A stretch of DNA of 64,000 nt, from contig NZ_PZKE01000002.1 of assembly GCF_003034965.1 (NCBI RefSeq), forward strand, positions 1 through 64,000, read 5' to 3'. The stretch is from Fuscovulum blasticum DSM 2131. Lineage in GTDB: Bacteria > Pseudomonadota > Alphaproteobacteria > Rhodobacterales > Rhodobacteraceae. The position numbers were made by a program, and so were the translations under genes. Under the pieces are notes generated by a model. It was not told the DNA's origin and ran no database searches. It saw only the letters and a list, made by a program, of their open reading frames with translations. Positions 1 through 64,000 of this stretch are shown here, one piece after another. Within the stretch, counting starts at the first letter, position 1; every line of letters begins with the position of its first letter.

Positions 1-1
1 G

Positions 2-325
2 CGGCGCGATGACTGGCTCGAGCAAAGTTTCCAACTGATCTGGCCCTATAGTGACCTGCTGCTGCATGACATGGGGCCGGGGCTGGCCGACGACCGGCCC
101 GAAGGCCGCGCCACGGGCCGCGAATGGCGCACCCCGCCCTTGTGGGGCATCGGCTTGACCGCTCGGGTCAGCGGCCATACCCAGTTCCTGCATGATGGCC
201 GCGCCCGCAGCCTGACCGAGGCCATTCTCTGGCATGGCGGCGAAGCGCAACCCGCCCGCGACGGCTTTGCCGGGCTAAGTGCCGAAGACCGCGCCGATCT
301 GATCTCGTTTCTGGAAAGTCTCTAG
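2..325 (+). CDS. Di-heme oxidoreductase family protein (DUF1111), C-terminal part only
   Basis: This reading frame is open from the window edge, so the 5' end lies outside. The visible 107 residues end with the motif FLHDGRARSLTEAI and a WHGGEA segment, typical of the last part of DUF1111 di-heme c-type oxidoreductases related to bacterial cytochrome c peroxidase. These proteins are periplasmic. In Rhodobacterales they are commonly encoded beside imelysin proteins and are thought to help iron uptake, but the exact reaction is not established. The heme-binding CxxCH motifs would lie upstream and cannot be seen. The stop codon is 2 bases before the next gene, which indicates an operon with the imelysin-like and DUF1513 genes. 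Confidence 0.8.
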   Translation, partial: RRDDWLEQSFQLIWPYSDLLLHDMGPGLADDRPEGRATGREWRTPPLWGIGLTARVSGHTQFLHDGRARSLTEAILWHGGEAQPARDGFAGLSAEDRADLISFLESL

Positions 326-327
326 CC

Positions 328-1317
328 ATGATGCGCCTTGCCCTGATCTCCCTTGCGGCCCTTCTGCCTCTGACCGCCCCCGCCGCGCAGGCCGATACCG
401 CCGAGGCCGTGACCGAGCTCATCGTTCCCGCCTATGCCGCCTTTGCCACGGCAACGGCGGCGCTGGACACCGCCACGCAGCAAAGCTGCGACCCGGCGGT
501 TCTGGCCCCGGCCTACCACGCCGCCTTCGATGCCTGGATGGCGGTGGCGCCGCTGCGGCTGGGTCCGGTCGAGGATGGCGGGCGGGCGCTGGCAATCCAG
601 TTCTGGCCCGACCCCAAGGGTCTGGGTGCCAAGGCGCAGAAGGCGCTGTTGCAGGCCGATCCCGCCGCGCTGACGCCCGACGCCTTTGCCCAGCAATCGG
701 TGGCCGCGCGCGGGCTGATGGGGCTGGAACGGCTGCTCTGGCCCGAAAAGCCGCTGCCCGCCGATCCCTGCCCGCTGTTGCGCGCCACCACCGCCGATCT
801 GGCCCGGGTCGCCGCCGCCGTCTCTGCCGACTGGCAGGGCGACAGCGGCTATGCCGCGCTGCTGCAAACGGCGGGCGAACCGGGCAACAGCACCTTCCTC
901 AGCCCGACGGAGGCGCGGCAGGCGCTGTTCACGCAGATCTATACCGGGCTGGAAGCCCTGCGCGACCAAAGGCTTGGCCGCCCGCTGGGCACCTTCGACA
1001 AGCCCCGCCCCGATCTGGCCGAGGCGCGCGCCTCGGGCCGGTCGTTGCGCAACGTGGTGCTGGACTTGCAGGCGCTGCGGGCGCTGACCGTGGCGCTGGC
1101 CCCCGACACGCCAAAGACGCAGGCCGCGTTTGACCATGCGCTGACGCTGGCCGAAACGCTGGACGATCCGGTTTTCGCCGGGGTCGCCACGCCGGGCGGG
1201 CGGCTCAAGGTGGAAATCCTGCAACAGGCCGTGACCGCCATCCGCGACACGGCAGGGGTGGAACTGGCGGCGGTGCTGGGGGTGGACCTTGGCTTCAACG
1301 CCGCGGACGGGGATTGA
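328..1317 (+). CDS. Imelysin-family (M75-like) periplasmic protein, short form
   Basis: The product has 329 residues with a signal peptide (about residues 1-22, ending AQA). It resembles the shorter imelysin-family proteins found in iron-regulated operons next to a di-heme oxidoreductase and a DUF1513 protein. The family is named for IrpA and ICMP; peptidase activity is doubtful and an iron or heme-related role is more likely. The family's GxHxxE signature is degenerate here: G129-x-M131-x-x-E134, with Met in place of His. The full-length imelysin at 23752-25008 keeps the intact motif, so the two proteins are probably not interchangeable. The gene is tightly coupled to both neighbours. Confidence 0.8.
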   Translation: MMRLALISLAALLPLTAPAAQADTAEAVTELIVPAYAAFATATAALDTATQQSCDPAVLAPAYHAAFDAWMAVAPLRLGPVEDGGRALAIQFWPDPKGLGAKAQKALLQADPAALTPDAFAQQSVAARGLMGLERLLWPEKPLPADPCPLLRATTADLARVAAAVSADWQGDSGYAALLQTAGEPGNSTFLSPTEARQALFTQIYTGLEALRDQRLGRPLGTFDKPRPDLAEARASGRSLRNVVLDLQALRALTVALAPDTPKTQAAFDHALTLAETLDDPVFAGVATPGGRLKVEILQQAVTAIRDTAGVELAAVLGVDLGFNAADGD

Positions 1318-1321
1318 CGCG

Positions 1322-2383
1322 ATGGCCAGCCGACGCGCCTTTCTGGCCGGCCTTGCCGCCGCCGCGATGCCCAAACCGGGCTGGGCCGCGGTGGGGAACC
1401 CGGCCTTCCTTGCCGCCGGCAAGACCGGCGAGGCCTATGAAATCTGCGGCCTGTCGGAAGCGGGCGAAATCCTCTTCCGCCAGCCCCTGCCCGCGCGCGG
1501 CCATGCCGCCGCCGCCCACCCGCTGCGGCCCGAAGCCGTGGCCTTCGCCCGCCGCCCCGGCACCTTTGCCCTGGTGCTGGATTGCGTGACCGGCGCGGTG
1601 CGGCACCGGCTGACCCCGCCCGAAGGCCGCCAGTTCAACGGACATGGCGCGTTTTCGGCGGACGGATCGCTGCTGATGACCTCGGAAGTGGTGGCCGAAG
1701 GGTCGGCAGGGCGGATCGGGCTGTGGAACGGCCGGACCTACGCCCGCCTTGGCGAATGGGACAGCGGCGGCATCGGCCCGCATGACATGAAGCGCCTGCC
1801 CACGGGCGCGCTGGTGGTGGCGAACGGCGGCATTGCCACCGATCCCGGCGACCGCAGCAAGCTGAACATCGACACGATGCGCCCGAACCTGACGCTGCTC
1901 TCGTCCGACGGCGACGTGCTGGATCAGGCCGAGCTGGACGCCGAACTGCACCAGAACTCGATCCGGCATCTGGCGCTGACGGGCGATGGCGTGGCCTTCG
2001 CCATGCAATGGGAAGGCGACGCGGCCGAGCCGGTTCCCCTGCTGGGACTGTGGACACCGGGCCGCGCACCCGTGCTGTGCCCCCCGGCCGAGGCCGAGAT
2101 GTTCGCGATGAAAGGCTACGCCGGGTCCATCGCGGCGGGGCCGGCCGGGATCGGCATCACCTCGCCCAAGGGCGGCGCCGTGATGCTGTTCGACACCGCC
2201 GGCGCCTATCTGGCCACGCATCGCCGCGCCGATGTCTGCGGGCTGGCGGCGCTGGACAGCGGCTTTCTGGCCAGCGATGGCGGCGGCGCGCTGCTGTGGG
2301 TCACGGCGGCGGGGATGGAACCGCTGACCACCGGCGGGCCGCAATGGGACAACCATGTCGTCCCCGTGGGCATGGCGGGCTGA
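1322..2383 (+). CDS. DUF1513 domain-containing protein, Tat-exported
   Basis: The ATG at 1322 was chosen because it gives an N-terminus MASRRAFLAGLAAAA with a twin-arginine export signal, and it lies 4 bases after the previous stop. The 353-residue product looks like a beta-propeller: repeated strand-rich segments such as GHGAFSADGSLLMTSE and IGPHDMKRLPTGALVVANGG. DUF1513 proteins are regularly the last gene of imelysin/di-heme oxidoreductase operons in Alphaproteobacteria. Their molecular function is unknown; a periplasmic role in iron acquisition is inferred from context only. Confidence 0.82.
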   Translation: MASRRAFLAGLAAAAMPKPGWAAVGNPAFLAAGKTGEAYEICGLSEAGEILFRQPLPARGHAAAAHPLRPEAVAFARRPGTFALVLDCVTGAVRHRLTPPEGRQFNGHGAFSADGSLLMTSEVVAEGSAGRIGLWNGRTYARLGEWDSGGIGPHDMKRLPTGALVVANGGIATDPGDRSKLNIDTMRPNLTLLSSDGDVLDQAELDAELHQNSIRHLALTGDGVAFAMQWEGDAAEPVPLLGLWTPGRAPVLCPPAEAEMFAMKGYAGSIAAGPAGIGITSPKGGAVMLFDTAGAYLATHRRADVCGLAALDSGFLASDGGGALLWVTAAGMEPLTTGGPQWDNHVVPVGMAG

Positions 2384-2396
2384 TATGCCCTTCCGG

Positions 2397-2423
2397 CCAC
2401 CGCGGGGTTTCGCGCGGCGGTGG
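2397..2423 (+). terminator. Stem-loop after the DUF1513 gene
   Basis: The arm CCACCGC (2397-2403) pairs with GCGGTGG (2417-2423), 14 bases after the DUF1513 stop codon. No T-run follows, so it may be a 3'-end stabilising hairpin or a weak terminator separating the imelysin operon from the FAH-family gene. Confidence 0.45.
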
Positions 2424-2467
2424 AACATGGCATCCCTGTGCAAACGGCATAAAGCGGAGGATGTGCG

Positions 2468-3307
2468 ATGAAACTGCTGCGATACGGGGCGCGCGGCGCC
2501 GAAAAGCCGGGCGTGCTGGACAGCGCCGGCCGCCTGCGCGACCTGTCGGCCCATGTGCCCGACATCGCCGGTGCCGTTCTGGCCGATCTTGACCGCCTGA
2601 AATCCATCGACATCCAGACCCTGCCGCTGGTGGACGGCACCCCCCGCATCGGCGCCGCCGTGGGCGGCATCGGCAAGTTCATCTGCATCGGCCTGAACTA
2701 TTCCGACCACGCCGCCGAATCCGGCATGGCCGTGCCGCCCGAGCCGGTGATCTTTGCCAAATACACCAGCGCGGTCTGCGGCCCGAACGACCCGATCCTG
2801 ATCCCGCGCGGCAGCGTCAAGACCGACTGGGAGGTGGAGCTGGCCTTCGTGATCGGCAAGCCGGGGAAATACATCGCGGAAGCGGATGCGATGAACCACA
2901 TCGCGGGCTACATGATCTGCAACGACGTTTCCGAACGATCGTTCCAGACCGAACGCGCGGGGCAATGGTCCAAGGGCAAATCGTCCGACAATTTCGGCCC
3001 CATCGGCCCCTGGCTGGTAACGCGCGACGAGGTGGCCGATCCGAACAGCTTGCAGATGTGGCTGACGGTCAATGGCCAGACGATGCAGAACGGCTCGACC
3101 GCGACCATGGTCTATCAGGTGCCCTTCCTGGTCAGCTACCTGTCGCAGTTCTTTACGCTGCATCCGGGCGACGTGATCTCGACCGGCACGCCGCCGGGCG
3201 TGGGCATGGGGATGAAGCCGCCGCGCTACCTGAAACCGGGCGATGTGGTGGAACTGGGGATCGAAGGCCTGGGCACCCAGCGGCAGGTCTGCGAAGCCGA
3301 CGCCTGA
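2468..3307 (+). CDS. Fumarylacetoacetate hydrolase (FAH) family protein
   Basis: The product has 279 residues. The N-terminal part (MKLLRYGARGAEKPGVLD) and the catalytic core match the FAH superfamily, which contains metal-dependent C-C hydrolases, isomerases and decarboxylases of aromatic and acidic keto-compounds. Visible motifs are IGLNYSDHAAE, the metal-binding stretch WEVELAFVIGK (two Glu), YMICNDVSER and STGTPPGVGMG near the end. The length and architecture fit the ureidoglycolate lyase or 2-hydroxyhepta-2,4-diene-1,7-dioate isomerase-like subgroup, but the substrate cannot be fixed from sequence. A GGAGG ribosome site stands 7 bases before the ATG. The gene appears monocistronic, with a strong hairpin behind it. 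Confidence 0.88.
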   Translation: MKLLRYGARGAEKPGVLDSAGRLRDLSAHVPDIAGAVLADLDRLKSIDIQTLPLVDGTPRIGAAVGGIGKFICIGLNYSDHAAESGMAVPPEPVIFAKYTSAVCGPNDPILIPRGSVKTDWEVELAFVIGKPGKYIAEADAMNHIAGYMICNDVSERSFQTERAGQWSKGKSSDNFGPIGPWLVTRDEVADPNSLQMWLTVNGQTMQNGSTATMVYQVPFLVSYLSQFFTLHPGDVISTGTPPGVGMGMKPPRYLKPGDVVELGIEGLGTQRQVCEADA

Positions 3308-3361
3308 TCGCGGGCACGGGGCGCGCGCGCGGCGTCATACCGCCGTTACCAAACCATGACA

Positions 3362-3389
3362 AAGGCTGGGGCCGGAAAGCCCCAGCCTT
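3362..3389 (+). terminator. Strong hairpin after the FAH-family gene
   Basis: An 11-bp perfect stem (AAGGCTGGGGC at 3362-3372 with its complement at 3379-3389) encloses a 6-base loop. It lies 55 bases after the FAH-family stop codon and only 9 bases before the GTG start of the CHAD gene, so it probably ends the upstream transcript and may also affect translation of the next gene. Confidence 0.7.
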
Positions 3390-3398
3390 GCGGTCATC

Positions 3399-4235
3399 GT
3401 GCAGCCCGAATCTCCCCTGTCTCCGCCCCCGGAACCCTGCTGCGAAACCGCCTTTCGCGGCATCGTCGAGGATTGCCTGTTTTCCACCGACGCCTCGCTG
3501 GCACTGTTCCTGAACAGCGATGCCCCCGATGGCCCGCACAAGACGCGGGTGGCGCTGCGGCGGCTGACCACCTGCCTTGATGCCTTTGCCCCGATCCTGC
3601 GGCGCAAACTGCGCGGCGCGTTGCGCGATGACGCCAAGCGGATGTTCCGCGATCTGGGTCAGGTGCGCGACAGCGATGTCTACACGCTGGACCGCCGCGA
3701 AGACCCGGGGCACGAGGTCCGCAGCCAGCGCAACCAGAAACTGCGCGACCAGACGCGCAAGCGGCTGCGGCGCCACAAGGCGGTGGCGGTGGCCCCGCGC
3801 GCCTTGCGGCTGGTGCAGCCGGGGGGCGAGATCTACCGCACCACCGAAGCCGCGCTTGCCCTGCGGGCCGGCCCCTTGCCCAGCTTTGCCGCCGGGGTGC
3901 TGGATCAGGCCTGGAACCGCTGCCTTGGCTATGGCACCTCGGCGGCGGCCATCCCGCCCGCAGACCGCCACGATTTCCGCAAGGACATGAAGACCCTGCG
4001 CTATCTGTGCGAATTCTTCGATGACCTGTTCCCAGGATTGGCCGAAGACCCCTTCGCCAGCGATTTCCGCCGCATCCAGAACGCCCTTGGCACGGTGAAC
4101 GATTACGAGGTCGCGCTGGCGATGGAACGGCGCAAGCCGCCGCGCAGCCTGCCCCCCGAACAGGCCGAGGCGCTGGCGCTGGCCGATGCGCTTTGGGCGC
4201 GGCTCTCGGCCGCCGCGCCCCCCTGGCGGGGCTGA
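3399..4235 (+). CDS. CHAD domain-containing protein
   Basis: The 278-residue product carries a CHAD domain. The conserved helical signature with basic residues is seen at about residues 46-90 (HKTRVALRRLTTCLDAF, then FRDLGQVRDSDVY), and a second repeat follows with FRKDMKTLRYLCEFF and FRRIQNALGTVNDYEVA. CHAD domains bind inorganic polyphosphate through conserved His, Arg and Lys residues and often accompany CYTH phosphatases; no CYTH domain is fused here. The neighbouring phosphonate genes make a phosphate/polyphosphate link plausible but unproven. The start is GTG and no clear ribosome site precedes it, so the N-terminus is uncertain. Confidence 0.85.
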   Translation: MQPESPLSPPPEPCCETAFRGIVEDCLFSTDASLALFLNSDAPDGPHKTRVALRRLTTCLDAFAPILRRKLRGALRDDAKRMFRDLGQVRDSDVYTLDRREDPGHEVRSQRNQKLRDQTRKRLRRHKAVAVAPRALRLVQPGGEIYRTTEAALALRAGPLPSFAAGVLDQAWNRCLGYGTSAAAIPPADRHDFRKDMKTLRYLCEFFDDLFPGLAEDPFASDFRRIQNALGTVNDYEVALAMERRKPPRSLPPEQAEALALADALWARLSAAAPPWRG

Positions 4236-4248
4236 CGCGCGCCGTCAG
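4232..4248. terminator. Bidirectional hairpin between CHAD gene and phnM
   Basis: CTGACG (4232-4237) pairs with CGTCAG (4243-4248) around a 5-base loop. The hairpin overlaps both convergent stop codons, as expected for a shared end of two facing genes. Confidence 0.5.
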
Positions 4249-5387
4249 GCGGCGCGGCGTCCCTGCACCCAGACCCCGCGCACCGCGCCCGCTGACCCGA
4301 TCCGGGCCACCCGGATCACATCGGCCCGCGCGCCGGGCCGCAGGTGGCCACGGTCGGCCAGTCCGGTGGCGTCAGCCGGGGCGGCGGTGACGGTGGCGAT
4401 GCCGCGCGCCATGTCCCCCCACAGATCGCCCAGCATCAGCCCCGCCGACAGCAGCGACGACGGCACATAGTCCGACGACACGATGTCAAGAAGCCCGGCC
4501 TCGGCCAGCACCTGCGCGGCGACATTGCCGGAATGGCTGCCGCCCCGGATCAGGTTCGGCGCCCCCATCATCACCTTGATGCCATGGTCATGGCAGGCCC
4601 GCGCCGCCTCGACCGTGGTCGGGAACTCGGCGAAATGCGCGCCATGTTCGGCAGACCGCAGCACATGCGCGGTCTCGGTATCGTCATGGCTGGCCAGCAC
4701 CGCGCCATAGCGCCGCGCCGCCTGCACCGCCGCCTGTTCATGCGCCTGCCCCAGCCGGGCGGTCAGCGCCTTCTGCCGGGCCACATGGTCCTCGAACTCG
4801 GCGGCCGAAATGCCGTGCTTGCCGCAGACGTATTTCTCAAGCTGCCCGATGTCGCGGAACTGCCGCTCGCCGGGGGTGTGGTCCATCAGGCTGACAATGC
4901 CGATCCGGTCCTCGGGGCCGAACTTCGCCAGTTCGTCGATCAGGGTTTCGGAACAGACCTCGGCCCGCAGATGCAGGAAATGGCTGATCCGCAAGGCACC
5001 TTCGGCCCGCAGGCCCAGAATCTCATCGGCCAGCGCGCGGGCGTATTCCCCGTAATTCGCCTTGGCGTTCGACACGACCGACCCCACCCGCAGCGCATCG
5101 AACACCGTGGTGATGCCGACGCTGGCCAGTTCGGCATCATGGGCGATGATGGCGGCGGCATGGGGCCAGTTGACCTTGGGGCGCGGCTCGATATGGCGTT
5201 CCAGATTGTCGGTGTGCAGCTCGATCAGGCCGGGCATGACCAGATCGCCGCCGCAGTCGATGGCGCCCGCCGGCACGCCGCTGCCTTCGGCGATGTCGGC
5301 GATGCGGCCTCCCTCCAGCCGGATCTGGCCGCGAAAACAGTCGTCCGGCAGCACCAGCACGGCATTGGCAAGGATCGTTTCGGTCAT
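4245..5387 (-). CDS. phnM: Alpha-D-ribose 1-methylphosphonate 5-triphosphate diphosphatase
   Basis: PhnM is the amidohydrolase-fold enzyme of the C-P lyase pathway that removes pyrophosphate from the triphosphate intermediate, giving the substrate of PhnJ. The 380-residue protein shows the metal-binding motif GLIELHTDNLERH near residue 55 and typical PhnM blocks VGITTVFDALRVGS, SLMDHTPGERQF, LASHDDT and MGAPNLIRGGSHSGN. The start at 5387 (MTETILANA) was preferred over the longer frame to 5462, whose extra N-terminus has no family support. The gene is separated from phnN by the opposite-strand DUF1045 gene, so it needs its own promoter in 5388-5482. Confidence 0.93.
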   Translation of the reverse strand: MTETILANAVLVLPDDCFRGQIRLEGGRIADIAEGSGVPAGAIDCGGDLVMPGLIELHTDNLERHIEPRPKVNWPHAAAIIAHDAELASVGITTVFDALRVGSVVSNAKANYGEYARALADEILGLRAEGALRISHFLHLRAEVCSETLIDELAKFGPEDRIGIVSLMDHTPGERQFRDIGQLEKYVCGKHGISAAEFEDHVARQKALTARLGQAHEQAAVQAARRYGAVLASHDDTETAHVLRSAEHGAHFAEFPTTVEAARACHDHGIKVMMGAPNLIRGGSHSGNVAAQVLAEAGLLDIVSSDYVPSSLLSAGLMLGDLWGDMARGIATVTAAPADATGLADRGHLRPGARADVIRVARIGSAGAVRGVWVQGRRAA

Positions 5388-5444
5388 TTTGCAGAAGTCC
5401 TGTCTTGCGCCCGGCATGGGCTGGCGGTGGAATGACAGCGGGCC

Positions 5445-5460
5445 GTCACATCCATGTGAC
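5445..5460. promoter_or_regulatory. Perfect inverted repeat between divergent phnM and DUF1045 gene
   Basis: GTCACAT (5445-5451) and ATGTGAC (5454-5460) are perfect inverted copies with a 2-base spacer. They sit in the 95-bp region between two divergently transcribed phosphonate genes. A CTGTCAT-like heptamer, as in Pho boxes, lies beside it on the minus strand (5433-5439). A shared operator for a phosphate or phosphonate regulator is inferred; the binding protein is unknown. Confidence 0.45.
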
Positions 5461-5482
5461 ATGGCCCGGATAGGCCGCCCTT

Positions 5483-6172
5483 ATGGATCAGATGAAGCGT
5501 TTCGCCGTTTACTATGCCCCCCGCCCCGGCCCGCTGGCCGAACGGGCCGCCGCATGGCTGGGCTGGGACGGGGCCTCGGGGCTGGCCCTGCCGCAGCCTG
5601 CCCTGCCCGGCCTGCCGCGCCCGGTGGCCGATCTGACGGCAGACCCGCGGAAATACGGCTTCCATGGCACGCTGCGCGCGCCGTTCCGCCCGGCATCGGA
5701 GCTTGCGGCCAATGATGTTGCCGCAGCGGTTCAGGCGCTGGCCGCAAGGCTGGCCCCTGTCACCTGCGACGGGCTGCACCTGGAAAACCTGCACGGCTTT
5801 CTGGCGCTGACGCCCACCGGCTGCGAAGCCGCGTTGCTGGACCTGGCCGCCGCCGTGGTCGAGGGCACCGATGCCCTCCGCGCCCCCCTGACCGGGGCCG
5901 AAATCGCGCGTCGCCGGCCCGAAACCCTCAGCACGCGGCAGCGCGACCTGCTGGCCCGCTGGGGCTACCCCTTCGTGATGGAGGAATTCCGCTTCCACCT
6001 GACCCTGACCGACCGGCTGCCCGCCGATCAGGCCGGGCCGGTGGCGCGGGTTCTGGACGACCATTTCGCCCCCGCCCTGCCCCGGCCCTTCATTATCGAA
6101 GACCTGTGCCTGTTCGGGGAAGATGCCGAAGGGCGGTTCCATCTGCTGCATCGCTACGCCCTGTCCGGCTGA
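5483..6172 (+). CDS. DUF1045 phosphonate-metabolism protein, 2H phosphoesterase type
   Basis: The 229-residue product belongs to the DUF1045 family, regularly found beside C-P lyase genes. It has two HxT motifs characteristic of 2H phosphoesterases: H61-G-T63 in YGFHGTLRAPF and H172-L-T174 in FRFHLTLTD. Such enzymes open cyclic phosphodiesters; in the C-P lyase pathway a cyclic ribose 1,2-phosphate is produced, so action on that intermediate is plausible (inference; PhnP does this elsewhere and no phnP is seen here). It reads divergently from phnM and its 3' end overlaps the end of phnN by 19 bases. Confidence 0.88.
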   Translation: MDQMKRFAVYYAPRPGPLAERAAAWLGWDGASGLALPQPALPGLPRPVADLTADPRKYGFHGTLRAPFRPASELAANDVAAAVQALAARLAPVTCDGLHLENLHGFLALTPTGCEAALLDLAAAVVEGTDALRAPLTGAEIARRRPETLSTRQRDLLARWGYPFVMEEFRFHLTLTDRLPADQAGPVARVLDDHFAPALPRPFIIEDLCLFGEDAEGRFHLLHRYALSG

Positions 6173-6678
6173 AGCGCGGCCAGAAGCCGGGCAATGCCCC
6201 GTTCCGGCGCCCCGTCATTGACCACCGTCACCGCCGCAATCCCTTCGGGCAGGGCAAAGCCCGCACGCGCCAGCCGCGCCTGAATATCCGCGGCGCTTTC
6301 GCGCCCCCGTGCGGCCAGCCGTTCGGCCAGCACCGCATCGGGCGCGGTGATCACGATCACCCGCAGATCGGGCAGAACCGTCCGCGCCGCCCGCAGCGCG
6401 GCCCGCGATCCGTTGAAGATCGCGTCGCCCGGCCCGTCGATCTGCGCGCGGGGAATGCCGTAATGCAGCCCGTGCGCCGGCCAGTGCAGCGCGAACTCGC
6501 CCGCGTCCCGGCGGCGGGCGAATTCGGCCTCGGACACACCCTCGAAATCCTCGCCCCCGGCCGCGGCGGGCCGGGTGATGACGCGGCGCACCCGGCGCAG
6601 ATCGGGCCGCGCGGCCAGGGCCCCGGCGATTAGCGTATCCTTTCCCGCGCCCGAAGGGCCGACAATGGCAAAGATCAT
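6154..6678 (-). CDS. phnN: Ribose 1,5-bisphosphate phosphokinase
   Basis: PhnN phosphorylates ribose 1,5-bisphosphate to PRPP, the last salvage step of C-P lyase metabolism. The 174-residue protein has a P-loop at the start (GPSGAGKDT) and the guanylate-kinase-like blocks [20 protein letters not shown] and [12 protein letters not shown]. Its ATG overlaps the phnL stop codon as ATGA, indicating translational coupling. It is the last gene of the phnG-to-phnN operon and converges on the DUF1045 gene. Confidence 0.93.
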
Positions 6679-7358
6679 GCCGCGGCCTGCGGGGTGAAGC
6701 CTGTCACATCGACCAGCCGGTCGCAGACACGGGCGCGGGCGGCCTCGTCATGGAAGATGCCAAGAATGGCCGCGCCCCGGGCCTTGGCCTCTTCGATCAG
6801 GGTCAGCACCACTTCGCGGTTCACCGCATCAAGGCTGGCGGTCGGCTCGTCCAGCAGCAGCGCCGGACAGGGGTGGGCAAAGCCGCGCGCGATGTTCACC
6901 CGCTGCTGCTCGCCGCCGGAAAACGTGGTGGGCGACAGCGCCCACAGCCGTTCGGGAATGTTCAGCCGGGCCAGCAGATCGGCCGCCCGCGCCCGCGCCG
7001 CCGCCGGGTCGGTGCCCAGCTGCAACAGCGGCTCGGCCACCACCTCGATCGTCGGCACACGCGGCACCACGCGCAGGAACTGGCTGACATAGCCCAGCGT
7101 TTCCCGCCGCAGCCGGATGATCTGCCGCGGCTCGGCCCGGGCAATGTCCAGATCGCCCACCCAGATATGGCCACCCGCGGCCAGATAGTTGCCCCAGACC
7201 ATCCGCATCAGCGTGGACTTGCCCGCCCCCGACTGTCCGGTCAGCCCCACACATTCGCCGGGCGCCACCGTCAGCCCGGCCCCGGCCATCACCGGCAGCA
7301 CCGCGCCGCCCTGATTGTGCAGGGTAAAGGATTTCGACAGGTTCTCGATGCGGATCAT
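6675..7358 (-). CDS. phnL: C-P lyase ATP-binding protein PhnL
   Basis: PhnL is an ABC-type ATPase required for phosphonate breakdown; it associates with the C-P lyase core rather than with a membrane transporter. The 227-residue product has Walker [10 protein letters not shown], signature FSGGEQQR, and Walker B LLLDEPTA, with the PhnL-specific region [14 protein letters not shown] after the P-loop. The start at 7358 was chosen because the ATG overlaps the corA stop codon as ATGA; the longer frame from 7373 would run into corA. Confidence 0.92.
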
Positions 7359-8305
7359 AGCCAGCGTTTCCATTTGAAGAAAAGGAAGGTTCCCACCGCC
7401 GAGGCCAGCATCAGCCCCAACGCCATCTGATAGCCCCAGGCCCAGGTCAGTTCGGGAATCCCGGTAAAGTTCATGCCATAGGCCGAGGCGATCAGCGTCG
7501 GCGGCAGGAAGATCACCGCCACGACAGACACGATCTTGACCGTGGTGTTCTGCGCCACCGAGATCATGCCCAGCGACAGGTCCGAGGCCATGGCGATGCG
7601 GTTGGTCAGGAAATCGCCATGCACCTCAAGCGCCTGAATGTCGCGCATCAGGCCCTTGACCACGGGGCGCAGCCCGTCGCCGCCCCCGTCGGCCAGCGAC
7701 TGGCCGAAATAGCTGATCGCGCGTTCCAGCGTCAGCAGCGACAGCCGCACCTTGGCGATCTGGTCCGACATCTGCGAGATTTCGCGCAAGGCGCCCGCAA
7801 GATTGCGGTCGCTGCCGCCCAGATCGAAGACGCGGGCGGTGATCTGGTCAAGCTCGCCCCCGCCCGCTTCAAGAATGTCGGCCAGACGCCCGATGATTTC
7901 CTCCATCAGCGACAGGAACAGCCGCCGCGGATCGGTGCAGCCGGGGCCCACCTTGTCGGCCCGGGTGGGATAGGTCTCGAACGGGCGCGGCCGGTGGTGG
8001 CGGACGGTGATCAGCCGGGTGGCGGTCAGGATGAAGGTGACCGGGGCCGAAACCCGCGCCCCGGTTTCATCAAGACCGGGCAGCACCACGGTCATGTAAT
8101 CGGCCCCGCCTTCCCGATACAGCCGGTTCGACAGCTCGATCTCTTCCATCTCGGCCGGGGTGGGCACCTCAAGGCCCATCGCCCGCACCCGTTCCACCTG
8201 CGCCGGCATCGGCTTGTAAAGATCGACCCAGACCGCCGGGTCCAGCGGCCCGGAATGTGGCATCTGGGTCAGCTTCGCGCCGGCGCTGGCATAGGCGAAC
8301 AGCAT
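7355..8305 (-). CDS. corA: CorA-family divalent metal transporter inside the phn operon
   Basis: The 316-residue protein has the CorA architecture: a long soluble N-terminal funnel domain, a long helix, then two transmembrane helices with the diagnostic YGMNF selectivity motif (near residue 275) between them. CorA proteins carry Mg2+ (sometimes Co2+ or Ni2+) into the cell. The location is unusual: it starts 4 bases after the phnK stop and its own stop overlaps the phnL start (ATGA), so it is co-translated with the C-P lyase operon. A supply of Mg2+ for the ATP-consuming PhnI/PhnK/PhnL/PhnN steps is a possible rationale (inference). Confidence 0.92.
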
Positions 8306-8309
8306 CGGC

Positions 8310-9089
8310 TCAGACCTGCAGGACCGAAGAGACCAGCAGTTGCGTATAGGCGTGCTGCGGGTCGTCCAGCACCTGGTCGGTCAGGCCCTGCTCGACCACC
8401 CGGCCCGATTTCATCACCATCAGCCGGTCGGCCAGCAGGCGCACCACCGCCAGATCATGCGTCACGATGATGACCGACAGGCCAAGGTCGCGCACCAGCC
8501 CGCGCAGCAGGTCCAGAAGCCGCGCCTGCACGCTGACATCAAGACCCCCGGTCGGTTCGTCCATGAACACCAGCCGCGGTCCGGTCACCAGATTGCGCGC
8601 GATCTGCAACCGCTGCTGCATCCCGCCGGAAAAGGCGCTTGGCCGGTCGTCGATCCGGTCGGCGGCAATCTCCACCCGTCCCAGCCAGTCGGCCGCCTTG
8701 CCGCGGATCTGACCGTAATGCCGCGCCCCCACGGCCATCAGCCGTTCGCCCACATTGCCGCCCGCGCTGACGCCCATCCGCAGACCGTCACGCGGATTCT
8801 GATGGACAAAGGCCCAGTCGGTGCGTGACAGCCGCCGCCGTTCGGTTTCAGGCAGCGCGCGCAGGTCACGGCCATCATACAGGATGCGGCCTTCGTCCGG
8901 CACCTGATGCCCGGCCAGACAGGCCAGCAGGGTGGATTTGCCCGATCCGCTTTCGCCCACGATCCCCAGCACCTCGCCAGGGTAAAGGTCAAAGCCCACA
9001 TCGGCACAGCCGATGCGCGCACCATAGCGCTTGGTCAGGCCCGACACCGAAAGCAGCGGCGCGGCGGGAAAGGCGGAATGCAGCGTCAT
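8310..9089 (-). CDS. phnK: C-P lyase ATP-binding protein PhnK
   Basis: PhnK is an ABC-type ATPase that binds the PhnGHIJ core and is needed for methylphosphonate breakdown. The 259-residue product has Walker A GESGSGKST, Q-loop HQNPRDGLRM, signature FSGGMQQR and Walker B VFMDEPTGGLD, all matching PhnK. The ATG at 9089 overlaps the phnJ stop as ATGA. Operon order is phnG-H-I-J-K-corA-L-N. Confidence 0.94.
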   Translation of the reverse strand: MTLHSAFPAAPLLSVSGLTKRYGARIGCADVGFDLYPGEVLGIVGESGSGKSTLLACLAGHQVPDEGRILYDGRDLRALPETERRRLSRTDWAFVHQNPRDGLRMGVSAGGNVGERLMAVGARHYGQIRGKAADWLGRVEIAADRIDDRPSAFSGGMQQRLQIARNLVTGPRLVFMDEPTGGLDVSVQARLLDLLRGLVRDLGLSVIIVTHDLAVVRLLADRLMVMKSGRVVEQGLTDQVLDDPQHAYTQLLVSSVLQV

Positions 9090-10006
9090 GCCGGAACCTC
9101 GGGCTCTGCGCAAAATCCTTCGAAGGATTTTGCAAATTTCTTCGAAGAAATTTGCGCCGTGCCCAGCCGGCCCAGATGGCCCGCCGCCTGCCGCCCGGCG
9201 CAGAAATCGGTGTCGGAACAGACGAACATCCGCCCGCCCGCATCATCGGTAATCACCTCGTCCAGATAGCTGTGCGCCGCCCCGCACAGGTCGCAGTCCT
9301 GCGCGGCCTTGCTGGGCTCGAACGGGTGATCGTCGAAATCAAGGCTGACCACCCGGCTATGCGGCGGCAGCGCATAGATCCGCTGTTCCCGCCCCGCGCC
9401 GAACAACTGGATCGCCGGGTTGCCCGACAGTTTCGGATTGTCGAACTTCGGGATGGGTGACGGGTCCATCACATAGCGCCCTTCCACCCGCACCGGATAG
9501 GCATAGGCGGTGGCAATCTGGCCGTGGCGCGCGATGTCCTCATACAGTTTCACATGCATCAGCCCGTATTCCTCAAGCTCGTGCATCTTGCGCGTCTCGG
9601 TCTCGCGCGGTTCCAGAAAGCGCAGGGGTTCGGGGATCGGCACCTGATAGACCAGGATCTGCCCCGCCTGCAGCGGCTGTTCGGGGATGCGGTGGCGGGT
9701 CTGGATCAGCGTCGCCTCTTCCGTGTGTTCGGTCACGGCAACGCCCGCCGTGCGCTGAAAGAACTTGCGGATGCTGACCGCGTTGGTGGTGTCATCCGCG
9801 CCCTGGTCAATGACCTTGAGCCGGTCTTCCGGCACCAGACAGGCCGCCGTAACCTGCACGCCCCCGGTGCCCCAGCCATAGGGCATGGGCATTTCCCGGC
9901 TGGCGAAGGGCACCTGATAGCCTGGCACCGCCAGCGCCTTCAGCAGCGCGCGACGGATCATCCGCTTGGTCTGTTCGTCAAGATATGCGAAGTTGTAGTC
10001 AGACAC
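9086..10006 (-). CDS. phnJ: C-P lyase catalytic subunit, radical SAM (alpha-D-ribose 1-methylphosphonate 5-phosphate lyase)
   Basis: PhnJ breaks the carbon-phosphorus bond by S-adenosylmethionine radical chemistry. The 306-residue protein keeps all four key cysteines with exact family spacing: Cys238, Cys241 and Cys263 for the iron-sulfur cluster and Cys269 as the catalytic thiyl residue (C-x2-C-x21-C-x5-C, as in E. coli). The GTG at 10006 gives the correct N-terminus (SDYNFAYLDEQTKR) and a G-rich ribosome site lies upstream; the longer frame has no family support. The C-terminus carries about 22 extra residues compared with the usual family length, encoded by two palindromes (see repeat at 9111-9154). 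Confidence 0.95.
   Translation of the reverse strand: MSDYNFAYLDEQTKRMIRRALLKALAVPGYQVPFASREMPMPYGWGTGGVQVTAACLVPEDRLKVIDQGADDTTNAVSIRKFFQRTAGVAVTEHTEEATLIQTRHRIPEQPLQAGQILVYQVPIPEPLRFLEPRETETRKMHELEEYGLMHVKLYEDIARHGQIATAYAYPVRVEGRYVMDPSPIPKFDNPKLSGNPAIQLFGAGREQRIYALPPHSRVVSLDFDDHPFEPSKAAQDCDLCGAAHSYLDEVITDDAGGRMFVCSDTDFCAGRQAAGHLGRLGTAQISSKKFAKSFEGFCAEPEVPA
9111..9154. repeat. Two abutting 22-bp perfect palindromes centred on TTCGAA, inside the end of phnJ
   Basis: Bases 9111-9132 form a perfect palindrome (arm CAAAATCCTTC) and 9133-9154 form a second one (arm CAAATTTCTTC). They touch without a gap and share the TTCGAA centre. Both are AT-rich, unlike the surrounding coding DNA. They encode PhnJ residues 285-299 in frame. 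Similar TTCGAA-centred palindromes are dispersed in Rhodobacterales genomes (recollection, not checked), so this looks like an inserted repeat element. Confidence 0.8.
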
Positions 10007-10030
10007 GCCCGCCCCCTGCCCTGTGGTGCC

Positions 10031-10189
10031 ACGCTGAGCCAGATCGACCTGCCCGCCGCCGCCCTGCTGGCCGCCATCGTGATCGTGGTCCTGGGGCCGA
10101 TGGTCTGGCTGCTGTGGCTGAAGCTGCGCGCCCTGTTTCGCGCGATGATCGCCCTGCGCGATCGGATCGACCGCAGCCAACGCTGGTGA
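10031..10189 (+). CDS. Small single-helix membrane ORF on the opposite strand between phnJ and phnI, no standard start
   Basis: The frame ending at 10189 encodes a convincing small membrane protein: a hydrophobic helix (AAALLAAIVIVVLGPMVWLLWL) followed by a basic amphipathic tail (RALFRAMIALRDRIDRSQRW). I split that quoted helix here: AAALLAAIVIV then VLGPMVWLLWL. Nearly every third codon base is G or C, as in the real genes, while the minus strand here reads as low-complexity nonsense. However, there is no ATG, GTG or TTG in a sensible place; the best candidate is ACG at 10031 (giving about 52 residues). It faces the phnJ start and converges on phnI. It may be a gene with a rare start, or a remnant whose start mutated. 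Confidence 0.45.
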   Translation, partial: TLSQIDLPAAALLAAIVIVVLGPMVWLLWLKLRALFRAMIALRDRIDRSQRW

Positions 10190-10197
10190 AAGGCCGC

Positions 10198-11286
10198 TCA
10201 TTCCGCCGCCTCCTGCCGGCTTGCCGCCGTGGCCTCGGCCCGCAGGCGGCGGATCAGTTCCAGCTCGGCCTGAAAATCAACGTAATGCGGCAGCTTGATG
10301 TGTTCCAGAAACCCGGTCGCCTGGATGTTGTCGCAATGCGACAGGACGAATTCCTCATCCTGCGCCGGGGCGCCAACGTAATCCTCGCCCAGTTCCTTCC
10401 AGCGCAGCGCACGATCAACCAGCGACATGGCAATCGCCTTGCGTTCGCTCTGGCCGAAGACCAGCCCATATCCACGGGTGAACTGCGGCGGTTCGGTCTT
10501 GCTGCCCTTGAACTGGTTGACCGTCTCGCATTCGGTCAGCTCGACCTCGCCGATCTCGACCGCGAAGCCCAGTTCGGGGATCTCCACCTCGACCGCGACA
10601 GCGCCGATGCGCAATTCGCCCACGAAGGCATGGGTGCGGCCATAGCCGCGCTGCGTGGAATAGGCCAGCGACAGGATGAACCCTTCGTCGCCACGAGTGA
10701 TGGCCTGCAACCGCAACGCCCGGTCGGCGGGCAGCTCCAGCGGTTCGCGCGTCAGGTCGGGCGGCACGGCATCGCAGGGCGGCGCAGCCTCGATCAGCCC
10801 GTCGCGGTTCAGGAAGCCGGTCACATGCGGCACGGGGCCCGTCTGCGCGGGCACCGTGGCGGCGGCGGGCACCTCGTCCCCGGCTGCCAAGCGGAAATCC
10901 AGCAGGCGATGGGTATAATCGAAGGTCGGCCCCAGAACCTGCCCGCCGGGCAGATCCTTGAAGGTGGCGCTGATGCGGCGGTCCACCGCCATGGCGGCGG
11001 TCTCCACCGGGTTCGACGCCCCCAGCCGTGGCAACGTGGTGCGATAGGCGCGGATCAGGAACACCGCCTCGATCAGATCGCCCCGCGCCTGCTTGATGGC
11101 CAGCGCGGCAAGGTCGGGGTCGTAAAGCGACCCTTCCGCCATGACCCGGTTGACCGCCAGCCGCATCTGTTCGCGGATCTGCGCCACGGTCAGCTCCGGC
11201 ACCGCCGGATCGCCCCGGCGCTCCTCGGCCAGCCAGCCATGGGCATTGTCGATGGCGCGTTCGCCCCCTTTCACGGCAACATACAT
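10198..11286 (-). CDS. phnI: C-P lyase core subunit, purine ribosyltransferase PhnI
   Basis: PhnI, with PhnG, PhnH and PhnL, displaces adenine from ATP by phosphonate to give ribose 1-phosphonate 5-triphosphate. The 362-residue product begins MYVAVKGGERAI and has the family blocks LYDPDLAALAIKQARGD, VFLIRAYRTTLPRLG, THRLLDFRLAAGDEV and FILSLAYSTQRGYGRTH. Its ATG overlaps the phnH stop (ATGA). The 191-bp gap to the phnJ start is the only real break in the operon and is where the opposite-strand membrane ORF lies. Confidence 0.95.
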   Translation of the reverse strand: MYVAVKGGERAIDNAHGWLAEERRGDPAVPELTVAQIREQMRLAVNRVMAEGSLYDPDLAALAIKQARGDLIEAVFLIRAYRTTLPRLGASNPVETAAMAVDRRISATFKDLPGGQVLGPTFDYTHRLLDFRLAAGDEVPAAATVPAQTGPVPHVTGFLNRDGLIEAAPPCDAVPPDLTREPLELPADRALRLQAITRGDEGFILSLAYSTQRGYGRTHAFVGELRIGAVAVEVEIPELGFAVEIGEVELTECETVNQFKGSKTEPPQFTRGYGLVFGQSERKAIAMSLVDRALRWKELGEDYVGAPAQDEEFVLSHCDNIQATGFLEHIKLPHYVDFQAELELIRRLRAEATAASRQEAAE

Positions 11287-11863
11287 CAGACAGCCTCCAC
11301 GCGGGTGGACCGGGGCAGCGCGGCAAGATGGTCGCCGCAGGTGAAGATCGTGTCGAAGCCCAGCGGAAACAGCGCCCGGTTGGCGCGGAAGGCTTCGGTC
11401 TCGGGCAGGCTGAGCTTGGCCGTCGTCTCGATCCCCGGCCGGCCAGCATGGCGCCCCGGTTTTCCAGCCGGTCCATCTCGACGATCAGCGTCGCCGATCG
11501 GTCGGGGTAATCCGGCTGCCCGATGCGAAACCGGCTGACCGGCTGCAAGGCAGACCAGCGGCCCAGAGCAAAGGCCGCCGCATCCGCCCCGACCAGCGGC
11601 GCGCCAATGTGGAAGGCCACCCAGTCGCGCACCGCCGGGCAATCGGCATCGCCCGCCAGATGCAGCGGCGTGGTGCCATCGGCCAGCACCAGCAGCGCCA
11701 CGCCCGCCGCCGGGGACAGCGGCGCGGGCGGCTGCGCGCCGTCAACCCGGTGAATCGTGCCGGGCCGCGCCATCGCCTCCATCAGCGCGCGAAAGGCGCG
11801 GGCCGATTGCACAGGCGCCTCGGCAAAGCCGCCCGACAGGCTGGTCAGAACATCGGCGGTCAT
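11286..11863 (-). pseudogene. phnH: C-P lyase core subunit PhnH, interrupted by a single-base frameshift
   Basis: The first part (11863 to about 11440) encodes a normal PhnH N-terminus (MTADVLTSLSGGFAEAPVQ) up to ENRGAMLAG. The conserved rest (PGIETTAKLSLPE, then ALFPLGFDTIFTCGDHLAAL and PRSTRVEAV) continues in a different frame. The plus strand reads atccccggccggcc at 11431-11444; one extra G near 11437-11438 would restore GPGIE and give a 192-residue protein. Both ends keep ATGA overlaps with phnG and phnI. Because PhnH is essential for the core complex in E. coli, the lesion is either a real inactivation or a homopolymer sequencing error. Confidence 0.9.
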
Positions 11864-12303
11864 GCGTCCTCTCCCCGGACCATGGTGAAGAAATCAACCT
11901 TGGTGGCCGCCGCGCGGGCGGCGCGGGCGGCGCGGCGCCCCTCGGCCTCGGCCCGCAGCACCTCAAGCACATCGGCCCGGACGCGCGGCGCAGCCTCGGT
12001 CTGCATCAGCGCATCGGCCACGGCGGCGCGGGTGGCATGGGCGCGGTCGCGGCCCTGCACCCAGGCATGGCCCACTGCGCCGCCCGCCAGCCGCACCGAA
12101 CAGCGGGTGACGGTCATTTCGCCCAGGTTGAAGGCGGCCCCCGTGGCCCCTGCCCGGCCCCGCACCATCACGGCGCCAGTTTCCGGGCTGCGCAGCAGGT
12201 CATGTGGCGGCAAGTCGGGCATCAGCGCGGCCAGCCGCGCCGGCGGCGCCTTGGCCAGCACGGACATCCAGTCCTGCCGGGCGGTGATTGGGGTCTCGGT
12301 CAT
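11860..12303 (-). CDS. phnG: C-P lyase core subunit PhnG
   Basis: PhnG is part of the PhnGHIJ core. The 147-residue product starts at 12303 (MTETPITARQDWMSVLAKA) and has the family blocks MVRGRAGATGAAFNLGEMTVTR (two parts: MVRGRAGATG, AAFNLGEMTVTR) and RCSVRL, VGHAWVQGRD. It is the first gene of the C-P lyase operon and is divergent from phnF across a 118-bp control region. Its stop overlaps the phnH start as ATGA. Confidence 0.93.
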   Translation of the reverse strand: MTETPITARQDWMSVLAKAPPARLAALMPDLPPHDLLRSPETGAVMVRGRAGATGAAFNLGEMTVTRCSVRLAGGAVGHAWVQGRDRAHATRAAVADALMQTEAAPRVRADVLEVLRAEAEGRRAARAARAAATKVDFFTMVRGEDA

Positions 12304-12326
12304 CCGGTCCTCGACATCTTGCGAAG

Positions 12327-12354
12327 TTGTCTGTTTATCTATACAACTAGACAA
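12327..12354. promoter_or_regulatory. Probable PhnF operator between divergent phnG and phnF
   Basis: TTGTCT (12327-12332) and AGACAA (12349-12354) form an inverted repeat, with an inner TATACAACTAGAC stretch that on the other strand reads GTCTAGTTGTATA. This resembles operators of HutC-type GntR regulators (GTNTAGAC-like halves). It is an AT-rich island in the GC-rich control region of both phnF and the C-P lyase operon, so autoregulation and repression by PhnF is the natural inference. Confidence 0.6.
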
Positions 12355-12421
12355 GTATCTACGCCGCCGCCCGAGTCGGCTCAAGAGAAAAGCTGTGAAA
12401 CTTTCATGACAGGAGGGCCGG

Positions 12422-13141
12422 ATGCCCCGCCCCGCGCTGTGGACCGCCATCGCAGACCGGCTGAAGGCCGAGATTGCCGATGCCCTGTATCGCCCCGGTG
12501 ACAAACTGCCGACCGAGGCCGAACTGGCCGCGCGGTTCGGCGTGAACCGCCATACCGTGCGCCACGCGCTGGCCGCGCTGGCCGAGGCGGGGCTGGTCCA
12601 TGCCCGGCGGGGCGCGGGGGTGTTCGTCGCGGCGCGGCCCACCGATTATGCGCTGGGGCGGCGGGTGCGCTTCCACCAGAACGTGGCGGCCTCGGGGCGA
12701 ACGCCGTCGCGGCGGATCACCCGGCTGGAAACCCGCCCCGCCAGCCCGCGCGAGGCCGAGGCCCTGCACCTGCCCGCCGGAGAGCCGGTTCATGTGGTGG
12801 AAGGCGTGTCGCTGGCGGACGGGCAGCCGCTGGCGGCGTTCCGTTCGGTCCTGCCCGCCGCCCTGTTGCCGGGGTTTCCGGCGGTCATGGCGACTGAGGC
12901 CTCGATCACCGCCGCGCTGGCGGCCTGCGGCGTGACCGACTACACCCGCGCCGAAACCCGGCTGACCGCCAAACTGGCCGATCCGGTTCTGGCGCTGGCC
13001 CTGCAGGTGCAGACCAGCGCGCCGGTGCTGCGCTCGGTGGCGGTGAACGTGGATTCCACTGGCCGGCCGGTCGAATTCGGCACCACCTGGTTCGCGGGCG
13101 ACCGGGTCACGCTGACCGTGAACCCGGATCAGGCGTCGTAA
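12422..13141 (+). CDS. phnF: GntR-family (HutC subfamily) phosphonate regulator PhnF
   Basis: The 239-residue protein has an N-terminal winged-helix domain (residues 1-70: RLKAEIADALYRPGDKLPTE, ARFGVNRHTVRHALAALAEAG) and a UTRA ligand-binding domain (about 85-235). This matches PhnF, the transcriptional regulator encoded at the head of C-P lyase operons. An AGGAGG ribosome site precedes the ATG. It is divergent from phnG, with a probable operator between them, and its last 13 bases overlap the end of the convergent acetyltransferase gene. Confidence 0.92.
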   Translation: MPRPALWTAIADRLKAEIADALYRPGDKLPTEAELAARFGVNRHTVRHALAALAEAGLVHARRGAGVFVAARPTDYALGRRVRFHQNVAASGRTPSRRITRLETRPASPREAEALHLPAGEPVHVVEGVSLADGQPLAAFRSVLPAALLPGFPAVMATEASITAALAACGVTDYTRAETRLTAKLADPVLALALQVQTSAPVLRSVAVNVDSTGRPVEFGTTWFAGDRVTLTVNPDQAS

Positions 13142-13797
13142 CGGTCCAGGAACTCTTCCGCCCGCAGCGCCCGGAAATCGGCCAGCGCGTCCCGCAGGCG
13201 GCTGTGGTCCCAGTCCCACCAGGCCAGCGCCAGCAGGCGGTCGATCACCGCCTGCGGAAAGCGGGATCGCAGCGGCGTGGCCGGGCAACCGGCGACAATC
13301 TGGAACGGACCCACATCGCGCGTGACCACGGCCCCGGCGGCGACAATGGCGCCGATGCCGATGCTCACCTCGGGCTTGATGATCGCACCATGGCCGATCC
13401 AGCAATCGGCGCCCAGCTCGGTCCGCCGCGCGGCCCGGGCGGCGAAAAAGGCAGCGTCATCCGTCACATCGGGCCAGTAATAGCTGGACCGATACAGGAA
13501 ATGGTGCTGCGCGGCATGGGTGAAAGGGTGATCGGTCGGCCCGATCCGCGTCATCGCGGCGATATTGGCGAAGCGGCCCACGGTGGTATTGGCGATGTCG
13601 GCCATCCGGTCGCAATAGGCATAGGCCCGGAAGGCCGAGTTCAGGATGCGAGAGGCGGCACCCACCTCGGTCCAGCCTTCGAAGGTTGATGCCTGGATCA
13701 GGCAATCGGGGTGGATCAGCGGACCAGAGGCCGAAAGACGTGCGCCACGATGCGACGCCTGCTCAGTTCCGGCCTTTTCAAGCAGTTGCGGTTCCAT
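13129..13797 (-). CDS. Hexapeptide-repeat acetyltransferase of phosphonate operons
   Basis: The 222-residue product is a left-handed beta-helix acyltransferase. Hexapeptide repeats run through GHGAIIKPEVSIGIGAIVAA and GAVVTRDVGPFQIVAGCPAT, with the cofactor-contact stretch just after. It matches the family annotated as phosphonate-metabolism transferase (chloramphenicol acetyltransferase-like) that sits next to phnCDE in many Alphaproteobacteria. Acetylation of an aminoalkylphosphonate is a likely role, by analogy with PhnO, but the substrate is not known. It closes the phnM2-phnC-D-E1-E2 transcription unit, 12 bases after phnE2. Confidence 0.85.
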   Translation of the reverse strand: MEPQLLEKAGTEQASHRGARLSASGPLIHPDCLIQASTFEGWTEVGAASRILNSAFRAYAYCDRMADIANTTVGRFANIAAMTRIGPTDHPFTHAAQHHFLYRSSYYWPDVTDDAAFFAARAARRTELGADCWIGHGAIIKPEVSIGIGAIVAAGAVVTRDVGPFQIVAGCPATPLRSRFPQAVIDRLLALAWWDWDHSRLRDALADFRALRAEEFLDRYDA

Positions 13798-13809
13798 GTT
13801 CAGCCCTTC

Positions 13810-15153
13810 TCAGCTTTTGCCGCCCGCATCGCCCTTGATCAACCGGCGGCGCAGCCAGCCGGACAGGCTGTCCATCGCCATGACCATCAGCACGATCAGC
13901 ACCATGTAATAGGCCACCTCTTCCCAGTCCTTCTGGGTGATGATCGCCTGCGTCAGCAGCAGCCCGATGCCGCCGCCGACAATGGCGCCAATCACGGTGG
14001 CGCTGCGGGTGTTCGATTCCAGGTAGTACAGGACTTGCGACAGCAGCACCGGCGTCACCTGCGGGATCACTCCGAACCGCGCCCGTTGCAGCCGCCCCGC
14101 CCCGGTCGAGCGGATGCCCTCGACCTGCTTTTCGTCGATGTTCTCCAGCGCCTCGGAAAACAGCTTGCCGAAACTGCCGGTGTCGGTGATCAGGATCGCC
14201 AGCGCCCCGGTCATCGGGCCGGGGCCAAAGGCGCGCGACAGGACGATGGTCCAGATCAGCCCGTCCACGCCGCGTATGAAGTCGAAGACCCGGCGGAAGG
14301 CAAAGCGCACCAGCCGCACCGGCATCATGTTCGATGCGGCCAGAAACCCCAGCGGCAGCGCGATCAGCGCCGCGCCCATGGTGCCAAGGAAGGCCATCAG
14401 CACGGTTTCGAACAGCGCCCAGACCACATCGCCATGGTGCCACATCTTGTTGTGCCAGAAATCCGACACCATGCCGGCGATGTTGGACCGGGCCGGGTCA
14501 ACCCGGTCACCGACCAGCGCCAGCCGGGCCAGTTCCAGCGGCCCCCTGCCATAAAACGGGCTGTCCAGCGTAAAAAAGAACTGCTCCCACCCCGGTTCGT
14601 ACCGGAAGGTTTCCACCTTGGACCGCGAATAGCTGAACCGCCCCGCGTCGGTGGTGACGGACACCTTGTTCTCGGCCACCGAAATCCAGTCCGGCACCGG
14701 GCCGGGCGGCAGGGTCACGACCGGCTTTCCCCCGACCGGATGCACATCCACCACGCCATAACCCGGAATGTCATAGCGCGCGCCGGTGGCGTCATAGGTC
14801 ACGACATGCCCTTGCCCAAGGTCGATGGTGGTGATGCCATCCGCCACCGACACCCAGTCGGGAAAATGGTCAGGCGCATAGGTTCCCTTCGCCTCGCCCT
14901 CGATCGCCACCGTCAGCGCGCCGGAACGGTTGTCGCGGGTGACATGGGTCTTGTGCGACCAGAAGTCGGCCAGCAGGATGGCGGCATTGTCCATCCGGGC
15001 GCGGGCGGCCAGCCCCGCCAGATCGAAGGACACCGCGGCATAGAGCAGATAGGCCAGGATCAGCGCCGGCACCGCCAGCGCCAGACGGCGGCGGCGGTCG
15101 AAGCTGCGGGTCACGGTTTCGGCCAGCGAAGGCGCATGGGATACGGCGGTCAT
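13810..15153 (-). CDS. phnE: Phosphonate ABC transporter permease PhnE, long form with soluble insert
   Basis: The C-terminal half (from about residue 240) is a standard PhnE permease domain with the coupling motif EALENIDEKQVEGIRSTGAG. Unlike the companion permease (292 residues), this 447-residue protein has a soluble segment of about 150-190 residues between its first transmembrane helix and the permease domain. The insert contains two similar units, PDWVSVADGITTI and PDWISVAENKVSV, suggesting a duplicated beta-structure probably exposed to the periplasm. It overlaps nothing and lies 4 bases after the first permease gene. Confidence 0.92.
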   Translation of the reverse strand: MTAVSHAPSLAETVTRSFDRRRRLALAVPALILAYLLYAAVSFDLAGLAARARMDNAAILLADFWSHKTHVTRDNRSGALTVAIEGEAKGTYAPDHFPDWVSVADGITTIDLGQGHVVTYDATGARYDIPGYGVVDVHPVGGKPVVTLPPGPVPDWISVAENKVSVTTDAGRFSYSRSKVETFRYEPGWEQFFFTLDSPFYGRGPLELARLALVGDRVDPARSNIAGMVSDFWHNKMWHHGDVVWALFETVLMAFLGTMGAALIALPLGFLAASNMMPVRLVRFAFRRVFDFIRGVDGLIWTIVLSRAFGPGPMTGALAILITDTGSFGKLFSEALENIDEKQVEGIRSTGAGRLQRARFGVIPQVTPVLLSQVLYYLESNTRSATVIGAIVGGGIGLLLTQAIITQKDWEEVAYYMVLIVLMVMAMDSLSGWLRRRLIKGDAGGKS

Positions 15154-15157
15154 GGCG

Positions 15158-16036
15158 TCACGCTCCCTTGACCAGACGCGCGCGGGCGCGGTCGGACAGA
15201 CGGTCGATCAGGACAATGGTCACGAACAGCAGCAGGAAGATCGCCACCACCTGATCATAGCGCCCCTGCCCCCATTGCATCGCCAGCTTCAGGTCATGCC
15301 CGATCCCGCCCGAGCCGACGAAGCCCAGAATGGCACTGGCACGGACGTTGATTTCAAACCGCAGCAGCGCATAGGAAATCCAGTTCGGCGCCACCTGCGG
15401 GATCACCCCAAGCAGCATTCTCTGCCCCCAGCTTGCCCCGACCGAGGTCAGCCCTTCGACCGGCTTCAGATCGGCATTCTCGGCCACTTCGGAAAACAGC
15501 TTGCCCAGCGCGCCGGTCGTGTGAACGGCAATGGCGATCACCGCCGGAACCGGGCCACCGCCCAGAATGAAGATCAGCACCAGCGCGATGACGATTTCGG
15601 GAACGGCGCGAAAGGTATCCATCAGCCGGCGGAACAGCGGAATGGCGCGCGGCCAGCGGGCCAGCCCGCGCGTGGCCAGCAGCGACAGCATCACCGCCCC
15701 CAGCGCCCCCAGCAGGGTTGAAACGGCGGCGATGTTGATCGTCTCGATCAGCGAGGGGAAGAATTCGACCAGCCGCCCCGGCAGGTTGGCACGGTTGGCC
15801 CAGGCCTCCGACAACACCTCGGACGGAAAGGCGCCCAGCATGGGCAGGCCGTTCCAGAACCCGCCGGCATTGCGGTCATTGGCCAGAATCCAGCCCGAGG
15901 CCATGAGGCCCACGAACAGCACCAGCAGCACGCCGCCATACATGCGCTTGCGGCGCAGCAGGTCCAGATAGGCGGCGCGGGGGTCCGAAAGATCGGGCCG
16001 GCGGCCGGGCTCAGGCCCGAAGGCAATATCGACCAT
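15158..16036 (-). CDS. phnE: Phosphonate ABC transporter permease PhnE, short form
   Basis: A 292-residue inner-membrane permease with the EAA-type coupling motif EVAENADLKPVEGLTSVGAS and the family block VAPNWISYALLRFEINVRAS. It pairs with the longer PhnE to form the membrane channel fed by PhnD and powered by PhnC. The ATG at 16036 is preferred because a GGAA ribosome site precedes it; a GTG at 16048 is possible but has no such site. Confidence 0.92.
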   Translation of the reverse strand: MVDIAFGPEPGRRPDLSDPRAAYLDLLRRKRMYGGVLLVLFVGLMASGWILANDRNAGGFWNGLPMLGAFPSEVLSEAWANRANLPGRLVEFFPSLIETINIAAVSTLLGALGAVMLSLLATRGLARWPRAIPLFRRLMDTFRAVPEIVIALVLIFILGGGPVPAVIAIAVHTTGALGKLFSEVAENADLKPVEGLTSVGASWGQRMLLGVIPQVAPNWISYALLRFEINVRASAILGFVGSGGIGHDLKLAMQWGQGRYDQVVAIFLLLFVTIVLIDRLSDRARARLVKGA

Positions 16037-16057
16037 GCGAGGTTCCACAAATGAACA

Positions 16058-16081
16058 GCCGGGCCCCTTGCGGGGCCCGGC
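16058..16081 (-). terminator. Intercistronic stem-loop between phnD and phnE
   Basis: A 10-bp perfect GC stem (58-67 with 72-81) closes a four-base loop that reads GCAA on the minus strand, a stabilising GNRA tetraloop. No T-run follows. Such hairpins after binding-protein genes protect the upstream mRNA from decay and give more binding protein than permease; that role is inferred. Confidence 0.7.
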
Positions 16082-16095
16082 GGAAAGACGGCGGA

Positions 16096-16992
16096 TTACT
16101 GCGCTTCCTGCAGCTTGCGGGCGGCCAGCACGCCCAGATAGGCGTCATGCGTGACCGGGATGAAATCCTTGGCCTCGCCCGCCGCAACGGCATAGGCGCA
16201 GTCCTTGTCGCTTTCCCACAGGTCGGCGGTCAGTTGGGTCACCTTGTCCTTCACGTCCTGCGGCAGCGCCTTGCGCACCACCATCGGGCCTTCGGGGATC
16301 AGGGTCGAACGCCAGATCTCGACCAGGTTGTTCATGTCGACAAGGCCCGCATCGGCGGCCTTGCGGAAGGCGCCCGAGTTGTAGCCGTCTTCCCAGTTGC
16401 CCAGACCGTCGGCCCAGCTTACCCCGGCATCGAAATCGCCGTTGGCGACGCCGACGATGGTCTGCTCATGGCCGCCCGAGAACTTCACGTCCTTGAAGTA
16501 GGTCTTCAGGTCGCCGTATTTTTCGGTCAGCTCGGCGGCGGGCACCAGATAGCCGCTGGTCGAGTTCGGCTCGGCAAAGGCAAAGACCTTGCCCTTGGCA
16601 TCGTCAATCGACGTGATGCCGCTGTCGGCGCGGGCAAAGCCGATGGAGTAATAGCCGGTCGAACCGTCGGCATTCTGCTTGGTCAGCTTGACCTCAACCG
16701 CCTCGGGGTCGGTCAGATAGATCTTGGCATAGCCGCTGGCGCCCAGCCAGGCCATGTCAAGCGTGCCGCCCAGCAGGCCCTGGATCACGCCGTCATAATC
16801 GGCCGGGGTAAAGACCTTGACCGGAACGCCAAGCGCCTCTTCGATCTTCTTGCGGTAGCATTCGTTCGAGGTCAGCCGGTCCTGGGCATTTTCGCCGCCA
16901 AGGATGCCAAGGTTGAACCCGGTAATCTCCTGGGCCTGCACGGCGCCGGCAAGCGTGGTGGTGGCAGCAAGGGTGAGAAGCAGCTTTTTCAT
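16096..16992 (-). CDS. phnD: Phosphonate ABC transporter periplasmic binding protein
   Basis: The start at 16992 gives a clear signal peptide (MKKLLLTLAATTTLAGAVQA). The 298-residue product has PhnD motifs ADYDGVIQGLLGGTLDMAWL, FAEPNSTSGYLVPAAEL and GGHEQTIVGVANGDFDAGVS. It binds phosphonates in the periplasm and delivers them to the PhnE permeases. Hairpins flank the gene on both sides, consistent with a separately stabilised, highly abundant transcript. Confidence 0.95.
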   Translation of the reverse strand: MKKLLLTLAATTTLAGAVQAQEITGFNLGILGGENAQDRLTSNECYRKKIEEALGVPVKVFTPADYDGVIQGLLGGTLDMAWLGASGYAKIYLTDPEAVEVKLTKQNADGSTGYYSIGFARADSGITSIDDAKGKVFAFAEPNSTSGYLVPAAELTEKYGDLKTYFKDVKFSGGHEQTIVGVANGDFDAGVSWADGLGNWEDGYNSGAFRKAADAGLVDMNNLVEIWRSTLIPEGPMVVRKALPQDVKDKVTQLTADLWESDKDCAYAVAAGEAKDFIPVTHDAYLGVLAARKLQEAQ

Positions 16993-17012
16993 GGTCTCTC
17001 CGTGGGTTGGGT

Positions 17013-17032
17013 CCGGCCTTGCAGAAGGCCGG
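17013..17032 (-). terminator. Intercistronic stem-loop between phnC and phnD
   Basis: CCGGCCTT (17013-17020) pairs perfectly with AAGGCCGG (17025-17032) around a 4-base loop. It lies between the phnC stop and the phnD start and lacks a T-run, so it is more likely an mRNA-processing or stability element than a full terminator. Confidence 0.6.
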
Positions 17033-17035
17033 GGG

Positions 17036-17854
17036 TCACGACAGCATGATGTCCGCATAGGTGCGGTCGGCCGTGGTGTCTGCGGGAATGGCGGTCGAGG
17101 TGGCCGCCTCGTTGAAGGTTTCGTCGGCGCCGTAGATGTCGCGCGCGACGCCGGTGGAAAGCTGGTCGGGCGTGCCGTCGAACACGATGCGGCCGTCGCG
17201 CATACCGATCACCCGGTCGCAATAGCGGCGCGCGGTATCCAGCGTGTGCAGGTTGGCAATCACCATCCGGCCGTCTTCGGTGTTGATCCGCTTCAGCGTG
17301 TCCATCACCACCTGCGCGTTCATCGGATCAAGGCTGGCGATGGGTTCGTCGGCCAGGATGATGCGCGGGTCTTGCATCAGGGCGCGGGCAATGGCGACGC
17401 GCTGCTGCTGCCCGCCCGACAGCGCCTCGGCCCGTTTGGGGGCCTGTTCGGCGATGCCAAGCCGGTCAAGAATGTCCAGCGCGCGCAGGATGTCGGCGCG
17501 GGGCCACAGGTTGAACATGGTCTGTAGCGTCGAGCGGCGGTTCAGGATGCCGTGCAGCACGTTCGAGGCCACATCCATCCGGGGCACAAGGTTGAACTGC
17601 TGGAAGATCATCGCGCATTGCGATTGCCAGGCGCGCGCCTCGGCCCCGCGCAGGGCAAGCACGTTGCGGCCATCCACCCGGATCTCGCCCGAAGTCGCGT
17701 CGATCAGGCGGTTCATCATGCGCAGGAAGGTGGACTTGCCGGCGCCCGACCGGCCGATGATGCCGACAAAGCCGGGATGGTCGATGGTAAAGCTCACGCT
17801 GTCCACCGCGGCCTTGGCGCCGAACATCCGCGTGACCGCCTTCACTTCCAACAT
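17036..17854 (-). CDS. phnC: Phosphonate ABC transporter ATP-binding protein
   Basis: The 272-residue ATPase has Walker [11 protein letters not shown]-loop [12 protein letters not shown], signature LSGGQQQR and Walker [13 protein letters not shown], with the PhnC-typical [20 protein letters not shown] region. It energises import through the two PhnE permeases. It follows the phnM-like gene by 87 bases; that gap carries three loosely spaced heptamers on the minus strand (GTTTCAC, CCGCAGG, CCGTCAC, 4 bases apart) that could be a degenerate Pho box, but the match is weak. Confidence 0.95.
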
Positions 17855-17941
17855 CCCGCCCGCCCCCGTCTGTTGCGTTGCGGACGAGGTAGCGGCGCGG
17901 TGTGACGGTTGCCCTGCGGTTCGGTGAAACTTCGGTAACGC

Positions 17942-19153
17942 CTAAAGGGCGGAATAGCCGCCGCGATCCGAAACCCAGGTGCGCAGCGGCGCGGGCGGGC
18001 CGTCTTCGGGCCAGTCCAGCAGCACAAGATCGGCGCGCAGGCCGGGGGCGATGCGGCCCCGGTCGGTCAGGCCCATAGCGGCGGCGGGGTTGGCGGCGAC
18101 CAGTTTCCACAGCGCCGGCAGATCGGCCACGCCATCGGCCAGAAGCCGCACCACGGCGCCCAGCATGGCCGGATAGAAATAGTCCGAGGCCAGGATGTCG
18201 CACAGCCCGCGGGCAATCATCGCGGCCGCGCCGGGGCTGCCCAGATGGCTGCCGCCGCGCATGGCATTGGGGGCGCCCAGAACGATCAGATCGCCCCCCT
18301 CGCGCGCGGCCAGGAAGGCGCGTTCGTGCATGGGAAACTCGGCCACCGTCGCGCCAAGGCCGCGATAATAGGCGCGGGTCTCGGGCTGGCTGTCGTCATG
18401 GCTCAGCATGGGGGTGTCATGCGCCCGCGCCAGCGCGGCGATGTGGTCAATCAGCGCAGGAACCTGCGGGCGGCGCGACCAGACCTCGGCGATCAGGGCC
18501 ACATAGTCCGGCGTCGTCATATGCGACCGCTTGGCCCGCGCCTCCATCTTGTGCAGGAAGGCCGGCGCGGCAAGGTCGGTCAGCGGATACTCCGCCACCT
18601 GATCGAAAGGCCGGTCATGCAGCGCCACCGAAGGGTGCAGCAGCGCCGCGCTGGTGTGGTCATTGAAGGCCAGCGCCGGGCGATCCTGCCCCGCCAGCAC
18701 ATGCGCAATCAGCGGCACGGCCTCGGGGCAGAAGGTTTCCCAGCGAAGCTGGATGCGGTTGTCCACCGTCAGGCGCGGGCGCAGGTGTTCCAGCGCGCGC
18801 ACCACCTGCCAGCCCGTCTCCACGCTGCGCAGGCCCGGTTCCCAGGACAGGGTCAGGGCATGATAGGCGGTGGCGATCCCGTTCGCGGCCAGTTGCCGGT
18901 CAGTTTCCAGAAGCGCCGCCTCGGTGCCGACACTGACACCCGGGCGCGGCTGCAACTGCCGTTCAAAGGCATCGCCGTGAATGTCCACGAAGGCGGGCGC
19001 CAGCACCCTGCCCCGCCCCGGCACCACGGTTGCGCCATCCCGCGCCACGTCGATGCCGGTGATCCCCCCCGCCTCGATGCGGACCGAAGCCGTTTCCACC
19101 CGATCCTCGAAAATGACGCGGGCGCCTTCGATCAGTTCCGCCTTGCCCTGCAT
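17942..19153 (-). CDS. Second PhnM-like amidohydrolase
   Basis: The 403-residue product is a divergent paralogue of PhnM. It keeps the amidohydrolase metal motif as FVDIHGDAFERQ, plus SHDDSQPETRAYY, LGAPNAMRGGSHLGSPG and ILASDYFYPAML, which align with the corresponding blocks of the phnM product at 4245-5387. The metal motif is HGD rather than HTD and overall similarity is modest, so it may act on a different pathway intermediate. The start at 19153 was chosen because the longer frame upstream has no family character. It heads the phnC-D-E-E transporter unit. Confidence 0.85.
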   Translation of the reverse strand: MQGKAELIEGARVIFEDRVETASVRIEAGGITGIDVARDGATVVPGRGRVLAPAFVDIHGDAFERQLQPRPGVSVGTEAALLETDRQLAANGIATAYHALTLSWEPGLRSVETGWQVVRALEHLRPRLTVDNRIQLRWETFCPEAVPLIAHVLAGQDRPALAFNDHTSAALLHPSVALHDRPFDQVAEYPLTDLAAPAFLHKMEARAKRSHMTTPDYVALIAEVWSRRPQVPALIDHIAALARAHDTPMLSHDDSQPETRAYYRGLGATVAEFPMHERAFLAAREGGDLIVLGAPNAMRGGSHLGSPGAAAMIARGLCDILASDYFYPAMLGAVVRLLADGVADLPALWKLVAANPAAAMGLTDRGRIAPGLRADLVLLDWPEDGPPAPLRTWVSDRGGYSAL

Positions 19154-19684
19154 CCCGCCCGCCCTTCCGCCCGAAGATCCCTGTGCCCCAAGCCTGACCT
19201 GCCCTGCCGACCAAGGTAAAGCGTGAAACGGCCGTCGCGTCCTGCCGCCCGCGCGCGGACACAAGCGGCCCATAGGCGGCCGGCATGACAGGATCACGAC
19301 AACGGAAAACAAACAGCCCGCGCCACATCCTGGGCACGGGCTGAAAGTCGGGCCGGACGCGCGGCGTGCTGGGGAGCGTTGGGGTGGCGCGCGCCGGTTC
19401 ATGTATCAGAAAACGCCCTGCGGTGGTGCGGGACAACTCCCACTCACCCCGCACGGGCGCCAGATCAAAAACATCGCGGGCGAACACGGTTCTGGCCGCA
19501 CAGCACCCGCGAGAAAAACTCGTTACGGAACCACACCTTGCACTCAGTCACTTGCTACAGTTGGAATGATTCCATTTCCTCATGGCCACATTATGGCGTG
19601 GATGCGGAACAGCCCGCCACAATTTGTAGCAAAAGAAGCGACGTTACGTCACTTTGGCGCACGCCCTCGCACAGCCCGCCCCTA
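19154..19684. other. 530-bp region without a convincing gene
   Basis: No frame in this gap has protein-like composition. It holds a minus-strand terminator at 19300-19343 and an 11-bp near-operator palindrome GACGTTACGTC at 19640-19650, embedded in an AT-rich stretch (19560-19650). The terminator is about 340 bases beyond the feoC stop, so the gap could be a long feo 3'-untranslated region or hide a small RNA on the minus strand; neither is proved. Confidence 0.4.
19300..19343 (-). terminator. Rho-independent terminator on the minus strand
   Basis: CAGCCCG (19314-19320) pairs with CGGGCTG (19337-19343), extended inward by GCC/GGC. On the minus strand the stem is followed by GTTTGTTTTCC. It would end transcription coming from the feo operon side, before the phnM-like gene. 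Confidence 0.7.
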
Positions 19685-19924
19685 TCAGGAACCGGACCGC
19701 GGATCGGGGCCTGTCCAGAGGTAAATATCGGCGGCCCGGGCCGAAGGGCAGCCGCCGCATCCGCCGGAACAACTGCCGCAGGACTGGCGCCGCACCTGCC
19801 CCTTGGCGACCCAGTGCTCCACCATGCCCTGCATCGCCTCGGGGCTGACGCGGAAATGCAAAGCCAGATCGGACAGGCTGGCCTGGCCACGGGTCTGGAT
19901 CAGCGATCGGATGGCAAGCAGCAT
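19685..19924 (-). CDS. feoC: FeoC-like transcriptional regulator
   Basis: A 79-residue winged-helix protein (helix-turn-helix in residues 1-45, ASLSDLALHFRVSPEAMQGM) with a cysteine cluster C49-x2-C52-x3-C56-x2-C59 in the wing. FeoC proteins bind an oxygen-sensitive iron-sulfur cluster and regulate or stabilise FeoB. It follows feoB by 15 bases in the feoA-feoA-feoB-feoC operon. Confidence 0.88.
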   Translation of the reverse strand: MLLAIRSLIQTRGQASLSDLALHFRVSPEAMQGMVEHWVAKGQVRRQSCGSCSGGCGGCPSARAADIYLWTGPDPRSGS

Positions 19925-19939
19925 CCTGTCACCGCCCCG

Positions 19940-22246
19940 TCAGACCGGCACCGAAACGGCGCGCGACGGCGGGCCGCGGCGGCCGATCCGGCGCAGGGTC
20001 AGGATGAACACCGCCAGCGCCGCCAGAATCCCGGCGATCCAGGCGGCGGAACTGCCGGGATGCCGGGCCAGCGTCGCGGCCTGATAGAACACCACCGCCG
20101 ATCCCCAGCCCAGAAACAGCGTCCAGCCGAAGACAAAGCCGGTCCAGGCGGCCCCCGCCTCGCGCCAGACGGCCGAGATGGCGGCGGTGCAGGGAACATA
20201 CAGCAGCACCATCAGCAGATAGGCAAAGGCGCCGGCCTGCCCGTCGAACAGCGCGCGCATGGCCCCGAAAGTGCCCTGATCAACCTCAAGCTCATCGGCG
20301 GCGGCGGCGCTGTCCGCCACATTGCCAACCGACAGACCCAGCGGATCGGTCAGCGCACTGCCAAGGTCCGAAAGATTGGTGCCGACCGACGCCACCGCTT
20401 CGCCCAGCCCCGCCATCAGGTCGAAGGGCGCGTCGTCTTCCGCCGCGGCGCCGCCCTGCGCGGCCTGGCTGTACAGCGCGTTCAGCGTGCCGACCACGGC
20501 TTCCTTGGCCAGAATGCCGGTGAAAACCCCCACGGTCGCCGGCCAGTTCTCGGGCCGGATTCCCATGGGTTCGAACACCGGCACGATGGCCTGACCCACG
20601 GCCGCCAGCATGGAATTGTCGGTATCCTCATTGCCGAAGCTGCCGTCGCGGCCCCAGGAATTCAGCACGGCGATCACCGCCACCACCGGCACCAGCACCC
20701 GGCCCGCGCGCAGGACAAAGGCCTTGAGCCTGTCCCAGGTGCGCAAGGCCACGCTGCGCAGGCGCGGCAGGTGCCAGGGCGGCAGTTCCATCACGAAGGG
20801 CGTGGTGGCGCCGGGCAGCAGGGTGTTCTTCAGCATCAGCCCGGTCAGCACGGCGGCAAGGATGCCGATCAGATACAGGCCGAACACAAGGTTCTGCCCG
20901 CCCGTCGGAAAGAACGCCGCCGCGAACAGCGCATAGACCGGCAACCGCGCCCCGCAAGACATGAAGGGCGCCATGGCAATGGTCATGGTGCGGTCGCGCT
21001 GCGATTCCAGCGTGCGGGTGGCCATGATGGCGGGCACGTTGCAGCCGAACCCCACGATCAGCGGCACGAAACTTTTGCCCGGCAGGCCGACCATGCGCAT
21101 GAAACGGTCCATCACGAAGGCGGCGCGCGCCATGTAGCCCGAATCCTCCAGCACCGACAGGACAAGGAACAGGCAGGCGATCACCGGAATGAAGGTGCCC
21201 ACCGTCTGCACCCCGCCGCCAAAGCCGTTGGCCAGGATGGTCACCAGCCAGTCAGGGCTGCCAAGGCGGGCCAGAAGCGCGCCGAATCCGTCCACAAAGA
21301 TCGCGCCGCCGGCGATGTCGAAGAAGTCGATGAAGGCGCCGCCGAAGTTGATGGTGATCAGGAACATCCCATACATCACCAGCAGGAACAGCGGGATGCC
21401 CAGCAGCCGGTTCAGCACCACCCGGTCAATCCGGTCCGAGATGGTCTGGCCCAGCTCCCCCCGCCGCCGCACCGACCCGCCCGTGATCTCAGCCACCCGG
21501 TCATAACGGGCGCTGGCGATGGCGGTGTCCGCCTCATAGCCCAGCGCGGCCTCGGCCGCCTCGCGCGCGGCGCGGACGGGGGCGGCCAGCGCGGGCAGCC
21601 GGTCCAGCAGCACCGGGCTGCCTTCCAGCAGTTCCAGCGCAATCCAGCGCGGGCTGGCGGTTTCCCCGGCGGCGGCAATCTGCGGCACCAGCGCGGCCAG
21701 CGCCGCCTCGATCTCGGGGCCATAGGCAACGGCGGCGGTCGCCGGCGCGGGGGGCGTCAGCAGCGCATCCTTCAGCGCGGGCAGCCCCGTGCCCCGGGCG
21801 GCAACGATCGGAATCACCGGGCAGCCCAGCGCCGCCGAAAGCGCGGGAATGTCGATGTCGATGCCCTGCGCCTTGGCAACGTCCATCATGTTCAGCGCCA
21901 CGATGACGGGCACGCCCATCTCGATCAGTTGCAGCGTCAGATACAGGTTGCGCTCGATGTTCGAGGCATCGACGATATTGACGATCAGCCGCGCCTCGCC
22001 CGACAGGGCGTAATCGCGGGCGATGCGTTCGTCGATGGAAACGGCATGGCCCGACCCCAGCGAATAGGTGCCGGGCAGATCGACCAGTTCGATGGCCTGC
22101 CCCTTGTGCGACAGCGCGCCCAGCTTGCGTTCAACCGTCACGCCGGGCCAGTTGCCAACCGTCTGCCGCGCGCCGGTCAGCGCGTTGAACAGGGTGGTCT
22201 TGCCGCAATTGGGGTTGCCCACCAGGGCCACGGTGAAGGCTGTCAT
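19940..22246 (-). CDS. feoB: Ferrous iron transporter FeoB
   Basis: The 768-residue protein imports Fe2+. It has an N-terminal G domain (P-loop GNPNCGKTT at residues 10-18, G3 DLPG, G4 NMMD), a helical GDI region, then a polytopic membrane domain with the two inverted Gate modules (the first includes NGFGGGVQTVGTFIPVI and the second NPSCGAR-like FMSCGARLPVYALF). The ATG overlaps the feoA stop codon. Length agrees with full-size FeoB. Confidence 0.96.
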   Translation of the reverse strand: MTAFTVALVGNPNCGKTTLFNALTGARQTVGNWPGVTVERKLGALSHKGQAIELVDLPGTYSLGSGHAVSIDERIARDYALSGEARLIVNIVDASNIERNLYLTLQLIEMGVPVIVALNMMDVAKAQGIDIDIPALSAALGCPVIPIVAARGTGLPALKDALLTPPAPATAAVAYGPEIEAALAALVPQIAAAGETASPRWIALELLEGSPVLLDRLPALAAPVRAAREAAEAALGYEADTAIASARYDRVAEITGGSVRRRGELGQTISDRIDRVVLNRLLGIPLFLLVMYGMFLITINFGGAFIDFFDIAGGAIFVDGFGALLARLGSPDWLVTILANGFGGGVQTVGTFIPVIACLFLVLSVLEDSGYMARAAFVMDRFMRMVGLPGKSFVPLIVGFGCNVPAIMATRTLESQRDRTMTIAMAPFMSCGARLPVYALFAAAFFPTGGQNLVFGLYLIGILAAVLTGLMLKNTLLPGATTPFVMELPPWHLPRLRSVALRTWDRLKAFVLRAGRVLVPVVAVIAVLNSWGRDGSFGNEDTDNSMLAAVGQAIVPVFEPMGIRPENWPATVGVFTGILAKEAVVGTLNALYSQAAQGGAAAEDDAPFDLMAGLGEAVASVGTNLSDLGSALTDPLGLSVGNVADSAAAADELEVDQGTFGAMRALFDGQAGAFAYLLMVLLYVPCTAAISAVWREAGAAWTGFVFGWTLFLGWGSAVVFYQAATLARHPGSSAAWIAGILAALAVFILTLRRIGRRGPPSRAVSVPV

Positions 22247-22482
22247 GCCGGGGTTCCTTCAACGATCAGGGCGGCCGCCTCGGCCTTGCGCAGCGAAAGC
22301 TGGTAGCCCCGCAGTTCGATCACCACCGGGTCACCCAAGGGGGCCACGCGCAGCACCCGCAGGGTCACGCCGGGGGTCAGGCCCATCGACAGCAGCTTCT
22401 GCCGATAGGCCGCCCCGCCGGGGGCATAGCCGGTGACACGCGCCGTGGCCCCGGGGGCCAGCGTTGCAAGGGCGGCGGTCAT
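22243..22482 (-). CDS. feoA: FeoA domain protein (proximal to feoB)
   Basis: A 79-residue SH3-like FeoA protein with the conserved block YRQKLLSMGLTPGVTLRVLRVAPLGDP in two halves (YRQKLLSMGLTPG, VTLRVLRVAPLGDP). FeoA is a cytosolic accessory to FeoB. The start at 22482 overlaps the stop of the upstream FeoA-like gene. Confidence 0.92.
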   Translation of the reverse strand: MTAALATLAPGATARVTGYAPGGAAYRQKLLSMGLTPGVTLRVLRVAPLGDPVVIELRGYQLSLRKAEAAALIVEGTPA

Positions 22483-22733
22483 GGCCGGCCGTCCTGCACG
22501 GCGGTAACAAGGATCTTGCGCGCCATGTCCTGACACAGCGCCAGCCGCGCCGCGCCAATGCCCAGGACCAGCGGCCCCGCCCCGGCGCCCCGCACCAGCC
22601 GCAACCGCGCCCCGATCAGGATACCCTGATCAGCCAGCCGCCGCCGCATGTCGGGGCATCCGGCCAGCCCGGTCACCACCATTTCGGCGTCAGGCGTGGC
22701 AAGGGTCAGCGGTATCTGTCGGGCGTTCATCAT
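22479..22733 (-). CDS. feoA: Second FeoA domain protein
   Basis: An 84-residue FeoA-like protein with MRRRLADQGILIGARLRLVR and GAGPLVLGIG, more divergent than the downstream FeoA. Two FeoA-type genes ahead of feoB occur in many Alphaproteobacteria. Adjacent ATGs at 22733 and 22730 are both possible starts. It is the first gene of the feo operon; the minus-strand promoter should lie in 22734-22900, where an AT-rich TAAAAATACTAAG stretch is present. Confidence 0.85.
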   Translation of the reverse strand: MMNARQIPLTLATPDAEMVVTGLAGCPDMRRRLADQGILIGARLRLVRGAGAGPLVLGIGAARLALCQDMARKILVTAVQDGRP

Positions 22734-22918
22734 CGGTCTGTCTCCGCTGCCACCTGTTCCGGGCAAAGCCTTGCCTCGATGCTTAGTATTTTTATCGGGA
22801 ATGTGGATTGGGACAGTTTGACGCAAGGCGCCGAACCGGCAGATCCGGGCCGGATCGCAGCTTTTCCCGGCAAACGGCCCGCAGGCGCCACCGCAGCGCC
22901 AATTTCAAATGCAATATG

Positions 22919-22954
22919 AAAAACCCGCAAATGGCGGATCGCACCATTCGCGGG
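22919..22954 (-). terminator. Rho-independent terminator of the iron storage operon
   Basis: On the minus strand an 11-bp stem with one GT pair (22944-22954 with 22924-22934) is followed by TTTTT (22919-22923). It lies 51 bases after the bfr stop codon and separates the hemP-imelysin-bfd-bfr run from the feo operon. Confidence 0.85.
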
Positions 22955-23005
22955 CTTGAGCTGAGTCGCCCAGATCTTGTGCGGCCAGGGCGCGCTGTCG
23001 GGGCG

Positions 23006-23491
23006 CTACTCGGCCGCGTTTGCCGGCTTGGCGTTCAACTGGCCATAGGCCACTTCGCCCAGCCGCTCGTAAAGACCAAGCTGCGTTTCGAGAAAGTCGA
23101 TATGGCCTTCCTCATCGGCAATCAGCGAATCGAACAGGCTGCGGGTCACATAGTCGCCCACACTGTCGCAATGGCGGCGGGCCTCGATATAGAGGGTTCG
23201 CGCCTCATGCTCGGCGGCAAGGTCACATTCCAGCGTTTCCTTGATGTTCTGGCCAATGCGCAGGCTGTCCAGCTTTTGCAGGTTGGGGTGGCCTTCCAGA
23301 AAGATGATGCGGGCGATCAGCCGGTCGGCGTGCTGCATCTCCTCGATGGATTCCTCACGCGACTTGGCGGCCAGATGCCCGTACCCCCAGTCGTCCTGAA
23401 GGCGATAGTGCAGCCAGTACTGGCTGACGGCGGTCAGTTCAGACCGCAGTGCCGCGTTGAGATACTCGATGACCTTGGCGTCGCCCTTCAT
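23006..23491 (-). CDS. bfr: Bacterioferritin
   Basis: A 161-residue ferritin-fold subunit. The ferroxidase ligands are visible in [13 protein letters not shown] (Glu18), [13 protein letters not shown] (Glu51, His54 and the heme-ligand Met52), CDLAAEHEA (Glu94) and [12 protein letters not shown] (Glu127, His130). It stores iron as ferric mineral in a 24-mer. Its start codon is inside the end of bfd, so the two are translationally linked. Confidence 0.96.
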
Positions 23492-23744
23492 GTGGCTTTC
23501 CTTTCACGCTGCGCAGGACAGGTATGGCTGGCTGGGCCGCATCGGCCGTGGCTACCCCGAAACTGTCACAGGCACGCATGGTGTCAAGGAACAAGGGCAT
23601 ACACCCCCCGCAATCCGCCCGCCGCCCAAGGGCATGGTAGATCTTGCCGGGGGTGATGATGGTCTGCGGATCGGCTGCGCGCATCCAGTCAACTGCCGCG
23701 CGGATGTCGCGGTCGCTGATATTCTGACAATGGCAGACGATCAT
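23439..23744 (-). CDS. bfd: Bacterioferritin-associated ferredoxin, extended C-terminus overlapping bfr
   Basis: The first 60 residues are a normal Bfd [2Fe-2S] domain: [13 protein letters not shown] with Cys4/Cys6 and a downstream CGGC pair. Bfd reduces stored iron in bacterioferritin for release. Bfd proteins are usually about 60-80 residues; this frame runs to 101 residues, and its last 17 codons overlap the start of bfr by 53 bases. The tail has no family character and may only serve to couple the two genes. Confidence 0.9.
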
Positions 23745-23751
23745 GGCAGCC

Positions 23752-25008
23752 TCACTGAAAGACGGCGTTGGGGTTGTCGAGGCTGTCGGACCCTTCGACG
23801 CTGATCTTCGACAGGCCCAGCACCGAAACCGCGCGTTCGATCGACTTGGTCTGCGTCACCAGCGCATCGACGGCGCCCAGGATCAGCGCCTCACCTTCGG
23901 TGCTGCCGGGTGCAAGCATCTGGTCATAGGCAAATCCGCCTTCGGCCGCGGTCTTGATCGCCTGAAGGGCCGCAACCGACGCATCCAGCTCACCCCGAAG
24001 CTGCGTATCGACCGCCGCATCCTTTTCCGCCACCATCTCGCCCAGCGCGGGACCGGAGACGACCGAACCGTCCACACGGGTATAGCTGCCGGTATAGACG
24101 TTGCGGATGCCCACCCCGTCATAGAAATGGCTGTTGTGCGTGTTGTCCGAGAAGCAGTCGTGTTCTTCCTCGGGGTCGTGCAGCATCAGGCCCAGCTTCA
24201 TGCGCTCGCCCGCCTGTTCGCCATAGGACAGGCTGCCCATGCCGGTCAGCATGGCCAGAAGGCCCACCTGCGGATCGGCGGTCACGGCCGCGCGGGCCTC
24301 GCCGCCCTCGGCCCATTGCCCGGCCATATACTCCAGATCGGCGACCAGAAGGTCGGTCGCGGCCCGCAGATAGGCGGCGCGGCGGTCACAATTGCCGCCG
24401 GTGCAGCCCTCGCCCTGCACATAATCGGTATAGGGGCGGTTGCCGGCGCCCGGCCCGGTGCCGTTCAGATCCTGCCCCCACAGCAGGAACTCGATGGCAT
24501 GGTAGCCGGTGGCCACATTCGCCTCGACCCCGTCCGCCTCATGCAGGGTGCCCGACAGGAAGTCGGGCGTGATCTCGGCCGCATCGACCTCCTGCCCCGC
24601 GATGGTGATCTTCGGCGTGGCGATCACGTTCAGCCCGGCCAGCGGGTTTTCCTCGTTCACCGCGGTATCGGCGGCCACATAGTCGATCAGCCCCTCGTCC
24701 AGCGGCCAGGCGTTCACCTTGCCTTCCCACTCGTCCACGATCGGGTTGCCGAAGCGGAACACCTCGGTCTGCTGATAGGGCACGCGGGCTGCCATCCAGG
24801 CGGCGCGCGCGGCCTGCAGCGTTTCGTCCGACGGGGTTGCGATCAGCGCCTCGACCGCCGCCTGCAACGCCTTGGCCGTGGACAGGCTGTCGCCATAGCC
24901 GGCTTCGGCAATCTTGGCATAGGTCTCCACCACCGCGGCCGGATCGGCGGCCAGCGCCGGGCCGGCAAGGGCAACGGAAGACATCAGGACGGCAAGGCGC
25001 AGGCGCAT
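23752..25008 (-). CDS. Imelysin-family iron-regulated protein, full-length (IrpA-like)
   Basis: The start at 25008 gives a signal peptide (MRLRLAVLMSSVALAGPALA). The 418-residue periplasmic protein has the intact imelysin signature G168-Y-H170-A-I-E173 followed by FLLWG, and the ICMP-like repeat architecture. IrpA-type proteins are needed for growth under iron limitation in some bacteria; they lack proven peptidase activity. It is preceded by hemP (11-base gap) and followed by bfd and bfr, forming an iron-regulated unit. Related Rhodobacterales operons usually continue with the di-heme oxidoreductase found here at the start of the window. Confidence 0.9.
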   Translation of the reverse strand: MRLRLAVLMSSVALAGPALAADPAAVVETYAKIAEAGYGDSLSTAKALQAAVEALIATPSDETLQAARAAWMAARVPYQQTEVFRFGNPIVDEWEGKVNAWPLDEGLIDYVAADTAVNEENPLAGLNVIATPKITIAGQEVDAAEITPDFLSGTLHEADGVEANVATGYHAIEFLLWGQDLNGTGPGAGNRPYTDYVQGEGCTGGNCDRRAAYLRAATDLLVADLEYMAGQWAEGGEARAAVTADPQVGLLAMLTGMGSLSYGEQAGERMKLGLMLHDPEEEHDCFSDNTHNSHFYDGVGIRNVYTGSYTRVDGSVVSGPALGEMVAEKDAAVDTQLRGELDASVAALQAIKTAAEGGFAYDQMLAPGSTEGEALILGAVDALVTQTKSIERAVSVLGLSKISVEGSDSLDNPNAVFQ

Positions 25009-25019
25009 GGCAACTCCGG

Positions 25020-25226
25020 TCATTTTGTCAGGATCAGCTTGCCCTGACGGGTAATCCTGAGGGTGTAGCATTGGTCATTCAGCAGGATCTGCGCCGTCGC
25101 GCCGCCGCCGGTCAGCTCGATCGCATCGTGCCGGGGCGGGGTTTCCACGGCCCGCAGGAAAGATTCGTTCATGGCATTCATGGTCTTGTCGCCTTCTTGC
25201 TCGTCGGGGTGGATTCGTTCCGGCAT
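25020..25226 (-). CDS. hemP: Hemin uptake protein HemP
   Basis: A 68-residue protein whose C-terminal half (GATAQILLNDQCYTLRITRQ, GKLILTK) is the HemP/HmuP signature. HmuP acts as a positive regulator of heme-receptor genes in rhizobia. It is the first gene of the minus-strand iron unit and divergent from hmuS. Confidence 0.9.
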   Translation of the reverse strand: MPERIHPDEQEGDKTMNAMNESFLRAVETPPRHDAIELTGGGATAQILLNDQCYTLRITRQGKLILTK

Positions 25227-25295
25227 GTCATCCGTCTTCCTCCGGATCGTTGGACAGGCTGGCTCACCCCACCGGGCTGGCTTGGGGAAATTAAT

Positions 25296-25312
25296 CCGAC
25301 AGTTTTAGTCGG
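25296..25312. promoter_or_regulatory. Inverted repeat CCGAC-N7-GTCGG, probable iron-regulator site (hemP side)
   Basis: CCGAC (25296-25300) and GTCGG (25308-25312) flank AGTTTTA. It is 70 bases upstream of hemP and shares the GAC-N7-GTC layout with the site at 25448-25462. Confidence 0.55.
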
Positions 25313-25447
25313 GTGTAAAGGGTGAATCTTTTACTCAGACATTAACCCGGGCGTTTGGCCGCAGGGCGCCCACGCCTCCGCCGCCCTCTTCCGGCCCGAG
25401 GCGGCAGAATCCGGCTTGAACATGCGGCGCGGTTCTTTTAGGAAACA

Positions 25448-25462
25448 TGACTGTATTTGTCA
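25448..25462. promoter_or_regulatory. Inverted repeat TGAC-N7-GTCA, probable iron-regulator site (hmuS side)
   Basis: TGAC (25448-25451) and GTCA (25459-25462) flank TGTATTT, about 94 bases upstream of hmuS. The same layout occurs near hemP. Confidence 0.55.
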
Positions 25463-25555
25463 GGTATCTGCCACTCCCTCGGGCAGCCCTGGCGCCCCCG
25501 CGCCCCAGCCTGTGCCAGAGATGCGCGTCCGCCCCAGTCAAACGGAAGGATGCCC

Positions 25556-26593
25556 ATGGCCAAGCCCGGCCCCGATCAGATTCGCGCCCTGCGCGCCGAA
25601 ACCCCGAAAACCCGCGCCCGCGACTTTGCCACCCAGCTTGGCATTTCTGAAGCCGACCTTGTGGCAGCCCATCTGGGCCATGGCGCAACCGCCATCGAAG
25701 CCGATCCCGACCGGCTGATTCCCTGGGCCGGCCGCCTGGGCGATGTCATGGCGCTGACCCGCAACGAACATTGCGTGCATGAACGCCGCGGCCATTACTC
25801 GGACTATCGCACCGGCGCCTTTGCCGCGATGGTGCTGGACCCCGAGATCGACCTGCGGATCTTTGCCAAACACTGGGTCCATGCCTTCGCGGTGGAAGAA
25901 CCCGGCGAGGACGGGCCGAAGCGCAGCCTTCAGGTGTTCGATGCGGCGGGCGATGCCGTGCACAAGATCTGGCTCAAGCCCGAATCGAAGGGCGAACTCT
26001 TCGCCGATCTGATCGCCAACATGCGCCTGCCGGTGCAGGAACCGTCCCTTGCCCTGGCGCCCCGTGCCGTGGTGGAACCGGCGCGCGAACTGGCCGCCGG
26101 CGCCCCGGCGCTGCGCGATGCCTGGGACGCGATGACCGACACCCATCAGTTCCTCGGGCTGGTGAAAGAGCACAAGATGAACCGGTTGGGCGCCTATCGC
26201 GTGGCGGGTGCGCCCTATGTCCGGCGGCTTGCGCCCGAGGCGGTGACGCTGGTTCTGCAAGGCGCGGCCGAGCAGAAGGTTCCGGTGATGATCTTCGTCG
26301 GCAACCCCGGCTGCATCCAGATTCACGGCGGCCTGATCGAACGCATCGTGCCGATGGGCCCCTGGATCAACGTGATGGACCCCCGCTTCAACCTGCATCT
26401 GCGGGCCGACCGTCTGGCCGAGGTCTATCTGGTGTGGAAACCCACCCGCACCGGCGATGTCTACAGCGTCGAAGGCTTCGCCCCGGATGGCGAGCTGATC
26501 CTGCAGATCTTCGGCTACCGCAAGAACACCCCGCCCGAGCCGTGGATCGCGCTGACGGCCGCCCTGCCCCGGCTGGAAGAGGTGACGGCATGA
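25556..26593 (+). CDS. hmuS: Hemin-degrading factor HmuS
   Basis: A 345-residue cytosolic protein with two HemS/ChuX-type repeats; the N-terminal repeat shows WAGRLGDVMALTRNEHCVHE and the C-terminal one MIFVGNPGCIQIHGG and NLHLRADRLAEVYLVWKPT. It receives imported heme and degrades it or passes it on. The ATG at 25556 was chosen over 25550 because the GGAAGG ribosome site then has a 6-base spacing. The stop overlaps the hmuT start (ATGA). Confidence 0.93.
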   Translation: MAKPGPDQIRALRAETPKTRARDFATQLGISEADLVAAHLGHGATAIEADPDRLIPWAGRLGDVMALTRNEHCVHERRGHYSDYRTGAFAAMVLDPEIDLRIFAKHWVHAFAVEEPGEDGPKRSLQVFDAAGDAVHKIWLKPESKGELFADLIANMRLPVQEPSLALAPRAVVEPARELAAGAPALRDAWDAMTDTHQFLGLVKEHKMNRLGAYRVAGAPYVRRLAPEAVTLVLQGAAEQKVPVMIFVGNPGCIQIHGGLIERIVPMGPWINVMDPRFNLHLRADRLAEVYLVWKPTRTGDVYSVEGFAPDGELILQIFGYRKNTPPEPWIALTAALPRLEEVTA

Positions 26594-27435
26594 TCCGCCG
26601 CTCCGTGCTGGGTCTGGCGCTGGCGCTTGCCGCAGACCCTATCGCCGCCGAAGACGCCCCGCGGGTCATCTCGCTGGGCGGATCGGTGACGGAAATCGTG
26701 GTGGCACTTGGCGCCGGCGACCGGCTGGTCGCCCGCGACACCACCTCAACCTATCCGGCCAGCGTGGAAGCCCTGCCCGATGTGGGATATGTCCGCGCAC
26801 TGTCGGCCGAAGGGGTGCTGGCCCTGTCGCCCGACCTGATCCTGGCGGAAGACGGCGCCGGCCCGCCCGAGGCGGTGGACGTGTTGCAGGCCGCCGGCAT
26901 CGGCTATGTGAAGATCCCCGCCGCGACCACGCCCGAAGGGGTGATCGGCAAGATCACCGCCGTCGCCGCCGCGCTTGAAATGCCCGAGGCGGGCGCGAAA
27001 CTGGCCGCGCAGGTCAGCGCCGACATGGACAGGGTAGCCGCCGCGGTGGCGGGCGTGACCCAGCCGAAGCGCGTGCTCTTCGTGCTGTCGCTGCAAGGCG
27101 GCCGGGTGATGGCCGGCGGCGAAGGCAGCACCGCCGAGGGCATCATCGAACTGGCCGGCGGCGTGAATGCCGCCAGCGGCTTCCAGGGCTACAAGCCGAT
27201 GACGGATGAGGCGATCCTGACCGCCGCGCCGGATGTCATCCTGATGATGAACCGGCATGGCGATGATCCGGGCAGCAATGACGATGTGATGGCGCAGCCC
27301 GCCCTGTCGCAGACCCCCGCCGCCAGGGCCGGCGCGGTGGTGCGGATGGACGGGCTGCTGCTCCTGGGCTTTGGCCCGCGTCTGCCCGAAGCGGCGATGA
27401 CGCTGCACGACGCGCTTTATCCGGCCAAGGGGTAG
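26590..27435 (+). CDS. hmuT: Heme ABC transporter periplasmic binding protein
   Basis: A 281-residue class III binding protein with a signal peptide (to about residue 20, PIAAE) and the family blocks RVISLGGSVTEIVVALGAGD, DVGYVRALSAEGVLALSPDL and GYKPMTDEAILTAAPDVIL. It carries heme across the periplasm to HmuUV. Confidence 0.94.
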   Translation: MIRRSVLGLALALAADPIAAEDAPRVISLGGSVTEIVVALGAGDRLVARDTTSTYPASVEALPDVGYVRALSAEGVLALSPDLILAEDGAGPPEAVDVLQAAGIGYVKIPAATTPEGVIGKITAVAAALEMPEAGAKLAAQVSADMDRVAAAVAGVTQPKRVLFVLSLQGGRVMAGGEGSTAEGIIELAGGVNAASGFQGYKPMTDEAILTAAPDVILMMNRHGDDPGSNDDVMAQPALSQTPAARAGAVVRMDGLLLLGFGPRLPEAAMTLHDALYPAKG

Positions 27436-27439
27436 GACC

Positions 27440-28501
27440 ATGGTCGCCCTGTCGCCCGATCTGACCGGCCTGCGGACACCCGCGCTGCGCCGGTTCCTGA
27501 CGCCAGGGCTGGTGGCGCTGCTGGTCCTCGCCTCGCTCTGGTCGCTCAGCAGCGGCGCGGCGGGTCTGGGGCCGGGGCAGTTGCTGGCCGCCCTGACCGG
27601 CGATGGTCTTTCGGCCCGCGACGAGGTGGTTCTGTATCAGATCCGCCTGCCCCGGCTGGCCATGGGCATTGCCGTGGGCGCGGCGCTGGCCGTGTCGGGG
27701 GCGCTATTGCAGGGGCTGTTCCGCAACCCGCTGGCAGACCCCGGCATCGTGGGCGTGGGCGCAGGCGCGGGCCTGGGCGCGGTGCTGGCCATCGTGCTGG
27801 GCGGGCTGCTGCCCGCGGGCGTTCTGGCGGTGACAGGCAGCCATCTGGTGCCGCTGGCCGCCGCCTTTGGCGGCTGGGTGACAACGCTTCTGCTCTACCG
27901 CATCGCCACCGCAGGCGGACAGACCCGCGTGACGACGCTGCTTCTGGCCGGAATCGCGCTGGCCGCGCTGGCGGGCGCGGCAACGGGCGTGCTGGTCTAT
28001 CTGGCCGATGACCGGCAGTTGCGCGACCTGACCTTCTGGGGAATGGGCTCGCTGGCGGGCGCAACCTGGGGCAAACTGGCGGCGGCGCTGCCGCTGATCG
28101 CGCTGGTTCTGCTGATGATGCCCTTCCTGGCCCGCGCGCTGAACACGCTGGCCCTGGGGGAAGCGCAGGCCGCCCATATGGGCATCGACGTGCAACGGAT
28201 GAAGCGGCGCGCGATCCTTTCGGCGGCGGCGGCCACCGGGGCGGCGGTGGCGGTGTCGGGCGGCATCGGCTTTGTCGGCATCGTGGTGCCCCATCTGCTG
28301 CGGCAGGCGGACGGGCCGGACCACCGGCGCCTCCTGCCCCGCGCGGCGCTGCTGGGCGCGGCCCTGCTGGTGCTGGCCGACCTTCTGTCGCGCAGCATCG
28401 TCGCGCCCGCGGAACTGCCCATCGGGATCATAACCGCCCTTCTGGGCGCGCCGGTCTTCCTGTGGATTCTTCTCAGCCAGCCGTCGGCGGCCCGGGGGTA
28501 A
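27440..28501 (+). CDS. hmuU: Heme ABC transporter permease
   Basis: A 353-residue FecCD-family permease with about ten transmembrane helices. Motifs include LGPGQLLAAL near the N-terminus, RLPRLAMGIAVGAALAVSGA, LQGLFRNPLADPGIVGVGAG and GIGFVGIVVPHLLR. It forms the heme channel. Confidence 0.95.
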   Translation: MVALSPDLTGLRTPALRRFLTPGLVALLVLASLWSLSSGAAGLGPGQLLAALTGDGLSARDEVVLYQIRLPRLAMGIAVGAALAVSGALLQGLFRNPLADPGIVGVGAGAGLGAVLAIVLGGLLPAGVLAVTGSHLVPLAAAFGGWVTTLLLYRIATAGGQTRVTTLLLAGIALAALAGAATGVLVYLADDRQLRDLTFWGMGSLAGATWGKLAAALPLIALVLLMMPFLARALNTLALGEAQAAHMGIDVQRMKRRAILSAAAATGAAVAVSGGIGFVGIVVPHLLRQADGPDHRRLLPRAALLGAALLVLADLLSRSIVAPAELPIGIITALLGAPVFLWILLSQPSAARG

Positions 28502-28502
28502 C

Positions 28503-29282
28503 ATGCTGCAGATCGACGATCTGAAGGTCACGCTGGGCGGCCGCGACATCCTGCATGGCATCTCGCTTCAGGTGCGCCCCGGCGAGGTGGTGGCGATCTG
28601 CGGCCCGAACGGCGCGGGCAAAAGCACGCTTCTGCGCGCCGCCCTGGGCGAGGTTCCCGCGCAGGGCCGGGTCACGCTGAACGGGCAGGATCTGCGGCAG
28701 GGCAAGCCGCAGGCGCTGGCCCGGCTGCGGGCGGTGCTGCCGCAGGACACGCAGGCGGCCTTTCCGTTTACCGTGGCCGAAATCGTGGCCATGGGCCAGG
28801 ACGCCGGCGATTTCGCGCCGGAACCGGGGCTTGTCCGGCGGGCGCTGGCCGAGGTGGGACTGGACCATCTGGCCGATGCCAGCATCCAGACGCTCTCGGG
28901 CGGCGAACGGCAGCGGGCGCATCTGGCCCGCGCGCTGGCGCAGGTCTGGCAGCCGGTCGGCCCGCAGGGCGCGCGCTGGCTGTTTCTTGATGAACCCGTG
29001 GCCAGCCTTGACCTTGGCCACCAGTTGTTCGTGATGCGGCTGATGCGCCGCTATGCCGATGCCGGCGGCGGCGTGGTCGCGGTCATGCACGACCTGAACC
29101 TGACCGCAATGTTCGCCGACCGCATCGCCTTTGTGATCGGCGGCCGGATCGCCGCCTGCGGCCCGCCGGACGCGGTGCTGGACCCCGGCCTGCTGGAACG
29201 CGCCTATGGCTGCCGCATCGCCATGAACACCGCCCCGGCCTCGGGGCCCTGGTTCGTGCCGCAGGCCGCACAGGCGGGCTGA
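28503..29282 (+). CDS. hmuV: Heme ABC transporter ATP-binding protein
   Basis: A 259-residue ATPase with Walker A GPNGAGKST, signature LSGGERQR and Walker B LFLDEPVASLD. It powers heme import by HmuTU and starts 1 base after the hmuU stop. Confidence 0.95.
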   Translation: MLQIDDLKVTLGGRDILHGISLQVRPGEVVAICGPNGAGKSTLLRAALGEVPAQGRVTLNGQDLRQGKPQALARLRAVLPQDTQAAFPFTVAEIVAMGQDAGDFAPEPGLVRRALAEVGLDHLADASIQTLSGGERQRAHLARALAQVWQPVGPQGARWLFLDEPVASLDLGHQLFVMRLMRRYADAGGGVVAVMHDLNLTAMFADRIAFVIGGRIAACGPPDAVLDPGLLERAYGCRIAMNTAPASGPWFVPQAAQAG

Positions 29283-29325
29283 CAGACCGGGTGCCGAATC
29301 GGGTGGCCTGTGTCAGGCTGGGCCG

Positions 29326-30330
29326 ATGTGTGCCACGATCCTGCCCCGTTCCGTGAAACCCGGCGTGCCGCCCACCCCGCGCCCCGAACGCCGCACCCGC
29401 AGCGAGCTGCGCGATGGCATGGTGGTGCCGCCGACCGGGATGGAGGTGATCGTCACCGATCACTGCAACATCGCCTGCCGGCAATGCAACCACGGTTCAC
29501 CCGTCCTGCCGAAATGGTGCGCCGACCCGGACGAAACCGGGCGCACCCTGGCCGCGCTGGCGCAAAGCTACCGGCCGGCCTTCCTGAAATACATCGGAGG
29601 GGAGCCGCTTCTGCACCCCGACCTGCCGGCGGTGATCCGGGCCGGCCGGGCCTCGGGCATCGCGCCGCATCACATGCTGGTCACCAATGGCCTGCTGCTG
29701 GACCGGATGCCGGCCAGCGTCTGGGGCCTGATCGACGAGATCGAGATTTCCCGCTATCCCGGCGCCGGGCTGGACAGCGCCCTTCTGGACCGGGCCCGCC
29801 ACAGGGCGGCGGCGCATGGCGTGCGCTTCACCCTGAACGATTACCCGATGTTCCGGCGCACCTTCACCCGCCGCGAAACCACCGATCCGGCGCTGGTGCA
29901 GGCGGTGTTCCGGGGCTGCAAGATCGCCAATGTCTGGGGCTGCCATGGCGTCTATCGCGGGGCCATCTACCGCTGCCCGCAGTCGATGTATGCGCTGACG
30001 CTGGCCGGGGCCGCAGGGTTTGACGGCCTGCCCATCGAACCCGGGCCAGCCTTCGCGGCGCGGCTTCTGGCCTTTCTGAACGGCGCCGAACCGCTGGCCT
30101 CCTGCCGCTACTGCATCGGCACGGCCGGGCGGAAGGAACCCCATGCGCTGCTGACCCGGCGCGACTGGCCGGCGGATCTGGACGAGCCCGCCGAACAGAT
30201 GATCGACCCGGCGGTGCTGGATCTGACGCTGCGCGAGGTGATCCCGGTGGATGACTGCAAGACCCCCGCCCGCCCCTCGCGCCCGGTGCGGCTGTGGCAA
30301 CGGCTGACCGGGCGGTCTGCGGCGCGGTAA
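29326..30330 (+). CDS. Radical SAM protein with C-terminal cysteine-rich (SPASM-like) region
   Basis: The 334-residue protein has the radical SAM motif C47-x3-C51-x2-C54 in VTDHCNIACRQCN, preceded by a basic tail, then a partial TIM-barrel with FLKYIGGEPLLHPDL. A C-terminal set of cysteines (FRGCKIANVWGCHG, YRCPQS, CRYCIG) suggests additional iron-sulfur binding as in SPASM/Twitch proteins. The substrate is unknown. It follows hmuV by 43 bases but has no known heme role; it converges on the nucleotidyltransferase of the PqqD/HprK-like operon, to which it may functionally belong. Confidence 0.85.
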   Translation: MCATILPRSVKPGVPPTPRPERRTRSELRDGMVVPPTGMEVIVTDHCNIACRQCNHGSPVLPKWCADPDETGRTLAALAQSYRPAFLKYIGGEPLLHPDLPAVIRAGRASGIAPHHMLVTNGLLLDRMPASVWGLIDEIEISRYPGAGLDSALLDRARHRAAAHGVRFTLNDYPMFRRTFTRRETTDPALVQAVFRGCKIANVWGCHGVYRGAIYRCPQSMYALTLAGAAGFDGLPIEPGPAFAARLLAFLNGAEPLASCRYCIGTAGRKEPHALLTRRDWPADLDEPAEQMIDPAVLDLTLREVIPVDDCKTPARPSRPVRLWQRLTGRSAAR

Positions 30331-30347
30331 CTTCGGCCTAGCCGAAG
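30331..30347. terminator. Bidirectional hairpin between radical SAM gene and nucleotidyltransferase operon
   Basis: CTTCGGC (30331-30337) and GCCGAAG (30341-30347) form a perfect stem with a 3-base loop that contains the TAG stop of the minus-strand gene. It can serve both convergent units. Confidence 0.6.
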
Positions 30348-31798
30348 GCCGCCCGCAACAGCCGGAACGGCAGGGCGCGGTATTTCGCCTGCCGCGCCGC
30401 GCTGTCGCCGCCATAGACCAGCCCGCCCGGACAGGATTGCAGGATCAGATCGTGGTCCGCCTCCGTCAGCCTGACCTGCACCCTGAGACGGACCCGCATC
30501 TCCGTCTCGGCCCGCGCGCGGGAATAGATGCGGAAGCGGGCGATGTGGCGGGTTGGGCTGTTCAGCTCCAGCTCAACCCGGCGCAGGGTGGCGGGCGCGG
30601 TGAAGGCCAGTTCCAGCGTCAGCCGGTGGCGGCCCGGTCCGGGGAACGGGATCGGCGCGGTCAGCCCGGCCCCCTGCCCGGCCTGTGCGCCCCGCCCCGC
30701 CCCGGCCTGTGCGCCCCGCCCCGGCCGGGCCAGCGCCAGCACCAGCGGCGGAGCATCGCCGCGCGGCGCGCGCTGGCGGCGTTGCGCAAGGCGCATCCAG
30801 ACCTGCCGCGCCCCGCGTTGCAGCGGGGTCAGATCATCCTCGGGCCGGGCCATCAAAAGCGCCCCCCGGGCCGCCAGCCACCCCGGATGCGGCAGCGCGG
30901 CCAGCCGCTCCAACAGCCCGGCGGGCAGCGGCAGGCCGATCTCCTGCCCCAGATAGCCCAGCCCGATCCGGGCCTGAAACGCCATGGCGCGGTCCTGCAC
31001 AATCGCCTCGACCAGCGTCCAGTCCAGCGCGGGATCGGCAATCAGCTCGGCCGCATCGACCAGCCAGTCGCTATGCGCATGGGCCGACCACGCGCCATGC
31101 GCCAGCGTGATCGCCAGCCGTTCCTCGGGGCGCGGAACCAGCACCGGCTGGCCAAAGAAATCGGCCGGCTGCGCCTGATCCCACAAGGCGGCATCGCGGG
31201 CGGGGTGGAAGTTCGGCCCGTGATAGATGCTGCGATGCAGGTCGATGTCGCCATCCCGCGCATCGTGAAAGTTGATGGCGCGGGCGGTCGGCGCCCGGGC
31301 CACGGCGCAAAGCGCGGTTTCGCCACGCGCCGTCTGCCAGCCTTCTGCGATCAGGATCTGCGCCGCCGCCGCCATATGTTCGGGGCGGACCAGCACATCC
31401 ACATCCTGATGCGCGCGCTGGCGCTGCGCGGCCGGGTTCACCGCCACCCGCGCCGCCCCCTTGAACAGCATCACCGGCACCCCGCCCTGCGCCAGCGCGC
31501 GCAGGATCGGCAGGTTGGCATGAACGCGCATCCGCGATTCCGTCCACAGCTTGCGCTGGATGCCCTTCAGGCGGGGATATTCCGCAAACCGCTCCAGCGC
31601 CGCGCCATGGCGTTCGGCGATGGCGGCCAGAAGGCGATGGTCGGCGAAAACGGCGGCATCCAGATCCTGCGCGGCCAGCCAGCGGGCAAAGTGGTCCAGC
31701 GCCGCCTCGGGCTGCGGCAGCAGGGCCGCCTTCAGCAGCAGGTCGCGCCCGCCCGAAGGCCAGGCCCAGCCGGGGTTGGGAAAGCGGCGGGCGGTCAT
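30338..31798 (-). CDS. Uncharacterised nucleotidyltransferase (NTP_transf_5 family)
   Basis: The 486-residue product matches the uncharacterised nucleotidyltransferase family PF14907. The core shows LFKGAA (residues 111-116), the metal-binding pair D132-V-D134 in AHQDVDVLV and a third acidic site D184-I-D186-L-H188, as expected for a two-metal nucleotidyl transfer. Homologues accompany HprK-like kinases and PqqD-like proteins, including some lasso-peptide loci. The C-terminal 120 residues after an Ala/Gly/Gln-rich linker form an unassigned beta-rich domain. Start at 31798 overlaps the stop of the preceding glycosyltransferase (ATGA). Confidence 0.82.
   Translation of the reverse strand: MTARRFPNPGWAWPSGGRDLLLKAALLPQPEAALDHFARWLAAQDLDAAVFADHRLLAAIAERHGAALERFAEYPRLKGIQRKLWTESRMRVHANLPILRALAQGGVPVMLFKGAARVAVNPAAQRQRAHQDVDVLVRPEHMAAAAQILIAEGWQTARGETALCAVARAPTARAINFHDARDGDIDLHRSIYHGPNFHPARDAALWDQAQPADFFGQPVLVPRPEERLAITLAHGAWSAHAHSDWLVDAAELIADPALDWTLVEAIVQDRAMAFQARIGLGYLGQEIGLPLPAGLLERLAALPHPGWLAARGALLMARPEDDLTPLQRGARQVWMRLAQRRQRAPRGDAPPLVLALARPGRGAQAGAGRGAQAGQGAGLTAPIPFPGPGRHRLTLELAFTAPATLRRVELELNSPTRHIARFRIYSRARAETEMRVRLRVQVRLTEADHDLILQSCPGGLVYGGDSAARQAKYRALPFRLLRAAFG
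30681..30723. repeat. 24-bp tandem repeat in the nucleotidyltransferase linker
   Basis: GCCTGTGCGCCCCGCCCCG occurs at 30681-30699 and again at 30705-30723, 24 bases apart, encoding repeats of RGAQAGxG. The repeat lies in the low-complexity linker and is in frame, so it may vary in length among strains. Confidence 0.75.
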
Positions 31799-32472
31799 GC
31801 GGTGCCCCCGTCCTGCCGGGCGCGCAGCATGGCGCGGCGCGCGGCCAGCAGATAGCCACGGTCCAGCGCGGGATCGCGGCCCGATGACAGGCTGCCCGGC
31901 CGCACCCGGCGCAGGGTCAGCGGTTCGGGCAGTTCCTCGATGGCAACGCCCTGCTCGCGCGCGCGGGCCAGCCAGTCCACCATGTCGCCCCGCCCGCCGG
32001 GCGGATCGAACAGCGGGCCAACGCGGGCAAAGACCGCAAGCGGAAACATCATGCTGGACCGCAGCAGCCCCGGCCTGACCGGCCCCAGCTCCCGCCCGCC
32101 CGCCGCATCGGCGCGGAACAGCCGCAGCGCCGTGCAAGAAATGGCCAGCTCCGGCAGTCGGGCCAGGTGGTCGCGTTGCCGCGCAGCCTTGTCGGGCAAC
32201 CACAGATCATCGGAATCGACCAGCGCCACCACCGGCTGGCCACAGGCCGCAAGGCCGGTGTTGGTGGCGACACCCACCCCGCGATTGTCCTGCCGGATCA
32301 TCCGGACCGCCGCGCCGAAGCCGGCGGCCACATCGGCGGTGGCATCGGTCGATCCGTCATCAACCACAATCACCTCGGCCGGCGCCCAGCCTTGCGCCAG
32401 AACCGACCCGATCGTTTCGGCCAGCGTTATGGCGGCGTTCCAGGCGGGGATCACCACGCTGTAGCCGGTCAT
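31795..32472 (-). CDS. Family 2 glycosyltransferase (second of pair)
   Basis: A 225-residue GT-A enzyme: SVVIPAWNAAITLAETIGSV at the N-terminus, IVVDDGSTDAT and the metal-binding LVDSDDLW. Donor and acceptor are unknown. It has no membrane anchor. Both ends overlap the neighbouring genes by 4 bases, so it is translated together with the kinase-like and nucleotidyltransferase genes. Confidence 0.88.
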   Translation of the reverse strand: MTGYSVVIPAWNAAITLAETIGSVLAQGWAPAEVIVVDDGSTDATADVAAGFGAAVRMIRQDNRGVGVATNTGLAACGQPVVALVDSDDLWLPDKAARQRDHLARLPELAISCTALRLFRADAAGGRELGPVRPGLLRSSMMFPLAVFARVGPLFDPPGGRGDMVDWLARAREQGVAIEELPEPLTLRRVRPGSLSSGRDPALDRGYLLAARRAMLRARQDGGTA

Positions 32473-33218
32473 GCGCTGCCCCCTTCCGCCGGTCGGGGTT
32501 GCAGGGCGAAATCGGGCATCGACCAGCCAAGCGAGGGGTCCGCGCGGCGGCGCTGCATACTGCGCATCAGCGCCCGGGCAAAGCCGCGCCGGTTCAGGTC
32601 GGTCTGGTTGGTGACATTGTCGGTATGACGTCGGTAATACAAAGATATGTCGTCATGCTGCACGAAAGCTGCACCCGTTTCGTACAGGCGAAACAGGTAA
32701 TCCGTATCCTCGCCATGGGTCATGTCGGTCGCGAAAGGGCCGATCCGGTCAATCAGCGCGCGGCGGTAAAGACCGCAGCCAAGCTGGATGCCATGCAGCG
32801 TGACCGTGCGCGCCCCGGCAGCGGGGCGCAGGGTTTCTGACGATATTTCATCAACATAGCACATGCGCCCATAGGTATACCCCGCCTGCGGCGCGGCGGT
32901 CAGGCGGGCAAGGTCATCGGCCAGACGACCCGCCGGGAACACATCGTCGGAATCCAGAAAGGTCACGAACCCCGCCTTCTCCGGCAAAGCCCCCAACCCC
33001 GCATTCCGTGCCGCCGAAACCCCTGAATTCCTTTGGAAAATCACCCGAACGCGCGGGTCCGCCCCAGCCGCCAGCACGGCAGCGGTCTCATCTGTCGAAC
33101 CGTCATCAACCACGATAACCGAAACTCCTCCCGGCACAGGTTGCGACAGAACGGACCGCAAAGCCTGCAACAAAAGGCCGGCCCGGTTGAAGGTGGGCAC
33201 GATCACCGCAACCGTCAT
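32469..33218 (-). CDS. Family 2 glycosyltransferase (first of pair)
   Basis: A 249-residue GT-A enzyme with VIVPTFNRAGLLLQALRSVL, VIVVDDGSTDETAAVL and FLDSDDVFPAGRL. It is related to, but clearly different from, the next glycosyltransferase (they share the GT2 core only). Its start overlaps the end of the HprK-like gene. Confidence 0.9.
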   Translation of the reverse strand: MTVAVIVPTFNRAGLLLQALRSVLSQPVPGGVSVIVVDDGSTDETAAVLAAGADPRVRVIFQRNSGVSAARNAGLGALPEKAGFVTFLDSDDVFPAGRLADDLARLTAAPQAGYTYGRMCYVDEISSETLRPAAGARTVTLHGIQLGCGLYRRALIDRIGPFATDMTHGEDTDYLFRLYETGAAFVQHDDISLYYRRHTDNVTNQTDLNRRGFARALMRSMQRRRADPSLGWSMPDFALQPRPAEGGSA

Positions 33219-34249
33219 ACCCCGCCCCGCCGGATGAAATCACAAATGGCCCCGGCAATCTCGGCCGGGTCGGTGCCCAGATCGACCGCATGGCAGGGCA
33301 GCGCCCGAACCACGGCGGCGGCCAGCGCAAAGGCGGCGGCCCGGTCGCCGGGAATCTGGCTGACACCGGACGGGGCCAGCGCCTGAAAGGCGGATTTCGC
33401 ATCAAGCGGGCGGAAGGTGGTGCGCGGGGCATGGGCCACACGCGGGCACAGCAGCGCCAGCGGGGTGATCTGCGGCACCAGCGCGGCGGGCGCGATCTCA
33501 TCCACCGTCAGTTGCAGCTTGCCCTGCCAGTTGGCTGCGCGCGGGGCCAGCGACAGCCCCAACCGGACAGCGCCGGTGGGGTCTTGCTTCAGGGTGCGGA
33601 AGACCGGGCGCAAGGCCAAGCCACCCTCCAGATCGGCCAGAACGTAGTCATCCCCCACGCTGGACAGCCCGTGCAGCAAGCCGGCCAGAACCGTGCCCGA
33701 CTTGCCGCTGCCGCCGGGACCGGCCAGCAGCACCCCTATCCCGCCAAAGGCCAGCGTCCCGGCATGGATCAGCCCCCGGCGCGGCCCAAGCACCTGCCAG
33801 TGCAGGAAATTTCGCAGCGGCGAGCCGGGTTCCCATGGCGGATAGCCGGTCGGGCCGCGCATGAATTGCAGCCCCCGCCCGGTGGCGCGATCAAAGGCCT
33901 GCCAGAAGCCACGGTCGGGATCATGCGCCAGCAGATAGGGCGTGCCGCGCAAGGCGGCCTCAACCTCGCGCTCCTGAAAATAAGGGGCGGCCCAGAGGGG
34001 ACCGGGCGCGTCCAGCAGCAGGAGTTGCGCGGGACGGGTGGCTGTGGCGGCGGGCTGGCAGATGCCGGTGCGCACCAGATCGGCATAGGCGGGCGCGGTG
34101 CCGCGACAGTCGAAGGCCGTCTCCTCGACCGTGAATCGGGTGATCGGGGCGGCGTTCTGCCAAAGGTTGCCGAACTGCGCGAACATCGCGGCAAGCCCTT
34201 GCGGCAAGGCGGTGGGGTCCAGCGCGACAGCGGCCCCGGCAAGCGTCAT
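33215..34249 (-). CDS. HprK-related kinase
   Basis: The 344-residue protein has a central P-loop G177-P-G-G-S-G-K183-S184 and a Walker-B-like SSVGDDYVLADL (Asp200/Asp201), the layout of HPr serine kinase/phosphorylase-type domains. It lacks the rest of HprK and belongs with the HprK-related kinases encoded next to PqqD-like proteins (the so-called HPr-rel-A group, from memory of family naming). Its target is unknown; no HPr or PTS gene is nearby. The ATG at 34249 overlaps the PqqD-like stop codon. Confidence 0.8.
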   Translation of the reverse strand: MTLAGAAVALDPTALPQGLAAMFAQFGNLWQNAAPITRFTVEETAFDCRGTAPAYADLVRTGICQPAATATRPAQLLLLDAPGPLWAAPYFQEREVEAALRGTPYLLAHDPDRGFWQAFDRATGRGLQFMRGPTGYPPWEPGSPLRNFLHWQVLGPRRGLIHAGTLAFGGIGVLLAGPGGSGKSGTVLAGLLHGLSSVGDDYVLADLEGGLALRPVFRTLKQDPTGAVRLGLSLAPRAANWQGKLQLTVDEIAPAALVPQITPLALLCPRVAHAPRTTFRPLDAKSAFQALAPSGVSQIPGDRAAAFALAAAVVRALPCHAVDLGTDPAEIAGAICDFIRRGGV

Positions 34250-34671
34250 CTGTCCACCTGATCCGGCGGCAGATGCGGCCATCCGGCCTGAAGATCGACA
34301 TCATGGATCGGGTCGGCGGCGATCAGGTCGGACAGTTCGCTGTGCGCCTCAAGCCGGGGCGCGGCGTCGGTGGGCAGGCGGAACCCTGCGGGCAACGCAG
34401 CTTCGGGGGCGTCAGGCGCTTCGACCAGCAACCCCGCCTGCACACATTCGGCGGCAAATCCGGCAATCCAGTCAGCCGGCGCCCCCGCATCTGCAAGCGA
34501 TGCCGTTTCCACGCCGGTGGACAGCGCGGCCCAAAGCGCCGAGGCGCTGGCGTTCAGGCCGAAATAGCGGCCTGTGCCCAGATCCAGCACAACCACTTCG
34601 CCGTCGAAGTCTTCGAAAACCACATCGTCACTGGAAATACGGTACTTCACGGCAATACCCTCCGTCGGCAA
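34246..34671 (-). CDS. PqqD-like protein with conserved C-terminal tail
   Basis: Residues 10-85 form a PqqD-type peptide-recognition (RRE) domain: YRISSDDVVFEDFDGEVVVL then GTGRYFGLNASASALWAAL. Such domains bind leader or substrate peptides for modifying enzymes. After it comes an unusual tail (residues 100-141) with DPIHDVD (120-126) and GWP (130-132), a motif that looks conserved in form and may contact the partner enzymes or even be a modification site. It is the first gene of the five-gene operon. No separate small precursor-peptide ORF was found within 100 bases upstream. Confidence 0.82.
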   Translation of the reverse strand: MPTEGIAVKYRISSDDVVFEDFDGEVVVLDLGTGRYFGLNASASALWAALSTGVETASLADAGAPADWIAGFAAECVQAGLLVEAPDAPEAALPAGFRLPTDAAPRLEAHSELSDLIAADPIHDVDLQAGWPHLPPDQVDR

Positions 34672-34768
34672 CCGGACCTGGCGGCCCCGGGATCAAGGGC
34701 AGCCTAAGCTCAGGCTCAGATAGGCAATATGTTGCCGATCCTGACCGCGCCGGCAAGGGGCGCGTCAG
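34672..34768. promoter_or_regulatory. Intergenic region between RND pump end and PqqD-like gene
   Basis: Three inverted repeats crowd this short gap: AGCCT/AGGCT (34701-34716), GGCAA/TTGCC with a 4-base spacer (34723-34736) and a stem of 10 pairs with one bulge (34741-34768) that covers the RND stop codon and may terminate the pump transcript. The middle palindrome lies about 52-65 bases before the PqqD-like start, a good position for an operator. Confidence 0.55.
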
Positions 34769-37700
34769 GCAGGATCAGCTTCGGGCGTGGCCGCGGTGTC
34801 CGGGCTGCTGTCCGGCGGCGGGCTGACGCGGAACACCGCGCAGTAAAGGGCGGGCGCGAAGATCAGCGTGATCAGCGTCCCCGCGATGATGCCCCCCATC
34901 ATGGCATAGGCCATCGGCCCCCAGAACACCTGCCGCGAGATCGGGATCAGCGCCAGACTGGCCGCAGCGGCGGTCAGCAGGATCGGCCGCGCCCGGCTGT
35001 CCGAGGCCTCGAACACCGCCTCCCAGCGGCTGCGGCCGGCGGCGACCAGTTGCTCGACCTCATGGATCAGGATCACCGAGTTGCGGATCAGGATGCCGAT
35101 CAGCGCCAGAACCCCCAGAATGGCGACAAACCCCAGCGGCGCGCCGGAAGGCAACAGCGCGGCGACAACGCCGATCAGCCCCAGCGGCGCGACGGCCAGC
35201 ACGATGAACATCAGCCGGAAACTTTGCATCTGGAACATGACCAGCGTCAGCATGATCAGCACCATCAAGGGCACCACGGCCACGATGGGCGCCTGGCTTT
35301 CCGAACTGCTTTCGGCCACGCCCGCCGTGGTGATGCCATAGCCCGCCGGCAGGGCCGCAGCCAGTTCCGCGATGCGCGGGGCCATGTCCTTGACGATGGT
35401 GGTCGGCTGGTCGGCGGTGGCGACGGCGGCCTTGACCGTGATCACCGGCACGCGGTCGCGCTGATGGATCACCGGGGATTCCGCCTCCCAGTCCAGCCGC
35501 GCGAAGGCGGTCAGCGGAACCGAAATTCCGCCAGCCCCCGTGATCTGCATCGAAGCCAGCGATTCCAGCGAACTGCGGTCCTCGATCTGGCCGCGCGCGA
35601 TGACATCGACCAGCAGGTCGCCATCGCGCAGTTCGGTGATGGTGGCCCCTTCGTAAAGCGTGGCCAGCGACTGGGCCACGTCCTTTTGGGTCAGGCCGAT
35701 CTGGCGCAGGCGTTCCTGATCCAGCACCACACGGGCCACGCGGACCGGGCCGCCTTCGTCCAGCGTGATGCCGGTCAGCCGGCCGTCCTGCGCCAGCGCC
35801 GCCGCCACGTCACGGGCGCGGTCCAGCAACAGGCTGCGGTCGGGGCCGCTGATGCGGTATTGCACCGGCTTGCCGACCGGGGGGCCAAGCTCGATCAGCT
35901 TGGTATAGATGTCGATCCCCGGCAGCGTGGCGGCATGGGCGTTCAGGGCGGCACGCAGGGCATTGCGTTCCTCGATTCCCTTGGTCATCACCACGATCTG
36001 GCCCATGGCGGGCGTCGGCGTGGGCGCATCCAGCGACAACAGGAACCGCGGCGCGCTGCGGCCGACATAGGTGCTGTAGAACGCCACCTCGTCGCGCGCC
36101 GAAAGCCAGCTTTCCAGATCGCGCATCCGGGCATCGGTGGCCGCAAGGGTGCTGTTCTGGCGCAGGTTCACGTCCACCAGCATTTCGGGCCGGTCCGAGG
36201 CGGGGAAGAACTGTTGTTCGACATGGCGCAGTCCCACCAGCGACAGGGCAAAGATCGCCACCGTCGCCCCGATGGTCAGCCATTTCGCCCGCATCGCCGC
36301 CCGCAACAGGCGGTGGAAGCCACGGCGCAGCCGGCCCGGTTCGGGGTCATGATGCGGCAGCGCGGCCGGCAGGAAGGTTGCCCCCAGAAGCGGCGCGAAC
36401 AGCACCGCCACGATCCAGGACAGCACCAGCGAGATCGCGATCACATAGAACAGCGAGATGGTATATTCGCCCGCCTGCGAGCTGTTCAGCCCGATGGGAA
36501 TGAACCCCGCCACCGTGACCAGCGTGCCCGACAGCATGGGAAAGGCGATCGAGGTCCAGGCATAGGATGCCGCCTTGGCGCGGCTTTCTCCCATTTCCAG
36601 CCGGGAAATCATCGTCTCGATGGCGATCATCGCATCATCGACCAGAAGCCCCAGCGCGATGATCAGCGCCCCCAGCGAAATACGCTGCAAGGTGACGCCC
36701 ATGAGATCGAGAATGACGAAGGTCAGCGCCAGAACCAGCGGAATGGTCATGGTCACCACCAGCCCGGCGCGCAGCCCCAGCGACACGAAGCTGACCACCA
36801 GCACGATCACCACCGCCTCGACCAGGGCCTTGATGAAGTGATTGACCGATTCCTCAACCACCTTGGGCTGGTCGGCAACCTTGTGAATCTCGATCCCGAT
36901 CGGCTGCTCGGCCTCGACCCGCTCCATCAGCGCGTCCAGCGCGTGACCGAATTCCAGGATGTTCGCGCCCTGCCGCATTCCGACGATCAGCGCCACCGAC
37001 TCCTGCCCGTTGTAGCGGAACAGCGTGTCGGGCGGATCGGTATAGCCGTCGGTGACAGTAGCCACGTCCGAAAGCGTGAAAAATGTCTGGTCAACCCGCA
37101 ACGGCGCGCTGGCCAGATCGGCGGCACTGGCGAAGCGCCCGCTCAGACGCACGGCGACGGTTTCATCGGTGGTGCGGATGGCGCCGGCCGGCACGATGGC
37201 ATTCTGCGCCGCCAGCGTGTTCAGCACCGCCGCACGGTCCAGCCCCAGCGCCGCCAGCTTGCGCACGGAAAATTCGACATGGATCACCGGCGCAGGCAGG
37301 CCGACGATTTCAACCTTGCCGGCGTTTGGCAGGGTCAGGATGGCGCTGCGCACGGCCTCGACCCGGGTCTTCATCTCGCGCGGGGTGAAACCGTCGGCGG
37401 TGAAGGCATAGATGCTGCCGTAAACATCGCCAAAGCCGTCGTTGAAGCTGAAACCCGCGAATTCGGCAGGGAATTCGGGGCGAATGTCCGCCATCATGTT
37501 GCGGATCTTGACCCAGGTCTGGGTGACCGCCGCGCCGCGCGTTTCGGGCAGCAGCTCCACATAGACCACCGCCCGGCCCGGATAGGTTTCAGACCGGGTG
37601 AACTTGAGATTGGGCAGTTCCTGCAGTTTCTTCTCGATCCGGTCGGTCACCTGCACACGGGTTTCTTCCGCGGTGGCGCCCGGAAGGGCTGCCGAAACGA

Positions 37701-37845
37701 CCATGACCTTGATGGTGAAGGACGGGTCTTCCTCGCGCCCGAGCTTCATGTAGGACAGCGCGCCCGCGATCACCGAGACGATGATCAGGAACCAGACCAG
37801 CGAGCGATGCTTGAGCGCCCAGTCGGACAGATTGAACTTGCTCAT
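34765..37845 (-). CDS. RND-family efflux transporter permease
   Basis: The 1026-residue inner-membrane pump has the RND layout: TM1 at residues 13-33, large periplasmic loop, six helices including TM4 with the proton-relay pair in GLLVDDAMIAIE, a second large loop and five more helices. The conserved GREEDPSFTIK after TM1 and NGF-like segment FNDGFGDVYG are typical of the cation/multidrug HAE1-type family, close to TriC/MdtC-like pumps. Drug substrates cannot be told from sequence. It is expressed with two adaptor genes upstream; no outer-membrane channel gene is in the window. Confidence 0.94.
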   Translation of the reverse strand: MSKFNLSDWALKHRSLVWFLIIVSVIAGALSYMKLGREEDPSFTIKVMVVSAALPGATAEETRVQVTDRIEKKLQELPNLKFTRSETYPGRAVVYVELLPETRGAAVTQTWVKIRNMMADIRPEFPAEFAGFSFNDGFGDVYGSIYAFTADGFTPREMKTRVEAVRSAILTLPNAGKVEIVGLPAPVIHVEFSVRKLAALGLDRAAVLNTLAAQNAIVPAGAIRTTDETVAVRLSGRFASAADLASAPLRVDQTFFTLSDVATVTDGYTDPPDTLFRYNGQESVALIVGMRQGANILEFGHALDALMERVEAEQPIGIEIHKVADQPKVVEESVNHFIKALVEAVVIVLVVSFVSLGLRAGLVVTMTIPLVLALTFVILDLMGVTLQRISLGALIIALGLLVDDAMIAIETMISRLEMGESRAKAASYAWTSIAFPMLSGTLVTVAGFIPIGLNSSQAGEYTISLFYVIAISLVLSWIVAVLFAPLLGATFLPAALPHHDPEPGRLRRGFHRLLRAAMRAKWLTIGATVAIFALSLVGLRHVEQQFFPASDRPEMLVDVNLRQNSTLAATDARMRDLESWLSARDEVAFYSTYVGRSAPRFLLSLDAPTPTPAMGQIVVMTKGIEERNALRAALNAHAATLPGIDIYTKLIELGPPVGKPVQYRISGPDRSLLLDRARDVAAALAQDGRLTGITLDEGGPVRVARVVLDQERLRQIGLTQKDVAQSLATLYEGATITELRDGDLLVDVIARGQIEDRSSLESLASMQITGAGGISVPLTAFARLDWEAESPVIHQRDRVPVITVKAAVATADQPTTIVKDMAPRIAELAAALPAGYGITTAGVAESSSESQAPIVAVVPLMVLIMLTLVMFQMQSFRLMFIVLAVAPLGLIGVVAALLPSGAPLGFVAILGVLALIGILIRNSVILIHEVEQLVAAGRSRWEAVFEASDSRARPILLTAAAASLALIPISRQVFWGPMAYAMMGGIIAGTLITLIFAPALYCAVFRVSPPPDSSPDTAATPEADPA

Positions 37846-38903
37846 TCGCCGGCGATCCTTGCCCCGAGTTGCTGCCCGTCGCGGATGGAATTGACCCCGC
37901 GCACCACCACCTCTTCGCCGGCGGCAAGGCCGGTCTCCACGACCAGACGCCCGGCCACGGTGGCGCCAAGGCTGACCTTGCGGCGTTCCGCCTTGCGGTC
38001 AGGCCCCACGACCCAGACATCGACCAGCACACCGTCGCCCATCAGCGCCTCGGGCGGCAGGGTCAGGATCGGGTCTTGCCCGGCATCGACCTGCGCGAAG
38101 ACCAGCGCCCCGATCCGCAGCGCCTGCGCGCCTTCATCCAGCCGGATGCGCAGGCGGTGCGTACGCGCGCCGGGGCTGGCGACCGGCTCGATCAGCCGCA
38201 GCGTGCCCCCCACCGGCTGCGCACCGGGCTGGCGGGTCGAAACGATGAACCGCGCGCCCGGGTCCAGCAGCGCCAGCACCTCGTCCGGCACGTCGATCAG
38301 CGCCTCGCGGCCGGTGCCGGTGGCCAGCGACAGGACAGGGGTGCCCGCGGCGACCTGACTGCCCGGATCGGCCAGCACGCGGGTGACGATCCCGGCATCC
38401 GGCGCGGTCAGCCGGCCGAACCCTTCGGCGTTGCGGGCGCGGTCGCGGTTGGCGCGGGCCGCCTCGACCTGCGCGGCGGTGGCATCGGCCTGCGCCTGCG
38501 CCGCCTCAAGCTGGGCCTGCGCGGCCACGCCACGGCGCGACAGTTCCCTGACCCGCTCAAGGCTTTGCCGGGCAAGCTCGGCCTCGGCCACGGCGGAATC
38601 CAGCGCGGCTTCGGCCAGCGCCAGATCTTCGGCCAGCGTCACCTCGTCCAGCGTGGCCAGCAGATCCCCCGCCGCCACCCGGTCGCCACGTTCGACCGGC
38701 CGGTTCGCCAGCCGCCCGGCGGTCTGGAAGGCCAGCGCGGTTTCGGTTTCGGCCCCGATCACGCCCGGAAAGCGGCGCAGGGGCGCGGTTTCGGTGGTGA
38801 CAATTTCGGAAACCACCGGGCGCGGCGGCGCCTCGACCGGCGTTTCGGCAAACGCCGGGGCGGCAAGCAGGGCAAGCAGCAGGCACACACGCATTGGCGT
38901 CAT
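37842..38903 (-). CDS. RND periplasmic adaptor (membrane fusion protein) 2
   Basis: A 353-residue HlyD-type adaptor with a signal peptide (ALLAAPAFA), a lipoyl-like region (RVAAGDLLATLDE), a long alpha-helical hairpin rich in Ala/Gln/Glu (about residues 95-160), the second lipoyl half (LTAPDAGIVTRVLADPGSQV) and a beta-barrel. It overlaps both the preceding adaptor gene and the pump gene by 4 bases. Confidence 0.9.
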   Translation of the reverse strand: MTPMRVCLLLALLAAPAFAETPVEAPPRPVVSEIVTTETAPLRRFPGVIGAETETALAFQTAGRLANRPVERGDRVAAGDLLATLDEVTLAEDLALAEAALDSAVAEAELARQSLERVRELSRRGVAAQAQLEAAQAQADATAAQVEAARANRDRARNAEGFGRLTAPDAGIVTRVLADPGSQVAAGTPVLSLATGTGREALIDVPDEVLALLDPGARFIVSTRQPGAQPVGGTLRLIEPVASPGARTHRLRIRLDEGAQALRIGALVFAQVDAGQDPILTLPPEALMGDGVLVDVWVVGPDRKAERRKVSLGATVAGRLVVETGLAAGEEVVVRGVNSIRDGQQLGARIAGE

Positions 38904-39949
38904 TTCCCGCCCTCCACCACCACAACCGACCGCCCCGGATACAGCAGGTGAGAGCCCTCGGTGACCACCAGCGTGCCTTCGGCAAGGCCAGAGGAGACCT
39001 CGATCGTGCCCGTGGTGTAGCTTTGCACCTGCACCGGCGCGAGCGCGACCGTCTGAGTCTGCGGGTCAACTACCCAGACGGCCGGCATTCCCTGCGTTTC
39101 GGCCAGCGCCGAAGCAGGCAGGCTGATGGTCGATCCCAGCGGCACGGTGATTTCACCCGAGACCGCCTCACCCAGACCGGGCAACGCGTCGGCGGGGGCG
39201 ATCTCGGCCTTGACCTGCACGGTTCCGGTTGCCTCATTCGCCAGCGGCGCGATGTCGGTCACGCGCGCTTGCCAGGTGGCGGGCGGCGTGCCGATGCGGC
39301 GGATCGGCACCGTGGCGCCCTGCAAACCGTCAAGCTCGGGCACATCGGGCACGTCGAAAACCGCCTCGCGCCGGTCGTCGGTCGCCAGCACCAGAACCGC
39401 CTGCACCGCCCCGACCACCTGCCCGACCTCGGCATCGCGCTCGGTCACGATGCCGGCCGTCGGGGCGATCAGGTAGGTGTCGCGCACCGCCTGTTCGGCC
39501 TTCTTCACCTGCGCCTGCGCCTGATTGCGCGTCGATTCCGCGGTCAGCACCGCCTCTTCCGCGGCGTCGACATCGGCGCGTGTGGCGGCGCCTCGGTCCA
39601 GCAGTTGAACAACACGGTCGCGCGCCTGTGTGGCCTGGCGCAGGCCAGCCTCGGACGCGGCAAGCTGCGCGCGGGCGGCGCGTTCGGCATCGTCCGCCTG
39701 GGCGTGGTCCACCTCGGCCAGCACCGCGCCCGCCGCCACACGGTCCCCGACCGAAACCGACAGCGCGATGATGCGTCCGCCCGAGCGGAACCCGATCTGA
39801 AGGCTTTCGGCCGCCTCGACCGAACCGGACAGCGCGAAGGTCACCTGAAGGGGCGCGGTCCTTGCAACGGCCGCCTCGACCGGAAGCGGGGGTTCGGCCT
39901 GCGCCGCACCGGCCAGAATACAGACAAGAAGAAGGGTCAGCCGCTGCAT
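38900..39949 (-). CDS. RND periplasmic adaptor (membrane fusion protein) 1
   Basis: A 349-residue adaptor starting at 39949 with a signal peptide (MQRLTLLLVCILAGAAQAEP). It has a lipoyl half (VSVGDRVAAGAVLAEVD), a helical hairpin (about residues 95-150), LIAPTAGIVTERDAEVGQVV and the beta-barrel block. It differs in sequence from the second adaptor. Having two adaptors for one RND pump resembles TriABC of Pseudomonas. Confidence 0.9.
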   Translation of the reverse strand: MQRLTLLLVCILAGAAQAEPPLPVEAAVARTAPLQVTFALSGSVEAAESLQIGFRSGGRIIALSVSVGDRVAAGAVLAEVDHAQADDAERAARAQLAASEAGLRQATQARDRVVQLLDRGAATRADVDAAEEAVLTAESTRNQAQAQVKKAEQAVRDTYLIAPTAGIVTERDAEVGQVVGAVQAVLVLATDDRREAVFDVPDVPELDGLQGATVPIRRIGTPPATWQARVTDIAPLANEATGTVQVKAEIAPADALPGLGEAVSGEITVPLGSTISLPASALAETQGMPAVWVVDPQTQTVALAPVQVQSYTTGTIEVSSGLAEGTLVVTEGSHLLYPGRSVVVVEGGK

Positions 39950-40124
39950 CCGAATCGCATCCCCGGAGAACACTTTTACCGATCCGGGAAGATACCGGGT
40001 TTCGCCGGCAGAAATCACCCCCTTTGCGCCGCATCGACGGGACGGAACTTTGGCCCTTCCGTCAGGGTAGCCCGGTCACGTCACTGTCATCTTCCGCTGT
40101 TAAGGCGCTGAACAGAGGTAAGAA

Positions 40125-41600
40125 ATGACCGGATCGACCTACGCCGCCCTTGCCGATGAGATGGATCGGTTGTTGCAGACCATCGAGGCTGGCGCCGCCT
40201 CTGTCGCGGGCCGTTGGGACGGCTGGATCGAGGCGCCCGACTTCGCGCCAAGCGCGGCCAATCTGGCCGCCTATCTGGCGCTGCGCCACCATGATCTGCG
40301 CGATCTGCAACGGCGCTGCATGGCGGCGGGGTTGTCGTCGCTGGGCCGGGCCGAAAGCCGGGTGATGCCCACGCTGCGGGCCGTTCTTGGCCTGCTGCAA
40401 GCCGCCTCCGGCACGCCGTCTGCCGCCCCCCAGCCCGAAGACGCCTTCTTCGCCGGCGAGGCGCGGATCGCCGCGCGGGCCGAAGCCCTGCTGGGGCCCT
40501 TGTCCCCGGAAAGCCCGGTGCGCCTGATGGTCACCCTGCCCTCGGAAGCGGCGGATGATGCGGGGTTCCTGTCCCGTCTGGCCGGGCTTGGGGTCGAGGC
40601 GGTGCGGATCAACGCCGCGCATGACAACGAAGCGGCCTGGGGCCGGATGATCGACCATGTCGATGCGGCAGCACAGGCAACCGGGCGGCGGATGAAGGTG
40701 ATGATCGACCTGCCGGGGCCGAAGATCCGGTCGGGCGCGATCCGGGGCGGCAAGGCGCCGGGACGGGTGCTGCCCGGCGAGACGCTGGCGCTGGCCCGTC
40801 CGGGCAAGCTGGACCGGGTGCCGCGCGGGCTGGCCGCGATGGAATGTACGCTGTCACAGGCCCTTGCCGCAGCGGCGCCGGGGCAGCGGGTTTTCATTGA
40901 TGACGGCAAGCTGGGCTGCACCGTGCTGCGGGCCGAGGATTGGGGGCTGCTGCTGCGGATCGACTGCGGCCCCACTGAGAAGGGCTACAAGCTGAAGCCC
41001 GAGAAGGGCATCAACTTTCCCGATACCGAAATCCGCGTGCCCGCGCTGACCGATGATGACCGCGACATCCTGCGCTTTGCCGCGGCACGGGCGGACGGGA
41101 TCGAGTTTTCCTTCGTGCAGGAGGCCGCCGATGTGGCCGCGCTGCAAGAGGCGCTGGCCGCCCTGCGCCCCGACGACTGGCGCCGGCTGGGGCTGGTGCT
41201 GAAGGTGGAAACCGCGCGCGCGGTGCGCAACCTGCCCGACATGGTGGTCCGCGCGGCCGGCCGGCAGCCGACCGCGATCATGATCGCGCGCGGCGACCTG
41301 GCGGTCGAGATCGGCTTTGCCCGTCTGGCCGAGATGCAGGAGGAAATTCTCTGGATCGGCGAGGCGGCACAGGTGCCGGTGATCTGGGCGACGCAGGTGA
41401 TGGAAAGCTATCTCAAGACCGGCGTGCCCTCGCGCGGCGATATGACCGATGCCGCAATGGCGGCGCGCGCGGAATGCGTGATGCTGAACAAGGGGCCGTA
41501 TCTGTTTGAAGGCATTGCCGAACTTGACCGGCTGGTGCGGCGGATGAACGGCCATATCGCGAAAAAGACGCATTGGATGCGCCCGCTGAACAGTTGGTAG
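40125..41600 (+). CDS. Non-canonical pyruvate-kinase-like protein
   Basis: The central and C-terminal parts (about residues 130-491) follow the pyruvate kinase barrel: MIDLPGPKIRSG (canonical DTKGPEIR), VFIDDGKLG, IMIARGDLAVEIGFARLAEMQEE and SRGDMTDAAMAARAECVMLNKG. Differences are marked: a 110-130-residue N-terminal helical domain replaces the usual short start, RINAAHD stands in place of RxNFSHG, and the C-terminal allosteric domain is absent. Catalysis of phosphoenolpyruvate to pyruvate is therefore uncertain; a related phosphotransfer is possible. Confidence 0.75.
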   Translation: MTGSTYAALADEMDRLLQTIEAGAASVAGRWDGWIEAPDFAPSAANLAAYLALRHHDLRDLQRRCMAAGLSSLGRAESRVMPTLRAVLGLLQAASGTPSAAPQPEDAFFAGEARIAARAEALLGPLSPESPVRLMVTLPSEAADDAGFLSRLAGLGVEAVRINAAHDNEAAWGRMIDHVDAAAQATGRRMKVMIDLPGPKIRSGAIRGGKAPGRVLPGETLALARPGKLDRVPRGLAAMECTLSQALAAAAPGQRVFIDDGKLGCTVLRAEDWGLLLRIDCGPTEKGYKLKPEKGINFPDTEIRVPALTDDDRDILRFAAARADGIEFSFVQEAADVAALQEALAALRPDDWRRLGLVLKVETARAVRNLPDMVVRAAGRQPTAIMIARGDLAVEIGFARLAEMQEEILWIGEAAQVPVIWATQVMESYLKTGVPSRGDMTDAAMAARAECVMLNKGPYLFEGIAELDRLVRRMNGHIAKKTHWMRPLNSW

Positions 41601-41603
41601 GCG

Positions 41604-42167
41604 TCAGCCCATCAGATCGGTCTCGGTCCAGCCAAGCCGGGCCATGTCGCCTGCCCGCGCCGCGGCATCATCGCCCACGATGAATTCATCCAGTTGCGGT
41701 GGCGCGACCGCCGTTGCCGACAGCATGTCATGCACCTGCCCGCGATGGTGGGTCTGGTGCTGGAACAGGTGGCTCAGCACATCGTCGCGGCGGTCGTGCT
41801 GGTCGCGGCTGTCGCGGTCGATCACCACGATGTCGGTCAAGCGGGCCGGGGTCAGGCTTTCCACATGGGCCAGCAGCCGCGCATCCTCGGCCGCCTGCCA
41901 GCCGGCCAGCGTGGCCAGATCCGGGCAGGCGCGGGCCTCGTCCAGCATCGGGCGGTGCAGGCGGCCGCCAAGCAGGGCGTTGATGTAGAAGCGGTCCACC
42001 AGCAGGATGTGGTTCACCGTGGCCCGGATCGAGCCGAAGAACGACGGGCGCGCCGCGTCATAGGCGCCGGGCGGCAGGGTGGCCAGCGCCGCATGAAGCC
42101 GGGCATTGGCCAGCCGGTTGGCCTGCGCCAGCTTGCGGAAGATGCGGACCGGGTCGGAATCGGGCAT
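41604..42167 (-). CDS. DinB/DUF664-type four-helix protein
   Basis: A 187-residue DinB-superfamily protein. The expected metal-ligand histidines appear in ATVNHILLVDRF and HQTHHRGQVHDML. Members include metal-dependent thiol-S-transferases and DNA-damage-inducible proteins; the activity here is unknown. The start at 42167 (MPDSDPVRIF) is preferred to an upstream in-frame codon. It converges on the pyruvate-kinase-like gene with only 3 bases between them. Confidence 0.85.
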   Translation of the reverse strand: MPDSDPVRIFRKLAQANRLANARLHAALATLPPGAYDAARPSFFGSIRATVNHILLVDRFYINALLGGRLHRPMLDEARACPDLATLAGWQAAEDARLLAHVESLTPARLTDIVVIDRDSRDQHDRRDDVLSHLFQHQTHHRGQVHDMLSATAVAPPQLDEFIVGDDAAARAGDMARLGWTETDLMG

Positions 42168-42239
42168 CTGGCGGCGTCCTTTCAGCAAAACAGACCGGCA
42201 GAGTGCCGTGTCCTGGTCCATCGGATCAAGGGGCTGGTC

Positions 42240-43532
42240 TCAGATGCCCAGCCTGTCGCGCAGCCGGAACAGGGCGACGGCGGCCCGCACCGCGGGCTTG
42301 CGCAGGGCGTGGAGCGGAATCGGACGCGGCGGCGTCACCGGGAACTCCAGCGCCGCCAAAGGGGTGCCGCTGGCCCAGTCGGCCAGAACCCGCCCCATGG
42401 CCACCCCGAGGGCCAGACCGCGCCCGTTGTAGCCGGTGGCAGACAGGATGCCATCGCCATGGGGCGACAGATGCGGGTAATGGTCGGCCGTCATCGCCAC
42501 AAGGCCGCCCCAGGCATGGTCGAAGGGCGTGTCGGCCAGTTGCGGGAACATGCCGCGCCCGATCCGGCGCAGGTTCTGCATCAGCCGGGCCGTCACCCGG
42601 TCGCTGTAATCGCCGCGGCCGCCCAGGATCAGCCGGCCTGCCGCATCCATGCGGTAATAGACCATCACCCGCCGACTGTCCGAAACCGCCTGTCGGCCGG
42701 GCAGGATGGCGGCGCGCAGCGCATCGGGCAGCGGTGCGGTGGCCACCTGCACAGACCGCACCGGCACCAGCGTCCGCGCCAGCGGCACGATCAGCCCGTC
42801 AGTCTGGGCATTGGTGCAGATCAGCACACGGCGGGCGCGCACCTGACCATCAGCCGTCCGCAGCAGATGGCCGGCCCCGTCGCGCCGGATCGACAGCACG
42901 GCCGAACCGCCATGGATCGCCGCACCTTGCCGCGCCGCCGCCGCGGCAAGGCCCTGCGTCAAGGCCAGCGGATGCACATTCGCGCCGCGCGGGTCGAGAA
43001 GTCCGCCGATGTAGACCGGGGTGCCGATCAGGGTTGAAATCTCTTGCTGCGACAGCATCCGCAGGGGCACGCCGCGCGCCTGCCATTGCCGGGCGCGCGC
43101 GCCCAGTGTCGCCAGCGAGGCCGCGTCATGCGCAGGCTGAATCCAGCCCGAGGTGACAGCATCGCAGGCAATGCCATGCCGGCGGGCCAGATCCACCGTC
43201 AGCGCCGGCGCATTGCCTGAAAGCGCCAGCATCCGGGCCGCCATGTCCGGGCCGAAGCGGCGCTCAACAGCGTCGGGGTCGTGCTTCAGGCCGGGGTTCA
43301 ACTGGCCGCCGTTGCGCCCGGACGCGCCCCAGCCGGGCTGTTGCGCCTCAAGCACCACGGCGGCGATGCCGCGTTCGGCCAGATGCAGCGCGGCGGACAA
43401 GCCCGTCACCCCGCCCCCAACGATGGCCACTTCGGTCTCGACCGGGCCGGACAGGCGCGGAAAGGGCGGTTGCGGCGGGGCCGTCGCCGTCCACAGGGAA
43501 TTGGCCAGAACCGGAGTTTCGTCGGCAATCAC
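42240..43532 (-). CDS. FAD-dependent oxidoreductase, DAO family (gamma-glutamylputrescine oxidase-like)
   Basis: The 430-residue protein has an N-terminal Rossmann motif EVAIVGGGVTGLSAALHLAE, then VLEAQQPGWGASGRNGGQLN, typical of DAO-type oxidases close to PuuB/OrdL. Such enzymes oxidise amines or amino acids with release of peroxide and feed nitrogen metabolism. The GTG at 43532 gives the family N-terminus and has a GAGG ribosome site 6 bases before it; the longer frame to 43829 is unsupported. No other putrescine genes are in the window. Confidence 0.86.
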   Translation of the reverse strand: MIADETPVLANSLWTATAPPQPPFPRLSGPVETEVAIVGGGVTGLSAALHLAERGIAAVVLEAQQPGWGASGRNGGQLNPGLKHDPDAVERRFGPDMAARMLALSGNAPALTVDLARRHGIACDAVTSGWIQPAHDAASLATLGARARQWQARGVPLRMLSQQEISTLIGTPVYIGGLLDPRGANVHPLALTQGLAAAAARQGAAIHGGSAVLSIRRDGAGHLLRTADGQVRARRVLICTNAQTDGLIVPLARTLVPVRSVQVATAPLPDALRAAILPGRQAVSDSRRVMVYYRMDAAGRLILGGRGDYSDRVTARLMQNLRRIGRGMFPQLADTPFDHAWGGLVAMTADHYPHLSPHGDGILSATGYNGRGLALGVAMGRVLADWASGTPLAALEFPVTPPRPIPLHALRKPAVRAAVALFRLRDRLGI

Positions 43533-43776
43533 CTGAGCCCTCTTGGTTCGTTCTGCAAACGGCTTGGGGGCCAACGGCGCCCCCGCGTCACCAGAGCGGG
43601 AAATGCCCCCTTGGGCCAGAAAATTCGAGACGGATGCCCGCAGATTTGGGGTTCTGCGCCCTGTTGGCCGGCTTTTCACCACAGCGGGGTGGCAGAAAGC
43701 CGCATCGCATCGTAAAACGTCGACGGAACCCGTTGGTTTCCAATTCGTTTGCCAGTGTTTATGTCGCAGGAGGCCC

Positions 43777-46071
43777 ATGTCAAAGGTTCGTCTGACACCA
43801 GCCGAAAAGGCCCTTGCCACGGCCGACACCGCCTTTCGTGCCCGTGACTTCCAGGCAGCCGTGGCTGCCTATGCCGACGCACGGCGCCTGGGCGCATCGC
43901 TGAAACTGGGTGCGCGTGGGCATGCGCTGGCGTTGTCGGAACTGGGTCGGCATGACGATGCGGTCGAGGCGTTCAAGCCCTGGTATGCCAAGGCGTCCAA
44001 GGATGTTGGAACGATCAACCTGATGGGCGTCCTGCTGAAGCGCGCCGGTCGGCTGGCCAAGGCGGCCGAGGTGCTGGAAACCGGACGCAAGCTGCGGCCG
44101 CAGGATCAGGCGGTGCTTCACAACCTTGGCAATGTGCATGAACTGCTGGGCGATCATGCGCAATCGGCGGCTTGCTATGAGGCCGAGTTGCGCATTGCCC
44201 CGCAGTCCGCCGAATTGTGGCGCCTGCTGGCACGTCAGCAGGTCGCGCTTGGGCAGATCGAGGCTGCCATCGCCAGCCTGCGGCGCGGAATGGCCCTTGC
44301 CCCGGGGGACACACAGGTTTCTTCGCTGCTGGCCCTTACGCTGCAGCGGAACGGTCAGGTTTCGGAAGCGCGCGACCTGATCCGCAGGCTGCGCCTTGCC
44401 GCCCCCGACGACCCGGAATACGCCGTGATGGAGGCCCGCCTTTCCGCCAGGATGGGCGAAGCGGTGCAGGGTATCGAAATCCTGAAGGCCATGCTTGAAC
44501 TGCACCCCGGCCACCCCAACGCCAGCCTGCTGGCAGCTTCACTGCTCGGCGATGGTGACCTTCGGACAGCCAGCGCAATTCTCGAGCGGGCGGTTGAACT
44601 GAACCCTGACCGGCCCGAGTTGCTGGAACGGCTGATCGAAGTGCTGCAGCGCTGCCGCTTTGACAGCGAGGCGGCGCATATCGAACGGTCTTATGTGCTG
44701 GCCAAGCGCTATATGGAAAAGTTCCCGAACCGGATTCTTGAGGCGGCGCGCGCCCTGCGCACCGTCATGACCCGGGTTCTGGATGAAGACCGCATGGCGC
44801 AGACCGGCCGTCCTGATGTTCTGTTGCCGATGTGGCAAAGAAACGCCGCGCTTTCCGCGGTACATTACGAACTTGGACAGGTCTCCACGCTGGAAGACAG
44901 GCTCCGGCTGGTGGACTGGCACCGCGCCTGGGGCAAGCGCGCCAGCGCGGGCATCGTGCCGGTCAACCTTCCCCCCCTGCCCGCGCTGCAGACCGGCCGC
45001 AAGCTGCGGATCGGTTTCATGTCGTCTGACCTGCGGCAGCATCCGGTGACGATGTTCGCCCTGCCGCTGCTGGAAGGTTATGACCGCGATCAGGTCGAGG
45101 TGTTCTGCTATTCCTTCTACGAGAAGGCCGCAGACTCGATGCAGCAGCATATCGCAGGCCAGGTGACGGCCTTCCGCAACTGGCCGAAGCGACCCGACGA
45201 TCAGGTTGCCGAAGGGATTGCCGCCGACGGTCTGGACATCCTGTTCGAACTGGGCGGCTCAACCGCGATGAACAAACTTGAGGTGATGGCCTACCGGCCG
45301 GCGCGTCTTGGGGCCAGTTGGCTGGGCTATCCCCATTCCGCCGGGCTGGAACAGATCGACCTGATCCTGACCGACCCCTACCTGCGCCCCGACGATCCGC
45401 GCCTTCTGATCGAGCACGCCTTCGAGATGCCGGCAACCTGGGTGGCGCTGTCGCGCATGTTCGCCCGCCACGAGATCGCCGAAGGCACGCCGCAGGCGCG
45501 CAAGGGGCATCTGACCTTTGGCACCGCGAACAACCCCTACAAGTACACGCCCGCCTGCGTGGATGCCTGGGCTGCGGTGCTGCGGGCGGTGCCGGGGTCG
45601 CGCTTCGTCTTCCTGCGACCCGAGGGCGGCGTCGAGAGCTTTGTGACCAACGCGCGGGCCGCCTTTGCCCGCCGCGATGTCGATCCCGCCCGGCTGGAAT
45701 TCATCGGCGTCCGCGGCGACCACATGCGCCATTACAACGAGATCGACATCGCGCTGGACAGCCTGCCGCATGTGGGCGGCACCACCACCTGTGAATCGCT
45801 CTGGATGGGGGTGCCCACGGTCAGCCTGGTCGGCCCAGGCTTCCCCGAACGGCTGAGCTATTCCAACCTGTCCAACGCGGGCCTCGGCGACCTCGCGGTG
45901 TTCTCGGTGGACGATTACGTTGCCAAGGCGGCCGAGCTGGCCGCCGATCCGGCGCGGCGGCTGGCCTTGCGGCACGGGCTGCGGGCGCAAATCGCGGCGC
46001 ATCCGCTGGGCCAGCCCGAACGGTTCACCGCCGATTTCTACGCGCTGGCAAGAAAGGTGGCCTCGGAATGA
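43777..46071 (+). CDS. TPR-containing OGT/SPINDLY-type glycosyltransferase (GT41)
   Basis: The 764-residue protein has about eight TPR-like repeats (residues 5-300, for example DQAVLHNLGNVHELLGDHAQ) and a C-terminal GT41 catalytic half. Visible landmarks are IGFMSSDLRQHPV with His422, FGTANNPYKYTP with Lys589 and HVGGTTTCESLWMGVPT (667-680), all matching O-GlcNAc/O-fucose transferase active sites. Such bacterial enzymes attach sugars to Ser/Thr of proteins, often flagellin, adhesins or S-layer-like targets. The gene starts the sugar operon and overlaps the cytidylyltransferase by ATGA, suggesting that the sugar made downstream is its donor. Confidence 0.88.
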   Translation: MSKVRLTPAEKALATADTAFRARDFQAAVAAYADARRLGASLKLGARGHALALSELGRHDDAVEAFKPWYAKASKDVGTINLMGVLLKRAGRLAKAAEVLETGRKLRPQDQAVLHNLGNVHELLGDHAQSAACYEAELRIAPQSAELWRLLARQQVALGQIEAAIASLRRGMALAPGDTQVSSLLALTLQRNGQVSEARDLIRRLRLAAPDDPEYAVMEARLSARMGEAVQGIEILKAMLELHPGHPNASLLAASLLGDGDLRTASAILERAVELNPDRPELLERLIEVLQRCRFDSEAAHIERSYVLAKRYMEKFPNRILEAARALRTVMTRVLDEDRMAQTGRPDVLLPMWQRNAALSAVHYELGQVSTLEDRLRLVDWHRAWGKRASAGIVPVNLPPLPALQTGRKLRIGFMSSDLRQHPVTMFALPLLEGYDRDQVEVFCYSFYEKAADSMQQHIAGQVTAFRNWPKRPDDQVAEGIAADGLDILFELGGSTAMNKLEVMAYRPARLGASWLGYPHSAGLEQIDLILTDPYLRPDDPRLLIEHAFEMPATWVALSRMFARHEIAEGTPQARKGHLTFGTANNPYKYTPACVDAWAAVLRAVPGSRFVFLRPEGGVESFVTNARAAFARRDVDPARLEFIGVRGDHMRHYNEIDIALDSLPHVGGTTTCESLWMGVPTVSLVGPGFPERLSYSNLSNAGLGDLAVFSVDDYVAKAAELAADPARRLALRHGLRAQIAAHPLGQPERFTADFYALARKVASE

Positions 46072-46838
46072 AGGCAGTCATCCTGGCCGGTGGTCGCGGC
46101 ACGCGGCTGTCCGAGGAAACCGGGCTGCGGCCCAAGCCGATGGTGGAAATCGGCGGCCGTCCGATCCTGTGGCACATCATGAAGCTGTATCAGGCGCATG
46201 GGATCAACGAATTCATCATCTGCCTTGGCTATCGGGGCTGGCAGATCAAGGAATACTTCCTGAACTACAGCCAGTTGTCGTCGGACCTGACGGTCGATCT
46301 GGCCCAGGGCACGGTCGAGGTGCTGCGCCCGGTGGCCGAGCCCTGGCGGGTGACGCTGATCGACACCGGCGAGGACACGCAGACCGGAGGGCGGCTGGCG
46401 CGGGTGGGGCATATGTTGGCCGGGGAAGAAGCGTTCTGCCTGACCTATGGCGATGGTCTGGGCGATGTGGACATTGCGGCCAGCATTGCCTTTCACCGCC
46501 GCCATGGCCGCGCGGCGACGGTGACGGCGGTCACCCCGCCCGGCCGTTTCGGCGCGCTGCATCAGGAAGGCGATCAGGTGACCGCCTTCACCGAAAAGCC
46601 CGAAGGCGACGGCGGCACGATCAACGGCGGCTTCTTCGTGCTGTCGCCCTCGGTCCTTGGCCGGATCGCCGGCGATGCGACCCTGTGGGAACAGGAACCG
46701 CTGCGCGGTCTGGCGCGGGATGGCGAGTTGATGGCCTATCGCCACAGCGGTTTCTGGCAGCCGATGGATACCTTGCGCGACCGCGATCATCTTCAGGCGC
46801 TGTGGGACGGGGGCACCGCGCCTTGGAAGCTGTGGTAA
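46068..46838 (+). CDS. rfbF: Glucose-1-phosphate cytidylyltransferase
   Basis: A 256-residue nucleotidyltransferase beginning MKAVILAGGRGTRLSEET and with family blocks PKPMVEIGGRPILWHIMKLY and FCLTYGDGLGDVDIAAS. RfbF makes CDP-glucose from CTP and glucose 1-phosphate, the first step to CDP-6-deoxyhexoses. The next gene overlaps its end by 7 bases. Confidence 0.94.
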   Translation: MKAVILAGGRGTRLSEETGLRPKPMVEIGGRPILWHIMKLYQAHGINEFIICLGYRGWQIKEYFLNYSQLSSDLTVDLAQGTVEVLRPVAEPWRVTLIDTGEDTQTGGRLARVGHMLAGEEAFCLTYGDGLGDVDIAASIAFHRRHGRAATVTAVTPPGRFGALHQEGDQVTAFTEKPEGDGGTINGGFFVLSPSVLGRIAGDATLWEQEPLRGLARDGELMAYRHSGFWQPMDTLRDRDHLQALWDGGTAPWKLW

Positions 46839-47872
46839 GGCGACCCGACCCCGCGTTCTGGTCCGGGCGGCGGGTGCTGCTGACCGGGCATACCGGGTTC
46901 AAGGGGGCCTGGGCCACGCGGATGCTGGCCCTGCTTGGCGCGCGGGTGACCGGCTTCGCGCTGGACCCCGAGCCCGGCCCTTCGGCCTTTGCCGCGCTGT
47001 CGGTTTCCGACGCGCTGGACCGTGACCTGCGGGGCGACCTGCGCGATGCGGCGGCAGTGGCGCAGGCGGTGGACGGGGCCGAAGTCGTGCTGCATCTGGC
47101 AGCGCAGGCCATCGTCTCGGAAGGGTATCGCGACCCGGCGGGAACTTGGGGCAGCAATGTCACCGGCACGCTGACCCTGTTGCAGGCGTTGCGCGGCAGC
47201 GGGGCGCGGGCGGCGGTGCTGGTCACCTCGGACAAGGTTTACCGCAATGCGGGCGACCGCGCCTTTGTCGAATCTGATCCGCTGGGCGGCGACGATCCCT
47301 ATTCCGCGTCGAAAGCCGCCTGCGAAATTCTGGCGGCCAGCCACCGCGCCGCCTTTGCCGACCTGCCGCCCCTGGCCACGGCGCGGGCGGGCAACGTGAT
47401 CGGCGGCGGCGATTTCGGGCGGGACCGGCTGATCCCCGATCTGGTGCGCGCGCATGTGGCAGGGGTGCCCCTGCGCCTGCGCAACCCCGCCGCCACGCGG
47501 CCGTTCCAGCATGTGCTGGACGTGGTTTCAGGCTACCTTCTGCTGGCCGAAGCGCTGGCCGCCGGCACCGCCGCGCCGGCGGTGAACTTCGGCCCCGCCG
47601 AGGCCGAGCTTTCGGTGGCCGATCTGCTGGCGCATTGGCAGGCCGCAACCGGGCAGCCGGTAAACTGGCAGCGCGCCGAAGGGCTGCCGATGCCGGAAAA
47701 ACCCCGCCTTGCGCTGGACAGCGGACTGGCCCGGCGCAGCCTGGGCTGGGCACCGCGCTTTGGCACCGCTGCGGCGGTGGCCGCGACCGCGGATTGGTAT
47801 CACGCCTGGGCCGCAGGCCAGACCATGGCGGCGGCCAGCGACAACGCGCTGCGCGCCTTTTTGAATGAGTGA
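46832..47872 (+). CDS. rfbG: CDP-glucose 4,6-dehydratase
   Basis: The 346-residue SDR enzyme has the motif TGHTGFKGAW at residues 18-27 (RfbG signature) and YSASK in DDPYSASKAACE as catalytic Tyr-Lys. It converts CDP-glucose to CDP-4-keto-6-deoxyglucose. The GTG at 46832 was chosen because it gives MVRRPDPAFWSGRRVLLTG, the usual RfbG start; a TTG at 46823 is an alternative. The reading frame upstream of 46832 is a shadow of rfbF. Confidence 0.92.
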   Translation: MVRRPDPAFWSGRRVLLTGHTGFKGAWATRMLALLGARVTGFALDPEPGPSAFAALSVSDALDRDLRGDLRDAAAVAQAVDGAEVVLHLAAQAIVSEGYRDPAGTWGSNVTGTLTLLQALRGSGARAAVLVTSDKVYRNAGDRAFVESDPLGGDDPYSASKAACEILAASHRAAFADLPPLATARAGNVIGGGDFGRDRLIPDLVRAHVAGVPLRLRNPAATRPFQHVLDVVSGYLLLAEALAAGTAAPAVNFGPAEAELSVADLLAHWQAATGQPVNWQRAEGLPMPEKPRLALDSGLARRSLGWAPRFGTAAAVAATADWYHAWAAGQTMAAASDNALRAFLNE

Positions 47873-49106
47873 TGGAATGAGCGGAACGATCACCCACTGC
47901 CGGGCCTGCGGCGCACCCTTCGGCCCGGTCTTCTGCGATCTGGGCGTGATGGCGGTGGCCAATTCCTACCTGCCGCCCGAGGCCGACCCCACCGCCGAAC
48001 CGCGCTTTCCCTTGCGCGCGATGGTCTGCTCCGACTGCCGGATGGTGCAACTGGACCATGTGGTCGATGCGCATGGCATATTCCGGGATTATGCTTATTT
48101 TTCATCGGCATCTTCGTCATGGCTGAAGCATTGCCTGAACTTCTGCGCCACCATGACCAACCGGCTGAACCTTGGGCCGCAGTCATTGGTGATCGAGGTG
48201 GCGTCGAATGATGGCTACCTTCTGAAGAACTTCGTGGCCTCCGGCGTGCCCTGTCTGGGGATCGAGCCGGCAGAAAACGTGGCTGCCGTGGCGCGGGCGG
48301 CGGGCGTGCCGACCGAGGCGGTGTTCCTGACCCCCGACAGCGCGGCGGCCATCGTGCAGCGGCTGGGGCGGCGGGCCGATCTGGTGGTGGCCAACAACGT
48401 GCTGGCCCATGTGCCCGACATCAACGGCTTCACCCAAGGGCTGGCCGCACTGCTGGCGCCCGAAGGCGTGCTGTCGGTCGAGGCGCCGCATCTGCTGGCG
48501 CAGGTCGATGGCGTGCAATTCGACACGATCTATCACGAACATTACGCCTATTGGTCGCTTCTGGCGGTGGAACACCTGTTCACCCGCCACGGGCTGACGG
48601 TGTTCGATGTGGAAACCCTGCCCACCCATGGCGGCAGCTTGCGAATTCTGGCCTCGCCCACGCCGCGCCCGGCTTCGGCCGCGCTGCGGGCGCTGCGCCA
48701 GCTTGAAGCGGCGCGCGGGCTGGCAAGCGATGCCTTCTATCAGGGCTTCGGCGCGCGTGTGTCGGGGGTTCTGTCCGGCTTCCGCGACTGGCTGGCGGTG
48801 CAGAAACGGCGCGGGCGGCGGGTCGCGGCCTATGGCGCGGCGGCCAAGGGCAACACCTTCCTGAACGCCGCCGGCGTGACGGCGGCTGATCTTCTGGCAG
48901 TGGCCGACCTGTCGCCGGCCAAGCAGGGACGGCTGTTGCCCGGCAGCCATGTGCCGGTGGTCTCGCCCGAGGCGCTGCTGGCGCTGGCGCCGGACGAGAT
49001 TCTGATCCTGCCGTGGAACATTGCGCCGGAAGTGGTGGCCCAGTTGCGCGCCGCAGGCTTCAGCGGCGGCCTCTGGACCGCCGTGCCCGAGATGCGGCGC
49101 TGGTGA
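47865..49106 (+). CDS. Sugar C-methyltransferase (NovU/TylC3/EvaC type)
   Basis: A 413-residue protein with the three-part layout of nucleotide-sugar C-methyltransferases: an N-terminal zinc ribbon (CRACGAPFGPVFCDLG with VCSDC), a SAM-binding Rossmann domain (VIEVASNDGYLLKNF, VANNVLAHVPDI) and a C-terminal Rossmann domain (VAAYGAAAKGNTFLNAAGV). It should add a branch methyl at C3 or C5 of a 4-keto-6-deoxysugar. It overlaps rfbG by 8 bases. A start at 47877 (MSGTITHC) is also possible. Confidence 0.9.
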   Translation: MSDGMSGTITHCRACGAPFGPVFCDLGVMAVANSYLPPEADPTAEPRFPLRAMVCSDCRMVQLDHVVDAHGIFRDYAYFSSASSSWLKHCLNFCATMTNRLNLGPQSLVIEVASNDGYLLKNFVASGVPCLGIEPAENVAAVARAAGVPTEAVFLTPDSAAAIVQRLGRRADLVVANNVLAHVPDINGFTQGLAALLAPEGVLSVEAPHLLAQVDGVQFDTIYHEHYAYWSLLAVEHLFTRHGLTVFDVETLPTHGGSLRILASPTPRPASAALRALRQLEAARGLASDAFYQGFGARVSGVLSGFRDWLAVQKRRGRRVAAYGAAAKGNTFLNAAGVTAADLLAVADLSPAKQGRLLPGSHVPVVSPEALLALAPDEILILPWNIAPEVVAQLRAAGFSGGLWTAVPEMRRW

Positions 49107-49639
49107 TGCAGCTTCACCCCACGCCCCTGCCGCAGGTGTTCCGGGTGGAAAGCCCGGCTCACAGCGATATGCGGGGCAGTTTCCGCCGCAGTTGGTGCGC
49201 CGACAGTTTCGCGGCGGCGGGTCTGGATTTCGTGCTGCGTCAGGCCAGCCTGTCCACAAACCCGCATCGCCACACCCTGCGCGGGATGCACTGGCAGGCC
49301 GCCCCCGCGGCTGAGCAGAAACTGGTGCGCTGCGTGGCCGGCGCGGTCTGGGATGTGGCGCTGGACCTGCGCCCCAACAGCCCGACCTTCCGCCACTGGT
49401 ATGCCGAAGACCTGTCGGCCGAGAACGGCCGGGCGCTGTTCCTGCCGCAGGGGGTAGCGCATGGCTTCCTGTCGCTGACGGCAGATGCGGTGGTGGAATA
49501 TCTGATCGACGCGCCCTTCACCCCCGAAGCTGCGCGCGGTGCGCGCTGGAACGACCCGGCCTTCGGCATCGACTGGCCGGCGCCCCCTGCGCTGATCTCG
49601 GACCGTGATCGCGACTGGCCGGATTTCCCCAATGTCTGA
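49106..49639 (+). CDS. Nucleotide-4-keto-6-deoxysugar 3,5-epimerase family protein, catalytic Tyr replaced
   Basis: A 177-residue cupin of the RmlC family. The base-type His62 is present in LRGMHWQ, and RWNDPAFGIDWP marks the C-terminus. The general-acid Tyr, which in related sequences stands in the segment (Y)xPEAARG, is Phe138 here (IDAPFTPEAARG). RmlC enzymes with a changed acid may epimerise only C3 or have altered outcomes; that is an inference. Its ATG overlaps the methyltransferase stop (TGATG). Confidence 0.88.
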   Translation: MQLHPTPLPQVFRVESPAHSDMRGSFRRSWCADSFAAAGLDFVLRQASLSTNPHRHTLRGMHWQAAPAAEQKLVRCVAGAVWDVALDLRPNSPTFRHWYAEDLSAENGRALFLPQGVAHGFLSLTADAVVEYLIDAPFTPEAARGARWNDPAFGIDWPAPPALISDRDRDWPDFPNV

Positions 49640-50519
49640 TCCGGTTCTGCTGACCGGCGCCACCGGCTTTGTCGGGCGGGCGGTTCTGGCCGAACTGGTG
49701 GCGCGCGGGGTGCCGGTGCAGGCGGTGTTCCGCCGCGCGCCCGGCCTGAACCTGCCCGGCGTGACCTGGCATCCGGCCGATCTGCTGACCGAGGCCGGGC
49801 GCAAGGTGGTGCTGGATGCGGGCCCTGCCCCGCGCCTGATCCATTGCGCCTGGGAGGTGGAGCACGGGGCCTTCTGGACCTCGCCCGCCAATGCCGTCTG
49901 GCGGGCGGCGTCAGTTGATCTGGTGCAAGGCTTCCTGACCCGGGGCGGGCAGCGGGTGGTGGCGCTTGGCACCTGCGCCGAATACGACGCCACCGCGACG
50001 GGCCCCTGGGACGAAAACCGCCCGATGGCCCCCGCCACCCCATACGGGCAGGCCAAGGCCGCACTGTTCCATGACCTTTCCGCCCTTTGTGGCCCCCGGC
50101 TGGTCTGGGCACGGCTGTTCCACCTGTATGGCCCCGGCGAAGACAGCCGCCGCCTGATCCCCGCGCTGGCAACGGCGCTGCGGCAGGGCCTGCCGGCCGA
50201 GGTGCGCAAGGCAGAGCTGATCCGCGATTATGCCTCAACCGCGCATGTGGCGCGCTGTCTGGCGGGGCTGCTGGACAGCCCGGCCTTCGGTGCGGTGGAC
50301 ATCGGGTCGGCCGAGCCGCGGTCGCTGGGCGATCTGGCGGGCATCCTGGCCCGCCATCTTGGCCGCCCTGACCTGCTGCGCCTGTCGCACCGGATCGACC
50401 CGGAGGAACCACAGGTCATGGCGCCCCGGCTGGCCCGGCTGCACGCCGCCCTTGGCCCGCTGCGCGAACGGCCCGAAACCGGGCTGCCCGCCTTGCTGGA
50501 GACCTCTGCGCCGGGCTGA
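49632..50519 (+). CDS. NAD(P)-dependent nucleotide-sugar reductase/epimerase (SDR)
   Basis: A 295-residue extended SDR with nucleotide-binding TGATGFVGRAVLAEL near the start and catalytic Tyr138-x3-Lys142 in PYGQAKA, preceded by GTCAEYD. Together with the epimerase it would complete the branched sugar by 4-ketoreduction. It overlaps the epimerase by 8 bases and is the last gene of the unit. Confidence 0.85.
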   Translation: MSDPVLLTGATGFVGRAVLAELVARGVPVQAVFRRAPGLNLPGVTWHPADLLTEAGRKVVLDAGPAPRLIHCAWEVEHGAFWTSPANAVWRAASVDLVQGFLTRGGQRVVALGTCAEYDATATGPWDENRPMAPATPYGQAKAALFHDLSALCGPRLVWARLFHLYGPGEDSRRLIPALATALRQGLPAEVRKAELIRDYASTAHVARCLAGLLDSPAFGAVDIGSAEPRSLGDLAGILARHLGRPDLLRLSHRIDPEEPQVMAPRLARLHAALGPLRERPETGLPALLETSAPG

Positions 50520-50529
50520 CGCCGGGCCG

Positions 50530-50736
50530 TCAATCCTTGCCGATCATCACGTCCGAGGCCTTGATCACCGCATAGGCCCGCTCACCCACCTTGAGCCCCA
50601 GTTCATCCACGGCTTCGTTGGTGATCGAGGCTGTCACCAGCGTGCCCCCGATATCCAGACGGACATGGCTGGTCACCGATCCGGTGGTGATCCAGACGAT
50701 GGTTCCCGGCAAGACGTTTCTGGCGCTGAGCTGCAT
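50530..50736 (-). CDS. mop: Molbindin (TOBE-type molybdate-binding protein)
   Basis: The 68-residue protein is a single TOBE/Mop domain: MQLSARNVLPGTIVWITTGS then VTSHVRLDIGGTLVTASITN. Molbindins form hexamers that store molybdate in the cytosol. The start at 50736 gives the family N-terminus; the longer frame to 50940 is not protein-like. A Mo-box-like palindrome lies just upstream. Confidence 0.92.
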   Translation of the reverse strand: MQLSARNVLPGTIVWITTGSVTSHVRLDIGGTLVTASITNEAVDELGLKVGERAYAVIKASDVMIGKD

Positions 50737-50752
50737 TTCGGCCTCAAGGATT

Positions 50753-50776
50753 CGATATGTCTTGCGATACATAGCG
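50753..50776. promoter_or_regulatory. Probable Mo-box (ModE/MopR site) upstream of mop
   Basis: CGATATGT (50753-50760) and ACATAGCG (50769-50776) are inverted halves of CGnTATGT with an 8-base spacer. This closely resembles the ModE-type palindrome of molybdate-responsive promoters. It sits 17-40 bases upstream of mop. Confidence 0.7.
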
Positions 50777-51087
50777 TCGCAGGCCAGACGGCGCCCGCCC
50801 TGCCTGCGGCGCTGCCCTTCTCGAAAGGGCACGCAGGCCGCCCCTGCCTTGCGCGCGGGCAGATCGACCGTTTTTCGGGCAGTAAAAGAAGGGAAAGGCG
50901 GCAGATTGCCCCGCATCTTGGCAAGCCCGATGACCGGCACCGGCAGGGGCGAAAACCCGAGTCCATAATGTATGTCTTTGAAAATATGTATCTAACATAT
51001 TCTCAAATGACAATATTTTTACGACGGAATCCCCGACTGCCTTCGTATAGGGGGGATCAGACCCATCTTGCATGACAGGAGAGACCC
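50777..51087. other. 311-bp region between mop and cytochrome c' gene
   Basis: No ORF with coding character was seen. The mop-proximal part is GC-rich and contains a hairpin (GCCCTT/AAGGGC at about 50815-50829). The 3' part (50965-51060) is strongly AT-rich with a palindrome at 50983-51001 and is the probable promoter of the cytochrome c' gene. Confidence 0.6.
50983..51001 (+). promoter_or_regulatory. Palindrome upstream of cytochrome c', possible NO-responsive operator
   Basis: AATATGT (50983-50989) and ACATATT (50995-51001) flank ATCTA. It is about 87-105 bases before the cytochrome c' start. The form recalls NsrR boxes (ATGTAT/ATACAT-like halves), which fits a gene for NO-binding cytochrome c', but the regulator is not encoded here. 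Confidence 0.45.
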
Positions 51088-51537
51088 ATGCGTAAGATCA
51101 TTTACGGAACCGCCATTGCGGGGCTTTTGGCTGGCATCGCCTATGCCGCCGACCCGATGGCGACCATCACCGCCCGTCAGGATTATTACAAATCTCTGGG
51201 GGGCGTGATGAAGCCGATGGCTGGCCTTGCCAAGAGCTTTGATGCCGAGGCCGCCAAGGCCGAAGCCGCCAAACTGGAGGCGATCCTGGCCACCGATGTG
51301 GCGCCGTTGTTCGCCCCCGGCACCTCGGACGCCGAATTCCCCGGCAAGACCCGCGCCATGGCGAAGATCTGGGAAAACGGGGAAGATGTCGGCGCCAAGG
51401 GCAAGGCAATGCATGAAGCCGGGGCCGAGGTGATTGCCGCCGCCAATGCCGGCGATGCCGCCGCCTTCGGTGCGGCCTTCGGCAAGCTGGGCGGCACCTG
51501 CAAATCCTGCCACGACGCCTATCGCGTGCCGGAATGA
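51088..51537 (+). CDS. Cytochrome c'
   Basis: The 149-residue protein has a signal peptide (residues 1-21, AYA/A), a four-helix bundle and a C-terminal heme-attachment motif C138-K-S-C141-H142. Class II cytochromes c' bind NO and protect cells against it. A GGAGAG ribosome site precedes the ATG. A cytochrome b561 gene follows 54 bases later. Confidence 0.94.
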
Positions 51538-51544
51538 CCCTGAC

Positions 51545-51565
51545 GGCCGGGCCTTGCGCCCGGCC
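51545..51565 (+). terminator. Stem-loop between cytochrome c' and cytochrome b genes
   Basis: GGCCGGGC (51545-51552) pairs with GCCCGGCC (51558-51565) around a 5-base loop, followed by a C/T-rich stretch. It may partly terminate or stabilise the cytochrome c' transcript. Confidence 0.6.
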
Positions 51566-51591
51566 CCCTTCCCCTTGATGCGAGACGAAGA

Positions 51592-52206
51592 ATGACCAAG
51601 CAGAACGAACAGATCTGGGACCCGGCCCTGCGCGCCTTTCACTGGGCGCTGGCGGTGGCTGTCATCGGCGGGTGGCTGCTGGGCCAGTTCGGCCCCTTGC
51701 AGATGACGCTGCATTTCTGGGCCGGCTATGCGGTGGCCGCGCTGATCGTGTTCCGGCTGCTCTGGGGTTTTGTCGGCCCGCGCAATGCCCGCTTCACCTC
51801 ATTCCTGCGCGGCCCCGGCACGGTGATCGCCTATGTCCGCACCCTGCCCGCGCGCACATCGGTGCATCCCAGGGGGCATAACCCGCTGGGCGGCTGGTCC
51901 ATCGTGGCGATGCTGGCGATGCTGGCGGCGCAGGTGGCCACCGGGCTGATCCTTGACCCCGAGGATTACATCAACACCGGGCCGCTGGCCGGCATGGTCT
52001 CTGCCGACTGGAACCGCTGGGCGCTGGGGATGCACCATACGCTGGCCGTCGTGCTGCTGGCGCTGGTGGTGCTGCATGTCGCCGCCATTCTGTTCTACCG
52101 CTTCTGGAAGCGCGAGGATCTGGTGACCCCAATGATCACCGGCCAGCGCCGGCAAGCGGGGCGCAGCCGGAAGGGCCGGTTCACCGCCCCTGGCCGCACC
52201 GGCTGA
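51592..52206 (+). CDS. Cytochrome b561-type membrane protein
   Basis: A 204-residue membrane protein with four transmembrane helices. Heme-ligand histidines fit at ALRAFHWALAVAVIGGW, MTLHFWAGYAV, MHHTLAVVLLAL and VLHVAAILFY. It probably passes electrons from the quinone pool to the periplasmic cytochrome c'; the pairing of b561-type proteins with cytochrome c genes is common. The C-terminus is basic and cytoplasmic. Confidence 0.88.
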   Translation: MTKQNEQIWDPALRAFHWALAVAVIGGWLLGQFGPLQMTLHFWAGYAVAALIVFRLLWGFVGPRNARFTSFLRGPGTVIAYVRTLPARTSVHPRGHNPLGGWSIVAMLAMLAAQVATGLILDPEDYINTGPLAGMVSADWNRWALGMHHTLAVVLLALVVLHVAAILFYRFWKREDLVTPMITGQRRQAGRSRKGRFTAPGRTG

Positions 52207-52357
52207 GTCCCCCGTGCCACACCTGGCCCCCCAGATACGGGGCCGGGCGTTTCTGGCTGGCCCATATGCCGCGCCTGCCCCTATAGTCTGCGTCGGATAC
52301 CGGGGGGAACACCCGGACCTTGAGGCAGGCCTATAAAAACAAGCAAGGAGGGAGCGG

Positions 52358-52825
52358 ATGCGCTGCCCATTCTGCGGCAATATCGACACCCAGGTGAAAG
52401 ACAGCCGCCCGGCGGAAGACCATGTGTCCATCCGCCGACGCCGTTTCTGCCCCGCCTGTGGCGGACGCTTCACCACCTATGAACGCGTGCAGCTTCGCGA
52501 TCTGGTGGTGATCAAATCCTCTGGCAAGCGCGAGGATTTCGACCGCGACAAGCTGGAACGCTCGATCCGCATCGCGATGCAGAAACGCCCGATCGACCCC
52601 GAACGCATTGACCAGATGATTTCCGGCATCGTGCGGCGGCTGGAGTCGCTGGGCGAGACCGACATCCCGTCCAAGCAGATCGGCGAGATCGTGATGGAAA
52701 GCCTGGCCCGGATCGACACCGTGGCCTATGTGCGCTTTGCCAGCGTTTACAAGAACTTCCAGGCTGCGGGCGATTTTGACCGCTTCGTCAGCGAGCTGCG
52801 CCCCAGCGACAAGCCGGAAGAGTGA
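52358..52825 (+). CDS. nrdR: Ribonucleotide reductase transcriptional repressor NrdR
   Basis: The 155-residue protein has an N-terminal zinc ribbon ([18 protein letters not shown] with FCPACGGRF) and an ATP-cone ([20 protein letters not shown]). NrdR senses dATP/ATP and represses nrd genes through NrdR boxes. It overlaps ribD by 4 bases (GTGA). An AAGGAGG site precedes the ATG. Confidence 0.97.
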
Positions 52826-53910
52826 GCGACGCCGACCACATGGCCCATGCCCTGCGCCTTGCGGCGCGGGGCATGGGCGCGACCTGGCCGAACCCCTCGG
52901 TCGGTTGCGTGATCGTGAAGGACGGTGCGATCATCGGGCGCGGCTGGACGCAACCCGGTGGCCGGCCCCATGCCGAGGTCCGCGCGCTGGCACAGGCCGG
53001 ACGGGGCGCCGCCGGGGCCACCGCCTATGTCACGCTGGAACCCTGCGCCCACCATGGCCACACCCCCCCCTGCGCGGAAGCCCTGATCGCGGCAGGCGTC
53101 GCCCGCGTGGTGACCGCCCTGACCGACCCTGACCCGCGCGTCTCGGGCCGCGGCCACGCGATGCTGCGCGCGGCCGGGGTCGAGGTCACCGAGGGTGTCG
53201 GCACCGCCGGAGCCGCGCGGGTGACGGCGGGGTTTCTGAAGCGCGTCACCCGTGGCCTGCCCTTCGTGACCCTCAAACTGGCCACCACGCTGGATGGCCG
53301 CATCGCCACCGCCAGCGGGGAAAGCCGCTGGATCACCGGCCCCGAGGCCCGCGCACATGGCCACCTGCTGCGGCTGACCCATGACGCGGTTCTGGTCGGG
53401 TCGGGCACCGCCTGCGCCGACGACCCCGACCTGACGATCCGCGCCTTCGGCACGGCGCGCCAGCCGCTGCGGATCGTGCTGGACAGCCGCTTGCGCCACA
53501 CCCCAGACAGCCGCCTGGGCCGAACCGCCCGCGACCTGCCGGTCTGGCTGCTGCATGGCCCCGATGCCCCCGCCGCCGCGCGGCAGGCCTGGGCCGCGAC
53601 AGGGGCGCGGCTGCTTGAGGTGACGACCGGACCCGAAGGCCATATCGACCCCACCGCCGCACTGTCCCGGCTGGCCGGCGAAGGGCTGACCCGCATCCTG
53701 TGCGAAGGCGGCGGCACACTGGCGGCGGCACTGATCGGTGCCGGTCTGGTGGATGACCTGGCCCTTTATCAGGCCGGCTGCCTGATCGGAGCCGACGGCA
53801 CCCCGGCGCTGGCCCGGCTGGGCCTTTCCCATCTGGCCGACGCCCCCCACCTGCGCCTGCGCGAAACCCGGCGTCTTGGCCCTGACACGCTCAGCCTGTG
53901 GTCGATTTGA
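52822..53910 (+). CDS. ribD: Bifunctional riboflavin deaminase/reductase
   Basis: The 362-residue enzyme has the cytidine-deaminase-type zinc site H50-A-E52 with Cys75 and Cys84 ([11 protein letters not shown]) and a C-terminal reductase domain ([33 protein letters not shown]). It performs two steps of riboflavin synthesis. Start is GTG, overlapping the nrdR stop. Confidence 0.96.
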
Positions 53911-53917
53911 GACAAAA

Positions 53918-53950
53918 GCGGGGCGCTGCCCCCGCACCCCCGGGATATTT
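53918..53950. repeat. GC-rich hairpin with GGGATATTT tail, common in Rhodobacterales
   Basis: GCGGGG (53918-53923) pairs with CCCCGC (53930-53935), followed by ACCCCCGGGATATTT. The arrangement matches a short element I recognise from many Rhodobacterales intergenic regions (recollection). Here it follows ribD by 8 bases and may end its transcript. Confidence 0.55.
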
Positions 53951-54062
53951 AGGGACAGATGAAATCAGCAGGCCTTGCGCCCCTGACTTCATCCGTCCTC
54001 AAGTTTCCCCGCCGGAGGCAGGCGCGCGAACCGGCTGGGCCACGCCTGCGCGGCCGCTTGTC

Positions 54063-54491
54063 TTACCAGTGGCCGGTGTTCGGCATCGAGATCCAGGGTT
54101 CAACCGGCGTCAGGGCACGGCCGCTTTGCAAAAGCTCGATCGAGATATTGTCCGGGCTGCGGACAAAGGCCATGCGGCCATCGCGCGGCGGGCGGTTGAT
54201 CGTCACGCCGTTCGCCATCAGATGCGCGCACATCGCATGGATGTCCTCCACCTCATAGGCCAGGTGGCCGAAATGCCGGCTGTCGCTTGGCAGAGCCTTG
54301 TCGCCGTCCCAGTTCCAGGTCAGTTCCACCGGGCACTCGGGCTGGCCGGGCGGGGCCATGAAGACCAGCGTGAAGCGGCCGCTTTCGTTGTCGTAACGGC
54401 GCGTTTCCTCAAGCCCGAGCAGCCGGTAGAAGGCGATGGACGCCTCAAGGTCCAGCACCCGGACCATGGTGTGTAGGTATCTGATCTGCAT
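54063..54491 (-). CDS. gloA: Lactoylglutathione lyase (glyoxalase I)
   Basis: A 142-residue VOC-fold enzyme with MQIRYLHTMVRVLDLEASIA (metal His7), VELTWNWDGD (Glu), HFGHLAYEVEDI (His) and FVRSPDNISIELLQ (Glu). It detoxifies methylglyoxal with glutathione. The next promoter (thyX) is divergent. Confidence 0.93.
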   Translation of the reverse strand: MQIRYLHTMVRVLDLEASIAFYRLLGLEETRRYDNESGRFTLVFMAPPGQPECPVELTWNWDGDKALPSDSRHFGHLAYEVEDIHAMCAHLMANGVTINRPPRDGRMAFVRSPDNISIELLQSGRALTPVEPWISMPNTGHW

Positions 54492-54627
54492 CTGCTCTCC
54501 TTGCGCGGGCCGGTCTGGCCGCGGTCATCGGACAGGATAGCACGCGATCCCCCAAGCGCCACCCTGTCGCGCCACGCCTCCGCGGCACCTTGGCCGCACC
54601 GCCCTACTGCGGTTTCCGTAGGATGGC

Positions 54628-54643
54628 ACACCATATATAGTGG
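54628..54643. promoter_or_regulatory. NrdR-box-like site upstream of thyX
   Basis: ACACCATATATAGTGG (54628-54643) agrees with the NrdR-box consensus (acaCwAtATaTwGtgt) at 14 of 16 positions and lies 41-56 bases before the thyX start. nrdR itself is encoded 1.8 kb away. NrdR boxes usually come in pairs; only one is obvious here. Confidence 0.6.
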
Positions 54644-54683
54644 CTAGCGACTCGTTTCCGATTTTCCCCGAAAGGCCCCGCCC

Positions 54684-55589
54684 ATGCCGCTGACCCCCGA
54701 CCAACGCGCCGAGATCGAAGCCGCCAGGGCCCATCCGCAACCCACGCTGCGTGCCGTCTCTCCGGGGATGGAGGCGCATCTCTACCGCGCGCATGAGGTG
54801 CTGGATCACGGCTTCATCCGGGTGATCGACTATATGGGCGACGATGCCGCCATCGTGCAGGCGGCGCGCGTCAGCTATGGCGCCGGGACAAAGCATGTGT
54901 CGAACGACGAAGGGCTGATCCGCTATCTGATGCGGCACTGGCATTCGACGCCCTTCGAGATGTGCGAGATCAAGCTGCATGTCAAACTGCCGGTCTTCGT
55001 GGCCCGCCAGTGGATCAGGCACCGCACCGCCAACGTCAACGAATACTCGGCCCGCTATTCGATCCTTGACCGCGAGTTCTACATTCCGGCGCCCGAACAC
55101 CTGGCCGCGCAATCGACCGTGAACAACCAGGGCCGGGGCGAGGTTCTGTCGGGCGCCGAAGCCGCGCGGGTGCTGGAAACGCTGAAGCGCGACGCCGCCA
55201 CCTGCTTTGACCACTACGAGGAAATGCTCTCGCAGGACGGCCAGCAGGGCCTTGCCCGCGAACTGGCGCGGATGAACCTGCCGATGAACACCTATACGCA
55301 GTGGTACTGGAAGACCGACCTGCACAACCTGTTCCACTTCCTGCGGCTGCGGGCCGATGCCCATGCGCAATACGAAATCCAGGTCTATGCCAAGGCGATT
55401 GCCGAGTGCGTCAAGGACTGGGTGCCGCTCGCCTATGCTGCCTTTGAAGATTACCGCATGGGCGGCATCACGCTTTCGGCCAAGGCGACGGCCCTTCTGA
55501 AGCGCCGTCTGGCCGGCGAGACGGTGGGACAGGAGGATTCGGGCATGTCGAAAGGCGAATGGCGCGAGTTTGTCGAGGTCTGGGGCTAA
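54684..55589 (+). CDS. thyX: Flavin-dependent thymidylate synthase
   Basis: The 301-residue enzyme has the ThyX motif RHR-x7-S at Arg112-His-Arg114...Ser122 ([11 protein letters not shown]). It makes dTMP from dUMP with FAD and methylenetetrahydrofolate, replacing ThyA. The AT-rich promoter contains a NrdR-box-like sequence. Confidence 0.96.
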
Positions 55590-55637
55590 ACGCGCCTTCC
55601 TTGCGCGCCAGTGCATTGCCGTCTCAAAGGGGGCCTG

Positions 55638-56111
55638 ATGATCCGCACCACCATCACGCTGGATGACGAACTGGCCGCCGAGCTGGAGGCCTATGTCGCA
55701 CGGTCGCCGGTGCAGAACCGGTCCGAGGCGATCCGCGACCTGATCCGGCGCGGGCTGGCGGTTGAACCGGCGGCGCGGCCCGATCAGGGCTGTTTCGCGG
55801 TGGTGTCCTGCGCGGTGGACCAGACGATGCCAGAGCTGGCAAAGCGCATCCGCGAAGGCCGGCTGGCACGCCATTCCGAGATACTGCTCCACACCAGTAT
55901 TCCGATCAACCACGGGGAAACCGTGGATATTTCCGTGCTGCGCGGCGACTTCGCCCGCGTGTCGGATTATGCGGCGCAACTGTTTCTGGAACGCGGGGTG
56001 CGGCATGGCGCGGCCGGGCTGATCCCGGTTGAGGAACATGTCGAGACCCATGCGCATGAGGGCGAGGAGCCGCACAGCCACACCCATCTGCGGGTGCAGC
56101 AAAGCTTCTGA
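55638..56111 (+). CDS. NikR-like ribbon-helix-helix regulator without nickel ligands
   Basis: The 157-residue protein matches NikR from end to end: a RHH DNA-binding domain (MIRTTITLDDELAAELEAYV, NRSEAIRDLIRRGL) and an ACT-like metal domain (HGETVDISVLRGD, LERGVRHG). Aligned without gaps to E. coli NikR, all four high-affinity Ni ligands are changed: His76 to Leu, His87 to Ser, His89 to Pro, Cys95 to Thr. Instead the C-terminus carries a histidine-rich tail with His134, His138, His140, His146, His148 and His150. Position next to a cobalamin riboswitch and near cobalt genes suggests response to cobalt or another metal. Start at 55638 is preferred over 55611. Confidence 0.85.
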   Translation: MIRTTITLDDELAAELEAYVARSPVQNRSEAIRDLIRRGLAVEPAARPDQGCFAVVSCAVDQTMPELAKRIREGRLARHSEILLHTSIPINHGETVDISVLRGDFARVSDYAAQLFLERGVRHGAAGLIPVEEHVETHAHEGEEPHSHTHLRVQQSF

Positions 56112-56124
56112 CCGGGCTGCCTTG

Positions 56125-56316
56125 ACAGCTTGCGGACAGTGGCCTTTGATACCCCCGTTCCGGTGCCCCGCAAGGGGCGAAGAGGGAAGCCGGTGAAACC
56201 CCGGCGCTGCCCCCGCAACTGTGAGCGGCGAGTCCCTGCCAAGATGCCACGGGCGCCCTGCGCGCCGGGAAGGCTGGCAGACCGACGATGACCCGCAAGC
56301 CAGGAGACCTGCCGGA
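56125..56316 (+). ncRNA. Cobalamin riboswitch 1
   Basis: The aptamer landmarks are present in order: GAGGGAAGCCGGTGAAACCC near 56184-56204, the B12 core GCTGCCCCCGCAACTGT (56207-56223), GGGAAGGC (56268-56275) and the closing GCCAGGAGACCTGCC (56299-56313). It controls the cysteine-rich protein gene downstream. Confidence 0.95.
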
Positions 56317-56345
56317 ACCGCGAACCGATGCCGGGCGGCGGGCCC

Positions 56346-56405
56346 GGGGACAGGATCTGTGCAGGGCCACGGCCTGTGCGCGCTTGTGATCTGTCTCCTG
56401 TTTTT
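56346..56405 (+). terminator. Terminator in the expression platform of riboswitch 1
   Basis: GGGGACAGGATC (56346-56357) can pair with GATCTGTCTCC (56388-56398), with an inner GCAGGGCC/GGCCTGTGC hairpin, followed by TGTTTTT (56399-56405). It lies just after the aptamer and before the gene, as expected for transcription control by B12. Confidence 0.7.
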
Positions 56406-56478
56406 CGCGTGGCATCAGGACCTTGCGCCGAATCCGGCGCCGGGACCGGCACGGAAACGTCAGGCGAAGGGGCCAGCG

Positions 56479-56832
56479 ATGCAGCCGAAGGACACGACCA
56501 CGAATGAGGCCTTCAAGGGCTACACCAACACGGCCTGCCCGTTCCTGCCCTGCCACAAGGGCGTGAAGGGCGATTTCAACTGCCTGTTCTGCTACTGTCC
56601 GCTGATCGCCTATGAATGTCCGGGTTCCTACGCGACCTACACGGACCGGAACGGTCTGACACGCAAGGACTGCTCTGCCTGCACCCTGCCGCATGACGAT
56701 TACCGCAAGTCGTGGAACTTCATCCAGCGCTGGCTGGAATATCCTGTGGTCTGGTCGGGCCTTCCGCAGACCGACCCGCCCACCCGCCGCCCCCGCCCGC
56801 CCGGGCATGAGGCTGAGGGCCAGGACGACTGA
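56479..56832 (+). CDS. Cysteine-rich small-domain protein under cobalamin control
   Basis: The 117-residue protein starts at 56479 (MQPKDTTTNEAFKGYTNTAC). It contains a compact cysteine-rich domain with CPFLPCHKG, CLFCYCPLIAYECPG and DCSACTLPH, which fits the small cysteine-rich family (PF04071) often encoded with cobalamin or cobalt genes. It probably binds a metal or iron-sulfur cluster; the exact function is unknown. The riboswitch upstream makes a B12-related role very likely. Confidence 0.8.
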   Translation: MQPKDTTTNEAFKGYTNTACPFLPCHKGVKGDFNCLFCYCPLIAYECPGSYATYTDRNGLTRKDCSACTLPHDDYRKSWNFIQRWLEYPVVWSGLPQTDPPTRRPRPPGHEAEGQDD

Positions 56833-56964
56833 CGGCTGTCCTGCAAACGCGCGGCGGGGCAACTTGCAAACTGCATCCGTCCCGTCGCCCGCCTTTGCCC
56901 GCCGCAATCAGGCGGCAAGCCCCCCGGACATCCGGCCGCCCCTGACACACTCCAATCTGATCGC

Positions 56965-59544
56965 TCATTCCCCCGGCGCGTCGGACTTGTCAGCCTGACC
57001 GGGTCTGGGGCGGCGGGCCGCGCGTTCGCCGGCATGGCGCAACAGGGCTGCGAAGCGCCAGCCGCCGTGCGACAGCTTGCCAAAGGGCAGAAGCAGCGCA
57101 AACCCCAGCACGCTGCCCAGATGCAATGCCAGCATCAGGCCCATGACGGGGGTCTCGCGCAGGGCAAGAAGCAGCAGCCCGGAACCGGCGACGACGGCAA
57201 GCTGGGCCCGGGCGAAGCGGTCCTCGGCCAGCATACGGGCACTGGCCGGGGCCTGATCGGCCGACCGGCTGCGTCGCTCCAGCAGCGCGAGGCCGGCCAG
57301 CATCGCCAGACCGCCGATCGCGCCCAGCAGAACCGGCAGGCTGCCCACCGGGTAAGGTGCCACCTGGCCGCGGCTGTGCAACCAGGCCCCGGCCAGCGTG
57401 GCCAGAAAGGTCAGGCCAAACCCATAGGCAGCCAGGTGATGCGCACGGCGTCGGATCGGGCTGACGCGGCCCTGCCGGTCTTCGCAGCCGGGGGCGCCGT
57501 GGCCAAGGTTGCGCAGGGTGGCGGCATCGGTCAGCGCCCGGAAAAGCGTGGCCGGGCTGTGCCGCGTGGCCGGGCCGCCCGAGCGGCGCCAGTGGCGCCA
57601 GACCCTTACCGCCAGCACCATGCCCGCCCCGGCAAAGGCCAGCGCCGCGCCCGCCGCCATTACCGGATGGGGGATCACCCGGTAAAAGGCCCCCGCCCCG
57701 GCTTGAGGCGCGAACAGCACCTGCGGCGGCACCAGAAGCAAGGTGCCAAGCACGGGCGCGAACAGGCAGAACAGGAACAGCCAGACCGCGGAACGGGGGC
57801 CGGCAGCCTGCCGGGGCAAAGGTCCGGCATAGTCTTGCGCCCGCACCTCGGCCAGCGCGGCGGGGACGTTGATCGCCAGTTCATGCGGCAGGGTATATTG
57901 GCAATCGGCGTGACAGGACCGGCAATCGTGGCACAGATGGGCAAGATGGCGCAGATCGCCGTCACGCAAGCCCTGCCGCAACTGGGCCGCCGGGAAGACA
58001 TCGCAAAGCCCGCTGCAGAACCCGCAGGTGTTGCACAGGTTCATCGTGCGCCGGGCATTGGCAAGCGGATCTTCCGGCGGCGGCGCAGACGGGGCGATCC
58101 GGTCTGCAAGGGCCGGCCTCTGCGCGGTCAGAACCGCAGGCCCGGCCAGCGCCGCCGCCTCGCGCCCGGCGATGCGGCCGAAGACGCCGGCAATGGTCAG
58201 CCCGATGCCCGAAAGGTAGCCCGGGCCCAGGATCTGGCCGCACATGGCGGTGCCCGCCGCGAAAAGCCGCGGCGCGGTGCCCCCTGCGGCCAGGCGGATT
58301 CGCGCACTGGCGTCGACGGCGGCTCCGTGGCGCGTAAAGGCCAGCCCCAGCCGCATGGGGATGGCCGCAAGGGGGCCGTCAAGCCGGCCCAGAGGGGCCG
58401 TGTCGCGCAGGGTGCGCGGTGGATCGGGCGGCGGACCGCCGGTCTGCCAATCCCTGATCTCTTGCAGCGTGACGGTCAGGCCATCGGGGTCGATGCCACA
58501 GGCAAGGGCCAGCGCCACGGGCGTGGCCGCGCGCCGCGGCGGATACATCAGCGGCGGCAGACGGGCGGTGCCCTCGGGTCCCAGAATGATCCAGCCGCGC
58601 GGATCCGGCCGGTCTTGCAGAAGACGCGCCCAATGCGAGAACCGCTCGGGGCTGATCGTGGCGCCTTCATCGCCAAGGCGGCGGCCGTCAGGGCCGACGA
58701 CAAGGCCAAACTGCATACCGTCCAGCCGGCTGACGATTCCGGCATCGTCTTGTGGCGCGCGGGCATCAACCGGGACAAGGTGGCCATCGCCCGGCAAACC
58801 GGCGGCGGCAGCCCCATGCGACAACAGCCAAAGCAGCGGTTCCCCCTGCTGGAACGGGGTGCCCCGATTGGCGATCACCGCCGCGCGCGGGCCAAGGTGG
58901 CGGGCCAGCTCGCCCCTGTTTGCGCCCGTACCACCGCAGGTCAGCACCACGGCAGCGGCGGCAATCTGCACCGGCCCCTCGGGCGTGTCGGCATGAATGT
59001 GCAGCGGGGCGGCCGTTTGCGACGACAGCGCGACCGGATCTAGGGCACGGACCCGCCAGCCGGTGCGAATCTCTACCCCCAGGGCGACAGCACGGCGGAT
59101 CAGGGCATTGACCAAGGCCTGCCCGCCCCCGCGCAGAAAGACGGTTCGGCGGGAATACGGCAGATTGCCGTCGGCCCAGGGTTCGAAAGCCACCCCCTGC
59201 GCCAGAAGCCAGGGCCCCAGATCGCCCGCGCCTTCCGCCAGACGCTCTGCAAGGTCTGGATCAGGCGCAGCCTTGCGCCGAAGATCCGCCAGAAAGGCCG
59301 CGGCGGGGTAACTGTCGCGCTGGAAGGGCGTTTCGGCAGGGTTGACCAGACGCAGGTTGCGGCAATGGCGGGCGTTGCCGCCCAACAGCTCGCGCGGCGC
59401 GGCATCCACCAGCATCACGGCGGCCCCGGCCTCACGCGCCTCGATGGCGGCGCAAAGCCCGGAGAACCCGCCGCCGATGACCAGAACCCTGTTGCCGCCG
59501 TCCGCCACCACGCCCCCCGCCTTTTCGCGGGCAAACGGTTTCAC
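56965..59544 (-). CDS. cobZ: CobZ-type precorrin-3B synthase (TcuA-TcuB-like fusion)
   Basis: The 859-residue fusion has an N-terminal FAD-binding dehydrogenase half (RVLVIGGGFSGLCAAIEARE, MLVDAAP; C-terminal dinucleotide part GGTAPRLFAAGTAMCGQILG) and a C-terminal membrane half with two [4Fe-4S] clusters around residue 500 (CNTCGFCSGLCDVFP, CHDCRSCHADC) followed by several transmembrane helices with His ligands. This is the layout of R. capsulatus CobZ, which contracts the corrin precursor with O2 in place of CobG. TcuAB for tricarballylate is the alternative, but cobalamin context argues for cobZ. No riboswitch was found on its own strand; its promoter shares the gap with riboswitch 2. Confidence 0.88.
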   Translation of the reverse strand: MKPFAREKAGGVVADGGNRVLVIGGGFSGLCAAIEAREAGAAVMLVDAAPRELLGGNARHCRNLRLVNPAETPFQRDSYPAAAFLADLRRKAAPDPDLAERLAEGAGDLGPWLLAQGVAFEPWADGNLPYSRRTVFLRGGGQALVNALIRRAVALGVEIRTGWRVRALDPVALSSQTAAPLHIHADTPEGPVQIAAAAVVLTCGGTGANRGELARHLGPRAAVIANRGTPFQQGEPLLWLLSHGAAAAGLPGDGHLVPVDARAPQDDAGIVSRLDGMQFGLVVGPDGRRLGDEGATISPERFSHWARLLQDRPDPRGWIILGPEGTARLPPLMYPPRRAATPVALALACGIDPDGLTVTLQEIRDWQTGGPPPDPPRTLRDTAPLGRLDGPLAAIPMRLGLAFTRHGAAVDASARIRLAAGGTAPRLFAAGTAMCGQILGPGYLSGIGLTIAGVFGRIAGREAAALAGPAVLTAQRPALADRIAPSAPPPEDPLANARRTMNLCNTCGFCSGLCDVFPAAQLRQGLRDGDLRHLAHLCHDCRSCHADCQYTLPHELAINVPAALAEVRAQDYAGPLPRQAAGPRSAVWLFLFCLFAPVLGTLLLVPPQVLFAPQAGAGAFYRVIPHPVMAAGAALAFAGAGMVLAVRVWRHWRRSGGPATRHSPATLFRALTDAATLRNLGHGAPGCEDRQGRVSPIRRRAHHLAAYGFGLTFLATLAGAWLHSRGQVAPYPVGSLPVLLGAIGGLAMLAGLALLERRSRSADQAPASARMLAEDRFARAQLAVVAGSGLLLLALRETPVMGLMLALHLGSVLGFALLLPFGKLSHGGWRFAALLRHAGERAARRPRPGQADKSDAPGE

Positions 59545-59664
59545 GGATGCGTCCGATCCTCAAGGGCACCCCTATTCGCAACCTGCGGCGGAAAGGCGGT
59601 TGACATGCCGCGGCGGTTATGGCCGGTAAAGGGCATCATCGGTCCCTTGCCGGGCATCATCGCG

Positions 59665-59820
59665 CGGCGAGGGGGAGAGAGGGAATACGGTGCGGCCCGC
59701 AGGGGCCAATTCCGTGGCTGCCCCCGCAACTGTAAGCGGAGAGCGACGCCGAACACGCCACTGGGCCAATCGCCCGGGAAGGCCGGCCGAGCCAAGACCC
59801 GCGAGCCAGGAGACCTGCCG
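59665..59820 (+). ncRNA. Cobalamin riboswitch 2
   Basis: The aptamer core is seen as GAGAGGGAATACGGTGCGG, GGCTGCCCCCGCAACTGTAA (59717-59736) and GCCAGGAGACCTGCC (59805-59819). It precedes the cobalt transporter operon, so transport is repressed when B12 is plentiful. Confidence 0.95.
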
Positions 59821-59829
59821 GCGAGGCAT

Positions 59830-59849
59830 GGCGAAGAGCGATCTTCGCC
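59830..59849 (+). promoter_or_regulatory. Hairpin after riboswitch 2
   Basis: GGCGAAG (59830-59836) and CTTCGCC (59843-59849) form a perfect 7-bp stem with a 6-base loop between the aptamer and the first gene. No T-run follows; it may be part of the expression platform. Confidence 0.45.
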
Positions 59850-59972
59850 TGCAGTTAACCGGACGCCGGGGTGTGCGTCTGGCTCGCAGAGCCGGAACGA
59901 CGCCCTGCGTGCCTTTCATCCCGAACGTCCTTTCTGGATTCCGTCTTCTGACGGCACAAGAGAGGAACGACC

Positions 59973-60761
59973 ATGACCCTTCGCTCTGCCGCGCTGATCG
60001 CCGCGGCCTGCCTGCTGCCCTTGCCCGCCGCAGCGCATTTCCAACTGATCCATGTTGAAAACCCCATCATCGAAGGCCCCGGCGATGTGCCGTTGCGGCT
60101 GATCTTCTGGCACCCTTTCGAGAACGGCCATGTGATGGACATGGGCCAACCGCTGGCCTTCTACAGCGTGAACAAGGGCAAGAAGACCGACCTGATGGAT
60201 CGGCTGAAGCCGATCACCTTTACCGGCGGCGAAAATGCGGCGGCGGCCTATGAGGCCAGCGTGCCGGTGACCAGGGCCGGCGATTATGTGCTGGTGGTTG
60301 AACCCGCCCCCTATCTGGAACCCAGCGAGGATGTCTTCATCCAGCAACTGACCAAGGTCTATCTGAACCATGCCGAACTGCCGACCGACTGGATGGAGCC
60401 GCAGGGTCTGGCGACCGAGATCCTGCCGCTGAATAAGCCCTACAACATCATTGCAGGCTCAACCTTCAGCGGGCAGGTGCTGGCCGAAGGCAAGCCGGTG
60501 CCCGGTGTCGAGATCGAGGTCGAGTTCATGGCCGCAGAGCCGGACCTTGCCACCAATACGGCGAAATCGGCCGTTGCCGGGCCAATGCCGGGCGGGTCGG
60601 TCGTGGTGGTGTCCGATGCCGACGGAACCTTCACCTTTGGCGTTCCCAAGGCCGGCTGGTGGGGCTTTGCGGCGCTGGGGTCCGGCCCGGCCAAGGAACA
60701 TGAAGGCAAGGAACTGAGTCAGGACGCCGTGATCTGGGTGCGCGCCTGGGATCTGGAGTAA
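59973..60761 (+). CDS. DUF4198 periplasmic protein of the cobalt transporter (K component)
   Basis: A 262-residue protein with a signal peptide (to about residue 21, PAAAHF) and DUF4198 beta-sandwich features such as GDVPLRLIFWHPFENGHVMD, GGSVVVVSDADGTFTFGVPK and AGWWGFAAL. DUF4198 proteins are the K-type accessory of cobalt/nickel ECF transporters and probably bind the metal in the periplasm. It is the first gene under riboswitch 2. Confidence 0.85.
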   Translation: MTLRSAALIAAACLLPLPAAAHFQLIHVENPIIEGPGDVPLRLIFWHPFENGHVMDMGQPLAFYSVNKGKKTDLMDRLKPITFTGGENAAAAYEASVPVTRAGDYVLVVEPAPYLEPSEDVFIQQLTKVYLNHAELPTDWMEPQGLATEILPLNKPYNIIAGSTFSGQVLAEGKPVPGVEIEVEFMAAEPDLATNTAKSAVAGPMPGGSVVVVSDADGTFTFGVPKAGWWGFAALGSGPAKEHEGKELSQDAVIWVRAWDLE

Positions 60762-60764
60762 GCC

Positions 60765-61379
60765 ATGCACATCGTTGATGGCGCGCTGTCCAACCCCGTG
60801 GTGATCGGGGGCGCCGTGATCGCGGCCGGGGGCATTGCACTTGGCCTGCGGGCGCTGACGGTTGAAAAGATACCCACCGCCGGCGTGTTGTCGGCGGCGT
60901 TCTTCGTGGCCTCGCTGGTGCATGTTCCGATCGGCCCTTCATCGGTGCACCTCATCCTGAACGGTCTGGCCGGGGTAATCCTGGGCTGGGCCGCGTTTCC
61001 GGCGCTGTTCGTGGGCCTGCTGTTGCAGGCGGTGTTCTTCGGCTTTGGCGGGGTCACGGTGCTGGGGGTCAACACCGTGAACATCGCCCTGCCGGCGGTG
61101 CTGGTCGGAATGATCTGCGGCCCGTTCATCCGCCGCGGAACCGCCCTGACCGCCACGGTCTGGGCCGGTATCGGCGGCGCACTGGCGATTGCGCTGACAA
61201 CGCTGTTCGTCGCGCTTTCGCTGATGCTGAGCGGCGAACAGTTCCTGCCCGCTGCCAAGCTGGTGTTCTTTGCCCATATCCCGGTGATGGCCATCGAAGG
61301 CGTGCTGACGGCTGCCGCGGTATCGCTGGCCCGCAAGGTGAAACCCGAACTCTTCCATGCTCTTGAGGTGGCACGATGA
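60765..61379 (+). CDS. cbiM: Cobalt ECF transporter substrate-specific component CbiM
   Basis: A 204-residue polytopic protein starting MHIVDG, where Met1-His2 and the loop form the metal site of CbiM/NikM proteins. Further blocks are IPTAGVLSAAFFVASLVHVP, IGPSSVHLILNG and HIPVMAIEG. Riboswitch control indicates Co2+ rather than Ni2+. Confidence 0.93.
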   Translation: MHIVDGALSNPVVIGGAVIAAGGIALGLRALTVEKIPTAGVLSAAFFVASLVHVPIGPSSVHLILNGLAGVILGWAAFPALFVGLLLQAVFFGFGGVTVLGVNTVNIALPAVLVGMICGPFIRRGTALTATVWAGIGGALAIALTTLFVALSLMLSGEQFLPAAKLVFFAHIPVMAIEGVLTAAAVSLARKVKPELFHALEVAR

Positions 61380-61981
61380 AACAGGCCGGATATCTTGCAA
61401 CGGTGGCCCTTTGCCTGATGCTGGCGCCGTGGCCCGCCCTGGCGCACAAGGTGATTGCCTCGGTCTATCCTGCAGGCCGTGCGATCGAGGGCGAAATCGG
61501 GTTTTCCAACGGCGACATGGCCGCGAACAGCAAGGTCACCGTAACCGACCCGGCCGGCCGCCCCTTGGGCGAAACCACGACGGACGAGGGCGGTGTTTTC
61601 CTGTTCACCCCGACCGAACCCGTGGACCATGTGTTCCGCGCCGATCTGGGGGCAGGCCATGTGGCCGAGGTGACCATGAGCGCAGCCGATGTGGGCGGCA
61701 TCCTGGGCAAAGCCACCCCAGCGGCAGCCACCGCCGCCCCGGACGCCGTCCCTGCCCCGGCCGCCGCTTCCCCCGGTGGGGCCACCGCCAGCGGACCCGC
61801 GCTGGATGAAGCCGCCATGGCCCGGATCGTGCGCGACGAGATGCGCCCCCTGCGACAGGAGATCGTCGCCTACAAGGAGAAGAACGATCTGCAATCCATC
61901 CTGGGCGGCATCGGTTACATCGCCGGGCTGTTCGGGATCGGCTTCTATGTCGCGGCGCGCCGCCGCCCCCTGGCGCGCTGA
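61376..61981 (+). CDS. Cobalt transporter accessory membrane protein (NikL/CbiL type)
   Basis: A 201-residue protein with a signal peptide (ALAHK at residues 22-26, where a His follows), a beta-sandwich carboxypeptidase-like fold (GRPLGETTTDEGGVFLFTPT), a Pro/Ala-rich linker and one C-terminal transmembrane helix (IGYIAGLFGIGFYVA). It occupies the place of CbiN/NikL between M and Q. It overlaps cbiM by 4 bases. Confidence 0.85.
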   Translation: MKQAGYLATVALCLMLAPWPALAHKVIASVYPAGRAIEGEIGFSNGDMAANSKVTVTDPAGRPLGETTTDEGGVFLFTPTEPVDHVFRADLGAGHVAEVTMSAADVGGILGKATPAAATAAPDAVPAPAAASPGGATASGPALDEAAMARIVRDEMRPLRQEIVAYKEKNDLQSILGGIGYIAGLFGIGFYVAARRRPLAR

Positions 61982-61983
61982 TC

Positions 61984-62781
61984 GTGGCACATCTGCTTGG
62001 CCTTGGCGAAACGGGCGCGGTGGGGCTATCGCCCCGCCCTTCGCCGCTTGTCCGGCGGCTGGACCCGCGCGGACGTATTCTGGCGGCGCTGGCCTTCGCG
62101 GTGGTGGTGACGGGGCTATCCAGCCTGACAGCACTGGTGGCGGCGCTGGCGGCGGCACTGGCCCTGCTGGCGGTATCCGGCCTGCCTGTGGCAACCACCC
62201 TGAAACGCATGATGCTGATGGACGGGTTCATTGTCTTCATGCTCGTGCTGCTGCCGTTCTCGACGCCGGGCACGGCGCTTCTGGTCGTGCCCGGCGGCTT
62301 TGTCGCCAGTGCGGAAGGGCTGCGGCTGGCGGTCGAAATTGCGCTGACCGCCAATGCGGTGATCCTGGCGCTGATGGTGCTGGTTGGCACGATGGAGCCG
62401 GTGGTGCTGGGACATGCGCTGGCGCGGCTGCGGGTGCCGGAACGGCTGGTGCATCTGCTGCTGTTCACGGTGCGCTACATCGAAGTGTTGCGCGACGAAT
62501 ACAGCCGGTCGCGGCAGGCCATGCAGGCGCGCGCTTTCCGCCCCGGCAGCAACCGGCATTGCTGGCGCAGCCTTGGCCAACTGGTCGGAATGATGCTGGT
62601 GCGCGCGCTGGAACGGTCTGAGCGTATTCTGCAGGCGATGAAGTGCCGCGGCTTCACCGGGCGGTTGCCGCTGCTGTCGGACCTGCGGTTCGGCCGGATC
62701 GACGGGTTGGCGGCGGTGCTGTTTCTTGCCGGGCTTCTGGGGCTGGTTCTGCTGGAGATGTGCCTTGCCGACCTTGCTTGA
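61984..62781 (+). CDS. cbiQ: Cobalt ECF transporter transmembrane component CbiQ
   Basis: A 265-residue EcfT-type membrane protein with the coupling motifs SRQAMQARAFRPG and ERSERILQAMKCRGFTGRL (Ala-Arg-Gly boxes). It links CbiM to the ATPase. Start is GTG at 61984. Confidence 0.92.
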   Translation: MAHLLGLGETGAVGLSPRPSPLVRRLDPRGRILAALAFAVVVTGLSSLTALVAALAAALALLAVSGLPVATTLKRMMLMDGFIVFMLVLLPFSTPGTALLVVPGGFVASAEGLRLAVEIALTANAVILALMVLVGTMEPVVLGHALARLRVPERLVHLLLFTVRYIEVLRDEYSRSRQAMQARAFRPGSNRHCWRSLGQLVGMMLVRALERSERILQAMKCRGFTGRLPLLSDLRFGRIDGLAAVLFLAGLLGLVLLEMCLADLA

Positions 62782-63421
62782 ACTGGAGGAGATCCACTTC
62801 GCCTATCCGGGCCAGACACCCGTGCTGCGCGGCGCCAGCCTGTCCGTGGCGGCAGGAGAGCGGGTTGCCCTGGTCGGGCCGAACGGGTCGGGGAAATCCA
62901 CGCTGCTGCGCATCGCGCTGGGGCTGGTTCTGCCCCTGCGGGGCCGGGTGCGGGCCTTCGGACAGGAGCGCAGGCACGAGGCCGCGTTTCATGACGTGCG
63001 GCGGCGGATCGGGCTGGTGTTCCAGGACCCCGATGATCAGTTGTTCTGCCCGACGGTGGCCGAGGACATCGCCTTTGGCCCGCTGAACCTGGGGCGATCC
63101 CGGGCCGAGGCCTTGCGTCTGGTGGACGAAGTCCTTGACCGGCTGGCGCTGCGACACCTGCGGGACAGGGTGACACATCACCTGTCAGGCGGGGAAAAGC
63201 GGCTGATCACACTGGCCTCGGTGCTGGTGATGGACCCCGAGGTGCTGCTGCTGGACGAGCCGACCAATGCGCTGGATCCGGAAAACGAGGCACGGCTTCT
63301 GGAAATCCTGCTGGCCCTGCCCCAGGCCATTGTGCTGGTCAGCCACGATGCCGCGTTCCGCGCGCAAGTGACCTCTCGCGAGGTGCGGCTGGAAAAGGGC
63401 ATTGTGGTCAACCCATCCTAA
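62765..63421 (+). CDS. cbiO: Cobalt ECF transporter ATP-binding protein CbiO
   Basis: A 218-residue ATPase with Walker A GPNGSGKST, Q-loop FQDPDDQLFCPTV, signature LSGGEKR and Walker B LLLDEPTNALDP. The TTG at 62765 is the likely start (MPTLLELEEIHF), 7 bases after a GGAG site and overlapping cbiQ by 17 bases; the longer frame to 62726 would overlap more. Confidence 0.92.
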   Translation: MPTLLELEEIHFAYPGQTPVLRGASLSVAAGERVALVGPNGSGKSTLLRIALGLVLPLRGRVRAFGQERRHEAAFHDVRRRIGLVFQDPDDQLFCPTVAEDIAFGPLNLGRSRAEALRLVDEVLDRLALRHLRDRVTHHLSGGEKRLITLASVLVMDPEVLLLDEPTNALDPENEARLLEILLALPQAIVLVSHDAAFRAQVTSREVRLEKGIVVNPS

Positions 63422-63520
63422 CCGCCGCGGCTGTAGCGCGACACGAATTTTTGCAGGGTGAGACAGAAAGATTTGCAGCAGTGCACTTGCAGGGTGATGT
63501 GGATGTCGCTGCCGGACTGA
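63422..63520. repeat. Short direct repeats at the probable edge of a mobile element
   Basis: TTGCAGGGTGA occurs at 63451-63461 and again at 63487-63497, with a partial copy (TTTGCAG) at 63472-63478. The AT-rich stretch starts abruptly after cbiO and TGTAGCGCGACAC lies at its left border. Repeated short motifs at such a border are typical of transposon or prophage ends; this is an inference. Confidence 0.5.
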
Positions 63521-64000
63521 TCACCCCGCATCAGATATGAGCAGTTCGGGGCGACCCGGCTGACCGCCCTTTGTTCCGATAGAATAGGTCGTCGTCGCCT
63601 CCTCGATGCGCGCCCAACCGAACAGGTTGCGGATCTCTGGCACGTCGTTGATCGACAGGATGAAGCGGCCTTTAAGGCCCCTTAAAGCCCCCTCCAGACG
63701 CTCGAAATCGCCCCTGCTGAACAGGTGCTTGCCGTAGTCGCCCTCGCTGCCCCAATAGGGCGGGTCGAGGTAGAAGAGCGTGCCGGGGCTGTCGTAACGG
63801 CGGATGAACACCTCGAAATCCATACACTCGATCACCACGCCAGACAGGCGGCTGTGGAGGTCTTCGAGCATCGGCTCCAGCGTGGTCAGGTTGAACCGCG
63901 CCGGGCGGCCGGTCTGCACCCCGAAGTTGCGACCACTGACCTTGCCGCCGAACGCGGTGCGCTGGAGGTAGAGGAACCGCGCTGCGCGTTCCAGATCGGT
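63521..64000 (-). CDS. D12-class DNA N6-adenine methyltransferase, partial (5' end outside)
   Basis: The frame is open from the window edge to the stop at 63521. It shows FGGKVSGRNFGV (motif region before the catalytic site), the catalytic motif IV DPPYW and FSRGDFERLEGALRGLKG, typical of phage-type Dam methyltransferases that methylate adenine. At least 159 residues are visible. The protein has no metabolic link to the cobalt genes and probably belongs to a prophage or other mobile element. Confidence 0.85.
   Translation of the reverse strand, partial: TDLERAARFLYLQRTAFGGKVSGRNFGVQTGRPARFNLTTLEPMLEDLHSRLSGVVIECMDFEVFIRRYDSPGTLFYLDPPYWGSEGDYGKHLFSRGDFERLEGALRGLKGRFILSINDVPEIRNLFGWARIEEATTTYSIGTKGGQPGRPELLISDAG

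Follow-up and report, generated by a model that had tools for sequence, protein, structure and literature searches.

The window (the whole 64,000-nucleotide stretch of Fuscovulum blasticum DNA analyzed here) carries an operon in which a PqqD-like recognition element (RRE) is joined to a leader-like segment and a conserved core-like tail, and across related loci it is the glycosyltransferases, not the kinase, that track this tail. Our best reading is a glyco-RiPP-like, self-presenting module akin to the phosphorylated lasso peptides and to LPPs. We assign a probability of roughly 0.43 to the proposal of a RiPP-type peptide-tailoring locus with recognition element and precursor in one protein and the tail modified by the enzymes of the operon. 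The tailed RRE and its operon suggest an undescribed route to a sugar-decorated peptide or to a glycan built on a protein.

Operon layout and conservation of the gene set

The operon, its two peptide segments, and the adjoining gene are as follows.

34246..34650, minus strand: PqqD-like RRE protein with conserved C-terminal tail, 134 aa (PF05402, E = 2.7e-6; AF2/Foldseek)
34342..34368, minus strand: leader-like segment DAAPRLEAH, residues 95 to 103 (column counts in 81 proteins; AF2 strand)
34276..34314, minus strand: core-like tail DPIHDVDLQAGWP, residues 113 to 125 (GWP conservation; low AF2 confidence)
33215..34249, minus strand: HprK-like P-loop kinase, 344 aa (conserved residues; PF07475 below cut-off)
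32469..33218, minus strand: GT2a, family 2 glycosyltransferase, 249 aa (PF00535, E = 2.4e-25)
31795..32472, minus strand: GT2b, second family 2 glycosyltransferase, 225 aa (PF00535, E = 2e-25)
30338..31798, minus strand: NTP_transf_5 nucleotidyltransferase-like protein, 486 aa (PF14907, E = 2.5e-25)
29326..30330, plus strand: radical SAM protein (CxxxCxxC, six other invariant Cys), a partner specific to some lineages

An earlier sequence-only reading had described five genes overlapping by ATGA-type junctions and a radical SAM gene meeting them tail to tail, and both descriptions are accurate: all four internal junctions read ATGA, and the convergent ORFs end at 30330 and 30338, 7 bases apart. 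The pqqD start is more likely GTG 34650 (134 aa) than TTG 34671 (141 aa), because GGAGGG lies seven bases upstream of the GTG. In Rfam and tRNA scans the sole matches were two cobalamin riboswitches, both distant from the locus.

ATGA junctions by themselves are ordinary for compact operons and would not suffice to set this locus apart; it is the conservation of the gene set that makes it more than a chance arrangement. Among 80 loci found with the PqqD protein, GT2 genes occur in 78, HprK in 73, and NTP5 of any type in 65, with all three together in 61, as counted with HMMs built from clusters of those same loci. HprK went uncalled in seven loci (two fused to GT2, one inside a long ORF, and two at contig ends) and NTP5 in 15, one of them within the long ORF that also hides HprK. 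HprK-GT2-GT2 is a single ORF in two loci (L089 and L091); a long ORF in L059 was not counted as a fusion, since the near-identical L060 has separate genes there. The distances of RRE, HprK, GT2, and NTP5 are correlated (Mantel r, 0.74 to 0.92), and record titles place the loci in at least a dozen phyla of bacteria. The homologues are thus kept as a set rather than scattered, and the proposal of one functional unit gains from the breadth of phyla and from the fusions. Proteins first labelled "HprKf" proved to be of the SGGVDS type (PP-loop-like). Plasmid searches returned one distant cyanobacterial match for the kinase and a partial match in 14 Deinococcus plasmids for the nucleotidyltransferase.

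The absence of a visible exporter, remarked on in the sequence-only reading, holds for the window locus but not for all of its relatives, 35 of 80 of which have an ABC-type gene (in 23 of them co-oriented and no more than 8 kb away). Among 136 of 149 same-strand proteins within 4 kb (13 long or near-duplicate ones were omitted), the most frequent other neighbors are group 1 glycosyltransferases (10), polysaccharide pyruvyltransferases (4), and epimerases (3); sulfotransferase-type genes occur in four loci. Such neighbors, and the GT2 genes themselves, would suit a polysaccharide locus of the ordinary kind, where sugars are what the PqqD-like protein, kinase, and nucleotidyltransferase work on and the RRE is a vestige. 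We regard this as very unlikely: parts of the tail rank among the best conserved positions of the PqqD-like protein, and the window operon is flanked by the radical SAM gene, heme-uptake genes, and an RND pump, with no polysaccharide cluster around it.

The RRE and its tail

By profile and predicted structure, the PqqD-like domain is an RRE. The window protein matches PF05402 above the cut-off, a profile of 81 tailed proteins matches TbiB1 (5v1u; E = 8.5e-18), and the AF2 model (pLDDT, 87.6) has the RRE fold of three strands followed by three helices, with best Foldseek matches to TbiB1 and TfuB1, RREs whose structures were solved with leader peptides.

The RRE domain is followed, in fixed register, by the leader-like segment (aromatic-x-x-Pro-x-hydrophobic) and then by D[LM]xxLLxxDPIHDVDxxGWP. 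In relatives the segment reads [FYW]xxPx[LVI]xx[YFH]; its aromatic residue is replaced by Asp in the window protein and is also absent from many alphaproteobacterial members. Counts across the 81 proteins are 43 for an aromatic at −18 (Phe 37, Tyr 3, Trp 3), 62 for Pro at −15, and 80 each for a hydrophobic residue at −13 and Tyr/Phe/His at −10. In 52 nonredundant proteins the first three become 31, 41, and 51, compared with 3.5% aromatic residues and 12.5% Pro in the preceding linker, and in 15 tails found by profile they are 9 (Tyr 6, Phe 3), 10, and 15 (13 tails computed, two read by eye). Lasso-type RREs bind [Y/W]xxPx[L/V/I/F/A], according to the relevant passages of PMC13381572. A signature of this kind is present in cis in 41 of 81 proteins if Phe is counted and in 6 of 81 in the strict Tyr/Trp-x-x-Pro form; it is degenerate in the window protein.

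The leader-like segment is predicted to form a strand, at residues 100 to 103 of the window protein (mean pLDDT, 95 for residues 91 to 100 and 73 for 101 to 110) and likewise in L113 (block mean, 90). The predicted strand of the window protein falls where AF2 confidence drops. Both models leave the C-terminal end loose, and the core-like tail is probably mobile, because AF2 confidence is low there.

GWP is kept in 79 of 81 proteins and in 12 of the 15 tails found without the motif as search pattern. An apparent invariance of DPIHDVD was set aside as ascertainment, since the genome scan pattern was itself [AL]DPIHD[VI]D; three of the 15 profile-found tails have DPPLP, and others have DPVHETS, DIVHDTD, or DPIHEVS. 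WP is repeated within the tails of L068 and L117. The suggestion that the tail is a candidate docking or modification site is strengthened by its conservation and by its tie to GT2 genes (see below). Phosphorylation of the target, also suggested from the sequence, does not hold as a general rule for Ser/Thr of the tail core: 27 of 81 proteins, including that of the window, have no Ser/Thr from DPIHD to the C terminus, so the Ser phosphorylation known for such kinases cannot apply generally, and Ser/Thr modification of the core was rejected as the general mechanism.

Glycosyltransferases track the tail

In a comparison of 15 tailed with 20 untailed RRE loci (tails found by profile, split read by eye), a same-strand GT2 gene lies within 6 kb in 15/15 tailed versus 2/20 untailed loci (Fisher, 4e-8). 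HprK shows no significant difference (12/15 versus 10/20), and same-strand ABC genes are not commoner with the tail (3/15 versus 8/20), so an exporter was dropped as a mark of the tailed system.

The failure of ABC genes to track the tail, together with an aromatic residue that is mostly Phe, weakens the self-presenting reading and strengthens its main rival, a docking role for the tail. The tailed RRE would then be an unmodified adaptor whose tail docks the glycosyltransferases (plus kinase and nucleotidyltransferase) for joint action on another molecule, e.g., a glycan, a lipid-linked sugar, or a cell-surface polymer, while the leader-like segment holds the RRE closed or gives way to a client. 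This possibility, which we take seriously while doubting it, fits a highly conserved tail that is tied to GT2 genes and lacks Ser/Thr in a third of cases (27/81), the group 1 glycosyltransferase, polysaccharide pyruvyltransferase, epimerase, and sulfotransferase-type neighbors, and the absence of the lasso protease at the loci tested. It leaves unexplained why a docking tail should have an RRE-recognition-like signature in cis, and the WP repeats of L068 and L117 resemble repeated cores.

Enzymes of the operon

The kinase matches Hpr_kinase_C (PF07475) only at 0.012, under the cut-off, and its assignment is therefore based on the invariant His/Lys/Asp/Asp residues and on weak matches to TIGR04352 (25.4 bits; cut-off, 200) and TIGR00679. 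The HprK-like catalytic motif is present in the window kinase and its relatives (H162, K183, and D201 in 68/68; D200 in 67/68). The NTP_transf_5 protein likewise keeps K113, G114, R128, D132, D134, D186, and H188, each in 49 to 54 of 54 sequences including that of the window, so the reservation that these two domains might lack catalytic residues does not apply. Searching the PDB by sequence with the kinase and with the nucleotidyltransferase yielded no match at an E value of 0.1. DSDD is visible in both GT2a and GT2b, and the best NCBIfam match of GT2a is MftF (75 bits; cut-off, 280).

The radical SAM protein matches the Radical_SAM Pfam family at 2.4e-5 (25 bits), below the cut-off of 29.5, and no family model above its cut-off. 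The extra cysteines first seen in its sequence are real: CxxxCxxC and six further Cys are invariant in four homologues. SPASM-type radical SAM enzymes have CxxxCxxC and about seven auxiliary-cluster Cys. Homologues of the protein occur in only 3 of 80 loci. In the bacterial family of the window genome, 3 of 198 genomes (the window genome included) have one, all with a tailed module nearby. It was rejected as a core member and is an optional, lineage-specific extra.

Search for a separate precursor and a protease

Among 667 intergenic ORFs of 20 to 110 aa within 5 kb of the PqqD gene in the 80 loci and the window, none was shared beyond close relatives; clusters were common to at most five loci, nearly all from Mesorhizobium or near-identical genomes. 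That search omitted ORFs overlapping called genes, and a second one covered same-strand ORFs up to 300 bases upstream: its 214 ORFs likewise gave no family beyond close relatives, the largest cluster spanning seven loci, mostly Mesorhizobium. A precursor confined to one lineage, or encoded farther away, may nevertheless exist. Tail-like ORFs standing on their own were absent from the 80 loci, the window, and 35 fetched regions; the four ORFs listed are, as judged by eye, tailed RRE proteins.

A precursor encoded elsewhere in the genome or by a small unannotated ORF, with the tail an autoinhibitory leader mimic displaced by the true leader, is consistent with the binding of leaders in trans by known RREs of the TbiB1/TfuB1 fold, the two top structural matches, and with a 42-codon same-strand ORF (TTG 34756) that overlaps the pqqD start. 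This explanation is unlikely, given that no conserved small ORF emerged from either search, that the 42-codon ORF is without relatives at the other 80 loci, that the window genome has no second PF05402 protein, and that a mere mimic would have no need of DPIHDVDxxGWP.

A protease for releasing a product did not turn up. For the lasso B2 protease (PF13471), a search of 30 of the 80 genomes gave seven matches over the cut-off in six genomes, none at the locus; in four loci where a B2 position might coincide with the locus, the frame is closed by stops. Among the matches listed for 136 same-strand neighbors (25 of 127 Pfam families), there was neither an asparagine-synthetase-like cyclase nor a signal-peptidase family (LppS, SpI-like). 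The remark that precursor and protease are missing thus stands for a shared separate precursor and for the lasso protease in the loci tested, and not for a leader- and core-like peptide, which lies within the PqqD-like protein. That no precursor was seen probably reflects the fusion of this peptide to that protein.

Proposed model and significance

We propose the following for the self-presenting module. (i) The leader-like segment would fold back in cis and lie in the RRE cleft as an added strand, presenting the mobile core-like tail (DPIHDVDxxGWP) as substrate to the enzymes of the operon. (ii) The two small GT2 enzymes would place a sugar on the tail or begin a glycan there. (iii) The HprK-like kinase and the NTP_transf_5 protein might attach phosphate and another hexose or a nucleotidyl group, in whatever order, by analogy with their relatives, which act in this way on lasso peptides. 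(iv) An ABC exporter may participate in some lineages, and the radical SAM enzyme in that of the window. More tentatively, we envisage glycosylated RiPP-like products of one class, whose RRE, leader, and core form a single polypeptide; GT2s, peptide kinase, and PF14907 transferase would act on the Asp, His, or Trp of DPIHDVDxxGWP, rather than on Ser/Thr, by modifying these residues or priming a glycan there. The sequence-only interpretation thereby survives as to the single unit, the catalytic residues, and the tail, and is revised as to precursor, exporter, radical SAM enzyme, and phosphorylation.

Several observations weigh against the self-presenting module. The published signature has Tyr/Trp, whereas here Phe is commonest and only 6 of 81 proteins have Tyr or Trp at −18, the aromatic being missing in the window protein and many alphaproteobacterial members. 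Conservation of the tail across phyla resembles that of a docking motif or cofactor precursor more than that of a natural-product core. Also counting against the module are the fall in AF2 confidence at the predicted strand, the loci in which HprK or NTP5 went uncalled, the upstream TTG ORF, the cores without Ser/Thr, the failure to find a releasing protease, and the absence of either a significant HprK difference or a surplus of ABC genes in tailed loci.

In PMC12710340, 21% of the PF05402 proteins examined are PqqD-like proteins that exceed a bare RRE in length and have no other Pfam domain, and its discussion of them names an opportunity for exploration. One set of these now gains an anatomy, with leader-like and core-like segments in cis and adjoining GT2 genes. 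PsmN, a relative of PF14907-type transferases, is left undecided between glycosyl- and nucleotidyltransferase in the pertinent part of PMC9266682, and our finding suggests where the acceptor of such transferases could be sought. If the model is correct, a search that looks for the precursor as a small gene of its own would miss this class, through which the peptide- or protein-primed assembly of glycans may become accessible in many phyla.

Comparison with known systems

The mycofactocin cluster comprises a PqqD-like chaperone, the glycosyltransferase MftF, and a radical SAM enzyme. The window locus shares a PqqD-like protein, a GT2 with MftF as best NCBIfam match, and an adjoining radical SAM gene, but family scores are far under the cut-offs and the radical SAM homologue is rare in related loci. 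The HPr-rel-A system (TIGR04352/TIGR04353), by its model names, likewise pairs an HprK-related kinase with a PqqD relative; however, the window kinase falls well below the TIGR04352 cut-off, and TIGR04353 matches just 2 of 81 tailed RREs (E = 0.001).

PsmN presumably belongs to PF14907. With its partner PsmK, a relative of the kinase, it phosphorylates and glycosylates a lasso peptide, as related in the corresponding section of PMC9266682. Phosphorylated lasso peptides of the paeninodin/pseudomycoidin type, as portrayed there, share with our loci a B1-type RRE (TbiB1 being closest), an HprK-like His-Lys-Asp-Asp kinase, and a nucleotidyltransferase; unlike theirs, our loci have no B2 protease where tested, a tailed RRE, and GT2 genes.

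The loci for linear polyphosphorylated peptides (LPPs) of Bacillota, in the passages of PMC13381572 that describe them, have a discrete RRE, an HprK-like kinase, an NTP transferase, and an MsbA-like transporter and are embedded in polysaccharide-type, glycosyltransferase-rich regions; these features recur among our loci. The LPP system as described there encodes its precursor separately, as LppA, along with an SpI-like peptidase, whereas here a leader-like motif is fused to the RRE and no shared precursor turned up. LppK phosphorylates core Ser; the core-like tail lacks Ser/Thr in 27 of 81 proteins, that of the window included. The most constant partners here are GT2 genes. Finally, RRE-glycosyltransferase fusions, in which an RRE is joined to a PF00535-type enzyme, suggest glycosylated RiPPs, according to the sections of PMC7470986 and PMC12710340 that treat them. 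In those fusions the RRE is carried on the enzyme, whereas in the loci described here RRE and enzymes are distinct proteins, and the RRE ends in a leader-like tail.

Operon layout and catalytic residues

The sequence-only reading had proposed five minus-strand ORFs, encoding a PqqD-like protein, an HprK-like kinase, two GT2 glycosyltransferases (GT2) and an NTP_transf_5 nucleotidyltransferase (NTP5), converging on a plus-strand radical SAM ORF, and reading of ORFs in the window bore out these positions. ATGA occurs at all four junctions (pqqD-hprK, hprK-GT2, GT2-GT2, and GT2-nucleotidyltransferase), and the facing stop codons of the nucleotidyltransferase and radical SAM genes are 7 bases apart, as described. 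A perfect inverted repeat (cttcggc-cta-gccgaag, window 30331-30347) occupies this gap, its loop being formed by the stop codon of the nucleotidyltransferase gene. The start of pqqD was revised, as GTG at 34650 is more likely than the TTG at 34671 chosen earlier. Between 34650 and the end of the RND pump gene lie 114 bases upstream of pqqD, in which the sole same-strand ORF has 42 codons, starts at TTG 34756 (34628-34756, minus strand) and overlaps the pqqD start. ORF clustering found no relative of it ahead of any of the 80 related pqqD genes (best 80 of 127 loci). A hairpin is predicted over its beginning.

Among the operon proteins, PqqD, both GT2 proteins and NTP_transf_5 scored over the Pfam cut-off; the kinase and the radical SAM protein fell below it. 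The C-terminal ∼217 residues of NTP_transf_5 (window 30338-30991, minus strand) lie outside the Pfam match, yet align with the two closest relatives. The kinase family retains H162, K183 and D201 in 68/68 and D200 in 67/68 members, and the transferase family retains K113, G114, R128, D132, D134, D186 and H188, which probably include the active site, in 49 to 54 of 54. With both families so conserved, loss of catalytic residues provides no argument against the proposed system.

Distribution and gene set

A kinase match of some kind was present in 79 of 198 Rhodobacteraceae genomes, and matches of >60 bits occurred in four besides the window genome (G089, G012, G100, and G007). In all four, the PqqD tail contains DPIHD[VI]D; that of G100 terminates in GRL instead of GWP. 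Tailed RREs (PqqD-like peptide-binding domains) were found in 8/384 other genomes sampled from the class and 5/397 from the phylum. A wider scan (PqqD alignment, one genome per species, pattern [AL]DPIHD[VI]D) returned 185 stretches. A PqqD relative is encoded in 127 of them, and reading was confined to the best 80 of these 127 loci, near-duplicates (a Mesorhizobium set; L059/L060) included. By their record titles, these 80 represent Alpha- and Betaproteobacteria, Chloroflexi, Cyanobacteria, Nitrospirota, Gemmatimonadetes, Bacteroidetes, Firmicutes, Ignavibacteriae, Acidobacteria, Actinobacteria, Verrucomicrobia (Spartobacteria), Spirochaetales and others, although single phylum assignments may be wrong because many source genomes are metagenome bins.

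With HMMs made from clusters of the same 80 loci (best 80 of 127), GT2 was found in 78/80 (at least two on the same strand in 68), HprK in 73, NTP5 of any type in 65, an ABC-type match in 35 (same-strand within 8 kb in 23) and a radical SAM homologue in 3. HprK, GT2 and NTP5 occur together in 61/80, and the order PqqD-HprK-GT2-GT2-NTP5 is recurrent, so that the co-occurrence expected from the window holds. HprK was uncalled in 7/80 loci. It lies within a long ORF at L059, the locus ends with the contig at L098 and L105, L050 and L114 lack it, and at two loci HprK-GT2-GT2 form a single ORF in the window operon order:
L089:4660-7227, HprK-GT2-GT2 single ORF, 855 aa
L091:14067-16664, HprK-GT2-GT2 single ORF, 865 aa

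Distances of RRE, HprK, GT2 and NTP5 correlate pairwise (Mantel r, 0.74-0.92; 0/999 permutations each; n, 40-71), much of which could be explained by shared ancestry alone.

Control loci were found via an RRE profile rather than via neighbours and extended 6 kb each side where the contig allowed. The tailed sample comprised 15 loci from 13 genomes. Of 45 untailed RRE loci returned, 20 were used, all of them among the 24 that the phylum search gave; several are close relatives. Same-strand GT2 accompanied 15/15 tailed versus 2/20 untailed loci (Fisher, 4e-8, loci taken as independent) and NTP5 9/15 versus 2/20 (P = 0.003), compared with 12/15 versus 10/20 for HprK (P = 0.09) and 3/15 versus 8/20 for ABC genes. 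The tail is thus the mark of a GT2-bearing system, and kinase and ABC genes are common to tailed and untailed RREs.

Radical SAM gene and other neighbours

The radical SAM protein has CxxxCxxC and six further Cys invariant in four homologues. At E 1e-20, homologues were found in 3/198 family genomes, including the window genome, with a tailed module nearby in all three; G100 and G007 lack the gene although they are tailed. The gene is therefore linked to the module yet optional. Its start lies 43 bases from the end of a heme-type ABC ATPase gene. Features of the window are as follows:
25457-29282, plus strand, genes for HemS-type protein, periplasmic binding protein, FecCD permease and heme ABC ATPase, directly 5' of the radical SAM gene
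56144-56330 and 59623-59836, plus strand, two cobalamin riboswitches 3.3 kb apart

Two further neighbour families recur at related loci:
L110:10437-11615, L100:10420-11595, L115:5524-6693, L108:11106-15813 and L105:10441-11607, SGGVDS/SGGADS-type family
L046:8811-9914 (also L040, L041, L042, L044 and L054), family beginning ...LLCRPRGGFNDAMVQ...

The former occurs at tailed loci of Bacillota type and at one from Spirochaetales; in several of these the gene lies immediately 3' of the tailed RRE. The PP-loop-like motif is present in 6/10 members, and L108 has four tandem copies. Neither the L110 protein nor the L046 member of the LLCRPRGGFNDAMVQ family matched a Pfam or NCBIfam family. The SGGVDS-type protein could activate a tail carboxylate.

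The tail as a possible substrate or docking site

Tail positions are counted from the first Asp of DPIHD. Among 81 proteins (window and best 80 of 127), position −18 is aromatic in 43, −15 is Pro in 62, −13 is hydrophobic in 80, −10 is Tyr, Phe or His in 80, −8 is Asp, Glu or Asn in 81 and −4 is Leu or Met in 80; GWP follows DPIHD in 79. Of the 15 profile-found tails, 6 have Tyr and 3 have Phe at −18, with the Pro in 10 and the hydrophobic residue in 15 (13 computed; L208 and L210 by eye). The window protein has Pro98, Leu100 and His103, with Asp95 where an aromatic residue is expected. Three variant tails (L206, L207, and L212) carry LDPPLP in place of DPIHDVD, lack GWP and keep YxxPxL; GT2 and NTP5 neighbours are still present.

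AlphaFold2 predicts a strand at residues 100-103 of the window protein (81 sequences; mean pLDDT of 95 for residues 91-100, 73 for 101-110 and 54-61 beyond) and at 114-116 of the L113 protein, which has WxxPxL (61 sequences; pLDDT of 90 for 101-120 and ∼62 beyond); most sequences are common to both alignments, which are not independent. We read the models as a leader strand that may be docked in cis, on a partner that we infer, with a mobile core part.

No precursor had been visible in the sequence-only reading, and small-ORF searches at the 80 loci (best 80 of 127) likewise found nothing shared beyond close relatives. The lasso B2 family PF13471, searched in 30 of the 80 genomes, gave 7 above-threshold matches spread over 6 genomes, and all lay away from the locus; at L104, L058, L080 and L076 the position could coincide with the locus contig, but the frame there holds stops.

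We favor, at a probability of roughly 0.4, the tail itself as the substrate of the operon enzymes, presented by its own RRE. Related kinases (LppK, PadeK, and PsmK) phosphorylate Ser, and PsmN attaches a hexose at the phosphate (PMC9266682 and PMC13381572). Ser and Thr are absent from DPIHD to the C terminus in 27/81 tails and from −18 onward in 5/81 (window and best 80 of 127), and a universal acceptor would thus be Asp, His, Trp or the C terminus, unless the kinase acts elsewhere. A tail serving purely for docking, as a scaffold, is a somewhat less likely alternative. Asp0 is kept in 15/15 profile-found tails, and His+3 and GWP are each kept in 12/15; WP is repeated within the L068 and L117 tails.

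Comparison with known systems

Searches of open-licence literature found no mention of the DPIHDVD motif and no report of a PqqD, HprK and nucleotidyltransferase combination, of HprK-related kinase, HPr-rel-A or PqqD_rel, or of an RRE-precursor fusion. RRE-glycosyltransferase fusions have been published (PMC7470986 and PMC12710340), and PqqD, HPr kinase and glycosyltransferase are treated together in work on ruminal lasso clusters.

Among proteins of solved structure, the 81-protein PqqD profile hits the lasso RREs TbiB1 (E 8.5e-18) and TfuB1, as well as two further PqqD-family chains; TbiB1 and TfuB1 are also the top Foldseek matches of the AlphaFold2 model of the window PqqD, and 63/81 PqqD proteins match the Bacillus-type lasso PqqD NCBIfam model at E 0.001. 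The four conserved kinase residues are the His-Lys-Asp-Asp set known from lasso kinases (PMC9266682). Leaders bound by discrete lasso-type RREs carry the signature [Y/W]xxPx[L/V/I/F/A] (PMC13381572), which the tail residues at −18, −15 and −13 resemble, although −18 is Phe in 37/81 and Tyr or Trp in only 6/81. For combinations of three among RiPP, HprK, glycosyltransferase and NTP transferase, the relevant published case is LPP (linear polyphosphorylated peptides; PMC13381572).
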